Positions 1 to 64,000 of a stretch of DNA of 64,000 nucleotides are shown in pieces. The stretch covers positions 50,167,001 to 50,231,000 of the forward strand of contig NC_092316.1 of NCBI RefSeq assembly GCF_036785885.1, given 5' to 3'. This stretch comes from Coffea arabica. Taxonomy: Eukaryota; Streptophyta; Magnoliopsida; Gentianales; Rubiaceae. Within the stretch, counting starts at the first letter, position 1, and the number at the start of each line of letters is the position of its first letter. The notes beneath the pieces were generated by a model, which made no database searches, had not been told where the DNA came from, and worked only from the letters and a program-made list of their open reading frames with translations. Made by a program: the position numbers and the translations under genes.

Positions 1-77
1 TGAAGCAAACTGCCCCTCCTCATGACAACTATGTTGGGCTTCTTCAGTTTCTAAAACAAAGTGGCTTCAAATTCTAA
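1..77 (+). CDS. Tau-class glutathione S-transferase, 3' end only (cut by window edge)
   Basis: Only the last 25 codons are present, ending in the stop at 75-77. The visible residues include PPHDNYVGLLQFLKQSGFKF, which match the C-terminal end of the other GST copies in this window (for example [17 protein letters not shown] in the copy at 3180). This is the end of exon 2, the alpha-helical GST C-terminal domain that forms much of the hydrophobic substrate site in tau GSTs. The gene is the first visible member of a head-to-tail array on the + strand. An AATAAA polyadenylation-type signal lies at 230-235, giving a 3' UTR of roughly 180 bp. Whether the missing part is intact cannot be judged. 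Confidence 0.9.
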   Translation, partial: KQTAPPHDNYVGLLQFLKQSGFKF

Positions 78-340
78 GCTATATTCTGGTCCTAAATTTA
101 ATGCTTTGTGTCGCAGCTAGTGGCCGTTAATGTAGTTTGTAAGAAATTTCTGCAATGTGAGTTCACTTTTTCATGGATGTTCATTGGTGTAACTGCCCTT
201 ATTTTGCTTGTTATCAATTATATGAAGCCAATAAATATCTCAGAAGAGAAAGTTAAGTTGAGACTTGCAATTCAATATTCTACACGGGATAGGGGCCATA
301 AATTTGCCCATACTCACATGGCGTGCAAAAATACAAGTCA
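78..340 (+). other. 3' UTR and downstream flank of the first GST gene
   Basis: Non-coding sequence after the stop, with AATAAA at 230-235. The open frame over 108-395 begins inside this UTR and runs into a Stowaway MITE, so it is not a gene. Confidence 0.5.
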
Positions 341-342
341 TA

Positions 343-649
343 CTCCCTCCGTCCCACTTTCATCTGTCCCAAATTGTAGTCCACTTTTCAATTGAAGAAT
401 GTAGTTATATTTTAATTTTTCTAAAATACCCTTATTCAATGTAAGTAGTTGTTACTATAATCCTACTCCATTTAATGAGAGTTGATTCTTTTTTTACCAT
501 CAATTCAAATTCTCATAAAGTTGTACCATATTTAATGTGAGGGTATTTTAGGAAAATAGCAATCTAAATTTACTTTTCCAACAAAGTTACTACTTTTTCT
601 TAAACTGTGTAAAAAAAAAAACAGGACTATCAAAGTGGGACGGAGGAAG
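343..649. mobile_element. Stowaway-type MITE (Tc1/mariner superfamily), copy 1
   Basis: The element starts CTCCCTCCGTCCCACTTT and ends CAAAGTGGGACGGAGGAAG, which are terminal inverted repeats of the canonical plant Stowaway type. TA dinucleotides at 341-342 and 650-651 are the expected 2-bp target duplication. It has no coding capacity and is about 307 bp long. It is closely similar along its whole length to the copy at 9648-9981, so both derive from one subfamily. It lies just downstream of a GST gene. Confidence 0.9.
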
Positions 650-656
650 TATTTTT

Positions 657-840
657 TAAATGTAAGATTAATTAGGAAAAGTGAATAAATACAAAAAATT
701 GTGGATAAGATTAAAGAGGGAAAGTATATAAATGCAAGTAAGGATAATAACTGTTAATATACATATATATATATATGGTAAGTTAAGTCAATTGTAGGTA
801 TATTAACTAGTACCCATTTGGCACTCATTAGGGAAACCCT
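657..840. repeat. Dispersed repeat shared with 59720-59900
   Basis: The stretch beginning around GTAAGATTAATTAG and ending near TAGGGAAACCC resembles 59720-59900 in the same orientation, including the GGATAATAACTGTT / AGATAATAATTGTT part and a central TATATA tract. No terminal repeats were recognised. It is probably a remnant of a non-autonomous element. Confidence 0.4.
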
Positions 841-3146
841 TTTTTATTTATTATTCTTTGAGGTCAAAGATTTTAACTTTAACAATATGATTGTATCCAA
901 TTTGAAATCCAGTAAGATGTTGGGAAAAGGAAATTGATAATAGGAATGGTAGCTCCATCTGGAAAGCAAAAATTACAAAATAAAGTTAGGAAATTTTTTC
1001 AAAGTGCTGTGCTGTGATACTTTATGAGTTTCCCTTTTTTTGAACACAAAGGTATGGGATTTGCTAGATAATATTCTAGAGTAAACTATAGTTGGTTTTG
1101 AATTATTAGCTATCGTAATGGGGATGACTACACCAGAGTCCCAAATTCTTTGGATATAGTAATAGTTTATTACCCTTAATATAGAAAATTTATATACTTT
1201 GTCCCCAGACCCCATTTTTGTGGCTATTTTGATTACAAAAAATAAAGAATTGACCTCATTCTCTTAATTTTTTTGGTAGTATCGATATTATTAACAGGGA
1301 TTAAATGTATATTTCGATCTAAAAGCTAAATAAAATGTCAGTCTGAGTTTTCGCCATTCATTTTCTCACCGACATACCCTTAATACCAATGTCTAAAATT
1401 AAATCCCTTGCAATTATGGTAATTACTTGGAACTTTTTCCAATTCCAATATCTTCCTTTTATTCAGTAAAATACCTGAATACAATGGAGTACGTATTGGT
1501 CCTTAAATTACAATGAAGCAATACACATGATGAATAGGAAATATTTTGATTCTAAGGGAACGATTGCAAACATATTATTAAGCACTATGTGTTATTTCCA
1601 TAATTCATGTGTGTACAAAAAGAGGTAAAAACCATCATGGATGTGCGATTCATAATAATAAATTCAAGGCTATTAAGCTCAAAGAAATGGTATGGCGATT
1701 TGGTCAAAGCTTGGCTTGAGAAAAGTGAGATTAAAAGAAAATTGATAAACAATGAAATTAACTTTTTTCTTCAAAACGTTAGATGATTTTATTAATCAAC
1801 TGTAACTTTATAGTATTTGGACAAAGGTTCAAATTTTCTATACAAAATGTGCAACCTGGCACTCAGAGCAGGGAAGAATCCTTTCCTCATCAGAAACTAT
1901 GCTTAAAGCACTTAGATTAAGCCTTATACATAAATCCATATTACTGGCATTATCTAAGCAAAAATAGCACATATGATGGTGATTTCTCAGTGATCATTGC
2001 CGCAGTCTATCATGAAAAGGGAAACGACTAAAAGGTGAAAAAAGGCCTACGGAAGGTGAACGCTGGGAGAAGGGGGGAAATTTGCAGCATATTTTTACCC
2101 TAGGTAAAGTGTGGATTTGGAGTTATCAGTGTAAAGATTTTTTTCTTTTTTTTTTTTTTACATTAATAGGATGGATGCATTAACTATTATTTTTATTTTA
2201 TCAATTGGCAATGATTGGGGTGATCAAACAGCTTTTATATATGACTGAAAATACTTGGAATATCAGTATGAGATATTCTACTAACACTCCCTCTCACAAA
2301 TGTGACTTGACAAATGGGTTTGAGCCAATAAAGAAAGATACAAGCTACCGGTGAAACTAAAAATGGGGTGACAAACAAACCATGATCCAACTTTGGTACC
2401 ATGATAAAGAAGTTGAACTTCCATTTTAAAACCAATTGGCAATAAAATGGAGTGGCCCAATAGCTTTTATTATTTTTTTTTTTTTTTGTCAAACGACAAC
2501 ATTTACTTTACTTCTATTCTAATCTATTCTAAAGGGAGGGGAGGTCCAACTGGGCCAATTGGAGATACTGATAGAGACTGAACTACCATTGTACCATATG
2601 AATATATTACGCACCCACATGAATTTTGAAGAAACCACATATCATGACACAATGATATGAGATATTCTACTAGCGTATTTAAATTTTAAATTCTATCTGT
2701 ACACATTATGGCATATATCCATTCCAACTAGTAACTAGTGTAAAAAAAATCTTTGCACTGACAGTGCATAAGAATTTAATCTATGTTTTATCGAGTCTTA
2801 AAGTGTGAATTTAAATCAAAAGAGTGCGGACTCAGACTCTTCTACATGCATACATAGATACGGTGCTTCTGTATATACTTTTGCTAACTTCAATTATACC
2901 AAGGAATGTATGTACTAAAACAACACGTGTAAACAAATGCGATAATAACATTAAAAGTAATACAGATTCCATGTCCTATTGATCTTTCATTAGTGTCCTT
3001 ACCAACAGGTTCAATCAATTGATGACTCTTTGAGCTTAAAATAGATGCTTCCGTTTTTGTCATTTTCTTTGCTTTTGTGTATTAATAGAGTCGACGATCA
3101 ATCATGCGGCGAATGTATTAAGCCACTAGACTGCACCTAACACTGC
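841..3146. other. Intergenic DNA between GST copies, with a weak inverted-repeat candidate
   Basis: No gene is supported here; all open frames are short and lack family resemblance. A possible inverted-repeat element spans about 2124-2769: ATCAGTGTAAAGATTTTTTT on the left opposes AAAAAAATCTTTGCACTGAC on the right. A long poly-T at 2466-2488 followed by GTCAAACGACAAC could be the poly-A tail of a minus-strand retroposon. Neither is secure. Confidence 0.35.
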
Positions 3147-3179
3147 AAGATCCAAGGCCAAAGCATCAGTCAAAGAAAG
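3147..3179 (+). promoter_or_regulatory. Conserved GST 5' leader block
   Basis: AAGATCCAAGGCCAAAGCAT sits immediately upstream of the start codon and recurs before the GST starts at 11414 (identical over these 20 bases) and 22277 (one change). This conserved leader marks these three as one sub-group of the array and helps fix their start codons. It is absent from the copies at 30830 and 35173. Confidence 0.6.
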
Positions 3180-4014
3180 ATGTGCGAGGAAAGCAAAGTA
3201 GTTGTACATGGTACCTGGGCAAGCGCTTTCACAAAGAGAGTGGAATTGGCTCTGAAAATCAAAGGCATACCTTTCGAGTATGTCGAAGAAAATCTGAGGA
3301 ACAAGAGTCCTTTGCTCCTCAAATACAATCCAGTTCACAAAAAGGTCCCTGTCCTTGTTCATAATGGAAAGCCAATATGTGAATCAGTCATTATTCTTGA
3401 GTACATTGATGAAACCTGGCCTAGTGGAACTAAACTCCTGCCTCAGGAGCCATATCAAAGAGCCAAATTTCGTTTTTGGGCTGCTTACATCGAACAGGTA
3501 TTCATGTTTCATTTCAAGAAAATTCCCTCTCGTCTTATAAATAGATGTGCTTCATTAACTCGTCGTGTTGCAGCTGCTAGACAGCGTGGCTAAACTCTTC
3601 AATACTGAAAAGGCAGCACAGGGGAAAGCCCTTGAAGAAGTGCATGAGAAGCTGAGAATTTTGGAAGATGGAGTGAAGGAATTCTACTTTGTAGAGAAAA
3701 GTCCTGATCATGTCCATGCTGAAAAATTGGGGATGCTAGATATTATGATGGTTGGACATCTAGTTGCCTTCAAGGCACAGGAAGAGGTTCTTGGTGTGAA
3801 GATTATAGATCCTGAGAAGAATCCATTCATTGCCTCGTGGATTCAAGCTCTAATTCAACTGCCCATGGTAAAGGAAACACTCCCGCCTCATGACAATATG
3901 GTTGGTCTGCTTCAATTTGTTAAGCAAACTGGCATCAAACTCATGGACAAAAGTCGCGGTCACGATCGTGGTCTTGAAGGCAAACTTCAATCTTCTACAC
4001 AAGGCACAATGTAG
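3180..4014 (+). CDS. Tau-class glutathione S-transferase (two exons), C-terminally extended
   Basis: Tau GSTs conjugate glutathione to electrophiles or act as peroxidases and ligand carriers in the cytosol. Exon 1 is 3180-3497 (106 codons), the intron is 3498-3573 (76 bp, GT-AG, phase 0) and exon 2 is 3574-4014; the product is 252 aa. The thioredoxin-like N-domain shows W13-A-S15, with S15 the expected catalytic serine, [19 protein letters not shown] with the cis-proline, and the CES motif that binds the glutathione gamma-Glu. The usual proline after the catalytic serine is alanine. The helical domain begins LLDSVAKLF. Oddity: where sister genes stop after GIKF, this one reads on through about 25 extra residues ([14 protein letters not shown]...), so the original stop is lost. 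Codon 2 is Cys instead of Gly or Ala. The shared leader and sister alignment support the start. Confidence 0.9.
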
Positions 4015-6059
4015 CTGTTGAAGTCGCACATCGACTGATGAAAAGAACAGGAAAAAGGGAGAATTTGAGAGCTAATCAAGAATATAGTGATTTTATGATT
4101 AATGTCATTACTGATTGAGACGGAAGTTTGGGAGATGAACTTTATTTAAAAGTACAAACAGAACCAATTAATGTAAGTCGGATCAAGACCATGCCAAATA
4201 GTCCTATATAGCTTGATCACATCATCACTAAAATCTTGCATTTGCTACTAACACTCCTCTTCCTTTTGTCTTCTGCCACTATTCATTTGGTAAACCATCA
4301 TTTTTCTCATTCAAGCACTTCCTATGGATAACTCGTCTCATTGTATAAGATATATAGCACCCGAAAAGGCTCCACAATATTCCGCAATTACTATTCGTGT
4401 CCATGATATGAACTTAATTTTTAAAATAAATTTCCAAGTCCAAATTTCTCGTACATGATCTAAACAATTAGAGAAATTTGAGAGGATTTCAAACTCTTCG
4501 TTAAATCCTTCAATTCAAATGCAGCGTTAAAAAAAAAATTAAAGAACTGCAAGTAGTTGAAACAGAAACCATATACAAGTGCTTCACCATGATGACACTA
4601 CGAGTATTTAATTGTCTTCGGCAAAGAACAAAAAAAGAAACAAGGACTTGCCTTCCGCTTTTGCAAAAACTAAGCAAATCTATGACTTATAAAAATTCTT
4701 CGTTTCAGTGGAAAAGGATTTACAAACTCCCATTTCAAAAACTTTTTCCTGTGAATATTCATCCAGCATCCTCTTTGAAGTACCATATAAAGCAGAAGGT
4801 CAAAAAATGCAAGCCAATATAGTTATCTTATGTAGAATTTCATCAAATGTTTGTGGAAGAATTCCAAACATTGCTTTGTTTTCTCATATGCATGTTATAC
4901 AAATACAATGCAATAGTTCCATTTTTCAAAAAAAAATTAATAAATATACCAACCAAGCAGATGAATTGTATAAAAAATAATCCAAAGGTCACAGGAAATA
5001 AAATTCTTAGACCAGTTTTAGCCAGGTTTAACAATTGAGGAAAGATGTTCAATGTTTAAAAAGCCCAAGTTTTGCCAAAATTCTCCCCAGCCAATTGCAA
5101 TTGTAGTTCCGGAAAAAAAAAATTGCAATTGTAGTAGTTACAAGAGATTGGTATGGAGTGTATGCATCATCGGATCAATTGGAAAGTCATTTCCTGAAAA
5201 TTATTTATTTGAACCAAAAAAGATAGTACGAGTAAAAAAAATGGGAATGTGAGACATGATTGTTATTTTATGTCTCTGTTCAATTATTTAATTTCAAGTC
5301 GATCAATTATTGATCACTATAAAATTTGGAATCCAGTTCAATAAAGCTGTAAATGGTCTCAACTAAGTCAGACAGGATAATCGAAGTTCGTTTCTGCAAT
5401 AAAATATGTTAATACAATATGGAAATTTCATCATCTTCGTATGCAGTTAAATGTTTACTAGTGTGTGTGGCCGGCTGCTGTATCCAATAATGACTCTTTG
5501 GGCATTAAAGTAACCGATGAATCGTGCTTCTGTCGTCTATATATTGCCAAAAAATCTGTTGGGTGACCTCATCAAAGGTATGTGATCGGGCCAGACAATG
5601 GCAACACAGCTGGCCCCCTTCCCTTCCCAAAAATATTCTAAAAACTTGATTGGAATTCTAGTATTTAACGAAGTTGATCACCCTGCTTTCGTACCTCCAA
5701 AATATATAAATTCTCCCCAAAATGGTTTTTGGATTTTGCACCCAACATTATTATTATTAATTATTTTAATAGTTCATTGCTTTCCCTTTATAAAAGTATT
5801 TTACAATCAACTGAATGCTTATTTTCCTCAAATTTCTTATACAATTAGTATAACTCTTAGATAGCAATAAAAGAAATATCAATTTCTCTCACAAATCAAC
5901 AATTAGGGTGCGATTTATAAAATTCAAATTTGAAAACTGAAATATGAAGTTTGAAGTTTGAGATTTGAATTCGCTAAGTTACTGAATTATTAAGTACTAA
6001 ATTTGATATTGAATTGTCTTCTCTTTCTCTATCAACCAAAGTTTCTCTACCTTCTCTCT
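4015..6059. other. Intergenic, no feature recognised
   Basis: AT-rich sequence downstream of the GST at 3180. The short open frames (for example 4589-4822 and 5598-5864) show no domain, signal or splice logic. A local duplication of the short motif TTGCAATTGTAG occurs near 5095-5136. Confidence 0.4.
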
Positions 6060-6320
6060 ACCAATAGTTTCTTCCTCCAGAGGAGGGGGATCTTGGTCTC
6101 AAACCAAAGTCTCCCTCCTTCTGTTTTTTATTTTATGTTCAATAAAATCTCTCTTAAGGTATTTTAATGAGAGTTTTCTCTCTAGTAGTATTTATTAGTA
6201 TGAGTTTTTCCCTGTCCTAAGGTTTTTCTAATTAAAGTTTTCTTCTCTCTTAGGATATCCTGGTAAGAGTTTTTATTTAGTTTCTTTTTGTTTCTTTATT
6301 ACATCTAAGAGTTTTTCCAG
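6060..6320. repeat. Dispersed repeat shared with 57150-57400
   Basis: A T-rich region with repeated modules such as AATGAGAGTTTTCT, TCTTTTAGGAT and TTCTTTTATTAGATCTGAG-like segments is matched in order and orientation at 57150-57400. It resembles the leader region of a retroelement, but no coding sequence follows, so the family cannot be named. Confidence 0.45.
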
Positions 6321-6545
6321 ATTTGTGTCATTTAATCCCAAGTATCATTTTTGGTTATTTACTAAAATCCCCGTTTAGAGGAGAGGGTTGGATTATTAGT
6401 GTGAACGATCTAGAAGATCTAATCAGTGGACATGTATGGTTAGATTTGACTTGTATAATTGGTGAAATTTAGCATATCTTAACTGGGCCCTTCGTTAGCG
6501 TATCTTAACTAAACCCTTCTTTGGCGCACGCTTGTATGGTCCAGA

Positions 6546-6966
6546 TAGGGCTGCAAACGAATTGAGCCCCTCACGAGCGACTCGAGTCAAGCTCGAGTCG
6601 TGCTCGATATTAATCGAAATCGAGCTCGAACTCGAGCTAAGAATATTAAGCTCGGCTCGCGAGTTTGAGTATATCTATATATTTTTTTTTTTTTTTATTT
6701 AATAATGAAATTACGTATATTATATATAGATTTTTTATTTTTTATTTTTATAGTAAAATTACGTGTATATCCTTAATATTTTATTATTTATTCAGAAAAA
6801 ATATTATTTTATTTATTTTTTTAAAAATAAAATATTTATTTTTTATTTTTTTTCGAGCTCGAGCTCGAAAATTGCCGGCTCGTCGAGCTCGAGCTCGGTA
6901 AAATTTAGTCGAAACTCGGCTCGATTAGCTCAAAGTTCGACTCGACTCGGCTCGTTTGCAACCCTA
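6546..6966. mobile_element. hAT-type non-autonomous element (MITE)
   Basis: The termini are TAGGGCTGCAAACGA and TCGTTTGCAACCCTA, a near-perfect inverted pair. The flanking octamers GGTCCAGA (6538-6545) and GTTCCAGA (6967-6974) match at 7 of 8 positions, the 8-bp duplication expected of hAT elements. The ends carry many GAGCTCGA-type repeats and the centre is pure A/T. There is no transposase; length 421 bp. Confidence 0.85.
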
Positions 6967-7170
6967 GTTCCAGAGAAACTTACTTATCTTATAGTTTAGG
7001 GGTCTCATCTGTCTTTGATTTCGTTGCTTCTTGTTTTGCCTGGTACAATAATGCTACCTATTCTAGCGAGTTTTACGGACCTACTGGGGCGGAAGCTTCT
7101 CGAGCTCAAACATTTACTTTTGTAGTTAGAGACTAATGTCTTTGGGATTTCGAGTGTATATCTTATTAAA

Positions 7171-7613
7171 GGTGTGTTTGATAAAATTAAAATCTAAAAT
7201 TTAAAATTTGAAATCTGAATCCATTAAATTATTGAATTACTAAGTCCTAAATTGATAAATTTAAGTGTATATCTCATTAAATGATAAGTAAATAATTCAT
7301 CAGTTATTTTTGGGAGCAAATTTTACATAAAAAATTTAGTGCCATTTAATTATTCAGATGTTTAATTTTTAGTTATCAAATCCATCTGAACATGTTATGA
7401 ACTGAATCCATTATGTTTAAGTGTTGAATTGAGTTATCAAACAAGGTTTAAGTGATAAGTGAATAGTTTATCACTTATTTTTTAAAGTTTCGCTTAGCAA
7501 ATTTAATGCTACTTAATTAATTTAGATGTTCTATTTTTTATTATAAAACACATCTAAACATGTTAAGAACTAAATTCATTAAGTTAAAGTGTTGAATTAG
7601 ATTATCCAACATA
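7171..7613. repeat. MITE-like repeat with duplicated internal modules
   Basis: The stretch opens GTGTGTTTGATAA and closes near TTATCCAACATAG. Inside, two copies of a module occur: a TGATAAGTRAATA segment followed by TTTAGATGTT-type sequence and then a GAACTRAATYCATTA segment, ending at about 7445 and 7613. A partial relative lies at about 5909-6010. This is typical of a plant TIR-MITE family, but no target duplication could be read. Confidence 0.4.
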
Positions 7614-8277
7614 GTTTAGTTTCCTTGTATTAGTTATAATTAGTCAATAATGTAACTTTAAAATATCATCAACTAAGGAAATTCTATACCATACAAGTAG
7701 AGTATCTAGTTAAATGATTATGTTTAAGGAAAGCCCTTTTTTAGCACATTAATTATATTTTTCTAAAAAAGCTAACATTTGTGACTTCTCTCATAACGAG
7801 TTCTAATTGGACACCTGTTAGTCAAATCTTTAGTTAAAAACCAATCCCACAACAAGTAACTTTTGTCTATCTGATCAAACACCAATTTTCCTAGCTATGT
7901 TAAACCTATATCAAGTACCAATTTTTCTTTAATTCCATTGAGCCTGTTTTTGCTTCCCAGGGCTAAAATTTTGGGTGCATCCTTAGGCCCATAAATTTAT
8001 TATAGTCCTTTTATTTTAATTTTTTCAGAAGGAAAGGGTTGTGATTTAGGAAGTAGGGACCTCTAGTTCATGGGTTCTCAGCCTTAACCACTAGAATTTA
8101 TTGTAGTATTTTGCTATATTATGAACATTTATTAGTATGTTGATCAGATTTTTGTTAATAATTTATATTTTGTTCTGGTGATTTCTTCTCATTTTGGTAA
8201 TCTATTTCTGGTATGGTTTATAATGATCTGTTGTTGCATCAATCATAAAAATGTTATTGAAGGAGTAGTACGATGTT

Positions 8278-8331
8278 AAAGAAATTATTACAACATAATA
8301 ATGGAAAGAAATTATTACAACATAATAATGG
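8278..8331. repeat. Perfect 27-bp tandem duplication
   Basis: The unit AAAGAAATTATTACAACATA plus seven further bases occurs twice without a difference, at 8278-8304 and 8305-8331. This implies a recent slippage event. Confidence 0.85.
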
Positions 8332-8715
8332 AAAATGTTCTAATTTTGTCCTCCAAACTTATTATATTAATGGTTGAATAACTGTGAAAGAACCAATCTA
8401 CACATAAAATTAGGAAGATTTCTTCATCAGTCCAGCAGAGACTTTTCTACTTTAACCATTTCAATGAAAGGTGCCTTTTTTTGGCTAAGTTAAATTTTTG
8501 CGTACTTTATTTTCTTTATTTTCCCTTGACGAAACCTCTAAATCATTCTACATCCAAATCACAAGTAACTTGCAAAAGATCACACTTTACAATCCAAAAA
8601 CATAGGGGTGCAAACGTTTCTTAGACTTGTAGAACAACAAAACAACTGTGTAATTTTTTGTAGTTTAATTTAATTTTGTTTATAATCAATAAATTGATGG
8701 TGCCTTTTACAAATT

Positions 8716-8944
8716 AGTTTTGGAGAACCAATTTGGAACAACTTTCTTGGTTTGAAGGACCAAGTTGAGGCTTTTTGAATTTAGGGGCCAAATTTAAAAT
8801 TTTTTATGAAGACCAAGATGGAAATTTTTCAGTTTGAGGGATCAAATTGAGATATTTTGCTTCTATGAAGGGCCAAATTCGGACATTTCAGTTTAAGGGA
8901 TCAAATTGAGATTTTGATTCACTTTGGAGGACCAAAATTAAATT
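8716..8944. repeat. Degenerate tandem array of GGACCAAATTGAG-type modules
   Basis: About seven loosely spaced modules (GGACCAAGTTGAG, GGGGCCAAATTTA, AGACCAAGATGG, GGGATCAAATTGAG, GGGCCAAATTCGG, GGGATCAAATTGAG, GGACCAAAATTA) recur every 25-50 bp. Related modules are found at 30500-30600 and in the intron of the GST at 30830. It is non-coding, probably a subterminal repeat of a transposon family. Confidence 0.5.
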
Positions 8945-9647
8945 AAACTTAATAACAAATTGTATATATGATGAAAAGTACTCGTACACTAATCAACTTG
9001 AAAAACACGATATGTATAAACCATAGATACAAATATAGGAACTCTTAAAAATCAGGACGTGAACCATCTTTTATGTTATATTTATCGAAGTAGTTGTATA
9101 TTGTTTAGAGTAGGATTTCCCTATAATGAAATTGTTTCTTTTGCCGTAACTTTTTAGCAGGTAGGGATAGGAATAGGACTTAAGATGCAAAGAAGTAAAA
9201 AGAGGGACTTGAAGTTAAGGTTTCTAATTCATTAGGATCTCAAGTTTATTCAATAGATCAAGACCTCATCGACAATCGGAAATAGGTTTTTAAAGCACAC
9301 AAAGTCGCATGGATCAATCTTTTTAAATAATTAAGGGCAAATGCTTGAAAAATTGGAAATAAAAAAAAGCACGACTTCTTGATATCGGTCGTTGGCCTTC
9401 GGTTGTACTCCGTGAATATGTTTATCTTTTTTCTTGAGGGCAAAACACATTTTTGCTTTCAAGAAAAGAGATATAATTGCAGTACGTTAAGCAAAAAAAG
9501 ATAATTAGGGTGATATAATAGGCCAAGCACGCAACAACTGAAAGCTCCGCAAGTGGTTTATTTCAAGCTGGGAAATTGGAAGCCTACATTGCACTAGAAA
9601 TGCTCTAAAGGGAATATAATTTGTTTTAAGGAATGTAATTGGAATTA

Positions 9648-9981
9648 CTCCCTCCGTCCCACTTTAATAGTCATGTTTTCCTTTTTCGCCTGTCCCAAAT
9701 TGTAGTCCACTTTCCAATTGAAGAATGTAGTTGTATTTTAATTTTTCTAAAATACCCTTATTCAATGTAAGTTGTTGTTACTATAAACCTACCCCATTTA
9801 ATGAGAGTTGATTCTTTTTTTTTTTACCATCAATTCAAGTTCCCATAAAGTTGTACTATAATTAATGTGAGGGTATTTTAGAAAAATAGCTACCTAAATT
9901 GATTGTTCCAACAAAGTTAATTACTTTTTCTTAAACTGTGTAAAAAAAAAAATCAAAACTATCAAAGTGGGACGAAGGGAG
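9648..9981. mobile_element. Stowaway-type MITE, copy 2
   Basis: It begins CTCCCTCCGTCCCACTTT and ends AAAGTGGGACGAAGGGAG, flanked by TA at 9646-9647 and 9982-9983. It is strongly similar to 343-649, sharing CTGTCCCAAATTGTAGTCCA, AATACCCTTATTCAATGTAA and TAATGTGAGGGTATTTTAG. It has no coding capacity. Confidence 0.9.
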
Positions 9982-10253
9982 TAGTAAATATTTGGCATGT
10001 TTTTTTGAGAACTAATTTATTTTGATTTAAAACTTCCCAATCCCCAACGATAGCAAAGACATTTAATAATGCTTTAGTCTGTTCACTCTTGATCTTTGAT
10101 TTGTGTGTTTTACCAACTGTTGATCACTTAATGTATTTTACGACTGGTTTAGTCAGCTGATTCTTGGGCATTACAACTGCCTCTTCTAATTAGTCATTTT
10201 CCTCTCTTCCTTTTTCTGAGACAGAGTGGAGAATCTTACTGGAAAGAGACTAA

Positions 10254-11347
10254 AGGGATAATTTTAGAAATCTCCTTTGAGATTTGTAATAATATTACTT
10301 GGTACCTTCAAACTTTGAAAAATATCACCTACTCCCTTATTTTCAATATTTTGTAAATTTATCGCTCCATTTCAAAAAAAAAAATATGATTTAAAAACTC
10401 ATTTTGGGCGAGACGAGACACTTCCATTTCAAAATTACTCTTTTCTTATGGACCTTTAGTTTTCATAACAAATCAAGTTAATTCCTTAAGAATTACAACA
10501 TATTAACAAAATTAAAAGACCTTTTGCAGTGTTTGACGTCATCGATTTGGACAAGAAATGCAAAATTTTTAAAAAAATAAAAAGTTCTAAATAATTTAGA
10601 TAACTTATAAAAGTCACCCAAAATTTGTTGCAATTCAAAAAATAACTTTTGTACACCTCGAAAGCGCCTCAAATAAGTTTCTAATTATTTTTAAAATATT
10701 TTTATCATTTTTTGTTTTCAAGCCATCAATTTGATAAAAAGCTAAAATAGTCAAAAAATTATAAATAATTTATAAAATCCTTAAATTCATCCAAAAATAT
10801 TTGCAATAAAAATAACATTTTTGTCTCTAAAAGCACCTCAAATGGCTTTGTAAACATAATTTTAGATATTTTGTTTTTTTTTTTCTGATCTTCAAGTCAT
10901 CAATCTATATAGCAAAATTAAAATTTTCCAATAATTTTTAAAATTTATAAAACTACTCAAATTAACAAAAATACCTTACAATAAAAGAAATAATTTTTGT
11001 TGACTTGAAACACCTTAAATATTCTTTTAAAAATTAATATTTTGTACCTTAAAAATACTTACTGGTATATTCTATCCTATCAGAATTACGTCTTCACACT
11101 ATATGTCTTTATTTTCAAGCTTTTAATAATATACTCTGAATTTTGGAAAAAAAAAGTAGGACAATGCAAGGGCAATTTGGTATGAAACATCTTCTCTCTC
11201 CGAAATAAGTTTCTCAATAATACATTTTGAATTGGGTTGATAAAGATACAAAAAGTGGAGAAAAGGCAAGTCGGTGTTATTTTTAAAATTTAGGGGTACC
11301 AATTGATACAGTTACAAACCTCAGGGAAGGTTTCTTAAATTATCCCT
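10254..11347. mobile_element. Non-autonomous TIR element abutting the next GST gene
   Basis: The left end AGGGATAATTTTAGAAATCT and the reverse complement of the right end AGGGATAATTTAAGAAACCT match, continuing into TTTGAGATTTGTAA / CTGAGGTTTGTAA. The flanks agree imperfectly (AGACTAA left, AGATTAA right), so a target duplication is possible but not secure. The 1.1-kb interior is AT-rich with repeated motifs (ATAATTTATAAA, CACCTCAAAT) and no gene. The right terminus lies only 67 bp before the GST start at 11414, so the element occupies that gene's proximal promoter. Related partial ends occur at about 13808 and 15458. Confidence 0.65.
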
Positions 11348-11380
11348 AGATTAAGCCACAATATAGTAACTAGAAACATT

Positions 11381-11413
11381 AAGATCCAAGGCCAAAGCAT
11401 TAGATAAAGAAAG
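11381..11413 (+). promoter_or_regulatory. Conserved GST 5' leader block
   Basis: AAGATCCAAGGCCAAAGCAT directly precedes the start codon and is the same 20 bases as at 3147. Confidence 0.6.
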
Positions 11414-12213
11414 ATGGGTGAGGAAAGCAAAGTAGTTTTACACGGAATGTGGTCAAGCGCTTATGTGAAAAGAGTAGAATTGGCTTTGAAAATCAAAGGC
11501 ATACCCTTTGACTATGTTGAAGAAGATTTGAGGAACAAGAGCCCTTTGCTACTGAAATACAATCCAGTTCACAAGAAGGTCCCTATCCTTGTCCATAATG
11601 GAAAGCCAGTGTGTGAATCACTAGTTATTCTTGAATACATTGATGAAACCTGGCCAAATGAACCTCAATTCCTGCCTAAGGAGTCATATCTAAGAGCCAA
11701 AGTTCGTTTTTGGGCTGCTTACATCCAACAGGTGTTGATGCATCGTTCCATTTCAATATATTTTCCTCTTGCTCATAGAAATATGTGGATCATATACGTC
11801 TATAAGTGCAGGTGCAAGACAGCATAGCCCAACTTTTCAATGCTAACAAGGAAGAAGTGGGGAAAGCCCTTGCAGAAGTGCACGAGAAACTCAGAACTTT
11901 GGAAGATGGTGTGAAGGATCTCTACTTTCCAGAGGGAATTCCAGATCATATCCAATCTGAAAAGTTGGGGATGCTAGATGCTATGATGGTTGCACTCCTT
12001 GGTGCCTTCAAGGCACAAGATGATATTTCTGGTGTGAAGATTATAGATCCTGCGAAGAATCCACCCGTATTCTCATGGGTGCAAGCTCTATATCGACTCC
12101 CTGTGGTGAAGGAAACAATTCCTCCTCATGACAAGTTGGTTGGTTTTCTTCAGTATTTAAAACAAATTGGCTTCAAAGTTCCAACTTCTAATCCAGTTCA
12201 TAGTTTGAATTAA
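11414..12213 (+). CDS. Tau-class glutathione S-transferase (two exons)
   Basis: Exon 1 is 11414-11731 (106 codons), the intron 11732-11811 (80 bp, GT-AG, phase 0) and exon 2 11812-12213; product 239 aa. The N-domain shows W13-S-S15-A, the catalytic-serine loop with alanine where proline is commoner, [19 protein letters not shown] with the cis-proline, and VCES for glutathione binding. The helical domain starts VQDSIAQLF where sisters have LLDSMAKL, and retains EKLGMLDAMM, GVKIID and SWVQAL. The C-terminus runs about 11 residues past the usual GFKF end (VPTSNPVHSLN). An AATAAA at 12310-12315 supports a short 3' UTR, and an A-rich run follows at about 12335. The gene is in the same orientation as its neighbours and appears intact. 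Confidence 0.93.
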
Positions 12214-13896
12214 GGAAGTTCCTGCAATTTGCGTGATTAAAAATTTGCATTAATTTTGCTATGTATGTTGATTAAGGGATTGCCTTTAATATGCTTATTG
12301 GTTCAAAGAAATAAAGCTTATAATTTATCACAAAAGAAAAAAAAAAAAAAGAAGTCAAGAATAACATTTTCATATTTTTGTTTACATCGTTGAACAATAA
12401 TATTCAAGTCAAAATTGTAATTTGGCTTTGGCGTATTTGTCCATTCTGAAACAGAAATTGCCTTAAAAAATTGGGGAGATTTTCTTGTGAAGATGAGCTA
12501 AATGAATATACTTAGCAATTATTAATTATCCAACTTTTTAGTGATCAACTATCATATTAGTGAGCATATCAATCATTACATAAATTTAAGTTTACTTGCA
12601 ATGTAGCCGCAAGTCCTTTTTAAAGATTCAACCCAAAACAGGCACTAAATATGTTTTTGTTGGAGGAGAGGCGTTTTTTGAGGCAAAGGATAATTTTGAA
12701 CTTGGCTCGTAACTGAATTTCGAATTTTAAATTTTAAATTTTTATAAACGGAAGGTGTTGAATGCAGAACCTATTATATTTACAATCCCTCCCATTTTAT
12801 CACTCAATCTAACCCTCTCGAATTTTAAAATTTTCGGTAGACTGATAGTTGTTATATATTTAATCACTATTCATGATGTTGGTGCAAATTCCTTTTTAAT
12901 GTAAATGTTTTCCCTGTTTATGTAATCTATACTTGTTATTCTTCTTTAATATGTCAATAATTTTTTTTCCCTGTACAAGTAGAAAGTTATACTGGGAGGA
13001 TAACACTACAAATTTGAATAAACAAGGCACTTAAAATTGTCCGCTAACACGAAATTTTTAGTTTTTGTGATATTTTCTTATTTATAAACTCTCAAAAGTA
13101 TGTGATGATGAAAATGCTACAGAGTTAGCAATTGGGCTGGGCTTGGTCTGGATACATAGCTTTAGTAACCTAGACCCATCTTTCACTTGACCTCATTTTC
13201 CAGGCCCAATTACTACTAGCTTTATTTGCATATTTCCTTTCATTTGAAAGATTTATTATGTCCCTAATACCGAATTTAGCAAGTAGGCAGGGATCATGGA
13301 ATTTCCGGTTCGGCTTTCGAACTCTCACTTTTCTTCTTTATAAAATTTGAAGTCTTTTTTTTTTTTTTCTTGATCATGCAAGGAAGGAGTGAGATTTAAA
13401 AAATAAAGACAAAAAAGAGGAGAATTGAACATAAGACCTGTAGCTTTTAGAGTCTCAACACGAACCCATAGATTGCTTGATATTTCCTTTGAAAGAAAGA
13501 AACAAAAATGTAAATTACAATAACATTCCTTGAGGTTGTGTCATATTATCACCAAATGAACCCATGATTTGACCAAATAATGGTAAATCATATTATCGAT
13601 TGGGCTTAAATTAATTAAATAATATAGTAGATCAGAGTTAATGATGGAATCATATTATCTTCTTTCTTATAATATCACTTTTTAATTATCGATTGGGCTT
13701 AAATTTTACAACATAATTAATCTCAAGGGAGATTAGTATAATTTTTAAAACCTGCAAAAAGACCAATAAGATAGTCAGAAACCTTAGAAGAGATTTTTGA
13801 AATGATCCCTTTTCATTTTTATCCTAAGTTTCGGAGTTAAGCAATTTTTTATTAATTTACATTGATTTAGGCCAATCATTGATTAAAGTCAATGGA
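12214..13896. other. 3' flank and intergenic DNA
   Basis: After the 3' UTR (AATAAA at 12310) there is no supported gene. The segment ending near 13808 (CAGAAACCTTAGAAGAGATTTTTG then AAATGATCCCTT) looks like a degraded right end of the 10254-11347 element family. Confidence 0.4.
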
Positions 13897-14966
13897 CTAT
13901 TGTCAGAAAAATTATCTTCCTGTCAGAATGTATTTTATTGAAACACCAAGGTTATCCTCAATCAATCAACTTTATATATGTTCATTGATTTTATTAGGAT
14001 CTATTTTGCATTAATCACTCCTCTCTTCTCTCTATAATTAAGTATTTTCTGTTATGGTCTCTCACTCTTCTTCTTATTATTCTTATTTCTCTCTTTCTCA
14101 CTCACACACTAATAGATCTATTATTTTATCATTAAATAATGTAATTTTGGTCTTAATCTTTCTTGTATCTTTTATTTCTATGTGCTCTTACTTTTTTATT
14201 CAATTTTAAAACTTTTATTGATTTTTTTTTTTTTTTGCAAATAGAACTTCATTTAACTCCAACAAATTGCAGCTTAAAATAATTATTAGTATGATATCAT
14301 TGTAACTCAACACTTTAGCATAACATTTTTTGACATGCAACATACATTTTTTTTGCTTACACTATAGAAAAATTTAATAAAAATGCATTTTTCTTTGAAT
14401 TATGCTTGTTTATCATGCTTCCAAGCAACTAATACTATTAAAACTTTACCATCTTTTTTCTCTTTTATACTTTTCATGTAAATCTTGACTTTTATCTTTT
14501 ATCAAGTATTCATATTCTCTAATAATTAGATGAAAGTAAGTTTAAAAGACATTACATTATATATCCCATGAATATTGAAAGGAAAATAAGGCTATTTTTT
14601 GGGATCATTTTCATGTTAAACTATTATTTATTTTGACTTAAATTACATTGTGTTTGAAAAAAGAACCTTTCGAGTAAAATTTTAAAAAGAGCATGTAAAA
14701 TTAGTGTACGAGAAATAATTAAAGTCAAGAACAATTTAGTAAATCATGAAAATAATTGATGAAATAATGTGTGTGATAGAGAGAGACAGAGATGAATGTT
14801 AGTGAGTAGAAAAATTTTTATTTGGAGAGAAAAGAAGAGGAGTAATTAGTGCTTAATGGATCTAAAAAATATCTAGAAGAATATATGGAATTAACTGATT
14901 GAGGGTAATTTTGACATTTTAAAAACTTTTGTTCTAACAGGAACATTATTGCTCTGAAAATATTGC
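13897..14966. mobile_element. Long-inverted-repeat (foldback-like) non-autonomous element
   Basis: The left end (CTATTGTCAGAAAAATTATC, then CCTCAATCAATCAACTTTAT and ATCACTCCTCTCTTCTCTC) is an imperfect reverse complement of the right end (GAAGAGGAGTAATTAGTGC, AACTGATTGAGGGTAATTTT, GAACATTATTGCTCTGAAAA). The arms are about 190 bp. The interior is AT-rich and has no transposase. No convincing target duplication was read at either border, so the superfamily (Mutator-like is likely) stays open. Confidence 0.6.
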
Positions 14967-15103
14967 CACCCAAGGTCTATACATCTATTCAACTAAATTT
15001 GTTTTTTCTTAGCTTTATGGATAGTCCTTTCTTATTTACCTTTATTTATTATGGGTTGGGTCGACTTGATGTCAATGATTGGGTTATCTATTGCTTAATA
15101 GGT

Positions 15104-15265
15104 CCATTTGGTTAGCATGATTTACAAAAATAAATAATTAATTATTCAACTAATATCATAAGCACAATTTTAACAAATTTTTTTTAATCTCACATTTATT
15201 ACATCATAAAAAAGATTACATTATTATTTTAAGTAATATTTTTCAAATAATCTCCTATCCAAAAG
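15104..15265. mobile_element. Small MITE of the TTTGGATT... / ...TCCAAA type
   Basis: It opens CCATTTGGTTAGCATGATTT and closes AATAATCTCCTATCCAAAAG. The overall pattern (TTTGG at the left, ATTACATCATAAAAA-type core, CCAAA at the right) matches the copy at 25480-25640, which supports a family. No target duplication was read. Confidence 0.4.
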
Positions 15266-16402
15266 CATCCATTTTTTTGTTCTTTTGAGCAACAAGACGT
15301 CCGTTTGTTTATGGTTGATTTGTAACGATTTGAGCAACAAACACGTCATGTGGAAAATTTGAACTGTCAAAGTCAAGAAAGGGCCATGATGAAAAAGTAC
15401 TAATCCTAGAATCAAGTCTAGCAAAGTGTTCAACGGGCTTAGATGATTAGATTAAAGGATCATTTTAGAAACCTCCTCTCGGGTATCTGACAATTGCACT
15501 TTCTCCATCTAAAGTTTGTGATATTACATTTACCCCCCATTTCAAGTTTCAAAATGACAAAATCAGTCGATAAACATTAAAAACTTCATGTAAAATGCTA
15601 AAAAGTATTTTCATTCCAAAGTTGTTTTCATGATATAACAATTCTAACTTATGTATTTTCTTAGAAGTACATTAAATTTTGCAATTCCTTTACTTTTTTG
15701 ATCATTTTCAGCACATTATCATTGATTTGTATGATCCTCCATTTCATTAATTTTGCTAATGTTGTTATTAATTAGACTTAAATGAGATAAATTTGAGATT
15801 TTAGTATGTAAAGTGTTTTAAATTGAGAGTTTAAGATGTAAAACATCTAAAATTGAAATTTAAAGTATGAAATGGGAAAGTGATATAAGTTTGAGGGTAC
15901 AAAGTAGAGTTAGTATTATAATATTTTTTGCTCAATACGAATATGTTCCCGGGTTTACTTCTTCTATTTTTATGAAAGTCTCTAGAAGCACAATAATGAC
16001 CCAAAAAAAAAATAAAGTCCAAAAGTAACGATGAACTTCGATGTTTATGTTGTGGAAAGCATATATTTTGAAAACTAAAGATTTTTCTTTTCGTTTAATT
16101 ATTGAATGTTGTAAAAATGATTTTTTTAAGTCTTGTTCTTCTTGGAGAGAACCAAAAAAAAGGAAAGTTATGGATTGATGAATTTAAAAAAATACATACT
16201 TAATACAAACACATACGATTAGGCAATTCTCATATTGATTGAAATTTACTGTACATTAGAAGATACATCTCATTAGTGTAAAAGTCTTATTGTACATTTT
16301 CTAGAAGTTTAGAATTGACAACTCTTTTTTCTTTTCTTTTTTTTTTTTTGGTAAGAAAAGGATTAACTAGATTAAACAAGGGAAACAAGAATTGACAACT
16401 TG
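15266..16402. other. Intergenic DNA before the LTR retrotransposon
   Basis: No gene is supported. At about 15456-15500 the sequence AAGGATCATTTTAGAAACCT followed by CCTCTCGGGTATCTGACAA resembles the terminus seen at 10254, suggesting a truncated member of that family. The last five bases (16398-16402, ACTTG) are the target site duplicated by the LTR element. Confidence 0.45.
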
Positions 16403-16753
16403 TGTTATGAAATAACAAGAAATGTGGATGTCTCTTAGTATTCCCAAGGGGATTAATTCATGATTTTATGGCTACATTATGTATAGAAGTTACAATTCAT
16501 AAATCCATTCATGTAATGGAGAAACCGTTTCATAGGTTTCTTCATATTATTGTAGTAGTGGATGTTTAATAGGATTTATGTACCTTTAATCTTGTAGTAC
16601 ATATATATAGAGGTACATTGAGACCCTTTATGAGGACTTTGGATCTTATTGGAATATAAGAATATTACTCTCCATTTTTCTACTTCTTTCTCTACTTCTT
16701 TCTCCAATATTTCACTTGATATTATAGTAGCTTATTTGATTAGTCTTATAACA
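16403..16753 (+). repeat. 5' LTR of the copia element
   Basis: 351 bp, beginning TGTTATGAAATAACAAG and ending CTTATAACA. It appears identical to the 3' LTR apart from one extra 12-bp unit of a TTCTTTCTCTAC-type repeat near the end. A TATATATA motif around 16603 is a plausible promoter element. Confidence 0.95.
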
Positions 16754-19700
16754 CGTTATCAGCACGAAAGCTCTACTTTTGAGCAAAAAGGTGAAAACGG
16801 AGGCGCTATTTTGAATAAAAGTGAAGCACAAGATTTTGTCGAAATTCTGCCCGTATTTCTTCAAGTGACTTTTGAGGTAAATTTCTAAGTCAAAATCTTA
16901 TTTCAATTTCTTATGGCTAATCTTACAAAACAAGAGTTTGTACCTTTTGATATTTCTGGAAAAAATTATTTATCATGGGTATTGGATGTTGAAATCCATC
17001 TTGAGGCAATGGGTCTTGGTAATACTATTGTGGGAAAAAATGAATTCTCAAACCAAGACCGTGCCAAAGCTATGATTTTTCTTCGTCATCATTTAGATGA
17101 AGGATTAAAATCAGAATATCTTACTGTTAAAGATCCTCTTGTCCTTTGGCGAGATTTGAAAGAAAGATTCGACCACCTGAAGTTGGTCGTTCTTCCAAAA
17201 GCCCGATATGATTGGCTTCACTTACGGCTGCAAGATTTTAAATCTGTCAACGAATATAATTCAGCTATGTTCAGAATCACTTCTCAATTATCATTATGTG
17301 GCGAAAAAGTCACTGATGAAGATATGTTAGAGAAAACATTTTCTACTTTTCATGTCTCTAACATGCTCCTGCAGCAGCAATATCGAGAGAAGGGATTTAA
17401 AAAATATTCTGAACTTATTGCATGTCTTCTCTTGGCTGAACAAAACAATGAATTGTTGTTGAAAAATCATGAGTCCCGACCAACTGGTGCAAGTCCATTC
17501 CCTGAAGCGAATGCGACCTAATTTCAAAATTCTGGTCGAGGTCGTAGATGTGGCCGTAGAGGTGGCCGTGGAGGAGGCCGTGAACGTGGTCGTGGCCGTG
17601 GACGTGATCGTAATAAATTTGTGCCCCGTGAAAATTTTAACCGTGGCAAACAACAAAATGTTTCCCAAAAGAGGGAAAATAACTACAATCAGAAAAATGG
17701 AGAAAAGAAAGTTTATGAAAAAAAATGCTACCGGTGTGGTATGGAAGGTCATTGGTCCCGTACCTGTCGTACGGCCGAACATCTTGTTGACCTCTATCAA
17801 GCATCATTGAAAAAGAAAGACAAAGGTGTTGAGACAAATTTCATTGATCAAAAGAATGACTATGATGATGGTGATGATGCTGACATGACACACCTCGATG
17901 TTGCTGATTTTTTTGAACATCCTGAAGATGTCAACAAATATCCCATGATTATTTAGATATTTTTATGATGCTTTATATCTTTCATGTAATTTCCTTTCCA
18001 TTGAATATTTATTTTTGCATCTTTATTAATATTTATTTTTGTTTGAAATATTCTTCCTGAAGAAGAAATGGATGTCAAATATTTGGGATTAAATAATGGT
18101 GATGATGATATTTGTCTCATTGATAGTGCTACTATGCACACCATATTGAAAAATAAAAAATATTTTTCTTCTTTGAAAATGGGAGAGACAAATGTTAATA
18201 CCATTAGTGGTAGTGCAAAATTGATTGAAGGCTCCGGAAAAGCCACTATATTTCTCCCTGAAGGGACTAAAATTATTGTAAATAATGCACTATTCTCTCC
18301 TAAGTCTCGAAAAAACTTATTGAGTTTTAAAGATATCCGCGAAAATGGATATCATATCGAGACAATGACTGAGACAAATGGTGAATTTTTATTAATCACA
18401 AGTATCATTTATGGGAAAAAATGCGAAGTAGAAAAATTACCTTCTTTTTCTTCTGGGTTATATTATGCACAAATTAGTGCAATTGAAATTCATCACCTAG
18501 TAGACCAGAAGTCTACTCATCCCGATGATTTTATAATTTGGCATGATCGTCTCGGACATCTTGGATCTATTATGATGAGACGAATAATTGAGAATTCACA
18601 TGGCCACTCATTGAAAAATAAAAAAGTATAAAAAGCCAATGAATTCTCCTGTGTTGCTTGTTCTCAAGGGAAATTAATTATTAGACCATCACAAGTTAAA
18701 GTTGGGACTGAATCCCCTGCATTTCTAGAACGAATTCATGGTGATATATGTGGGCCTATAGATCCACCATGTGGACCATTTCGATATTTTATGGTGCTAA
18801 TTGATGCATCAACTAGGTAGTCACATGTATGTTTATTATCTACTCGCAACTTGGCATTTGCGAGATTGCTTACTCAAATAATTAAATTGCGAGCACAATT
18901 TTCAGATTTTCCAATAAAGAAAACTCGTCTAGATAATGCTGGTGAATATTCGTCACATGCTTTTGACGATTATTGTATGTCCATTGGAATAACTGTTGAA
19001 CATCCTGTAGCCTATATTCACACACAAAATGGTCTAGCCGAATCACTTATTAAACGGCTATAATTAATTGCTAGACCATTGTTGATGAGGTCTAAGCTTC
19101 CTTCATCTGCTTGGGGACATGCTATTTTACATGCAGCAACACTTATGAGAATTAGGCCGACAAATTATCACACTTATTCTCTCCTACAATTAACTTTTGG
19201 TTATGAACCAAATATTTCTCATTTACGAATATTTGGTTGTGCGGTGTATGTTCCAATTGCACCGCCCCAACGTCGTAAATTGGGCCCACAAAGAAGATTG
19301 GGGATATATGTCGGATATGAATCACCTTCAATCATTAAGTATATGGAACCATTAACAGGTGATTTATTTACTGCGAGATTTGCAGATTGTCATTTTGACG
19401 AATCACATTTTCCGACATTAGGGGGAGATAAAAATCAACCGAAAAAGGAAATCACTTGGAAAATATCATTGAATTTCCTTGATTCTCGTACTAAAGAATG
19501 TGAATTAGAAGTTCAAAGGATTATACATTTGCAAAAAATTACAAATCAATTACCGGATGCATTTAGTGACTCCAAAAGAGTTACTAAATCACATATTCCT
19601 GCTGAAAATGCTCCGATTAAAATTGATGTCCCTGAAGGACAAATCACAAGTGCTAATGAGTCTAAAGCACGCCTGAAGCGTGGGAGACCTCTTGGTTCCA

Positions 19701-21688
19701 AAAATAAAAATCCTCGAAAGAAAAGAGGAGTAGATGAATCAACAATTAGTGACAAAATTCAACCTCCTGAAGAGGTCGCTCCTAAAGAGCCAATTCTTGA
19801 AGAGAATGAAATTATAGAAAATTCAATAAATTTTGTCACTTCAAGAAAAAGTTGGAACCGAAAAGAAATAATTATTGATAATATTTTCGCATATAATATA
19901 GCACTTGATATTATGGCAGAGGACGAGGATCATGAGCCTAGATCGGTTGATGAATGTCGAGGTAGAAATGATTGGTCAAAATGGAAAGATGCGATCCAAT
20001 CTGAATTGGACTCACTGGCTAAAAAAAAAGTTTTTGGACCTGTAATCCAAACACCTGAAGGTGTAAAGCCAATAGGATATAAATGGGTATTTGTGAGAAA
20101 AAGAAATGAGAAAAATGAAATTGTGAGATATAAAACAAGACTTGTAGCCCAAGGATTTTCACAAAGGCCTGGATTTGATTATGATGAAACGTATTCACCT
20201 GTAGTGGATGCTATCACATTTAGATATCTTGTGAGTTTTGCAGTACATGAAAAATTAGATATGCGTCTAATGGACGTCGTTACTGCATATTTATATGGGA
20301 ATCTTGAAAATGATATTTATATGAGAATTCTCGAAGGATTCAACATGCCTGAAGCATGCAAATCAAATCCTAAAAATATTTATTCTATTAAATTACAAAA
20401 GTCTCTGTATGGGCTCAAACAATCTGGACGTATGTGGTATAACCGTCTCAATGAATGTCTGACAAAAGAAGGTTATACCAATGATCCAATATGTCCATGT
20501 GTTTTTATCAAGAAAAATGGATCAAATTTTGTGATAATTGCGGTATATGTTGATGATCTAAATTTAATTGGAACTCCTGAAGAGATTCAAAATAGTGTTG
20601 AATATTTGAAGAAAGAATTTGAGATCAAAGATTTTGGAAAGACAAAATTCTGCCTTGGTTTACAAATTGAGCATTTGAAAGGTGAAATTTTTATCCACCA
20701 AACTGCTTATACCCGGAAGGTATTAAAGCGATTTTATATGGACAAAACACATACATTGAGTACCCCAATGGTTGTCAGATCATTAGATCCTAATAAGGAT
20801 CTTTTTAGACCACGAGAGGAAAATGAAGAGATACTTGGTTCTGAAGTATCATATCTCAGTGCAATTGGTGCACTAATGTATCTTACTAATTGTACAAGAC
20901 CTGATATATCATTTGCAGTAAATTTATTAGCAAGATTTAGTTCCTCGCCCACAAGACGACATTGGAATGGTATTAAACATATTTTTCGCTATCTCCAAGG
21001 AACAATAGATCTTGGTTTATTTTATTCAAATAAATCCAAACCTAAATTGGTTGGTTATGCTGATGATGGGTATTTATCCGACCCGCATAAAGCAAGGTCT
21101 CAGACTGGTTATTTATTTACATATGGAGGCACAGCCATTTCTTGGCGATCTACAAAGCAATCACTAGCCGCCATCTCATCGAATCATGCTGAAATAATAA
21201 CAATTCATGAAGCCAGTCGAGAATGTGTTTGGTTAAGATCAATGACCCACTATATCCGGAAGAATTGTGGGTTATCCTCCGGAAAAGAAAATCCTCCAAC
21301 TATATTATATGAAGATAATGCAGCTTGTATAGCTCAATTGAAAGGAGGATATATTAAAGGAGATAGGACGAAACATATTTCACCAAAATTCTTTTTTACT
21401 CATGATTTGCAAAAGAATGGTGAAATTGATGTGCAACAAATCCGATCAGATAATAATCTGGCCGATTTATTTACCAAGGCATTACCAACTGCGACATTTG
21501 AGAAATTGGTGAAGAGTATTGGAATGCAACGATTAAAAGATCTCAAATGATGTTTGCATCAGGGGGAGAAATTATTACAAGAATAGTGTACTCTTTTTCC
21601 TTCACTAGGGTTTTTGGTCCCACTGGATTTTTCCCTAGTAAGGTTTTAACGAGACATATTCTTTGTGTAATGGACATTCAAGGGGGAG

Positions 21689-22027
21689 TGTTATGAAATA
21701 ACAAGAAATGTGGATGTCTCTTAGTATTCCCAAGGGGATTAATTCATGATTTTATGGCTACATTATGTATAGAAGTTACAATTCATAAATCCATTCATGT
21801 AATGGAGAAACCGTTTCATAGGTTTCTTCATATTATTGTAGTAGTGGATGTTTAATAGGATTTATGTACCTTTAATCTTGTAGTACATATATATAGAGGT
21901 ACATTGAGACCCTTTATGAGGACTTTGGATCTTATTGGAATATAAGAATATTACTCTCCATTTTTCTACTTCTTTCTCCAATATTTCACTTGATATTATA
22001 GTAGCTTATTTGATTAGTCTTATAACA
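21689..22027 (+). repeat. 3' LTR of the copia element
   Basis: 339 bp, same termini as the 5' LTR and shorter only by one 12-bp repeat unit. It ends 250 bp before the start codon of the GST copy at 22277 and points towards it, so LTR-driven read-through into that gene is conceivable. Confidence 0.95.
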
Positions 22028-22163
22028 ACTTGTATAATGAGAAGAAAAGGCGGAATGTAGGTGCTAAAAAGGAAATGTTTGGAATGACAGCTTATTTTGG
22101 CAAAGTACAGTTGAGAAACTAGCTGGGTAGCCGTTTATTAAGTAACCATTATATATACCCATA

Positions 22164-22276
22164 AAGATATCCAATGCCAAAGCATTAGAGAAAGACAATC
22201 TTGCTAGGTAATCTACTAGCCACTATATTGACACCCACAAAGATCAAGATCCAAAGCCAAAGCATTAGAAAGGAAG
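22164..22276 (+). promoter_or_regulatory. GST 5' leader, locally duplicated
   Basis: The conserved leader block is present twice: a diverged copy at 22164-22196 (AAGATATCCAATGCCAAAGC) and the one adjoining the ATG at 22246-22276 (AAGATCCAAAGCCAAAGCAT). Between them is an ACTAGCCACTATATTGACACC segment like that upstream of the 3180 gene. This looks like an unequal-crossover or slippage footprint in the leader. Confidence 0.55.
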
Positions 22277-23034
22277 ATGGCAGAGGAAGGTAAAGTAGTT
22301 CTACACTCTTTTTTTGCAAGCCCTTATGCTAAGAGAGTAGAATTGGCTCTGAAAATCAAAGGCATACCCTTTAAGTATGTGGAAGAAAATTTGGCAAACA
22401 AGAGTCCTGAGCTCCTCAAATACAATCCAATTCACAAAAGGTCCCAGTTCTTGTCCACAATGGAAAGCCACTATGCGAATCACTCGTTATTCTAGAATAT
22501 CTTGATGAAGCCTGGCCAACTGGACCTCAACTCCTGCCTAAGGAGCCATATCTAAGGGCCAAAGTTCGTTTTGGGGTTGCTTACATCTCACAGGTATTCA
22601 TATATTTCATTGGTTTCCTCTTGTCTGGTAGAAATGTGCATCATTATCTTGTGCTAGTGCAGACTTTACAGACCGTTTCCAAACTCTACGAGCCCAACAA
22701 CGAAGGACAGGAGAAAATCGTTGAAGAAGTGCATGAGAAGCTGAAAATTTTGGAAGATGGTGTCAAGAAATTCTACTTCCCAGAGGGAAGTCCCGTCCAC
22801 ATTGATGCTGAAAAGCTGGGGATCCTAGACATCATGGTTTTCGCAACCTTTGGTGGCTACAAGGCACAGGAACAGGTTCTTGGTGTGAAGATTATCGATG
22901 CTGAGCAGACTCCACTCATCTTCTCATGGCTTCAAGCTCCGAATGAGGTGTCTGTGATCAAGGAATCTGCAGTTCCTCATGATCACCTGGTTGGTCTTCG
23001 ACAGTTTCTGACACAATCAGCTGGCAGCCAGTGA
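22277..23034 (+). pseudogene. Tau-class GST copy with a one-base deletion in exon 1 (probable pseudogene)
   Basis: Exon 1 22277-22593, intron 22594-22662 (69 bp, GT-AG), exon 2 22663-23034. Exon 1 is 317 bp, one less than the 318 bp of sister genes. The missing base lies in the A/G run at about 22434-22441, where sisters read CACAAGAAGGTCCCT, and it shifts the frame before VPVLVHNGK. Upstream, residues 1-55 are normal (FFASPYAKRVE, with S15 followed by the canonical proline). Downstream the sequence is still family-like in the shifted frame, and exon 2 is fully open (TLQTVSKLYEP to LTQSAGSQ). A conserved Trp of RFWAAYI has become Gly, consistent with relaxed constraint. AATAAA at 23135-23140. 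As it stands the product is a truncated peptide of about 72 aa. A sequencing error in the short homopolymer is the main alternative. Confidence 0.85.
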
Positions 23035-23511
23035 CTGCTTTAAGTCGTTTGATTTGAGAACTTCCTGCAGTTTGAGTTCATTTTGTTATGCATGTTTGTC
23101 GAGGCCACAACCTTTTGTTCTTCTGTTTCCATCTAATAAAACCATGGTTGATTTTTGTTTGCAATTTAATGTTCTAACTTCTAAGATCACATAATCCAGT
23201 CATCTCATAAACCAAGAAAGTTTCCTTTCCATTCCATAAGACAAATCGATGCTTAACAAACTGTTACAATTAAATTCTCAATGCTTAACTAAATTCTCCA
23301 AGGTCAATGTTTAATTAACAAGCTGAACCTCATATTGGAAAAACTATCAATGCTTACGACAGATATTGAACAGAGCAATCAATTATTAATGGTGGAAAAC
23401 TGGAAATTGGAAGAGAGAGAAAGAAAAGAAGACGATCTCTGACCAAAATAATAATAATAATAATAATGCATCAGAAAAGAAAACTCAGACTTATAGTATA
23501 CTCCATAAATA

Positions 23512-23949
23512 GGGTAAAAAACAAAAAAGCCTCATGTGGTTAACCTAATTCACAGAAAAATCCCTCATAGTTTTAAAATATACAACACGACCCCTCATAC
23601 TTTGAACTAAATTGTAAAGGTGACGGAATCCGTTAAACTTAACGGAAATGGACGAAATGACCAAAATGCACTGATATAATTAAGCAAAAGACAGCTCAAA
23701 AAAATCATTAATTTTATTCTCTAAGTAGAGCGAATTAAGGGTTAAGGGGTAGAATAGGTATATTTGATAAAAATTAGGCATAAAATTTTTTTTTTAGGTT
23801 TCAATAAGTTATTTCCGTTAAGTTTAACGGATTCTGTCACCTTTATAATTTAGTTCAAAGTATGAGGTGTCGTATTGTATATTTTGAAACCATAGGGAAC
23901 TTTTCTGTGTATTAGGCTTACCACAGGACTTTTTTTTTGTTTTTTACCC
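23512..23949. mobile_element. Long-TIR MITE, Mutator-like (9-bp duplication)
   Basis: GGGTAAAAAACAAAAAAGCC at the left and TTTTTTTGTTTTTTACCC at the right start inverted arms of about 145 bp, including GGTGACGGAATCCGTTAAAC against GTTTAACGGATTCTGTCACC. The flanks CCATAAATA (23503-23511) and TCATAAATA (23950-23958) match at 8 of 9 positions, as expected for a Mutator-type duplication. It has no coding sequence. Confidence 0.8.
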
Positions 23950-24932
23950 TCATAAATATGTTCCTTGTGCAACAGAGCATAGTAAATTTAAAAATTAATT
24001 ATTTTGATGCATGCATAAAAATTATATGTGATTATTTAATGACAATTATATATTGCCTAATAGTGGGAGGGAGAGAGAGAAAAAAAGAAGAAATAAAAGC
24101 AAAATGTGTATGAAATTGAGTATAAAATTCTTTGAGGGGTCAAAATGTAATTAAAGTCGGTTGATGCAGGTAATTCATCCAACCGTTATCTTTGATTGTT
24201 AACTAGTTTTTTCAGCCTCACGCAATGCGTGAGGATGCCCTGGGTCTATGTTAATCAAAATCAAATGAAGGCAAGTGGATTAATGTAAAATGGTTATATA
24301 TTTAATACATGATAGGTGTTAATAAATGTAGAGAATTTGACTTTAGATAAATTGAATATTGCTGTTACTCGTTTACTCATTTGATTTGTAATTTTCTCTT
24401 AGATAGTCAGTCTTTGACTTAAGATCTTTGCGAATTCTTGATATTATAAATAAATGATGCATTCATTTAAAATGTACAAGTACATACATATATCATAAAT
24501 ATGGTGACGCTGATCACTTTTAAAATTATGCATACACTATTTGTATCTAATCAAGAATGAAATAAGTTTAAACAAGATCAGTTAGGTGAGAATGCGAAAA
24601 ATTCACCTTGTAAAACCGCCAAATCCAGGTCTTCAATTGGAGAAAGAAACACATCCAATATGTTGCTTTTCAGATGGCTTTCTCTCAAGATTACATAGAC
24701 AATACAGCTTTGTGCGACTCCCACAGACCGCTTCGGACACCACCCACCACCCACTCACCAGGGGAGCTCAAGCAACTACAACTATACGATGAAGATACAA
24801 ATACACGTCTGAACTCTGAAGCACAAACACAAAAGCCACTAAAGTTGACCAAGCACACAACTGAAACACGAATGCAAAAGTCACCGAAGTTGCCCATAAT
24901 TTAGGCGGTGGATCTATTTTACAAATGGGGTA

Positions 24933-25340
24933 ACAAACTCGTGTTTAAAATCCAAAAATATGTATTTATAGAATTGTTTTTTCATGCTCGAAAGAAAAAT
25001 TGGAACTACTATAAAAGTTTAAAAATTATAATCCATTTCTTAAATTGCATATTTTTTTATGAAGAAAGTTTATCCTTTTGCAAAAAAAAAAAAAAAAGAG
25101 TTTACACAGCCACGGGATACCTTCATATTTTTAGTGACAAACTCGTGTTTAAAATCCGAAAATATGTATTTATAGAATCATTTTTTCATGCTCGAAAGAA
25201 AAATTGGGACTACTGTAAAAGTTTAAAAACTATAATCCATTTCTTAAATTGCATATTTTTTTTAAGAAGAAAGTTTATCCTTTTGCAAAAAAAAAAAGAA
25301 AAAATGCTTACATGGCCACGGGATTCCTTCATATTTTTTT
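24933..25340. repeat. 204-bp tandem duplication
   Basis: Two adjoining units (24933-25136 and 25137-25340) both start ACAAACTCGTGTTTAAAATC and both end with CACGGGATWCCTTCATATTT. Differences are few and partly confined to the A-run. The 170-residue open frame covering the region is a by-product of the duplication and low-complexity sequence, not a gene. Confidence 0.85.
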
Positions 25341-25479
25341 TAATTTTTTTTCCAAAACAGGAGGACCCTCTTGTTTATATTGACAGTATACATTTTCACA
25401 TTTTAATGCATATTATTTAATCCAAATTTGAATTCTAATATCAACTTTTGTATATATGACATGTATCCAAAAATGATAG

Positions 25480-25640
25480 TGAGTGTGTTTGGATTGAAAT
25501 GATTTGAAAAAAATAATTTGCTTCACAAATTCCAATCACCTTTTTATCTTCCAAATCACATTTTTATCTCACATATATCACATCATAAAATATGCTACAG
25601 TAATTATATCAAATAAACTCCTACCCAAATAAACTCAGTG
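25480..25640. mobile_element. Small MITE, GTTTGGATTG family
   Basis: It opens TGAGTGTGTTTGGATTG and closes CCTACCCAAATAAACTCAGT, an imperfect inverted pair. The core CACATCATAAAATATGCTAC resembles the 15104 copy. No target duplication was confirmed. Confidence 0.45.
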
Positions 25641-26086
25641 TATACTGTATATTCTGAAACTCTTGGTTGAAATGTAAGATAATTAAAGAATATTTCGTAA
25701 AGTTACATATGCAAAACAGTGGAAATGTAAGATGCTGCTTTCAACGTGAATCAAACACAAAGATGCCAAGTTTCATCGTTCTATTGCAGCAAGAAAAGTT
25801 TGCTTGCATGATATTGCACTATTAATGCCTTACACGAAGAGAACTAAAGAGGATAATAATGGATATGTCATATTATATCTAAAAGTTGAAGCACTCAAAA
25901 TTGGTCCAACTTCCACCATACATACACCCAAACCCTAAGAAAACAAATCGAATGTTCCAATTTCCAGGTTTCAATTTTTATAGCAAGCCTAATTAAGAAT
26001 ATAAACAAAAATTAAAACTTTGAATGAAGAAAATACGAATAAAAGTATCTAAAGCTAAAGGTTGGGTAGTACATTACTTTTCTGAA

Positions 26087-26510
26087 ATTTCTTATCAAGA
26101 ATTAGTTCAAACATGTTCAATAATTCTTTTCTCGTTATACATAATAGTGATTAAGGCACACTCAGATGTGTGTATAACTAATTAGAATAAAAATATTTGT
26201 AATGATTAGGGGTGGGCAAAATTATCCGCTAACCCGAAAACCAGTCATATTTGATCCGATCCGATCCGAAAATTAGGGTATCCGATTTTTATTATTTGAT
26301 TTCTTATCAAGAATTAGTTCAAACATGTTCAATAATTCTTTTCTCGTTATACATAATAGTGATTAAGGCACACTCAGATGTGTGTATAACTAATTAGAAT
26401 AAAAATATTTGTAATGATTAGGGGTGGGCAAAATTATCCGCTAACCCGAAAACCAGTCATATTCGATCCGATCCGATCCGAAAATTAGGGTATCCGATTT
26501 TTATTATTTG
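26087..26510. repeat. 212-bp tandem duplication spanning a transposon boundary
   Basis: Units 26087-26298 and 26299-26510 are practically identical (I see one base difference, TTTGATCCG versus TTCGATCCG). Each unit contains about 120 bp of flanking DNA, the 8-bp target site GTAATGAT, and the first 92 bp of the hAT element described below. The duplication therefore happened after the element inserted. Confidence 0.9.
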
Positions 26511-27169
26511 ATCTGGTCAAAAGAGGGTCGGGTATCGGCTAAGATGCGGGGCGGGTTAAGGTCACATAATTAAAACCCGCGGGTACCCGATCCGCCCCGC
26601 ATATATATATTTATTTATTTTTATTTTTATTTTTATACACACACTATAAAATAATAAGTTAGAACTAAATAAGTAATTTTATTGAACAAATTGCATTACA
26701 AATATGAGAGACTATAGTTTATTTATAAAATTCATTTGTAAAGGCCATGATCTTATACTTTATAGAAAAAAATTTAATTAATGTGGAACATATATATTAA
26801 AAATTGTGCTACTTATTTCAAATTTTTATTGATTTTGAATTCTTTTAATTTTTTTCCTTTATCTTATATTCTCTTCATATGCTTGTTTCTTGGTGGGAAA
26901 CCTTTTTTTAGAAAAAAAAAATATTAAATCTTAGATGAATGTGTAAAATATAAAATTAAATTAGTATAAATCATTTTTTTAAAAAAATTAAATGATAAAC
27001 GGGGCGGGGCGGGTACCCGCTAATCCGACCCTATCTCAGTGGGTACCCGTTATAGAATACCCGCTGATATGCGGGGCGGGTAAGGGTCAGAAAATGGCCG
27101 ACCCGCAAGGTGCGGGTCGAGTCAGGCAAATGGTGAATGGGGCGGGTACCCGACCCGCGCCCACCCCTA
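26419..27169. mobile_element. hAT-type non-autonomous element
   Basis: The termini TAGGGGTGGGCAAAAT and GCGCCCACCCCTA are inverted. Target duplication GTAATGAT is exact at 26411-26418 and 27170-27177. The ends are rich in GGGTACCCG/GATCCG repeats and the centre is AT-rich with no transposase. The left 92 bp is also present as an extra copy at 26207-26298 because of the later tandem duplication. Confidence 0.9.
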
Positions 27170-27712
27170 GTAATGATAATTCTCTTATAAAAGTGAAGTA
27201 TTATAGGGGAAACAAGTGCATGGGCTTAATTTCGGTGATGTTAATAAAGAAAAATTAAAGAAATGTGTGTCAAATATAATAGATAAACATGGAGAAATTG
27301 AACGTAAAAATACGGGAAGATTCGAAGTTATAGTTAAATTGTTGTTTTATTATTTTGTTAGAGAATAAATCCATTTTATCCTTTATAATAAAGGCAAAAA
27401 AAAAAAAAGAAGAAGAAGAAGAAAGAACTAACAATACAACACCGTAAAGGGCATCAAGCTTTATATATGGCACATGTATGCTTCCTAAAAAATGCCACTG
27501 GAGGGAGAGGGGAAAGAATTCTAGCGTCTGAACTCTGGAGCAAGAGGGCAAGCCCAAACAAATTCCTATGAAATGCCATTGGAATTGTCAAAATTTACAG
27601 CATAACCAGTCTATTTGCCTATGAAAAAGCCATCGAAGTTGCTCAAAATTACCGGATAACCGGTCCATGAGCACTGTAGCAACTCCAACTCGCGCTTTTA
27701 GTATAGTAAAGA

Positions 27713-29203
27713 TTAAAATTTCTTTCAAAAGTGTTTCTCATATTATAACCACTTATGGATGCTGGCAATTAATACATACATTAATGCGTATATCGCTTTG
27801 GATATTAATGTATGTTCATCTATAGAAGATGACGTTCACTACTTGTTGCGGTGGAATTTATTATTTATACCATGTCGATTTCAGATCCTATTAGTCAAAA
27901 ATAGTGGGCATGAGAACTGTAAACTAATCTGTGTGCATTAAATTCAAGTAAAAATTGGCCCCACAAAAGAAGAAAAAATAACAATAATAAAAAAAAAGTC
28001 AATCAACAATAAAAAAAAAGCCTTTGCTCGTATTCGTACATCTTTTGAAAAGGAATACAATCATATATCGTTTCGGAAAAAAAAAAAAAAACAAAGTGAA
28101 TTGAATGCGTCACCAATTGACTGTACATTTGCCTGTTAACATTAATCATTGTTTTGAAATCTCAAATGCAAATTGGAAGAAGAAAATTTTGGAAAATGAC
28201 CAGCTCCAAAAAGATTACGGAAGGAATCTACTTTAAGATGACTGCAGCAAAGCAAATTTATTGAACCTAAGATTTTATATCCCAAATAGAACCAGTTCGT
28301 TCGCAGAGTCTATCAAGTACACTGATTAATCAGCACCGCCCAATGTGAGAATTATTCCACAATTTACAGCTTAAAAGGGCTGCAGCATTTGCTGTAGGAT
28401 AGGATCTTCCTTGGTGAACATCCAAACTTGCTGTATTTATTGTCACACCACAAGAATGGTTGAGATTTGCTTCTAGTGTATCAATGGTTAATAAAGACTC
28501 AATTTTGGGGCAGCTCAGCCGCAAAATTTGATTTTAGCGTTGATAAGATTTTCCTTGCAGCTTCCTTTGGGCTCTGGCCGCTGTCACCAACATTGTGGAG
28601 CTCAGCTCAACTTCATGATGTCACCAACTACCAATGCAAAATATAGAAACTCCATATAAAAGCGTTCGATTCTATTCTACCCTCTCCAGAGACAAGAACC
28701 TTGACCGTATCATTAATTACTCTCTTCTTCTTACTTTCTGATTTTTTTTTGATAAGTAAATACTAAACATCATCAATTTCGTAGCCGCATTTCCAGCAAT
28801 GAGCACAGATAATTTACCTTCTGATATTCTGGAACCCGAATCCCAGTCCTCTGCCGAGGAAACAAATTTGCAGCACAAAAGCACATCTCCATGCACTCAT
28901 CCGGGGCAGCTTGACTGGGCAGTATTAGTACTTGGGTTTTGCTTGACATCAGCAACTGAAATCGCTTAGCGGCAAACTCACCGGCCACAAGAAAGCCACG
29001 CAGACAGCATCGAAGTTCCAAAGCCATGCAGACATCTGATAGCAACAAACTCACCGCCCAGAACAAAGCCATGCGGATAGCAGGAAATTTCCAGCAAACC
29101 CACCACCACTGAATGGCAAAAGACCAAACTGCCCCTCAAGCTCACACAAATCACGCTATTTTCACTGTAGCTAAGCCAACTGACGCTTTTAGTATAGTAA
29201 AGA
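27713..29203 (-). mobile_element. Second Helitron-type 5' end and its adjoining segment
   Basis: At 29203 (minus strand) the sequence TCTTTACTATACTAAAAGCG is followed by GTTGGCTTAGCTACAGTG. The first 41 bases differ from the 27712 terminus by only about five substitutions, so two members of one family lie in tandem, or the outer one contains the inner one. I could not find a separate hairpin-CTAG 3' end between them. Minus-strand frames at 28330-28524 and 28773-29072 might be captured gene pieces but match nothing I recognise. Confidence 0.4.
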
Positions 29204-29215
29204 TTCAAGATTTAA

Positions 29216-29519
29216 ATACAATTACTTTCCTTAAGGTTTAGCCAAATAACCGATTTGACCATAAGGTTTAGCCAAATAACAGATGCCTCCCTATAAATAA
29301 CTTTCATTGAATATATCATTGGGAACTAGTGAAAAGACCAAAAGTAAACAAACAAAACTACATAGTTTCAATAAATCAACGTCTTTCTCTTTTGGTATAG
29401 GTCAAGGAGTGGCTTGATAATCTTTTATGCATGCAAAGGATGGGATTAAGTTATTTGGCCAAACTTTGAGATTTATTTGGTAGTTTGGCTTAATCTCAGG
29501 GAAGGAAACTGTGATTAAT
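29216..29519. mobile_element. Short TIR element next to the Helitron end
   Basis: The left end ATTACTTTCCTTAAGGTTTA followed by GCCAAATAACC opposes the right end GGTAGTTTGGCTTAATCTCA followed by GGGAAGGAAACTGTGATTAATT. Length about 300 bp and no coding sequence. The target duplication is unclear. Confidence 0.5.
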
Positions 29520-30227
29520 TCTTAATTCAAAGGGCAAAATGTATAAGAAATAGCATTGGGGGGCAAAGTGCAAATTATACTCAATGCTAAGGGGCTTACT
29601 GCCATTAACTCATTTTAAAATGGGCCCATTGCGGGAGCCTCAATTGCGGTAAAGGGAAATTAAAAGCTACCTGTGAACGCTAAGAATTGCTGAGCCTTCA
29701 AGCGTTGACATGAAAAATAAAAAATCCATTTTTATCATGACTTAGAATTTTTAGTTTTTTATTACTTGCTATTCAGCCCTTGCAGAAAAAGTAAACTGGA
29801 CTTTTCCATGGATTTGATATCTTGCCCTTTTGAATTTCATCCAAGGTTTTCCTATGGAAGATTCGGTTAATTGCCTCTAATTTATTTGTAATGTAGAACC
29901 CAAAATTTACATAAAATTCCCATAAATTTCTTTTTGTTCATAATTTAGACTTTTGGTTCAATTTTGCATTTTCAATTCTCTGTCCAATTATAGAATGCTA
30001 AAATCCTGCCATCATACCAACATATTATTGAAACTCACGGATTAATACGAATAAAATGTTCAAGACAATCAGACTGATAAACAATAACCACTAATTGCAT
30101 CATGGAAATTATATACGCTATAGGTAACAATTGAGAAAGATTAAAATAACGGTATAGAAATTTAGATTCATAAATTGTAGCTTCTGCTCCTCCATATGCG
30201 AGTACATACACATGAAAAGAGTCTTTT

Positions 30228-30261
<34 letters not shown>

Positions 30262-30829
30262 GAAATGAGTAGATTACAGCTCAGATTCAGAACACGTAGA
30301 ACTAATGACGAAATAATAGAAGTAATGGAAGATATACTCATGTAGTATTAGATAATGTAAAAAGAAAAAAGAAAAAAAAATTGTCTACATTCCAGGTTTT
30401 AGATAAAAAGATACATCATCTTATATGCTAAAATCTATTTATTTTTCTATGCCCCTAAAGTATGAAATCCATCCCGTGATATTGTCAGAACTAAAGGAAA
30501 ATATCAGGGACCAAAAGTTCAAATTTAGTTGTCTTTGTGTCTAAAATCAGAAACTTTAGGGACCAGACTTGCATTAGACGAAATATTAGGGACCAACGTA
30601 GCACGTAGGTCAAACATTGAGGGCTGCTTTAGTCTATAATGGCCTGTGCACATTAAACAATCTATTAATCCTGTTTCTCTAGTCTTTCTTTTTCATTATT
30701 TAAAGTAAGAAATAGAAGAGTTAAGATTGCTTTCGTATGAATCTACTGTACCGGGAACGACTTTATATAAACATAACAACAATAGCCAGATTCAAAAGCC
30801 ATAGGACAATTAGGAGAAGAGAAAGAACG
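29520..30829. other. Intergenic DNA upstream of the GST at 30830
   Basis: No gene is supported. It holds a TA dinucleotide run at about 30231-30252 and GGGACCAAAAGTTC / AGGGACCAGACTTGCA / AGGGACCAACG modules at 30505-30600 related to 8716-8944. The immediate 5' region (30790-30829) differs from the leader of the 3180/11414/22277 group. Confidence 0.4.
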
Positions 30830-33671
30830 ATGGGAGAGGAAAACAAAGTGATTCTGCTTGGAAATTGGTCAAGCCCTTTTGTTAAGAGAGTGGAATTGGC
30901 TCTCAAAACCAAAGGCATTCGGTTTGAGTATGTGGAAGAGGATTTGAGCAACAAGAGTGCTCTGCTCCTCAAGTATAATCCAGTACACAAGAAGGTTCCT
31001 GTTCTTGTCCATAATGGAAAGCCAGTATGTGAATCTCTAGTTATTCTTGAATATATTGATGAAACCTGGCAAAATGGACCTCACCTCCTGCCTAAGGATC
31101 CTTATGAAAGAGCCAGAGTTCGCTTTTGGGTAGCTTATATCCATCAGGTATTCATCTTATTTTACTTTTTTCCTGTATATTTTTCTAATTTGCATTATCA
31201 TGTTGTCATTCCGCAAGCAAGATCTGGGCCAGCCATTGGCTCACAGTTGGTACAGTTAGTTCCTCTCGTATAGTCGTATACGCTTAAGTGAAAACTTGGT
31301 CTGTGATTATACAACTTGTGAGATGGTGTAAATTTGTAAATGGTGAGTTATCTAGGGAACCTTGAAACTATTTCAATTGTTAGCTTTTGATCATTCATCC
31401 ATTTTAAGTCTCAAATTGATTCTCAATAATGAAAAGCGTCAAAGTTTGATTATTCAGTCGATTTCAGTTGTTAGATACGTCAGATTTACCCTTATTATAC
31501 CATTAGCTTTATTGGTGAAGATGGACGGAAGGATCAAAATTTGATATTTGTCATTGTTGAGAGGTCAATTTGAGACTTTGAAATAGATGAGGGGTCAATT
31601 TGAAATTTAAAATAGATGAAGGGTCAATTTGAGATTTGAAATAGATGAGGAGTTAAAAGTGGACCATTAAAATAATTTAGAGAGTCCCTAAGTAGTTTAT
31701 CCATACATAAATAAGACTTAGGGGGAAAATATAGTTTTGATCCCAAATGTTTGGCTCATGTGCTAAATTGGGCCCTAATGTTCAAACAAAATAAATTTGG
31801 TCCTCAAAATTTTTTTATTTTATACAAATTTAAGATAATTAATGAATAGTCAGCAATTCTAATGACCAATATCAATTTAATGTTAGTCAATGATTTTGAC
31901 ATTTTATTTTTGGTCCCATCATTTGGAGTTTGAATCATTATTATGCTTTGATTGCTTTCACAAGTTTCAATAATGATATTAAGGGTTTGACAATGAAATG
32001 AGATACAAACTAAATCAAAATTACTTTATATGTGTACTAGGTATTCTAATTAAATTTCTTTTTCTTCTTTTGTTTGTTTCATTTATTCATGTCACTATTT
32101 TTTCATGTCTTTCTTCTCCTTTGCATTTAAAATTGGTCTTAAAATTGGACATATTTTATGTAGTTATTATTGTGCACTATGACTAATTAATTGATCATGA
32201 GTTTAATCATTTTTTAATTTATATTGATGATTAAACATCAAATTAAATATCCTTAAAAATATAAGCAATATACAATGTGTAAATTAAGTTGATAATCTAA
32301 TAAACTTCTTTTCTTTCTTTTTTCCTTTTTTAATTTCAAATAAGTTTCGAATGAAATAGGTGTCTTACAGGATCATTTGGATTATTCAATAAAATTACAA
32401 TGTAGGCAAACATTAGAATACTTACTTTAGAACATTATGAATGGAACATTAAGTTCTAATTGGAAGGAAAGACAAGAAAATAGAAAAGCAATTTTTTCTC
32501 AAAAATCCCTAAAGTCATTTCATTCTGATACTTATGTTTACTAGTTATTGTAAGCACAATTTCTAACCACAACCATTTGCAACCTATATCCACAAGTATT
32601 GCAATAATTTGTACAATAGTAATTACAGTAAAATTAATATATATTTAAAATTATAATTATCCTCTTTTTTCACTAATTTTTATCTTATACACTATCTATG
32701 TTATACTTAACTTCAAATAATTTGACAAATAGTTACTCTTTAGGCTCAAGAATGGTGTTGTGCCGCTATGAAGTGCTCTTAAGATTTTTTTTTTTTAATA
32801 AGGATTTGGAAACACATTTGTCAAATATTTAGTTTCAATTCACCTTTATTTCATCTTAAAACCATAAATATTCTTATTTGAAACCCAAGGGACCATATTG
32901 ACGGAAACTCCAAATATTAGTGGAAAAAATGCAAAGTCAAAATTTTTTACTAAAGTCAAATTAGTGTTAGTTATTGTGCTTTTCCATTAGTTGTCATAAA
33001 TTTGTATAGAATCAAAAACTTTGGAACCAAATTTGTTTCAATTAAAACATTAAAGACCAATTTATCATATCAGCCAAATATTGGAGACCAAAACTGAGGT
33101 ATGATGACACTGTTTGATTGTACACCATATTTTATGAGAAGTACACTAATGCCAACCGCAAGTATCGTAATTAAGTAACGTTTGTGGAAAAAAAAAAGTA
33201 TCGTAATTAAGTTGCCTGAACTCCATCCTGACTATAATCTACCCTCACTCCTATGTTTAGAAAACAAGAAAAGTACATCCTTAACTTGTGTTGGTGCAGC
33301 TGTTAGACAGCATGGCCAAACTCTACACACCTGACAAGGAGGCACAAGAGAAAGCCCTTAAAGAAGTGCATGAGAAGCTGAGAGTTTTGGAAGATGGCAT
33401 GAAGGAAAACTTTCCAGGGGGAAGTCCTGATGTCCGTGCCAAAAAGCTGGAAATCCTAGATATCATGATGATTGCAACTGTTGGTTCCTTCAAGACACAC
33501 GAAGAGGCTCTCGGTGTACAGATTTTGGATCCGGAGAGGAATCCACTCACATTTTCGCGGGTGCAAGCTCTCAATGAGCTGCCTGTAGTGAAGGAAAGTA
33601 ACCCTCCATATGAAAAGTTGATTGCTCTTCTTCAGTCCCTGAAAGAAAGTGGCATGAAATTCTACAATTGA
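30830..33671 (+). CDS. Tau-class glutathione S-transferase with a 2.15-kb intron
   Basis: Exon 1 is 30830-31147 (106 codons), the intron 31148-33299 (2152 bp, GT-AG, phase 0) and exon 2 33300-33671; product 229 aa, the usual tau length. I chose the ATG at 30830 because it aligns with the MGEE start of sister genes; an in-frame ATG 93 bases upstream would add 31 unconserved residues. Motifs: W13-S-S15-P16 with the canonical catalytic Ser-Pro, K42 in [19 protein letters not shown], cis-P57, and E68-S69 for glutathione. The C-domain starts [12 protein letters not shown] and ends SGMKFYN. The normally conserved W of FSWVQAL is R here. AATAAA at 33781-33786. The intron was enlarged by two inverted-repeat elements, described separately. 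It is closest to the 35173 copy and looks intact. Confidence 0.92.
31342..31702. mobile_element. Intronic inverted-repeat MITE with a 29-bp minisatellite
   Basis: The left arm (GGTGAGTTATCTAGGGAACC ... CATCCATTTTAAGTCTCAAA) is an imperfect reverse complement of the right arm (TTTGAGATTTGAAATAGATG ... AGAGTCCCTAAGTAGTTTAT), arms about 80 bp. Inside the right half three direct repeats of about 29 bp (GGGTCAATTTGAGATTTGAA type) run from about 31562 to 31650. It lies wholly within the GST intron. Confidence 0.65.
31733..33095. mobile_element. Intronic 1.36-kb inverted-repeat element
   Basis: The left end AGTTTTGATCCCAAATGTTT, then GGCTCATGTGCTAAATTGGG, opposes a right end whose reverse complement reads AGTTTTGGTCTCCAATATTT, then GGCTGATATGATAAATTGGT. 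The arms extend about 80 bp. The interior is AT-rich without coding signal. No target duplication was read. Together with 31342-31702 it accounts for most of the intron's length. Confidence 0.65.
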
Positions 33672-33988
33672 TTGTGGTTACGTAGCAGTTAGTTTGTGAA
33701 TTAACTTTATGCAAGTTAATCGAGACTACTGCCCTCTCCTTGTAAGTTGAAACAAGTAAGGCTTACTCATAAGTCATCTGAATAAAGAATGTGCATATTT
33801 ATATGCTTAGCGATCGACTGATCACCCACGAGAACTGACTCTTAAATTTATTACGCAATCAATCCTTAACAAACTTTTCGAAGTTGGACCACAAAAAGAT
33901 ACAAGTAGCTAGTAATAGAAACCTATTGACTGAGGCATATGCCATAGATTGAGCATAATTGAGGTTTAGCTGATTTCTTGAAATTAAC

Positions 33989-34126
33989 GTGTTTGGATTG
34001 CATTTTTCTAGATTTTTTGTAAAAAAATTACTGTAGCAATTTAATATATGTGAAATAAAAAGTTGATAGAAAAATGTGTTCACAAAAAACGTGCCAGTTT
34101 TTCGACGGAAAATGGCTGTCCAAATC
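33989..34126. mobile_element. Small MITE, GTTTGGATTG family
   Basis: The left end GTGTTTGGATTGCATTTTTC opposes the right end GGAAAATGGCTGTCCAAAT, with the ATTACTGTAGCAATTT core seen in related plant MITEs. It lies between two GST genes. Confidence 0.4.
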
Positions 34127-34815
34127 TACTGTGTTTTGAGCTTGAACTTGAGGTTTAGTTACCTAGACTGAATTGTTTCTTGAACTTGAAAGTAGCTGAA
34201 AGCATGGTAACAGTGGATCCTTACCCAGGAAAGCTACTAATTTTCTTCCAGCTATATGGAAATGGCAGCTTTCTTGTAGACTCTGATTTTGATATCAAAT
34301 GTACTAATGAAAGTGCGTCATACTAACGTAGGTATAGCTGTGTACCTCACTCCACCTTTAGCTTTCTCTATGAATTAAAGAAATGGAAAATAGTCGAAAG
34401 TTGAATTAATTGAGCTCCAGCTAAGAATAAGAATAAATTATCTTGACTTTAGGAAATTAAGCAAGTCTGTGACTCATCAAAATTAATTTTGTATCCAATA
34501 GGAATTAGGTATTCAAAAAATTGTAGTAAAAAAACTGTACATCAAGCGTCATCTTTTAACTACTATGTACAAAGCTCAACTATTTTATTGATACTGTGTA
34601 GACAACAATCAATTTGATAAACCAAAATGTGGAAAGCAATTAATTCGTCTGTGACAATGAAGTCAGAAACTAAAATGAGCAAACTTTGTTAAGCTTTTCA
34701 AGTCAATTACAACGATTGACTGAAGATTGATTCTGCCAAACACTAGTTTGTCACAGATTTTTAATAAAATAAATGTGTATAAGTCAATCTGTATTTATCC
34801 TCTTTCCCAAGAAAA

Positions 34816-34818
<3 letters not shown>

Positions 34819-34855
<37 letters not shown>
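34819..34855. repeat. (TC)n microsatellite upstream of a GST gene
   Basis: 37 nt of uninterrupted TC, about 320 bp before the start codon of the GST at 35173. Pyrimidine (CT) tracts are common in plant core promoters and leaders, so a role in expression is possible but not shown. Confidence 0.9.
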
Positions 34856-34858
<3 letters not shown>

Positions 34859-35172
34859 CAAGACAAATAAAAAAACCATCTTGAGCACCAAGAAATCTAA
34901 AATCAAGTTTAATAAGGTGATCAATATGGACATATTATCAAACTATACACGAAAAATTTTTAAATTCTCTAGTCCATAATTCCATGTCTTTTTATTGTAT
35001 TAATGACATGTATGTTTGACCAACTGCATGAGTCCTCTTGGGCAACAAGAAACTAGGAAAAATGTACACTGCCCGGTTTTTCTAAATTAACTTGCTCTGC
35101 AATACAGTTCACCAGTATAAATACATATCTAATGAATCAAAATATCTGATCCCAGAGCATCAGGAAAAAAAT

Positions 35173-36035
35173 ATGGGAGAGGAAGACACGGTGATTCTCC
35201 ATGGAATGTGGGCTAGCACTTATGTGAAAAGAGTGGAATTGGCTCTGAAAATCAAAGGCATACCCTTTGAGTATGTGGAGGAAGATTTGAGCAACAAGAG
35301 TGCTTTGCTCCTAAAATACAATCCAGTTCAAAGGAAAGTTCCTGTTCTTGTCCACAATGGAAAACCAATATGTGAATCCCTCGTTATTCTTGAATATATT
35401 GATGAAACTTGGCCAAGTCATGGACTTCAACTCTTGCCCAAGGATCCATATGAAAGAGCCAGAGTTCGTTTCTGGGCTGCCTATATCCAACAGGTATCAT
35501 CTTTCCTCTCTCTGCGATCGATCTTCCTTATAAATTTAGCCTTCCTGATTCTTTTGCTAAACTATCAAACAGCTGCAATTGTTCTTGCCCCACATGATAT
35601 CAACCAATCCCCCTAATTGAAATGTTTTAAAGAAGAAACGTGACACATGAATGTGTGTTTGTGCAGCTGCTGGAGAGCATGGCGAAACTATTCAATCCTG
35701 ATCACAAGGAAGCACAAGAGAAAGCCCTTGAAGAAATGTACGAGAAACAAAGGATATTGGAAGAGGGAATGAGAGAATTCTTTCCAGAGGAAAGTCCTAA
35801 TGTTCACCCTGAAAAGTTGGGCATTCTAGATATCATGATTGTTTCAACACTTGGAGCCTTCAGGGCACAAGAGGAGGCTCTTGGCGTAAAGACTCTTGAC
35901 CCTGAAAAGAATCCACTCTTATTCTCATGGGTGGAAGCTCTGATTCAGCTGCCTGTGGTGAAGGAAATTATCCCACCTTTTGAGAAGTTGGTTTCTCTTC
36001 TTCAGTTTATCAAACAAAATGGCATCAAATTCTGA
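35173..36035 (+). CDS. Tau-class glutathione S-transferase (two exons)
   Basis: Exon 1 is 35173-35493 (107 codons), the intron 35494-35666 (173 bp, GT-AG, phase 0) and exon 2 35667-36035; product 229 aa. The start is the MGEE methionine shared with sister genes; an in-frame ATG 81 bases upstream would add 27 unconserved residues. Motifs: W13-A-S15-T, the catalytic-serine loop with Thr in place of Pro; [23 protein letters not shown] for glutathione. The extra codon is in [11 protein letters not shown]. The C-domain starts [12 protein letters not shown] and ends KQNGIKF, the normal tau end. It is the last GST in the array, 1.5 kb after the 30830 gene and its closest relative by leader and sequence. 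AATAAA at 36215-36220. No defect is seen. Confidence 0.94.
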
Positions 36036-36411
36036 TCCAGTTGAGTGCTTTGACGCTTGGAGTTAATGGTTACTTGCTCTTGCTGTAGTACAATGAAAAT
36101 GTCAGCAATTTTAAGTTTGTACTTCACTTGGTTTTGTATGTTAACTGGGGTTGTAATTGCCTTTTGCTTGCCATAAATAAGGCTTATAAGTCATGTACAA
36201 TCCAGAAAGTCCTTAATAAACACTTTTAATTACTCCAGTGTCATGCTTTTCTTTTGGTCTATTCCAAAACTATTGTCACTTACCTAAAATAGTAAGCAAA
36301 ATTTTCATATATTTCCATTGAATACCCTCACATAATCACAATTTCCTATAAAGTCCCCTCAAACTACTTCAACTGAGTTATCTCGTGCGTGAGACGTATG
36401 CTAGAGTGAAG

Positions 36412-36987
36412 CTGTGTTTTTAAACTCGGATAGGACCGGCCGGTTGAATCGGGAACCGGCCAAGTGTCCAGCCCGAGTTACTCTAAAAAATCGGGAGCAT
36501 AAAAACTCGGTCAAATCCGGTTAAAACTAGGGTTTGACCGGCAAATCGGATGAACCGGTTTGATGTGAAGTTTTTTTTTTTTTTGGAAAAGGTCAAAGCA
36601 TTTTCAATATTATGTTTTGGCCCCTAAGTTGTTAAAAATTATTAATATATCTCAAATATTTCATACTTTACAAATGTTGTCCTAAAGTTTGGTGTTATTT
36701 TTCAATCAAATCCATAATTTTATTTCTAAACTTGTTAATGTTCATTTAATAATATAAATTGCTACTTGATCATTCTAATTCTTTGTATTTTCTTATTAAA
36801 TATATTTGAAACATCAAATATATATGAATATACATTTATTAATATTAACATGCTCTTAAGTGTGTTACATACAATATTTTAATTTTTAAATAATTTTTAT
36901 TTGTGACGTCATACGGTTTAACCCCGATCGAACCTATTGACCCCTGAGCTCTACCGAATCGATGTCCGGTCCGAGTCTGAAAACATA
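36412..36987. mobile_element. Mutator-like MITE with 9-bp target duplication
   Basis: An exact AGAGTGAAG duplication is present at 36403-36411 and 36988-36996. The inverted ends are TGTTTTTAAACTCGGATAGG against the reverse complement TGTTTTCAGACTCGGACCGG, and the subterminal sequence is rich in ACCGG/CCGGTT. 576 bp with an AT-rich centre and no transposase. Confidence 0.85.
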
Positions 36988-36996
36988 AGAGTGAAG

Positions 36997-38343
36997 TAGT
37001 AGCGTGATGTTCAAACGACAACAAAATTTTGATCATTTCAAGTGGTGGATCCCACAAGCATTATAGGGTGTTAGTACTCAAACTTAACTCGAACTAGAAA
37101 ACAAGGGCAAAGAGGGAAATTCAAACATATAGCTGTCAGTTTTGAACACTATTCGTATTAAGTTGTTTTCTCGAAAAGTGACCAAATTTTTGGGATTGCA
37201 GGAGTAATAATTATGTAATTCAATTATATTCAGAGAAATTTTTCAGCCAATTTATCCCTGTTTATGGATTAACGGACATGTGCAAAAGTTCTATTTGTCT
37301 CTGCCATTCTATGTATCTCTTCCTTTTTGCTTAGGGCATCCTCGCTCCCTATGAAAAGTGCAAATTATTTCAAATGATAATAAAAAGGAAATTAACAAGC
37401 TAGGATGTAAAGTAAATGTACAACATTTCCAACTTAGACCTTCTAAGATTGGTGTTAGGACTAAAATGTTAAAACAAAAAACTTTAAGCACTAAAAAGTT
37501 CATAATTATACTTAAAAGAAAAGTTAATCGATTGGGAGTTTTGTAATAATAGCTGAAGGGTTTCTTTAGCAAATTCATGTTAACGAAGAGTATTTTGTTA
37601 GTTAGAAACTATATTGTGATTATTTTATTGCCTTTAAAGAATATGAAAGGACAATTGACAAACTGGAAAGGATGATAATTTTTCTTTTTGCAGGATAAGA
37701 ATGTAATTTTAGTTACTTTAGAAATTAAATAAACATTTCCTTTCATTCCATAGCTCTTGGATTCATCTTTGTCTCCAACTTCAAATTTAAGTTATTATTT
37801 AGAATAAAATTATAACTACATCAATAGTCTTGGAATAGACTGGAGTATGGTTAGTGATTTTGAGACAGATGTAGGTAGATGATCCTTTTCAATAAAATGA
37901 AGATCTTCATAGAGTTTTCACATTAGCACTTTGTAGTTAGCTTTTTATTTTTCTTTTTAGCTCTTTGAAAGTTTTTCCTCTTGAACTAAAAAAATCCCTA
38001 ATGATCCTATAGGTTAAAAAACACAATTGAAGTATGAAACAAACCAGCTTAAAATAATAATCCTCATGTCTACACCTTTTACTTCATGCATGGTTAGCTA
38101 CAACTAAATTTTGAACCAAAACTTCTTTTTCATGTGGTTTAACTGGATATATTATATCTTTATTTCGAGTAATTAAAGCTATCAGCATATCGCAATTATC
38201 ACCAACCAGTTGTACATAAGGTAATTTAACATATGAAGATGTTAAAAGAAACTCTCCAGAGTTTTAAAGTAAAAGAAAAGAAAGAGTTTATGAGCCAAGA
38301 AATGTAAGAGGGGAAAAGAAAATACCCCAAATAACGGAAGAAC
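36997..38343. other. Intergenic DNA between the GST array and the tRNA/PPR pair
   Basis: AT-rich, and only short unrelated frames. No repeats with clear ends and no gene are seen. Confidence 0.4.
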
Positions 38344-38425
38344 TGTCAAGAATGGGATTCGAACCCATGCCCTTTCGGACCAGTACCTGAAACTGGCGCC
38401 TTAGACCAACTCGGCCATCTTGACA
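38344..38425 (-). tRNA. tRNA-Leu (anticodon CAG)
   Basis: 82 nt, no intron. On the minus strand the acceptor stem TGTCAAG pairs perfectly with CTTGACA. The D-region carries the A-box type GGCCGAGTTGGTCTAAGGC and the T-arm the B-box GGTTCGAATCC. The anticodon stem CCAGT/ACTGG encloses the loop TTCAGGT, giving anticodon CAG at 38389-38387. A long variable arm (GTCCGAAAGGGCAT region) is as expected for a type II tRNA-Leu. CCA is not encoded, as is normal for nuclear tRNA genes. A pol III T-run is not obvious directly after the 3' end. It diverges from the PPR gene with 154 bp between them. Confidence 0.96.
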
Positions 38426-38579
38426 TCCATGTCAAAGCTTTGTTCAGAATATATATGAACGTATTCACTGGTGAAACATTTTAATTTTTAACCCAATCAT
38501 TTGGTTCCGCGCTATTCAAATTTCAAACCAATGCCAAATAATTTCTTTCTCAATTTTTTCTGTCTTCACATGAACCCAA

Positions 38580-41261
38580 ATGAATTTCCACATTCCTCGG
38601 CGTTTTGAACCCAAAATCTCAGCTTTAGGCCGCAGATTTGTCTCATCCCTTCCAGTACGTGAAAACCCATCAATTTTTTGCGACCAAAATGTTAATAATG
38701 TCACCAAACCGAACCCTTTTCACATCCTTAAGGACCCCAACAAGCCAAGAAAAGTCAAGCTTAAAGATACTAAAATCGTTCACGCAAATTTACTGAGAAC
38801 CCATGATCTTTACTTGGATATGTTTCGAACAAATTATTTGCTTGATTGTTACTTTGAATGTGGTAGTACAAAATATGCATTTAACTTATTTGATGAAATT
38901 CCTGACCCAAATTCTGTTTCTTGGAATTTGATGTTGTCTGGTTGTAACAAAAATATGTTGTTTGAGGACTCATGGAGGTCTTTTTGTGAGATGCATCGGT
39001 TTGGTTTGGAAATGGGGGAGTATACTTATGGGAGTGTGTTTTCTGCGTGTGGAGCTTTGGGATGCGTGCTGCGGGGAGAGCAAATTTATGGGCTTTCGAT
39101 AAAAAAGGGATTTCTTTCGAATGGGTATGTCAGGGTTGGAATGATGGGTCTGTTTTCGGAGAGTGGTAGGTTTGACAATGCTTTGAGGGTATTTTATGAT
39201 GTTCCTTGTGACAATGTGGCTTGTTGGAACGCTATTATTTCCGGAGCCGTGAAAAATATGGAGTATTGGGTTGCTTTGGATATTTTTAGTAACATGTGCC
39301 ATCGGCTAATCATGCCTAATGAATTTACTATTTCAAGTGTTGTAACTGCTTGTGCTGCTCTTAAAGATTTTGATTTTGGTAGAGGGGTTCAATCATGGAT
39401 GATTAAGTGTGGTATAAAAGAAGATCTTTTCTTAGGCACTGCTATTCTTAGTTTTTATGCTAAATCTGGGTGTATGGATGATGCTGTTAGACAATTCTGG
39501 TTCATGCCTGTCCGCAATGTTGTTTCATGGACTACTATGATCTCTGGTTTTGCTCAGAATGGTGATTTTGTATCTGCTGTTGAATTCTTTAGGCAAATGA
39601 GAAATGTGGATGTGGACATTAATCAGTACACTATCACAAGTGTTCTTATTGCTTGCGCAAATCCTGATGCAGTTAAGGAGGCAATTCAAATTCATTGTTG
39701 GATTTTTAAAACTGGGTTCTACTCAGACTCAGTGGTGAAAGCTTCTTTGATCAATTTTTATGCTAAGATTGGAGCAATTGATGCATCTGAGATAGTTTTT
39801 CAAGATAGTGAAGGTATGAAGCACCTCAGTACCTGTGGTACAATGATTTCTGCTTTTGCTCAGCACAAAAGTTCCAAACAGGCCGTTAATTTGTTTCATA
39901 GAATGCTCCAGGAGGATGTCAAACCTGATAAGTTCTGTACCACTAGTGTCTTAGGTATTATTGACTCTCTAAATATGGGGAGACAGATCCATACCTATAC
40001 CATTAAGACTGGGCTAGTTTTTGATGTTTCTGCGGGCAGTTCTCTTTTCACAATGTATTCCAAGTGTGGGAGCTTAGAAGAGTCTTATAATGTCTTTAAT
40101 CTACTTGAACGCAAAGATACCATTTCATGGGCCTTAATGATTACCGGTTTTGTTCAAAATGGCAGTGCAACTAAAGCCATTTATTGTTTTAGAGAGATGT
40201 TATCTGAAGAAATTGTGCCTAATGAGATGACTTTAACTGCCATTCTCACTGCATGTTCTGCTCTTTGTTTGTTAAGGACTGGGAGAGAAGTACATGGATT
40301 CAGTCTTCGGAACTATATGGGCGACCAAGCCTCCGTAGGCAGTGCACTGGTTAGTATGTACTCAAAATGTGGCATTCTATGCTCTGCAAGGAGAGTGTTT
40401 GACATGATTCCCAGAAAGGACCAGTTCATGGGTTCTGCTATGGTTTCGGGGTATGCACAAGGTGGTCACCCTGAGGAGGCAATTCACCTCTTCTGTGATA
40501 TGCTTGTCGATGGTTTGGTTATTGATGCCTTCACATTGTCAGGCGTCATTGGATGTCTCGCAGATTTAGGTAGATTAGGCATTGGTAGTCAAATTCATGC
40601 CCAGGTCATTAAAATGGGTTTTGAGTCAGAAGTATCTGTTGGAAGTTCACTGCTTGTTATGTACTCAAAAATTGGAAGTATTGAGGATTGCCGTAAAGCA
40701 TTCCAACAAATTAAGGCACCTGACATTATTAGCTGGACAGCCTTGATTGCAAGCTATGCTCGACATGGAAAAGGGACAGATGCTTTACAAATTTATGAAC
40801 TCATGAAAGAGTCAGGTACCAACCCTGATTCAGTGACATTTGTTGCGGTTCTATCAGCGTGTAGTCATTGTGGTTTGATTGAAGAAGGATTCTTTCATTT
40901 TTCTTCAATGAAGAAGGACTATGGAATTGAGCCCGGTTATAGACATTATTCCTGCATGGTGGATCTTCTTGGTCGTGCAGGAAGATTGAAGGATGCTGAA
41001 AGCTTTATCACTTCCATGCCAATAACACCTGATGCACTCATATGGGGAACACTACTGGCTTCTTGCAAAGTACACGGTGACGTGGATCTTGCGAAGCTAG
41101 CGGCTGAAAAGGCCATGGAGTTGGAGACACATGAAGCAGGAACTTATGTCTCTATGGCAAACATCTGTGCTGACATGGGCCAGTGGGACAATGTTCTGAA
41201 GCTCAGAAGTGAAATGGCAGGAACTGAAGTGATAAAGGAACCTGGATGGAGTTCTTTATAA
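38580..41261 (+). CDS. OTP87: PLS-class PPR protein, orthologue of RNA-editing factor OTP87 (At1g74600)
   Basis: One uninterrupted 893-aa frame, the intronless form typical of PPR genes. The first about 60 residues (basic MNFHIPRRFEPKISALGRRF) suit an organelle-targeting peptide. From about residue 85, P, L and S type PPR motifs repeat to about 780, with hallmark strings such as VSWNLMLSG (113-121), MYSKCGSLEESYNVF and ISWTALIASYARHGKG. The C-terminus (GRAGRLKDAESFI, PDALIWGTLLASC, EPGWSSL) is an E/E+ domain without DYW. Length and sequence agree closely with Arabidopsis OTP87 (895 aa as I recall), which is needed for C-to-U editing of nad7 and atp1 transcripts in mitochondria. By family logic the PPR tract binds RNA and the E domain recruits a deaminase. 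No truncation is seen. Confidence 0.95.
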   Translation: MNFHIPRRFEPKISALGRRFVSSLPVRENPSIFCDQNVNNVTKPNPFHILKDPNKPRKVKLKDTKIVHANLLRTHDLYLDMFRTNYLLDCYFECGSTKYAFNLFDEIPDPNSVSWNLMLSGCNKNMLFEDSWRSFCEMHRFGLEMGEYTYGSVFSACGALGCVLRGEQIYGLSIKKGFLSNGYVRVGMMGLFSESGRFDNALRVFYDVPCDNVACWNAIISGAVKNMEYWVALDIFSNMCHRLIMPNEFTISSVVTACAALKDFDFGRGVQSWMIKCGIKEDLFLGTAILSFYAKSGCMDDAVRQFWFMPVRNVVSWTTMISGFAQNGDFVSAVEFFRQMRNVDVDINQYTITSVLIACANPDAVKEAIQIHCWIFKTGFYSDSVVKASLINFYAKIGAIDASEIVFQDSEGMKHLSTCGTMISAFAQHKSSKQAVNLFHRMLQEDVKPDKFCTTSVLGIIDSLNMGRQIHTYTIKTGLVFDVSAGSSLFTMYSKCGSLEESYNVFNLLERKDTISWALMITGFVQNGSATKAIYCFREMLSEEIVPNEMTLTAILTACSALCLLRTGREVHGFSLRNYMGDQASVGSALVSMYSKCGILCSARRVFDMIPRKDQFMGSAMVSGYAQGGHPEEAIHLFCDMLVDGLVIDAFTLSGVIGCLADLGRLGIGSQIHAQVIKMGFESEVSVGSSLLVMYSKIGSIEDCRKAFQQIKAPDIISWTALIASYARHGKGTDALQIYELMKESGTNPDSVTFVAVLSACSHCGLIEEGFFHFSSMKKDYGIEPGYRHYSCMVDLLGRAGRLKDAESFITSMPITPDALIWGTLLASCKVHGDVDLAKLAAEKAMELETHEAGTYVSMANICADMGQWDNVLKLRSEMAGTEVIKEPGWSSL

Positions 41262-41911
41262 GGTACAATATTATGGTTTTATGAAATTATCTTTCCATTT
41301 ACTACATGGATTAAAATGTCTCGGATTTGGGAAGTCAAGAGGTGATCTGGAGTAAATTGACAAACTATGAAAAAGAAGCATATGTGGTTTGTTGGACTAT
41401 CAGTTTAATGGGATCTCTTGGATCCTCTTCTTCCCATCTACTTGCAACTGCACCACTTCACTCTTTAGCTTGGAATATGCACTTCCGATATTGAGAATAA
41501 TTACAAGCACAATATCTTCTGGTGGAATTTTGTAGCTGATTTTCTCTTTGCATCCTCATATATCTTTCACTTGCTATGTTAAGTAATTGAGCAGAATCCA
41601 ATTCGTACTTTTATTACACGTGGATGAAGTTCCAGAAGTGGTCAAGACATTCAATCTCAGGGAGTTGGACAATTGCATGTTTGTATACTTGGACAATTGA
41701 GCAGAAAAATTCCAGATTCATTTTTACGGAGAATACCTGCTTCTGTTTTACAAAGTAAGTTCTTGGGGTTCATACAACTTAGTCATTTTTTCTTTTATTA
41801 ATGCCTTGTGGCTTGCATAAAAGAATATAATAAATATTTTGTTTTCCATTGCTCTGATTTTCACTACTCTGAAGGCTATGAGAGGCTTAAGAGATAAGAT
41901 ATAGCACTCAG

Positions 41912-42157
41912 AACAGAATCTGTACTGCTTATTCAGAAACATTTATCAAGTTTGATTTTCTATTTTAGGTCTTCTGCCTCCATTTATCTGGAAATTGTCA
42001 CATGGGATGGTATGTCAATGAAATTGATTGAGGAAACAGAATTTGTTCTGCTTAGTCAGACACAGTTATCGAGTTTGATTTTCCATTTTAGGCCTTCTGC
42101 CTCTGTTTACCTAGAAATTGTCATGTGGGATGGTATGCCAATGAAAGTTGCATTCTC
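41912..42157. repeat. 123-bp tandem duplication downstream of the PPR gene
   Basis: Two adjoining units start AACAGAATYTGTWCTGCTTA and both contain TTTGATTTTCYATTTTAGG, then CTTCTGCCTC and GGGATGGTATGYCAATGAAA. They differ by roughly one base in ten, so the event is older than the 204- and 212-bp duplications elsewhere. Confidence 0.8.
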
Positions 42158-42627
42158 TTCAGTTCACGAAGCAACATATGTACAATATCTTTGTAAGACA
42201 TTTAATTAGGAGGAAGAAATCTATAACTTAAGCTCCATAGTAAGAGCTGCAATTGCTAAGATATTGTTGTTCACGTGGAAAACTAGGAGGTAGTCAGAAT
42301 ATAGGAACTTTTTCAAGCATGAATTTTCTAGATGCATTGTTAAATTATGATCGTACTGTTCTGCGGTTCAAGCCAATTCTTGAATAAACTGAACTTGGCT
42401 TTCCTTCACAGATCAGATTCCATCGCTTGTAGGTTTTTGTCTAACATTAAAATTCTTTTAGTGCACATGTACTGTAAATGGGGAATTTGATCTACTGTCA
42501 AAACTTTCTGTTCCTCGATTGGATGCATCAATTTAGGTGATTGTTGAACTTCTTCAAGTAGAACTTGGAAAGTAAGATTCAAATACTACAATAGTAAATA
42601 TTCTTTGAAATGCCATCATCCCTGAAT

Positions 42628-42905
42628 TTTTTTTGGGTAAGCTCCATATTTTTATTGATAAGAACTAAAAACGTACACAACAGTTGGGGACTCCCTGAGG
42701 TCATTTACATCAAGAACAAAGCAGAGAGTACAGTAAAAGAACCAACACTGCTATACTAATTATATAGGATAAAAAACAACTAAAGAAACTCCTAACTCTG
42801 AGCACAAATTGAGATTGTCCTGCTGCCTGTTCACTGGCCTCCAACCAGCCACAATTTTCTCAAATCTCAGATAATCAGCTGAGTCACACTCATGGGGTCA
42901 ACATA
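42628..42905 (-). mobile_element. Possible LINE-type 3' fragment
   Basis: On the minus strand the sequence ends TTATCAATAAAAATATGGAG, CTTACCC and then an A-run (poly-T 42627-42634 on the plus strand). That arrangement of AATAAA and A-tail with T-rich 3' UTR text upstream (TTTAGTTGTTTTTTATCC) resembles the truncated tail of a plant L1-type LINE or a processed transcript. No reverse transcriptase frame is present and no target duplication was verified. Confidence 0.35.
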
Positions 42906-45900
42906 AGAACGCTTGAATGCTCTCGTATCTGAAATTGTTATTTCCTCAATGAGAAGCTTCCATCTTTAGTTATCTGAGTATATCGTCTTGGAGCTCCATG
43001 TGCTTAAAAAGAAAAATAAATGATGTTTTCCTGTCTTTAAGAATGTTTAGCCAAAGAACAAAGCTTCTGATAAACAAGGATTAGCAATATTACAAAATGA
43101 AGAACCAAAAGGAACTGCTTTAGTTAGTTAAAAGAATAGGGAGGGAGAAAGTGCCGGCGTTACAAAGATATTTCCTTTTTGTTATTTTCCTTTTTACTCT
43201 CTTCATGCTAGACGGTTGTGATATGTTAATAATTCCTCTTTCCATTTGTATTTGCTACTAAAAGTGCATCTGTTTACTGTTGTCCTGAAAATGGGGTGGA
43301 ATTGAGCTTTCCTTGCGGGACTTATTGTTAAGTTCTGCATTCTATGAATAACAACTTGTTAATCTTTCTCTGATTGCATCAATATACACTTAGTAAGACA
43401 GATGCCTTCTTGTGTCAAACTTCATTTTGAAACAAAAAAAAAATGAAATATTATGTGAATTGACCCTGTGAGATTGCTCAAAAGTGTTTTGCTGAATAAA
43501 TTAGATGAAGGGCTTCAAAGGGCACTTTGTAGATTGTGTTCCTAATATTATGAATACATTCTTTGAAAAGGATCCTTGTGCTTCATGGGACTTTTCCTGT
43601 CTTTCAAATAAATGGAATATAACTTTTGCTTGCCTATGAGAAAAGGAAGTTGATCTGTTTGTGGTAATTATTTATACCCTCCTGACATGAAATATTAGAT
43701 ATTTCTTCTCCTGGTTTGGTACTGTAAGTTTGTAACTAGCTAGCATAAGTGTGAACAATGGCCATTGAAAGATGGGAATAGTCACCAGTGATGTTTTTCT
43801 AGTTTCAGGCACTTGATCTTGAAGTTTTTTCTTTCAAAGAATAAGTTATTTCTGCAAGCCTCTTGTTAAATAATCAGAGGCTTCTGTAGTACCTTTAACC
43901 GTGTGAACTAAGCAGAACTCACTTGGCAATTAACATAGGCTAGGTTTTTAGGACCTTTGAGTAATAATGTTATCAGTTTATTGGGATTCATTAGATGCAT
44001 TTAATTTTGGACTTGCATCTAGTAGCTGATGGAACTGTGTATGCCAATCTGTAATTCCTTATCGACATATTGTAGTTATCCTTCAATATAACTTGCCAAT
44101 TTCTGTGCCCCATTTCCTACCCAAACAAGTTGGTTTTCTTTAACTGATCTTTTCACCATTGCAGTTGATATCTAAGTTTAGGCATAATCATATTGGGAGA
44201 AGACAGAGACGTTAAATCAAATTATGCTAAATGCACAATATTTGAAGTTAGTTTGCTGTTTGAGGGCATGGTTATGTTAAAACAGTAGACAACTTTGGTC
44301 ATCCTCTTTGACCACAAAGTATGCATCTCCTTCTAATCTCTTAAACATATGTACCTAAAATACTACATATACGCAGGTTCTTGTTATTGTCTCTTCAGCA
44401 AAACTCTTTATACATATTTCCCAATTTTTACCATCTTTGATATTCTTTGGTTTCTTCTTCTTCTTTTAAAATTGGAATGCTACATAGATGGAGGATACCA
44501 AGTTCCTCATGTTTTCCGACCTTCCAGTCACAGAAAGCTTTTCGTTCTTCTTTTTTCCTTTCTTTTGAAATCTAAGTGCAACAAATGCATGAGTTTGCTT
44601 GAGTTTTCTTACCTTCTAACAGTTGGAAGTTTTTCTGTTTGCAATTATTTCCAAAACAGATGGTTTCAAGGAAGTTTTTCCGAATTTTATTGCATAACTA
44701 TTTCCTTTCCACTAATTTGAACTACACAACACCTGAACCGGTTTGTTATGTATTTTCTGCTTCTGCATGTCTTGTTTTTGGATTATTTTCTTTCTTTTAT
44801 TCCTGCCAAGATCCTGATAATTCTTGATTGGCATCTGATCTTAGAAAGAAAAGAAGAAAAGTGTAACTACTAGCCTTAAAATTTATGGGAGTATGTGTAA
44901 ATTTTAGCAGTGTAAGAGATGCATGGAACTTTTCTTTCAATCCTAAATATTGGCACCTGAAATTTGAGTTTTGCATTTGTCGACAGAAAGGATTTTCAAA
45001 CACAGTAAATTCTATTTGTTCTGTTTCAACTCCTTCATTCTTTATTTTCCTTGACTGCAGTTTTTGAGTTTCCTAATACATTTCACCAATATACTTGAAC
45101 ATTCCATTGGGCACTTGAGGTTTACCTTTAGTTAATCCTATAGACTGCACAGTATTCAAAATGAGTTATTGTTGTGACTGTATGCTTTTATTTACAATTA
45201 ATTTGTATTGTATATGAATTGTTTTGTATCTTGGTGAGTGGAGTATGACTCTGATTGATATTCAGTCTTCTGGGCAGTACATGCTACTTAAATTACAAGC
45301 TAAAATAATGGATGCTGAATGCAGATTGGGGTTTTGCATTGCTTCCAAGTGATGCTTAGATTTTTCTGGCATGTAAGGTATCATTAACAAACGGATGCGA
45401 CTTATTTCACTAGTGATACATTTCTGGTATTGCCTATGCACTTATGCAGTTTATAAACTTAGCCTTAATTCATTGAAATGCTAAGATGGACCAACATGGC
45501 TATAGCTTCCTGTCTCGCCTGGCAAATATTTACATTCATTCTTGTTTATGTTAACTTCGCTTATGCCACAGTGCTGTGCTTAAAAAATCTCCATTAAATG
45601 GTCTGCAACAAGGCAGATTTCTTGCTGCATCATGCTTCCATTTTAATATTCAAAATGTATCATGAGGATCAGGATAAAGGAAGGGAAAAGAAAATAGAAA
45701 GAAAAAGAGATTGCTTATTATTTTTAAGGAGCCTAGGCGAGCAAGATTCATAATCAAATCGTTGCATGCTATCTGGAGAATCCTACAGATGTCCTTTATT
45801 TCTTTTTTCCCATTCTCAATATTTCTCCCTCTTAAACAGATTCTATTTATTTGGATCTACAGAAAAAATCAGACAAGTTATGCCATTTATCTTCTGAAAA

Positions 45901-46682
45901 TTTGAGAGGACAAAGCTATTAAACGTATCTTGTACTCCTGCAGGGTTGGGTAGTTTACAAGAGCTTTGGTCTCCTACTTAACTTACATTTGAAAGGTGTT
46001 TCAACCAATTGTAAGTTTCATTAGCTAGTCTATTAAACTTGCAAACCACATGCATCATGGATGTTGAAGATTCTCTCTCAACTGAATCTGCAAGTTGAAG
46101 GCCCCTTTGGGATGATCAATTCAGGTACTTTTACTGGCAATTTTGCATGGTTGAATTGAAATGTTATCTTCTACAATTGCTCTTCATTGTTTAAAGGCAA
46201 GCAAAATGAGACTTACTTCTAGTAACCTTTTTACTTTGGTGCTATTAGCACTTTTTTTTTCCTCCAATCTTTTTAGCAAAATTATTAAATCATCTCTTTT
46301 CACATTGTGTATCAGCCATTTGAATATGGTAATTACTCTTGCCAAATGGTGTATGAGATCTCTTTTAAACTCAAGAAAACTCAAATGGCTGGATTGGATA
46401 TGTGCCCACACAAAAGGGCAATGATTTGAGTGCAAATTAGGTGTAGCTGTAGTGTTTTATTTGGCAAGAGCAAAGTAACATGATGCTTTCGGAAATAAAA
46501 ATAAATAATTGACGATTTCACAAACTATTTTTCAGCGCATCGATAGAAAAGTCAAGGGAAGAAACACGAGGAAGATGTAAATCCTCGCATGGAACTTAAA
46601 ATATGTCTCTGCTCTTTCTAGGTGCAATGCAATGTCACATCAACTTGATTGACTTTGCTCAAGTTGTGATGAGTCTCTCAAG

Positions 46683-47212
46683 TAGGCCTGTCAACGGGTC
46701 GGGTCTAGACCCGGATTCGGACCGGATCCGTGAAATTATTGCGGGTATGGGTAGGGATTTAATTCCGTTTCCCGGATCTGGATCCGGATCCGTTTTGTCA
46801 AACAAAAAAACGGGTCGGATACGGAATATAGTATTCCGACCCGTATTAGACCCGGATCCGGATATAAATGAATTAATAATTTAAAAAATATATATTTATC
46901 AATATAATTTGATTAGGGTGATGTATTTTAATAAAATTAATTTGATTTCTTTTCTTATTTGGTTTTTTCTTTGCATTAGTTAGAAATTAGTTTACAAATA
47001 TATTTTTTTCTCATTTTTATTAGAAATTATAAAATTTGATAAATTTGTTCGGGTAAACCCGAATCCGGATCAGGGACCCGCCGGATCCGGATCCGGAACA
47101 TAGAATAAAAGACCCGTCGGGTAAACGGGTCGGATCTGGATCCGGCATAGTAATTCAGGTCCGGGTCCGGAATAATGAATTCCGGCCCGGACCCGGCCCG
47201 TTGACAGCCCTA
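46683..47212. mobile_element. hAT-type non-autonomous element
   Basis: The inverted ends TAGGCCTGTCAACGGGTCGG and (reverse complement of the right end) TAGGGCTGTCAACGGGCCGG are flanked by an exact 8-bp duplication CTCTCAAG at 46675-46682 and 47213-47220. The subterminal regions are full of GGATCCGGATCCG and ACCCGG blocks and the centre is AT-rich. 530 bp, no transposase. Confidence 0.93.
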
Positions 47213-47585
47213 CTCTCAAGGAAGTTGTGATGGATGGCTTGAGGAAAATCTTGGTGCGGCTAAACATGTGTAGGATCTGTTCACATGTATCTTGTATGTA
47301 TAGTGTGTGGTAGGAATCTGTTAGAAGATTTCATCATTGCTAAAGAATAAATGTTGAAGCCTAACTTCAAAGAGTTCGCTCAGATTGTATACTATTTCTG
47401 AATCTAGTACGAGTGAGGTAGTTACTTTGGGTGAAATTCATGCAATTTTGACAGCTTAATTTATTTAGCTTTGACTTTTGGCTGTAAGGAGCTAGTATGC
47501 AGCATATTATATGGAAACCTTTTGTTTCGCTAAAGTAGCTTTTGATTGTAAACATCCCCTGAAGCTTCAAAGTATCTACAGGGAA

Positions 47586-47953
47586 TGGTTCAAAGTCTCG
47601 GCCGAGACCAAGACGACTCGGCCGAATCGTCATCGGAACGGACCCCTCCGATACGATATCAGGATGAGATGATTCCTAGATACTTAACTCGTCGAGAACT
47701 CAGCCGAGAAGTCTATAGACTCGGCCAAGTCGGCTCGAGTCATTTTAAGTCAACTCACAAATTTATATTTTACAGATTTTTTTTAATTAAATTTTTAATT
47801 ATTTTTGTTTAGCATATTTTTGAATATTATTTACAATTTTTAGAATATTAAATATTTTAAAATTTGCGTCTCACTGAAACCTTGACCAATATGTCGAGAT
47901 CGATGTGGAATGGTCTGAACCAGGATCAGGACCGGGACCGCGACTTCAAACCA
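47586..47953. mobile_element. GC-ended inverted-repeat element, family unclear
   Basis: The left end TGGTTCAAAGTCTCGGCCGA opposes a right end whose reverse complement reads TGGTTTGAAGTCGCGGTCCC. The core is AT-rich, with CTCGGCC repeats near the left end. The flanks do not show a clear duplication. It may be Mutator-like, similar in style to 36412-36987. Confidence 0.5.
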
Positions 47954-49336
47954 TGACGGAGAGAGGAGAGAAAAGCTATAATTGCTCTTTCATTCTCATG
48001 ATGCAAGCTTCCAGCTCCCTGACTAGATCAAGATACTTTACTAAACCTTGGTTATCTTATCAGATTTTTACGTTGTCAATTAAGCTGTGTCCTCCTGTGC
48101 AGGTAACAAAGTCTGCTTTTTGGAGTTTGCTAACAAACATAAGAGGAGTGGCTAGATATTCTCTCGTTAGCATTTATGGGGGAACGGAGTTGCAGTTTTG
48201 CCTTTTGCCATTGAGAGCTTTCACATGCTTCTTCAAAAGACTCTGATTTTAACGCTGTAAAACTCTCACCTGCATAACGGTTACAAAGTCCAGGATATGA
48301 AACAATGAGGCGCTTGTAATGATCTTTCTGGCAATGGAATGGAATCCAATATCACCGATTCTATAGCAATATTTGCTGATCAAACCCCGAGAAACAAGAA
48401 AGGATAAAACAAAATCATGTAACAGTGAACCGGTGCCTTGCCTCGTCTATCTACCTTCTAGGACTGAAGTAAATATTTCCTCGAGGTGGGCCGACATGGA
48501 ACGCTAGCCAGGCAAGTGCGAGTACAAAGCAAGTCTTCCCCTGGGGAGGAGCTTAAATGCCTGTCTTGCCTAGTTAATGGGGTTCTAAGGTCTCATTGAG
48601 GGTAAAGCACGAAGCCTCGTGAACAGTGACTGGTTTACGTTGGTCAATAAAAGACAAGGAAAAAAAGTTTACAGGGCCTCTTGGTTTTTTGTCAGCAAAA
48701 ATGCACTTTCACTATTGTCTGCTGCTTCCCTTACCTAGTTGAAGCCAAGAACAGAGATAAGAATACGTAAATCCATAGTTTTTCACCAATCCTAATTTGT
48801 ACTGTCAAATTATGACGGTTGTAGTTGGTCGAAAGTTGATTCTGGGGTGTTGATTTAATTGATACTATTAAGCAAAGAAACCTCTAGTTTGCTTTTTTCT
48901 CATTGATTTGATATTGCATATTATCTTTTTCGTTCATTTTGATGCCTGTTTTTAGTGTGCCCGATCTGATTTTTAAGGACAAGCATCACACAAAGTCCAA
49001 GTTACCCAGTATCACAATATGTATTCCTATTAGCCCAATATATTGATCAACAAAATAAAAAAAAAAATACATGCAAATAACAGTGAAAGCAGGGATTTTA
49101 AACTCCCTCCCCCCCCCCCATATTCTTTTTTTTTTTAATTCAAAAATGATAACAATTGTATAATTTATTTTATCCCAAATTACGGAGAGAGAGAGTCTAA
49201 CGAGACTTATTCGTAATCAGGTATTTCACTTCAACATGGTATCCAATCGAAATTGGATATGTTTATCATGCTAGTACATTGGTACTTTGGAAGGGTACAC
49301 ACAAGTAGAAAAGTAAACAAACTTGTGCCGGTCAAG
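47954..49336. other. Intergenic, downstream of the first Cys-rich gene
   Basis: No gene is supported; the 113-aa frame at 47905-48246 begins in the preceding element and has no recognisable domain. A C-run lies near 49107-49118 and a T-run near 49129. The 3' UTR of the minus-strand gene at 49337-49708 presumably extends into the right edge. Confidence 0.4.
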
Positions 49337-49708
49337 TCATGGCGAAGTGTTATCAGCTTCAGCTGCGTAGCCGATAGGGCTTCCCACTCCAGGAGGACAG
49401 CGACAGGGGCAACATGAGCCTGGAGGCGCTGGTGCACAGCAAACACAGGCAGGACAAACAATCGGGGGTCGCCTAATAAGCTCTGCATGCAAAACCAAAA
49501 ATAAAACACATAAATCAATGAAAATACAAAACTGTTTTCTGCATAAATAGTTTAACGTTAAATATTGATCAAGAAGTTTGCTCTAGCAGATCTTGATGAG
49601 GAATTCAGTACCTGGGGTTGGTCTTGTTGCCTCACATGGTAAAGTGAGAACAATGGAGAACAGAACAAGTGTGGCCACAGCAGCCCTCATAGAAGAATTC
49701 AGTGCCAT
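49337..49708 (-). CDS. Small secreted eight-cysteine peptide precursor, copy 1 (two exons)
   Basis: Exon 1 is 49708-49612, ending CCAACCCCAG before GTACTG. The intron is 49611-49483, ending TGCATGCAG. Exon 2 is 49482-49337, with stop TGA. The 97+146 bp give exactly 80 codons plus the stop. Residues 1-27 form a signal peptide (hydrophobic VATLVLFSIVLTL, likely cleavage after CEA). The mature part holds CPACVCC, a Pro-rich spacer APAPPGS, and CCPCRC, then PPGVGSPIGYAAEADNTSP. All eight mature cysteines lie in two tight clusters. The paralogue at 55577-55945 has the same length, intron position and phase, and Cys spacing, which is strong evidence that both are real. Clustered CC and C-x-C resemble metal-binding or knottin-like peptides, but I recognise no characterised family. 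Secretion is inferred from the signal peptide. Confidence 0.8.
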
Positions 49709-51364
49709 TGTCTGCAGAAACTGTTTGGTGCATTCGGATGTCAAATTCTGGGCATATTTTATAGGGGTTGGAGAACCATAAAATATTGTAAATATCCAAC
49801 TTAAAATAGTTTTTTTTTTTTCCTTTTCTCTTATCTAACTTAAACTAATGCATTCGTTTTCAAACTTGTCATGGTCCTAAGTCTAAACTGCAAAGGCGTA
49901 GTTGGAATTAATTACTAGTATTGAATTTCCGTTCATTTCATTCAAAGTCTTGGAGTCTGGATTCAAACTATGATCACTTGCGTACCCAAGAGGAAAACTC
50001 GAAACTGGTGTTTGACAATGGAACCATTTTAACTGTAATCGGTGAACTTGACATGACCCACACCAAAAGTTTGTCAAGGGTATCGCATGATGAGATCCTA
50101 ATTTGAAGATAAGAATGCAATTGTTTATATTTTTTTGGTCAAAAATGAAGTACGAATTAATTTGAATGTTAACAAACTCCTTGAGTGCGATTTCTTGGAA
50201 ACAAGGATAGTTTTTCTTAACCTTTTGGCTGTCATTATGTTTTTTAATTGATCTACATTTGCATGCATAACGTGATTTTTTATACGTGAACGTGTTTTAA
50301 CTAGATGCTAGTTTTGATCCCAATATTCATCGGTTATTAATTACAGTCTTTATTCATTTTTTTTGTGAGTTTTTTGTATATTATATTTGAGTTATAAGTT
50401 ATAATCTGCGTGTAATAGTGAAACCATTATGAGTTTACTATAATCATATGTATAATTTCATCAAAATTCTTTTCTTTTGTGTAACCATGGTTTGGTCTAG
50501 CATCTAGGGAGGTTAATTTTGACTGACTTAAAGGAAAATATTTTGGTTGACTTTGACGCACCAAGTCAACTTGTCTACCGTTTTTTCACTTGCACTTCTT
50601 GAAGATTGAAGCTCATATATACTACTGTTATTGACTATTAGGATTTTTCTCTTTTTGTTATTTTTGCTTGGACTGAAGCTCCCATAAGGTTGTAATAATC
50701 CTGGCCTTGGTTTTAAAATTAGAAGGAAAAAATGAAATTGATGCCAATCGACTGAGAATTAATTTTAGTGAACCCTTTCACCTTAACAGGAAAAAGTTTT
50801 GCCCTATTGATTACTTTTATTTTTCCCTTTGTTTATCAGCATGTAATCTAGCTTTAAGAGCTGAGGCATTGATTGGCAGAAATACACCAAACAATTTAAA
50901 TATTTTTCTTAGCCTTTTCCTCTTATTTTCCTTTTTTTCCTCTTACTTAAACTGGTGAGGTGTTAAAGTAGTTGTTTACAGTCCATCTATTTATTAATGG
51001 CTTAATTAAAAGAAAAAAAATTTCTTTTGTAATCTTTTTGAGGAGAGGAATGGATGGGAGGTAGAAATAGAAATTGGAAGGAGACGGTGAGAATGAAATT
51101 TCCGTTCAAGAAAAATTGCAAAATACCTTTCGATTCTTGCAACATACTGTCATGCAATACCAATATACATACATACATATATATATATATATATTCTTTG
51201 ATGAATATTTATAAAAAATATTTATTTATCACCTACGACAATAATACGAAGAAACTATTAACTAATCAAGTTAGATTTTTCTAGAGATATAGTGCATATT
51301 TTTCTTGCTTGTATAATTGAGCAAAAGTGGTGGCGTGAAAGAATTAAGAACAAAAAGGGCAAAA
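49709..51364. other. Intergenic DNA upstream of Cys-rich copy 1
   Basis: This holds the promoter side of the minus-strand gene, with TTTTATGGTTC-type sequence near 49775 but no certain TATA box. There is a TA run at 51177-51194. No other gene is seen. Confidence 0.35.
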
Positions 51365-52240
51365 AGGGAAAATTAGGAAATCAATTAGGTGAATTTCTCC
51401 AAAAAATGAATTTCTCCATCCTTCACATTTCAAAAAATGAATTTTTTCATTTCTCACTAATTATGTGTGTGAATACATTTTTTTAAACACACGTATATGT
51501 TTATTTGATTGTGCTTAATAATAATAGCATAAATACATGTATGTAATTAGGCCCAGGTTGTGGGCTATCTTCTCTTTTTGTATGATTATGACTAATATTT
51601 ACCAATAGAACCTTAATTTGTATATTCTTATTGTATTTTGACTGAAAATAGCTTTATTGGCTAACTTGACAATGAATGCAAGATTATTTACCAGCTAATA
51701 CCATATGAAATCAAATGATCACGTATAATATATAGTATTCGTATTATTAAGTGAAATCAAATAGACATATACATATATTTATGCTATTCGTATTATTAAG
51801 TAAAATCAAACAGACATATACATGTGTTTAAACAAAATGTATACACACACATTTTTTTTTAGGGTTTCCCTCACATACATAATTAGTGAGGGATGGAAAT
51901 ATTTATTTTTTGAAATGTGAGGGATGGAGAAATTCATTTTGTGAAATGTGAGGGATGAAAAAATCATTTTATAAAATGTGAGGGACGAAAAAATTTATTT
52001 TATAAAATGTGGAGGACTATAGATCAGATTATGTAAAATATAATTTGACAAATTTACCCTTAAAAAATGATCACGTGCCTTGCACGTGATGAATTCCGGC
52101 CAAAAAATGATCAGAAACCTAGTTAGGGACTAAATTTGATCGATGTGAATATATAAGGGACATAAAATTATACTTTTAAAAGTGAGGGATGAAAAAAGTT
52201 ATTTTATAAAATGTGAGGGATGTTTTGACGATTTTCCCTA
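51365..52240. mobile_element. TIR element with subterminal GTGAGGGATG repeats
   Basis: The ends AGGGAAAATTAGG and CGATTTTCCCT are inverted. Inside, ATGTGAGGGATG-type units of about 36 bp repeat at 51886-52020 and again at 52175-52215, and their reverse complement appears near the left end (CTCCATCCTTCACATTTC, 51415-51432). Inverted subterminal arrays are typical of non-autonomous DNA transposons. A 50-bp direct duplication (TATTCGTATTATTAAGT units at about 51736 and 51786) lies between them. No transposase. Confidence 0.55.
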
Positions 52241-53620
52241 TAATAAATAGGGCATAGTTGTCCTTCTTTCTATAAGAGGAGTGTTAACTTCTGAAAGTAT
52301 GATTTGTGGTGGTGATGCGATAGACCATTAAATAATGTCTTGGATGACACCATTACAAAAAAAAAATAAACAAATAAAAGCCGCCCTTACCTGTTGGCTG
52401 GCTACTTTAAATGAGAGATTGTATAGTCAATTATGGACATCACCACACTCATAAGTCACATTCGCGTTCAGACGGTGAAAGAAGTATTATTGACCCTTAA
52501 ATTAAATATTATTGAATGTTTAAAATTTAAATTATTATCTTTAGTGAGAGAGACAAATTGAAGGAATGGTAATCAGAAGGGATCATAGAATTTTTTCCTA
52601 AATTTTATATCTAGTTATAGAAATCGTAATATTACATTGATGAATCAATTCAATCACCACACACTTGTAAGTAAGAGATAATTGTACGTTGCAACTGTAT
52701 TCAACTTTGTTTTCAATAGACAATGACAGGTTTCAAATCAGCTCAAGAAGTTGGTTGAAAGAAGATGAAGTCATTGAGATGATCTCATTTCTGCATCCAT
52801 TTTGCAAGTCTGTTAGATCAACGGAATTTATACGCAAAAAAATTGAAATTGTACAAATTGGTCTTATTATACCTAGGAATGCTCTTTTTTTTACCCCCCT
52901 AATTTTGAAGCCTACAATCATATTACCTTCTTCTTCTTCCTTTTAATGTTCATCATGTTACATTTACTCAGCTTGCACAATGCACTACTACGAAGTGATA
53001 CAGGTGACCCTTTTAGGCCCAATGTCTACCTAAAAGATACACAAGTTTCTATATTACTATTGTTTAATAGTATTTTAGTCATGTTAAGGTTTTAGTAATT
53101 CTATTTGAGTCAAATTATGGTAGTTTTATTATTTAGAAATTAGCATTTTATTAAAAAAAAATTGTATGATTGTAAAACTAGTTATCAAGTCATCTAGTTT
53201 ATAAATAGGGAGTCATGTTATTGTAGTTAGTTGATAAGAGCAAAACTTGAGAGACTTATTATTATGTGTAATTTTTTTTATATATATTATTGATTTATTC
53301 CTCTTGTTCCTTGCATGTTATTATGTGTGTAAATTATCTCCCCATATCTGTTGGTTTTATGAAATTTATCGCCTGTATATTTTTGGTGGAATTTTTTGAG
53401 TTGTACCTTAGCATTCAACAATTTGCATCTACAAGCATTTGTGGATATGATTTCTAAGTAACAAATTTATTTGGAGTAAATCCACTTACCAAGAGACTGA
53501 AATTCATATCTTAAAGGACATAACAATAGACTAAAAAAATTATTGTGTAACAAGAAGAGTAATTTTGAGTGTGGTATCATCGACAGCTTATTATACATCA
53601 TTTCAAAAACAAAAAAACTT
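52241..53620. other. Intergenic, no supported gene
   Basis: The small frames at 52689-52946 have no family signal. The section at about 53000-53400 includes a TATAAATAGGGAGTCATG promoter-like string and might be an old solo LTR, but I could not identify paired ends or a duplication. Confidence 0.35.
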
Positions 53621-55422
53621 GCGTTTGGATTAGCTGTTTTTGGGATTGTTTTTCAAAAACAGCACTGTAGCATTTCGTTTTTGAAATACAAGTCCGTTTT
53701 GATTAGTTGTTTGTGAGGTTGTTTTTCAAAAACTATATGAAAAACTTAGTGTAGATGTTTTTTGGATTATTTTTAGAGGTATTTTTAAAACATGTTTTTG
53801 AGTATTTTTATAATTTATAATTTTTATATTTATATACATTTATGCATTTATAATACATTTATAAATATTTATAAATAAATATATTTATATATTTATATAA
53901 AAATATATACATGTATTATATTATATATAATACATAATATAAATATATTTATAAACTTATATTATTATAAATGAATAAATTATAAATGAATATTATATTA
54001 ATGTATAAATGTATAAATTATGGATTATAATTTTTATACTTTTATATAAATATACATTTATAATATATTTATAAATATTCATAAATAAATATATTTATAT
54101 AAAAATATATAAATGTATTATATTATATATAATACATAATATAAATATATTCATAAATGTATATTATTATAAATGAATATTATATAAATGTATAAATTAT
54201 AAAATATAATTTATAATTTATAATTTTATATTTTTATATAAATATACATTTATGCATTTATAATACATTTATAAATATTTATAAATAAATATATTTATAT
54301 ATTTATATAAAAATCTATAAATGCATTATAAATGTATTATATTATATATAATACACAATATAAGTGTATATTATTATAAATGTATAAATTATAAATGAAT
54401 GTTATATAAATGTATAAATTAATATATTATAAATATATATTAATATTATGTATAAATGTATTAATATGTTAATATAAATGTATTAATGTATTAATATTAT
54501 GTATAAATGTAAAATTAATATTATGTATATTAATATAAATGTATAAATCTATTATATTATATATAATACATAATATAAATGTATATTATAAATATACATA
54601 AATATATATATATATTATGTATAAATGTACATTTATATAAATGTATAATATAATAATATATAATATTTATATACAAATATCATAAATATATAAAAATATT
54701 TTTTAAATAAAATAACATATTTAGAATATGTATAAATAAATATATAATATATAAATATTTAATATACATAATATACATAATATACATTAATATTAATTAT
54801 AAATATTATAATATTATAAATATGGTGTTTATATAATATTTCAATTTGTAATATTTATTGTATATTTCATTATATAAATATTTATATAATATATAATTTT
54901 CAATTTGTATAGTATACATAATATTGTATATATATAATATAATATATTATACATAATATACATTTATACATATTATGTATATTATATATTATATACATAA
55001 CATTATTATACATTATTATACACAATAATGTACATAATAATATTATACATTAATAATGTATTTATTATAATATAATGTACATAATATATTATGTATAAAT
55101 ATTTATACATTTATGTATACAATATTACATATTATGTATATTATGTTATGTATATTATATTATATTATGTATAATATTAATGTATATAAATATTTATATA
55201 ATATATAATATATAAACATATAATTTTCAATTTATATTAATATAATATATATAATATACATAATTGAAATATACAAATTGAAATATGCATATGGAGTTGT
55301 TTTTGATATAATGTTTGGATATGGTGTTTTTAGAGTTATTTTGAAAATACACATTTACTGTAGCATTTGGAATGTGAAAAACAGTTTTTCAAAAACAGAG
55401 GCAAAAACAAGGAATCCAAACG
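53621..55422. mobile_element. GTTTGGATT-family inverted-repeat element carrying a 1.45-kb A/T array
   Basis: The left end GCGTTTGGATTAGCTGTTTT and the reverse complement of the right end CGTTTGGATTCCTTGTTTTT are alike. Both flank TTTTTCAAAAACAG and CTGTAGCATTT motifs typical of a widespread plant MITE type. Between about 53800 and 55260 the sequence is almost only A and T, built from TATAAATGTATAAAT-like words. At its left a unit of about 200 bp recurs at 53821, 54031 and 54223. There is no coding content, and no target duplication was read. Confidence 0.6.
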
Positions 55423-55576
55423 AACCCAAAAAAACAAAAAAAAATTGGACATCATCATTACTTATAACAAGTGAAAATGAAACCATGGAAATTAATAGTA
55501 GTCATAATTTGCTCATTATATCATTGCTACTGTAGGATAAAATTCTGTCGAAATTGAAGGGCTCTGAGTGCAATTT

Positions 55577-55723
55577 TCATGGAGCTTCATTTCCGGATTC
55601 AGTAACATAACAGGCGCAGTAGCAACAATCCGGTGGCGGTAGTTCTTTATGGCAACATATACATGGAGGACAACTCGGCTTCTGCATAATTTCTGCTTCA
55701 CCCAAAAAGTACTGAATTACAAA

Positions 55724-55779
<56 letters not shown>

Positions 55780-55945
55780 ACTTAGCAAAATCACACAAGA
55801 ACATAAAATTGGATGTACCTCGATGAGTTAATCCAGAACTTCCAGCTGCATGGGATGGTATGGTTGATGAAACCAAGATTGCAAAGATAACAAATGCAAC
55901 CACAAGTAGAGACTCTTGGGAGGATTTGGCTGCCATTGCTCTCAT
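55577..55945 (-). CDS. Small secreted eight-cysteine peptide precursor, copy 2 (two exons)
   Basis: Exon 1 is 55945-55819, ending ACTCATCGAG before GTACAT. The intron is 55818-55693, ending GTGAAGCAG, and contains a 49-nt TA run. Exon 2 is 55692-55577, with stop TGA. The 127+116 bp give exactly 80 codons plus the stop, as in copy 1. The intron happens to be open in frame, so a naive reading gives a 122-aa protein with an IYIYIY tract; that is an artefact. Residues 1-33 are a signal peptide (LLVVAFVIFAILVSS, cleavage likely after SHA). The mature part carries CPPCICC, spacer HKELPPPD, CCYCAC and a short acidic tail. A second in-frame Met (residue 4) is a possible start. The function is unknown; the Cys pattern is shared with copy 1. 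Confidence 0.82.
55729..55777. repeat. (TA)n microsatellite in the intron of Cys-rich copy 2
   Basis: 49 nt of uninterrupted TA, likely length-variable between individuals and therefore a usable marker. Confidence 0.95.
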
Positions 55946-56310
55946 AATTGATTGGAACTATGACTGGTACTATAAAAATTGGTGTATTTAGTTCTTGAAG
56001 GATGCTTTGCAATTTGCAAGCCTTTTGGCCATTGTTATATAGGTGGTTAAGGTCTTCTAGGTAAACGCTGAACTTATTTCCCACGCAGCTGAGGGAGTTG
56101 ACGCAGGCGGCTTAAATTCGAGTCTATACTAGTACTGCTCATTATTCAACGTTCTGTGATTTTCCTGGAAAAGAACCCCTCATGTTTTGGAGGCTGCTTA
56201 TAGCCATTAAGAACGCGCGTAGATCTTTTATGCATTTGGAATGATTCAGAAATTTCAATGGAATTTGTCCAAATTCAATTTCTACACAGTATAAAATGGG
56301 GAGCTCAATT

Positions 56311-56950
56311 AAGGGCGGGGAGGGGTGCCCCTCCCCCGCTCCGCTCCGCTTCCCCCACGGGACTAATAAAAATTTGTTATATAATTTTATTATAATTAAA
56401 TTTTAGTAGATAATCAAGTACTAAAATATCAACACATCACCAACTTATTATTCATTGTAATTTCATAATTAAAACTCATAAAAATAATCAAATAAAAATT
56501 ATTTGAATACTATCCAACATGATAAAATAAATACAACTAAAGTAGTCAAGTTTTCACTTTCGGCACAAATACAATCACTAATTCATTATTGTGCTTGTAT
56601 TTTTTTTTTTGAGAAAAAAGTATTATTGTATTAAGTGTAATTAGGAATTTAGTATAAATGTATTAGTAAATTTAGTATAACTAATTAATAATTTCTATTA
56701 GTAGACATATATAATTATTAGTATAATTGATAATATCAATTATATTACATATACTAATATGCATTATATAATTCATATAACTAATAATATCATAATCATA
56801 AGTTTGTAACTAATTAAATTAAATATTATATATATATAATTATATACATATATTTTTATTTATTTATATATTTATTTTTTTAGCGGGTGGCAGGGTGGGG
56901 GTATACACCACGCCCCATTAGCCCCTTGCGGGCACCCCCATTGCCATACC
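56311..56950. mobile_element. GC-ended hAT-like element, copy A
   Basis: The right end TGCGGGCACCCCCATTGCCA and its AT-rich neighbour are the reverse complement of the left part of 60605-60900, including the ACTAATAATATCATAATCAT section. The left end is a GGGCGGGGAGGGGTGCCCCT block. The style (GC-rich ends, GGCAATGGGG terminus) matches the other hAT-like elements here, but the left terminus is degenerate and no duplication was read. Confidence 0.55.
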
Positions 56951-57094
56951 TAGGCTAGGCTCAATCAAATCATCAATTTATTTTTTCTTTTAATGGTTAG
57001 TTGAAAGTGTACTTCTTTTTATGTTTTCATTTAAAACTCTCTAGAAAAAATTTTCAGCCAAAATTTCCTCCAAGTCTCTCATAAGAGATAGATC

Positions 57095-57141
57095 ATATAT
57101 ATATATATATATATATATGTGTATGTATATATATATATATG
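57095..57141. repeat. TA/TG dinucleotide-rich microsatellite
   Basis: An imperfect (AT)n tract interrupted by GTGTATG, directly before the dispersed repeat that follows. Confidence 0.85.
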
Positions 57142-57149
57142 TATGTATT

Positions 57150-57400
57150 TTTTTTTATCTAATCCCATGGGAGAAATCCTCTCTTTTGTTTCTTTTCGTT
57201 TATGAATAAAACCTCTTTTAGGATTTCCTAATGAGAGTATATTCTCTTTTAGAGTTGTCTAATGAGAGTTTTCTTCTACTTTCATAGATTTTCTAGTAAC
57301 AGTTTTCTTCTCTTCTATGGATTCCTAGTGAGAGTTTAGGTAGTTTTTCTTTTTTCTTTTATTAGATCTGAGCTTTTGTTTTTTGGAAGTTTTGACTGTT
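57150..57400. repeat. Dispersed repeat shared with 6060-6320
   Basis: It carries the same ordered modules as the first copy: CAATAAAATCTCTCTT-like, AATGAGAGTTTTCT, then TTCTTTTATTAGATCTGAG. Both copies have a hAT-type element inserted a little downstream (6546 and 57459). Confidence 0.45.
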
Positions 57401-57458
57401 AAATTTGGAATTTCTTAAATCTTTTTGGTAGATCTCACTATAATATCAAGACTTGAGA

Positions 57459-59075
57459 CTAGAGGTGGCAAAAAAGCCCAAAACCCAACAACCCACCCAA
57501 CCCGCCCACTAATTTTAGAGGATGGGTTGGGTCAATTGGGTTATGGGTTTTATTGAGTTGGGTAAGAACAACCCAACTTATTCATTGGGCGGGTTGAGTT
57601 TTTTATTTGGGTACCCAATACCCAACTTGTTTAAAAGTAATTCAAAATAATAAATACAAGATTTAATACACATATGCCCAACTATTTACATTTGGACATG
57701 TGTTAATAATTAATTAATTAATTTGTATTCAAAATTCTCATATATATATTTTTTCAATCATTTTTTAATTTTTATTTAAAATAAAAAAGAAAATTGAAAT
57801 AAAAACTCATGCTTATTTTACTTTTATAACAGTAGTTAAACTTGCTCAACTTCTATAATAATTTATAATGCCTTTTAAAAGTATGTTCTTTTTTTCCTCT
57901 TTTTTTTTCTTTTTTTTGTGGTAAAAATGTCAATAGTTCATGAATTCTCCTCTCATTTATTTCTTAAAAAGTTTGGGATTTTCCTTAATAATTTTTTGGG
58001 AACCAATACTAGTACTTTTTACAAGTATATAATATTTTCTGCTTTATATTAGAACTGTGGTAATTCTAAAATATTAATATGACCATAGCATTATGTATAT
58101 CAAATCAATAAAAAAGTACCTTCTAATATATATTATATGTATATAGATCATGATATTAACTTCGAATCAACATAGTTGGCTATCATTTGTTTAAGTATTT
58201 TTTTAAAAAATTTTTATGGTAAAGGAAAAAGTGGCTATGGGAAAGGGAAGGATCCAATGGAGACACAAGGGAACAAGAAGAGGGAGAATCCACTTCGAAC
58301 CTAGATTACTACACTAGCTAAACAAATTCCGACACAAAATCCTGTTTTCTAACAAGTGTGTGCACAAGTAACTAAACTTAATGGAAGAGGCAATTTCAAC
58401 AAAATTAATTGAATCAATGGGTAAAGTTAGGACTCAACTTGCAGAATCAACGTCGAATCAAAATTTTTGAGAATATAAGGACTAAAGTACTAACTTATTT
58501 TCTATAATTTCAAAATTATTATACAACAAATTATATGTCTCTTACTTACATTTTCAAGTATAATATAATCTAGCATTCAATAATTTATATACATAGAATA
58601 TTAAAATTTACAATAAAACAGATATGAATAGTAAAAGTGTTAATAAGTTATGACAAAAATAAGTTTCAATCAATTAGTAATATTAAAAAAAAGTACAAAG
58701 TAAACAATTTTTTTAGCTAATCTATTTAAATGTATAATTTATTATCTAAAATTCACAATACAAGCAATATAAAATATTATTCTATTTATGATGTGTTTCC
58801 AAGGAACTTAAGAAGTGAGTGTGTGTTTGTGTGTTTTGAAAATACATTTATGTATGTGAAAAAAAATATTTTGTGTGTTAAAATGTATGTGAAAAAGTTT
58901 ATGTATTAAAATGTATTAATTAATTTGTTGGGTCATATTTGGGTCATGGGTTTGAGATAACCCAATATGACCCAACCCAAAATCAACCCAATCTAAAGTT
59001 GAACGGGTTGGGTATAACCCATTTAAGTGAAAACCCAATATTAATCCGCCCAAAACCCGCCCAATTGCCAGGTAT
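57459..59075. mobile_element. hAT-type non-autonomous element, 1.6 kb
   Basis: It is flanked by an exact 8-bp duplication ACTTGAGA at 57451-57458 and 59076-59083. The ends CTAGAGGTGGCAA and TTGCCAGGTAT are inverted. The subterminal zones are full of AACCCAACCC / GGGTTGGGT blocks that are inverted between the two sides. The 1.3-kb centre is AT-rich with no transposase frame. Confidence 0.85.
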
Positions 59076-59719
59076 ACTTGAGATAGTTAATTATGCTAAT
59101 TAGAAACATGCATAGATGTTCACAAGATTACAATTATTTTATCTTATTTTTAAAAATATTGTTGAAGTTTTACAGTGTAATTTTTATCTGATCTATAATA
59201 GTCATTCTTCATATTTGTTTTTTGATATCTATAGATGTTTGATCAAGTAACTTCTGTCATTACTTTTGATGAAATGATGATGTTTTACCAAAAACATCAC
59301 CTTTAGATATGTAGTATTATTCTTCACATCTATTTTTTAATATGTATGTATGTATGATATTGTAACTTATGCCATTAGTGCATATTTTAATGAAATTATG
59401 ATGTTTTATCAAAAATGTTTTTTTTTCATAAGTGAGAGATTTTGAATTTAGAATCACCTATGTATAACCCCTTTCATATTACCACCCAACCTAATCCTTC
59501 TCAAAAGAAAAGTGTTTTGGTGAAATTATGTCTCGCTGTCAATTCTTAGCTATATGCTAGAGAAGGTTGAAAATTTTACCAAGTTCAATTCGTTTAATGT
59601 CCTGATCATCTCATAATTTTCTTTACTGTTTCACCAGTACTTTCCAATTTGAATCATTTAAATTCTTGAAGGCAAGTTCTGTTGTATTTTAGTACACGGT
59701 TGTTAAAATATATTTTAGA

Positions 59720-59900
59720 TGTCATATTTTTAGAAATATAAGATTAATTAGAGAAAGTAAATAAATACAAGGGAGAGTGAGCAAGATTAAATAACAAAAA
59801 CATATAAATGTAAGGGAAGATAATAATTGTTCATAAGTGTATATATATCGTAAGTGTATAATTGTTCGAGCACCCTTAGAAAAACCCATATTAAAGTATC
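59720..59900. repeat. Dispersed repeat shared with 657-840
   Basis: AAGATTAATTAGAGAAAGTA, AAATACAAGGGAGAGTGAGC and AGATAATAATTGTTCATAAG parallel the first copy in order. The family is not identified. Confidence 0.4.
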
Positions 59901-60534
59901 AAATTCAAATTGATGATTACCATATTAGAGATTTTTCTTGGGGCAAAATAATTAGAAATGTTACTTGCATGAGAAACATTTAGCAATACGAAGAGGGACC
60001 AAAATTTTTGTTGAGCTTGATAAAACTATTGAATGGCTTCAAAAGAGGGTAAAATACGGTAAATTCCCCTGAACTGTCTCCCTTTTCTGACTTTAATTTT
60101 TGTTTCGTTGCAAATCATTCCAATTTTATTAATTGTTTATCAATTAATTGATCAAAACTGATCTTTTTACTAATTGATCGAAACTGATCTTTATCATTAC
60201 AAATTAGAGTCAGGCAGCAAGGTCGACAAAGCAGGAATAATAGGTTTGAAAACATGCCATGATAAGCGACAAACAAGGGAAAAATGAAGTTAACTTTTCA
60301 ATTTGAGGAAGGCGTGATGAAATTTACATGAAGACTCCTCATGATGCCACATTAGTCTACCATGCATTCCCAAATATTCTACAATCATCAACTCATCCAA
60401 TTTCTAACTCTTGGTTACCTTATCTTCTCGGAAAAATACCGCAAGAAAACCACCCTCATTACGAATGATTTGGTTGATGCAATCCTTTTTTGTTTTAAGT
60501 TGCACCAACCATATTTTTCTTGTAAGAAAAAAAT

Positions 60535-61020
60535 GGGGTAAAATACATATAACCCTCCTGTGATTTGCCTATTATATATGAAATCCCCTCAATGTTTAAA
60601 AATAAGGATGGCAATGTGCGGCCACCCGCCCTGCGGGGGGCTAATGGGAGGGGAGTTGGGGCAGGGGGTGGGGTGGTGGGGAATTTTTTCTCCCCGTTTA
60701 GAAACGGCACCCCCGCCCCGCCACCCGCTTAAAAAAAATAAATATATAATTATATATAATATTTAATTTAATTAGTTACAAACTTATGATAATGACATTA
60801 TTAGTTATATGTATTATATGATGTATATTAGTATATGTAATATAATTGATATTATTAATTATACTAATAATTATATATGACTACTAATAAAAATTAATTG
60901 TACATTTCATTCATTTTTCACTTTACATGAAATCATAGGAAGGTTATATAACTATTTTGAAACCTTAGACGGGTCATCTGACATTATATAAAATCATAGG
61001 AGTTATAAGTGATTTACCCC
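60535..61020. mobile_element. TIR element interrupted by a hAT-like insertion
   Basis: The left end GGGGTAAAATACATATAACC then CTCCTGTGATTT opposes a right end whose reverse complement is GGGGTAAATCACTTATAACT then CCTATGATTT. It contains the GC-ended element at 60605-60900, giving a clear nesting order: this element is older. No flanking duplication was confirmed. Confidence 0.6.
60605..60900. mobile_element. GC-ended hAT-like element, copy B (short)
   Basis: It begins GGATGGCAATGTGCGGCCAC, with CCCGCCCCGCCACCCGC after it, and runs into an AT-rich part that is the reverse complement of 56690-56880. It is shorter than copy A and seems to lack one end. The small frames on either strand here are products of the G/C runs. 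Confidence 0.55.
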
Positions 61021-61543
61021 TTTTTTTCACACATAGTGTAACATATTCATATGTTATTTTAGAGAAGGTAACCGTAAACCTGTAAGAGCTAGAAATGATC
61101 ATTTGAAATTTGAATTCAGCTACAAAATATGATGCTTAAAGGAGCTCATGCTTTCTTACTTTCTCTATAACTGTACACATCAACTTTCATTTACTTGTTG
61201 ACGGAAAAGGACGGGGAATCTTAGTTGACCCTTAGTTAAGATTTTGTGGGCAAAAGTTTAGGTTCTAATGTCTTTTAATATAACTTTGAACAATTGTGAG
61301 ATAAGTAAGGGATGACATGATGATTAATATGTGTGTCGTCTGCATACACAAAAGTTCCATTAATTTTCTTCACACAGTCAACAAATGCATAAAATATGAT
61401 GAATTTGAAAACTTAGGAGTGTAATGCATCTAAAAATAAAATTTAACGTACAAAGTGAGAATGAGCCATAAGTTAGGAGGCGAAAAGTAAAATTAGTCCT
61501 CACTAATTATTTAATATCAGCCCAAGTACTTATATCCACACTA

Positions 61544-61891
61544 TAATTCAACTTGGCTTGGTTTAATATAAGTTTAAATAGTAACATGACACTTGGCGCA
61601 ACACTATTTGTGGCATTGGGTTGGCATAGAAAACATGTCACCGAGGATCTCAAGTGATGACACTGGAGTAATTAAAAGTCACTTGAGATCCTCGGTGACA
61701 TGTTTTCTATGCCAACCCAATGCCACAAATAGTGTTGTGCCAAGTGTCTTGTTATTATTTACACTTTAATTTTCTAATAATTCAACTTGGCTTGGTTTAA
61801 TATAAGTTTAAATAGTAACATGACACTTGGCGCAACACTATTTGTGGCATTGGGTTGGCATAGAAAACATGTCACCGAGGATCTCAAGTGA
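61544..61891. repeat. Near-perfect hairpin with an additional direct copy of one arm
   Basis: Left arm 61582-61657 and right arm 61679-61754 pair over 76 nt with two mismatches around a 21-nt loop. A third copy of the left arm and its upstream sequence lies at 61778-61891, 234 bp downstream of 61544-61657 and almost identical to it. The arms include GGCATTGGGTTGGCATAG. A transcript through 61582-61754 would fold into a long duplex of the kind processed to small RNAs. There is no open frame of note. Confidence 0.9.
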
Positions 61892-62075
61892 CACTATGAT
61901 ATGTCTAATGATATCAAATTTGTCGGTTACTATAGAACAAGACACTTTTGTGCGTAAATTCATGAAGTTTACACTTGACCAAAATCTCATTTGCTTGAGC
62001 ATAAAGATGATGAAAACCTGAACTTATACTTAAGTGAACTTAATTAACTGAGAAAGGCCAAATGGGACTAGCAGA

Positions 62076-62765
62076 TAGGAGTGGCAATCGGGTCAAATTG
62101 AGACTCATGTATAATAGGAACCTGCTGATCCGAACACAACTCACCAACCCGTAACGGATCAAGATACTTGACCTGAACCTAAAATTTTCGAGTTAGTGGG
62201 TTGGAGGGTCAATTTCGGGTTGACCTGATATTACCTGAAACATAATTTCAATTTATTAATTTACCACTACAGTTTCTAACGTAACCAATTTCGCACGAGG
62301 CTAATTACATAATTAAGTAATAAGAATCTCGATAAAATAATCCCAAATCAGATTTGAAATAAATTAAAACACTGTAAAAATGTTTTATTCCAAACCAGAT
62401 CTAAAATAAATTAAGACACTATAAAAGTAGAAAATAATGTAATACATTATTTGTCCAAACGTAATAATTCCAACTTCACGCAACTTAAACAAATTCATTT
62501 AGGATTAAACGATTAATGCCTTTGGGAAAAAAAGAATAACTTAGTTTAGTTGGATAAAATATTTTTATATTTATTAAATTCTTTTTAATTCATAAACAGT
62601 TTTTGAGGTCAACCCGTGGATGACTTAAATTCGACCTATTTTCTTTTCGGTTCATCGGATTCGACCCGACTCTGATCCGAACCCGCAAAACCTCAATCTA
62701 AACCCATTAATTTCGTGTTAGATTCACGTCGTATTTTCAGGTCGTGTCAAAAATTATCACCCTTA
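62076..62765. mobile_element. hAT-type non-autonomous element
   Basis: The ends TAGGAGTGGCAATCGGGTC and TTTGACACG-related (reverse complement of the right end: TAAGGGTGATAATTTTTGAC) form a degenerate inverted pair. The flanks CTAGCAGA (62068-62075) and CCGGCAGA (62766-62773) match at 6 of 8. The subterminal CGGGTC/GACCCG words are in opposite orientation. It is older than the 26419 and 46683 elements, judging by end divergence. Confidence 0.7.
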
Positions 62766-62773
62766 CCGGCAGA

Positions 62774-63418
62774 CAGAAATGACACAATCTACTACATTGA
62801 TTCATTCAATGGCTCCAAACGAACTTAAAGGGGGGCTCCAAAAAACTGTCTTGGATTACAAGGGCAGAGGGGCAGAGAAAGTTCAAAGTTTCAAACTTGT
62901 CGGGCAAGTGGTTTTGAACTAAAAATATGTGAACAAAATTGATTAGTGACTCGCATCTGGCTGTAAACAAACTGACATTTGATTTTGAACGAGCAAACAT
63001 TTTTATTTTGAAGACATTTTTAGTATATTTAAAGGGTAAGTTCGAGAGTTTTAGCTTGTTCGGCTACTAATACTAACTTGATCCATAGAACTCACAAACA
63101 TATATTTTAATTCATCAATTATCTAAATATATTTTAAACACTAGATTAATTAATGATTTACAAATTCAAATACTTTCTAAATAGTCTAAACAATCATCAG
63201 AAGGATTTGAGAAAATTTCAAATTCTTTGTGAAATCTCTTAATCTAAACGCAATCAAATAGTATCGTATAGACAAAAATATCAAATGTCATGACCCAACA
63301 ACCGTGGAGCAAAACATCTCCATCTGCCAAGAAATGTAAGTGGATAAATGAAGGATAATGGGCGCTTTTCCATGACTGGTCTTAATTTTGACACTTAAAA
63401 GAGACTTTTCATTATGAA
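62774..63418. other. Intergenic, nothing recognised
   Basis: The short minus-strand frame at 62806-63000 has no domain or splice context. No repeat ends are seen. Confidence 0.35.
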
Positions 63419-63790
63419 CTTTGGCTCCAATAAGCAATATTCTCAATTAATTTAGGAAGAAATTAATCTTTATAAAAAAAAGGGAGGAGGAAGTAACACT
63501 AATTGACATGGGTAAATTGGGAGGGAATCAAAAAGTAATTTGGTCAATTGATTATGACTATTAGGAGGCTTTTTTGTATGACCTTTGGCTCCAATAAGCA
63601 ACACTCTCTATTAATTTAGGAGGGACATAATCTTTTATAAAGAGGGAAAAAATTAAACTATTTTCCGGCAGATTAGGAGGGAATTTAAAAGAAATTTGGT
63701 CCAACTAAGTAACTAATTGTAAGACTAACTTTGGCTCCAATTCTCTGTTTAGGAGGGAAACATTTCTTTTAATAAAGGAAATGAAGGAAA
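63419..63790. repeat. Degenerate tandem repeat, unit about 150-160 bp
   Basis: Three units start with AMYTTTGGCTCCAAT at 63419, 63581 and 63728, each followed by a TTTAGGAGGGA-type block and GAAATTTGGTCAA or equivalent. Spacing is 162 and 147 bp. The array may continue weakly towards the end of the window. Confidence 0.7.
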
Positions 63791-64000
63791 AGTATAAAAG
63801 AGGAAGTTAGGAAATTGTCCTATACACAAATGGGCGGAAAACATCTCTTTCTTCTTTTTTGTTTTTTTTTTAAGTTTTAATCCAGAAAAACTTGCAGAAT
63901 TTCATTGGGGGATTAATATTTAATTACCAAGTTCCTGATTTAACTACTTTTTTTTTTTGTTTTTACTTCATTTTCTTTACTTCCTACTTGAATTCATTTA

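What the first reader, a model, noticed from the sequence alone, without database searches (positions are those of the whole stretch)
49337..55945. Pair of two-exon genes for secreted eight-cysteine peptides of unrecognised family
Splicing joins two short minus-strand pieces in each gene into exactly 80 codons. Both have a signal peptide, a phase-1 intron at the equivalent point, and C-x2-C-x-C-C-x(7,8)-C-C-x-C-x-C. The two share little outside the Cys core, so the pattern is conserved while the tails drift. That suits a selected secreted peptide (metal-binding, antimicrobial or signalling; all three are guesses). Simple ORF calling misses copy 1 and mis-translates copy 2 through its TA-repeat intron.
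Basis: partly seen in the sequence, partly recalled or inferred. Interest (0 to 1): 0.7.

Follow-up and report, generated by a model that had tools for sequence, protein, structure and literature searches.

The report
Unnamed eight-cysteine secreted peptide family, coffee
Two neighbouring small genes in a coffee genome each appear to encode a short secreted peptide with the same unusual eight-cysteine pattern, and they belong to a larger unnamed gene family whose job is still unknown.

Summary
Both genes are where the finding puts them: two minus-strand, two-exon models (49337-49708 and 55577-55945), 80 codons each, phase-1 GT..AG introns, pattern C-x2-C-x-CC-x7/8-CC-x-C-x-C. They are not just a pair: this Coffea genome (most likely allotetraploid C. 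arabica) holds 12 copies with the full core in seven groups, plus broken or partial copies. With no phase demanded, the phase-1 model scores best in 8 of 11 loci and second in three, copy 1 among these. Between partner chromosomes exon 2 diverges less than introns (4/527 vs 31/592 sites, p=8e-6) and exons carry no indels; dN/dS between partners is weak evidence. No Pfam, NCBIfam or PDB-sequence match; coffeetides, lybatides, jasmintides, beta-ginkgotides and Bowman-Birk inhibitors differ. Best reading: an unnamed plant cysteine-rich peptide family, probably secreted, disulfide-locked around a proline-rich loop, perhaps apoplastic defence; signalling and metal binding stay open. Expression, secretion, disulfides and presence in other plants were not testable. 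Common origin of the two window copies is likely, not shown.

The parts
49612..49708 (-). Copy 1 exon 1 (CDS part): start codon, likely signal peptide, first base of the split junction codon
   Evidence: paralogous exon 1 matches
49483..49611 (-). Copy 1 phase-1 intron, GT..AG, 129 nt
   Evidence: 5/129 differences to the C8 partner copy; a rival model with another donor exists
49337..49482 (-). Copy 1 exon 2 (CDS part): eight-cysteine core and tail, stop codon
   Evidence: 3/146 differences to the C8 partner copy, no indel
49758..49763 (-). TATA-box-like TATAAA, 55 nt before the copy 1 start codon, same place in the C8 partner copy
55819..55945 (-). Copy 2 exon 1 (CDS part): start codon, likely signal peptide, first base of the split junction codon
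55693..55818 (-). Copy 2 phase-1 intron, 126 nt with a (TA)n tract; 91 nt in the C8 partner copy
55577..55692 (-). Copy 2 exon 2 (CDS part): eight-cysteine core and tail, stop codon; tandem acceptor GAAGCAG at its 5' edge
   Evidence: 1/116 differences to the C8 partner copy, no indel
56036..56041 (-). TATA-box-like TATATA, 96 nt before the copy 2 start codon, same place in the C8 partner copy

Best explanation
These are two members of an unnamed family of plant cysteine-rich peptide genes. The proposed path: transcription from a TATA promoter; removal of one phase-1 intron that separates the signal-peptide exon from the cysteine exon; entry into the secretory pathway; signal peptidase cleavage after about Ala27 (copy 1) or Ala33 (copy 2); oxidation of the eight cysteines to four disulfides. 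The result would be a compact peptide of about 46-53 residues in which two cysteine clusters (C-x2-C-x-CC and CC-x-C-x-C) clamp a 7-8 residue proline-rich loop. The loop and the tail vary between paralogues and would be the contact surface. Most likely use: an apoplastic defence peptide acting on a specific microbial or herbivore target rather than by lysing membranes. Shown here: gene models, family, exon-level constraint, Cys frame. Inferred: transcription, splicing, secretion, disulfides, apoplastic location, defence role.
For: Splice models; without demanding a phase, the phase-1 model scores best in 8 of 11 loci, and it is the only phase possible in five of these (C, D twice, F twice). 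Exon 2 differs at 4/527 sites between partner copies vs 31/592 in introns (p=8e-6) and 123/1973 in 300 nt up plus 200 nt down (p=4e-9); no indels in 972 exon bases, 3 gaps in introns (four of six partner pairs usable). Cys columns 8/8 invariant vs 2/13 other core columns over seven paralogues with the full core. Paralogue dN/dS 0.28-0.70 in nine pairs. Hydrophobic N-terminal stretch and an acceptable -3/-1 site in 11 of 11 models, by a lenient rule; TATA-like box at the same distance in both partners of four of four pairs. Tandem clustering and broken or partial copies (B3 tail, Bd on C8, C on C10, E, G, one 3' fragment) resemble gene birth and death, common in defence peptide families (recalled). 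Two-exon plant CRP genes with signal peptide and mature part on separate exons are usual (PMC3924332, passages).
Against: No transcript, protein or activity evidence. For both A copies and for Bd another splice model scores higher by my crude measure. Net charge of a roughly cut mature part runs from -2 to +3 in the unaltered copies, unlike strongly cationic lytic peptides. dN/dS between partners is close to neutral for copy 1 (5 nonsynonymous, 2 synonymous, 0.91), two nonsynonymous and no synonymous changes for F, and about 0.6 pooled. AlphaFold2 on the two window exon-2 peptides gave no usable fold (mean pLDDT 51). Clustering and decay are also seen in non-defence families.
Confidence: 0.45

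Rival explanations
1. Extracellular signalling ligand: the secreted, disulfide-folded peptide binds a receptor kinase, and the subfamilies differ in receptor choice through the proline-rich loop and tail.
For: Small Cys-rich precursors with a likely signal peptide, exon 2 near-identical between partner copies (4/527), and a well-kept tail in subfamily 2 (ESGN in 3 of 3 proteins).
Against: Several copies are broken or partial; loop and tail differ strongly between subfamilies; no ligand family matched in Pfam or NCBIfam.
Confidence: 0.22
2. Secreted metal-binding peptide: the C-x2-C, C-C and C-x-C pairs hold metal thiolates, as in metallothioneins, in vesicles or the wall.
For: Eight thiols in CxxC, CC and CxC spacing; another eight-Cys coffee peptide was reported to bind Mg and Fe, though through glutamates (PMC10538209, abstract and passages).
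Against: A signal peptide would send it to an oxidising compartment where disulfides are expected; no Pfam metallothionein match at E<=10 in any of ten members.
Confidence: 0.15
3. Protease inhibitor acting like a Bowman-Birk loop: a proline-rich loop between Cys4 and Cys5 enters a protease active site.
For: C-x2-C-x-C before, and C-x-C after, a 7-8 residue proline-rich loop; a basic residue at the second loop position in 3 of 3 subfamily 2 loops.
Against: The canonical Thr (P2) and Ser (P1', both recalled) are absent in 7 of 7 loops; the Bowman-Birk profile finds none of these loci.
Confidence: 0.1
4. Decaying gene family with little or no present function.
For: Interrupted or partial copies; partner dN/dS about 0.6 pooled and 0.91 for copy 1.
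Against: Exon-specific constraint and no indels in exons; ten unaltered two-exon copies.
Confidence: 0.08

Closest known systems
Plant cysteine-rich peptides (CRPs) as a class
   Same: Short precursor, likely signal peptide, one intron between signal and mature parts, Cys frame kept, tandem copies
   Different: The frame C-x2-C-x-CC-x7/8-CC-x-C-x-C is not among the frameworks in the passages read of the 2024 review (PMC11253845); the whole review was not read
Coffeetides / ginsentides (8C, non-chitin-binding hevein-like)
   Same: Eight Cys, small secreted precursors; coffeetides are from Coffea
   Different: One CC pair (III-IV) instead of two; 98-residue precursor with a propeptide of about 39 residues; mature 37 residues (PMC10538209)
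Lybatides
   Same: Eight Cys, two CC pairs
   Different: Order C-C-C-C-CC-CC with wider loops (PMC5507927)
Beta-ginkgotides
   Same: Very small loops and two CC pairs
   Different: Six Cys, C-x2-CC-x6-C-x2-CC, reported only from gymnosperms (PMC5522442; PMC11253845)
Framework XI I1-superfamily conotoxins
   Same: Same order of cysteines C-C-CC-CC-C-C (PMC4278219, passages)
   Different: Animal venom peptides with a cystine knot; the short outer loops here (2,1 and 1,1 residues) make the same knot unlikely (inference); no sequence comparison was made
Bowman-Birk inhibitors
   Same: C-x2-C-x-C, then a proline-rich loop, then C-x-C (motif recalled)
   Different: Extra Cys beside the loop, no Thr/Ser of the reactive loop, no profile match

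Membership tests
Plant cysteine-rich peptide class | Small precursor with several conserved Cys | tested here: met
   78-82 aa in the ten unaltered models. The eight-Cys core stands in 12 places; it was also the selection rule of the scripts, but the loci came from similarity searches
Plant cysteine-rich peptide class | Signal peptide | tested here: inconclusive
   Hydrophobic stretch and a lenient -3/-1 rule fit in 11 of 11 models; no SignalP or experiment
Plant cysteine-rich peptide class | Disulfide-bonded secreted product | not testable with these tools
   Needs peptide mass spectrometry
Coffeetides/ginsentides | Cys frame C-C-CC-C-C-C-C with a single CC | tested here: not met
   Two CC pairs in every full-core copy against the frame in PMC10538209
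Coffeetides/ginsentides | Propeptide between signal and mature domain | tested here: inconclusive
   About 9-16 residues lie between the guessed cleavage site and Cys1; reported propeptide about 39
Bowman-Birk inhibitor (PF00228) | Profile match | tested here: not met
   None of these loci found at E<=10; no match in hmmscan of ten members
Bowman-Birk inhibitor (PF00228) | Reactive loop with Thr at P2 and Ser at P1' (recalled) | tested here: not met
   0 of 7 loops
Lybatides | C-C-C-C-CC-CC | tested here: not met
   Order here is C-C-CC-CC-C-C
Metallothionein | Pfam profile match | tested here: not met
   No match in any of ten members at E<=10
Metallothionein | Metal thiolate cluster | not testable with these tools
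   Needs purified peptide

The most novel reading that the evidence does not exclude
A CRP family with an undescribed disulfide scaffold: two mirror-like cysteine clusters (C-x2-C-x-CC and CC-x-C-x-C) clamping one 7-8 residue proline-rich loop, so that the loop sequence can change freely between paralogues. If so it is a natural loop-display scaffold that may run through many flowering plants but is missed by gene callers and by Pfam.
Probability: 0.35. Interest if true: 0.55.

Novelty: new member of a known kind. Interest (0 to 1): 0.4.

Why it matters
Small two-exon peptide genes are easily missed by gene callers. This family passes an evolutionary test for real exons, matches no curated profile searched, and sits in a major crop, so it gives a ready target list for peptidomics and expression data. 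If its disulfide pattern proves new, it adds a compact scaffold with a variable loop. If not, it is one more ordinary plant CRP family.

Tried and rejected
Sequence searches with no useful result: Pfam (two proteins, ten members, one chance match, CnrY at E=0.16), NCBIfam (two proteins; a bacterial and archaeal library), PDB sequences (only two calcium homeostasis modulator chains at E about 0.2). Bowman-Birk profile over the genome: two chance matches (E 2.4 and 9), neither at these loci; the same profile rang below cut-off in 5 of 14 control genomes.

Weak genome matches at E above 0.1: C22:59542056 (E 0.48) was fetched and holds no core pattern; those on C13, C15, C18 and at C22:28499336 (E 1.2 to 6) were not looked at.

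Genome-wide half-motif pattern: 49 hits vs 2 for the reversed control. 13 of the 49 lie in family copies, the interrupted C10 copy included. Of the other 36 I fetched 19 as stretches of 401 bases; in none does the second cysteine half follow at the family spacing before the first stop, though one (L061) runs on into a dense cysteine tail. One looks like the known peptide TAXIMIN (recalled). The remaining 17 were not read; their matched letters are the same as, or one letter from, ones that were read.

Structure prediction: low confidence, so no fold search was run.

Exon-2 similarity of the two subfamilies beyond cysteines: not significant pairwise (63 to 602 of 2000 Cys-fixed shuffles reach the real score, eight pairs); the hhalign result (E=5e-12) counts the cysteines.

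Phase 1 as an independent finding: my scripts demanded it, so could show nothing else. One search repeats the enumeration without that demand.

Literature: nine searches. Literal motif searches: none; three papers (a catfish mitogenome, a bovine hepacivirus, sweet potato net tunnels), judged by title only and not opened; one search listed 20 of 47, two of them on metallothioneins (Tetrahymena, sugarcane), not opened; one search listed 12 of 19. Papers seen: PMC5507927 (part 1 of 6), PMC7168108 (outline and abstract), PMC6042386, PMC5522442, PMC11253845, PMC5557327, PMC4278219, PMC3924332 (passages), PMC10538209 (part 1 of 8 and passages); the rest as search listings. The library lacks most subscription journals, so absence in print is not shown.
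Full report
Observation. Both genes are exactly where the finding puts them. Copy 1 runs 49708-49612 and 49482-49337, copy 2 runs 55945-55819 and 55692-55577, both minus strand, each 80 codons, GT..AG, phase 1. Copy 2 has a tandem acceptor, so an 81-residue form is possible; the same GAAGCAG is seen in the C8 partner copy, the third tandem copy and both distal copies. The full cysteine pattern occurs twice in the window and in none of 100 Markov simulations.

Source. The genome has 131 contigs and 1.198 Gb, with most copies found on paired contigs (C7/C8, C9/C10). An N-methyltransferase exon from C1 is identical over 139 of 139 residues to PDB 2efj, 3,7-dimethylxanthine methyltransferase, which I recall as Coffea canephora. 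So the genus is Coffea. The pairs are most likely the two subgenomes of allotetraploid C. arabica (recalled biology), because the window and its C8 counterpart match at about 93-98% with large gaps and paired contigs differ in length (C13 40.5 Mb, C14 50.5 Mb). A haplotype-resolved diploid is not excluded. I call the pair members partner copies; the constraint test works in either case.

Family. Searches with copies A (copy 1), B (copy 2), C, F and Bd give: A on C7 and C8; B on C7 and C8; B3, a third tandem copy at C7:50239486-50239816 with a changed, longer tail; Bd at C7:1868839-1869231 and C8:1936924-1937459, the C8 one with an insertion inside exon 1; C on C9, with its C10 partner interrupted in exon 2 by about 7.1 kb with TG..CA ends and a 5-bp duplication, as in an LTR element; D on C9 and C10; F on C7 and C8; E on C9 (exon 1 found, no exon 2); G at C7:11351788 (exon 1 and a decayed exon 2); and a 3' fragment at C7:50238715. 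Twelve places hold the full core: eleven and the C8 copy of F. The search tool warns that counts of large families are lower bounds.

Gene structure. Eleven loci give a spliced model with the intron just before the cysteine core, lengths 91-242 nt. The scripts behind demanded phase 1. Without that demand, and with a crude consensus score, the phase-1 model is first in 8 of 11 loci; it is the only phase possible in C, both D and both F. In both A copies a model read in another exon 1 frame (phase 2) scores higher, and in Bd a phase-0 model does; in these three the phase-1 model is second. The junction codon is Glu in eight models, Lys in one and Gly in two.

Constraint. Four of six partner pairs could be compared over both exons (A, B, D, F). 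Differences: exon 2 4/527, exon 1 10/445, intron 31/592, 300 nt upstream 66/1183, 200 nt downstream 57/790; no indels in exons, three gaps in introns. Exon 2 vs intron p=8e-6, both exons vs intron p=3e-5, exon 1 alone p=0.015. The B intron carries the TA tract, so its 10/91 may be partly misalignment; without B my sums are 3/411 against 21/501. Pair F is uneven, 39/293 upstream and 2/200 downstream. Partner dN/dS is weak evidence: A 0.91, B 0.20, D no changes, F two nonsynonymous and none synonymous; none of the nine nonsynonymous changes lies between Cys1 and Cys8 (read from the proteins). Nine paralogue pairs give 0.28-0.70 (in A against B, 0.28, dS is saturated at 2.1). Over seven paralogues with the full core, 8 of 8 Cys columns but 2 of 13 others are invariant (p=2e-4); G, the C10 copy and the 3' fragment were left out of that count.

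Are the two window genes related to each other? A, C, D and F form one group, B, B3 and Bd another. Single-protein searches with A did not find B nor the reverse. hhalign joins the groups (probability 97.5, E 5e-12), but with cysteines held fixed the pairwise exon-2 score is not exceptional (63-602 of 2000 shuffles). Shared intron position, Arg-Glu-Leu/Ile at the exon junction in 7 of 11 models, equal length and adjacency argue for common origin. I rate it likely, not shown.

What it does. The N-terminus has a hydrophobic stretch and acceptable cleavage sites. A roughly cut mature part is not strongly basic (-2 to +3 in unaltered copies). The two cysteine clusters with a proline-rich loop suggest a disulfide-clamped loop. 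Defence in the apoplast is my first choice, from copy turnover and the variable loop; signalling, metal binding and protease inhibition remain open. AlphaFold2 was of no help (mean pLDDT 51.4).

Comparison. No profile or solved-structure match. Coffeetides, reported eight-Cys peptides of coffee, have one CC pair and a propeptide. Lybatides, jasmintides and beta-ginkgotides have other frames. The cysteine order, not the spacing, equals conotoxin framework XI. Bowman-Birk membership fails. The SPADA paper says that one- and two-exon peptide genes are poorly caught by general gene callers and that the first, signal-peptide exon is usually separated from the mature-peptide exon by an intron (passages). 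So this is a new family of a known kind, as far as these searches reach.

Limits. No other plant genome, transcript or proteome was available, so the finding's own refutation test was met only in part: the pattern is kept between partner chromosomes and among old paralogues (dS up to 0.72 within the first group), not yet in another genus.

Noticed in passing
window 3180-36035, +: Tandem glutathione S-transferase genes: three first-exon ORFs tested match GST_N, a fourth similar one lies at 30737; five further ORFs look like second exons (tau class recalled), three of them tested without a Pfam match. A copia-like polyprotein ORF (19079-21550, recalled, not tested) lies among them.
   Followed up: partly
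window 38580-41261, +: An 893-aa PPR protein ORF without stops, next to tRNA-Leu (CAG) at 38343-38425.
   Followed up: partly
window about 55730-55776: A long TA repeat lies in the copy 2 intron; the intron of the C8 partner copy is 35 nt shorter.
   Followed up: partly
L027, C10:1001591-1008734: About 7.1 kb insertion in exon 2 of the C10 copy, TG..CA ends and ACCCT duplication, as for an LTR element.
   Followed up: partly
L032, about C8:1936985-1937135: Insertion of about 150 nt in exon 1 of the distal C8 copy with partly inverted ends, MITE-like.
   Followed up: no
L060, C9:51304305 (and the same letters at C10:46337036): Reading frame resembling the plant peptide TAXIMIN (recalled).
   Followed up: no
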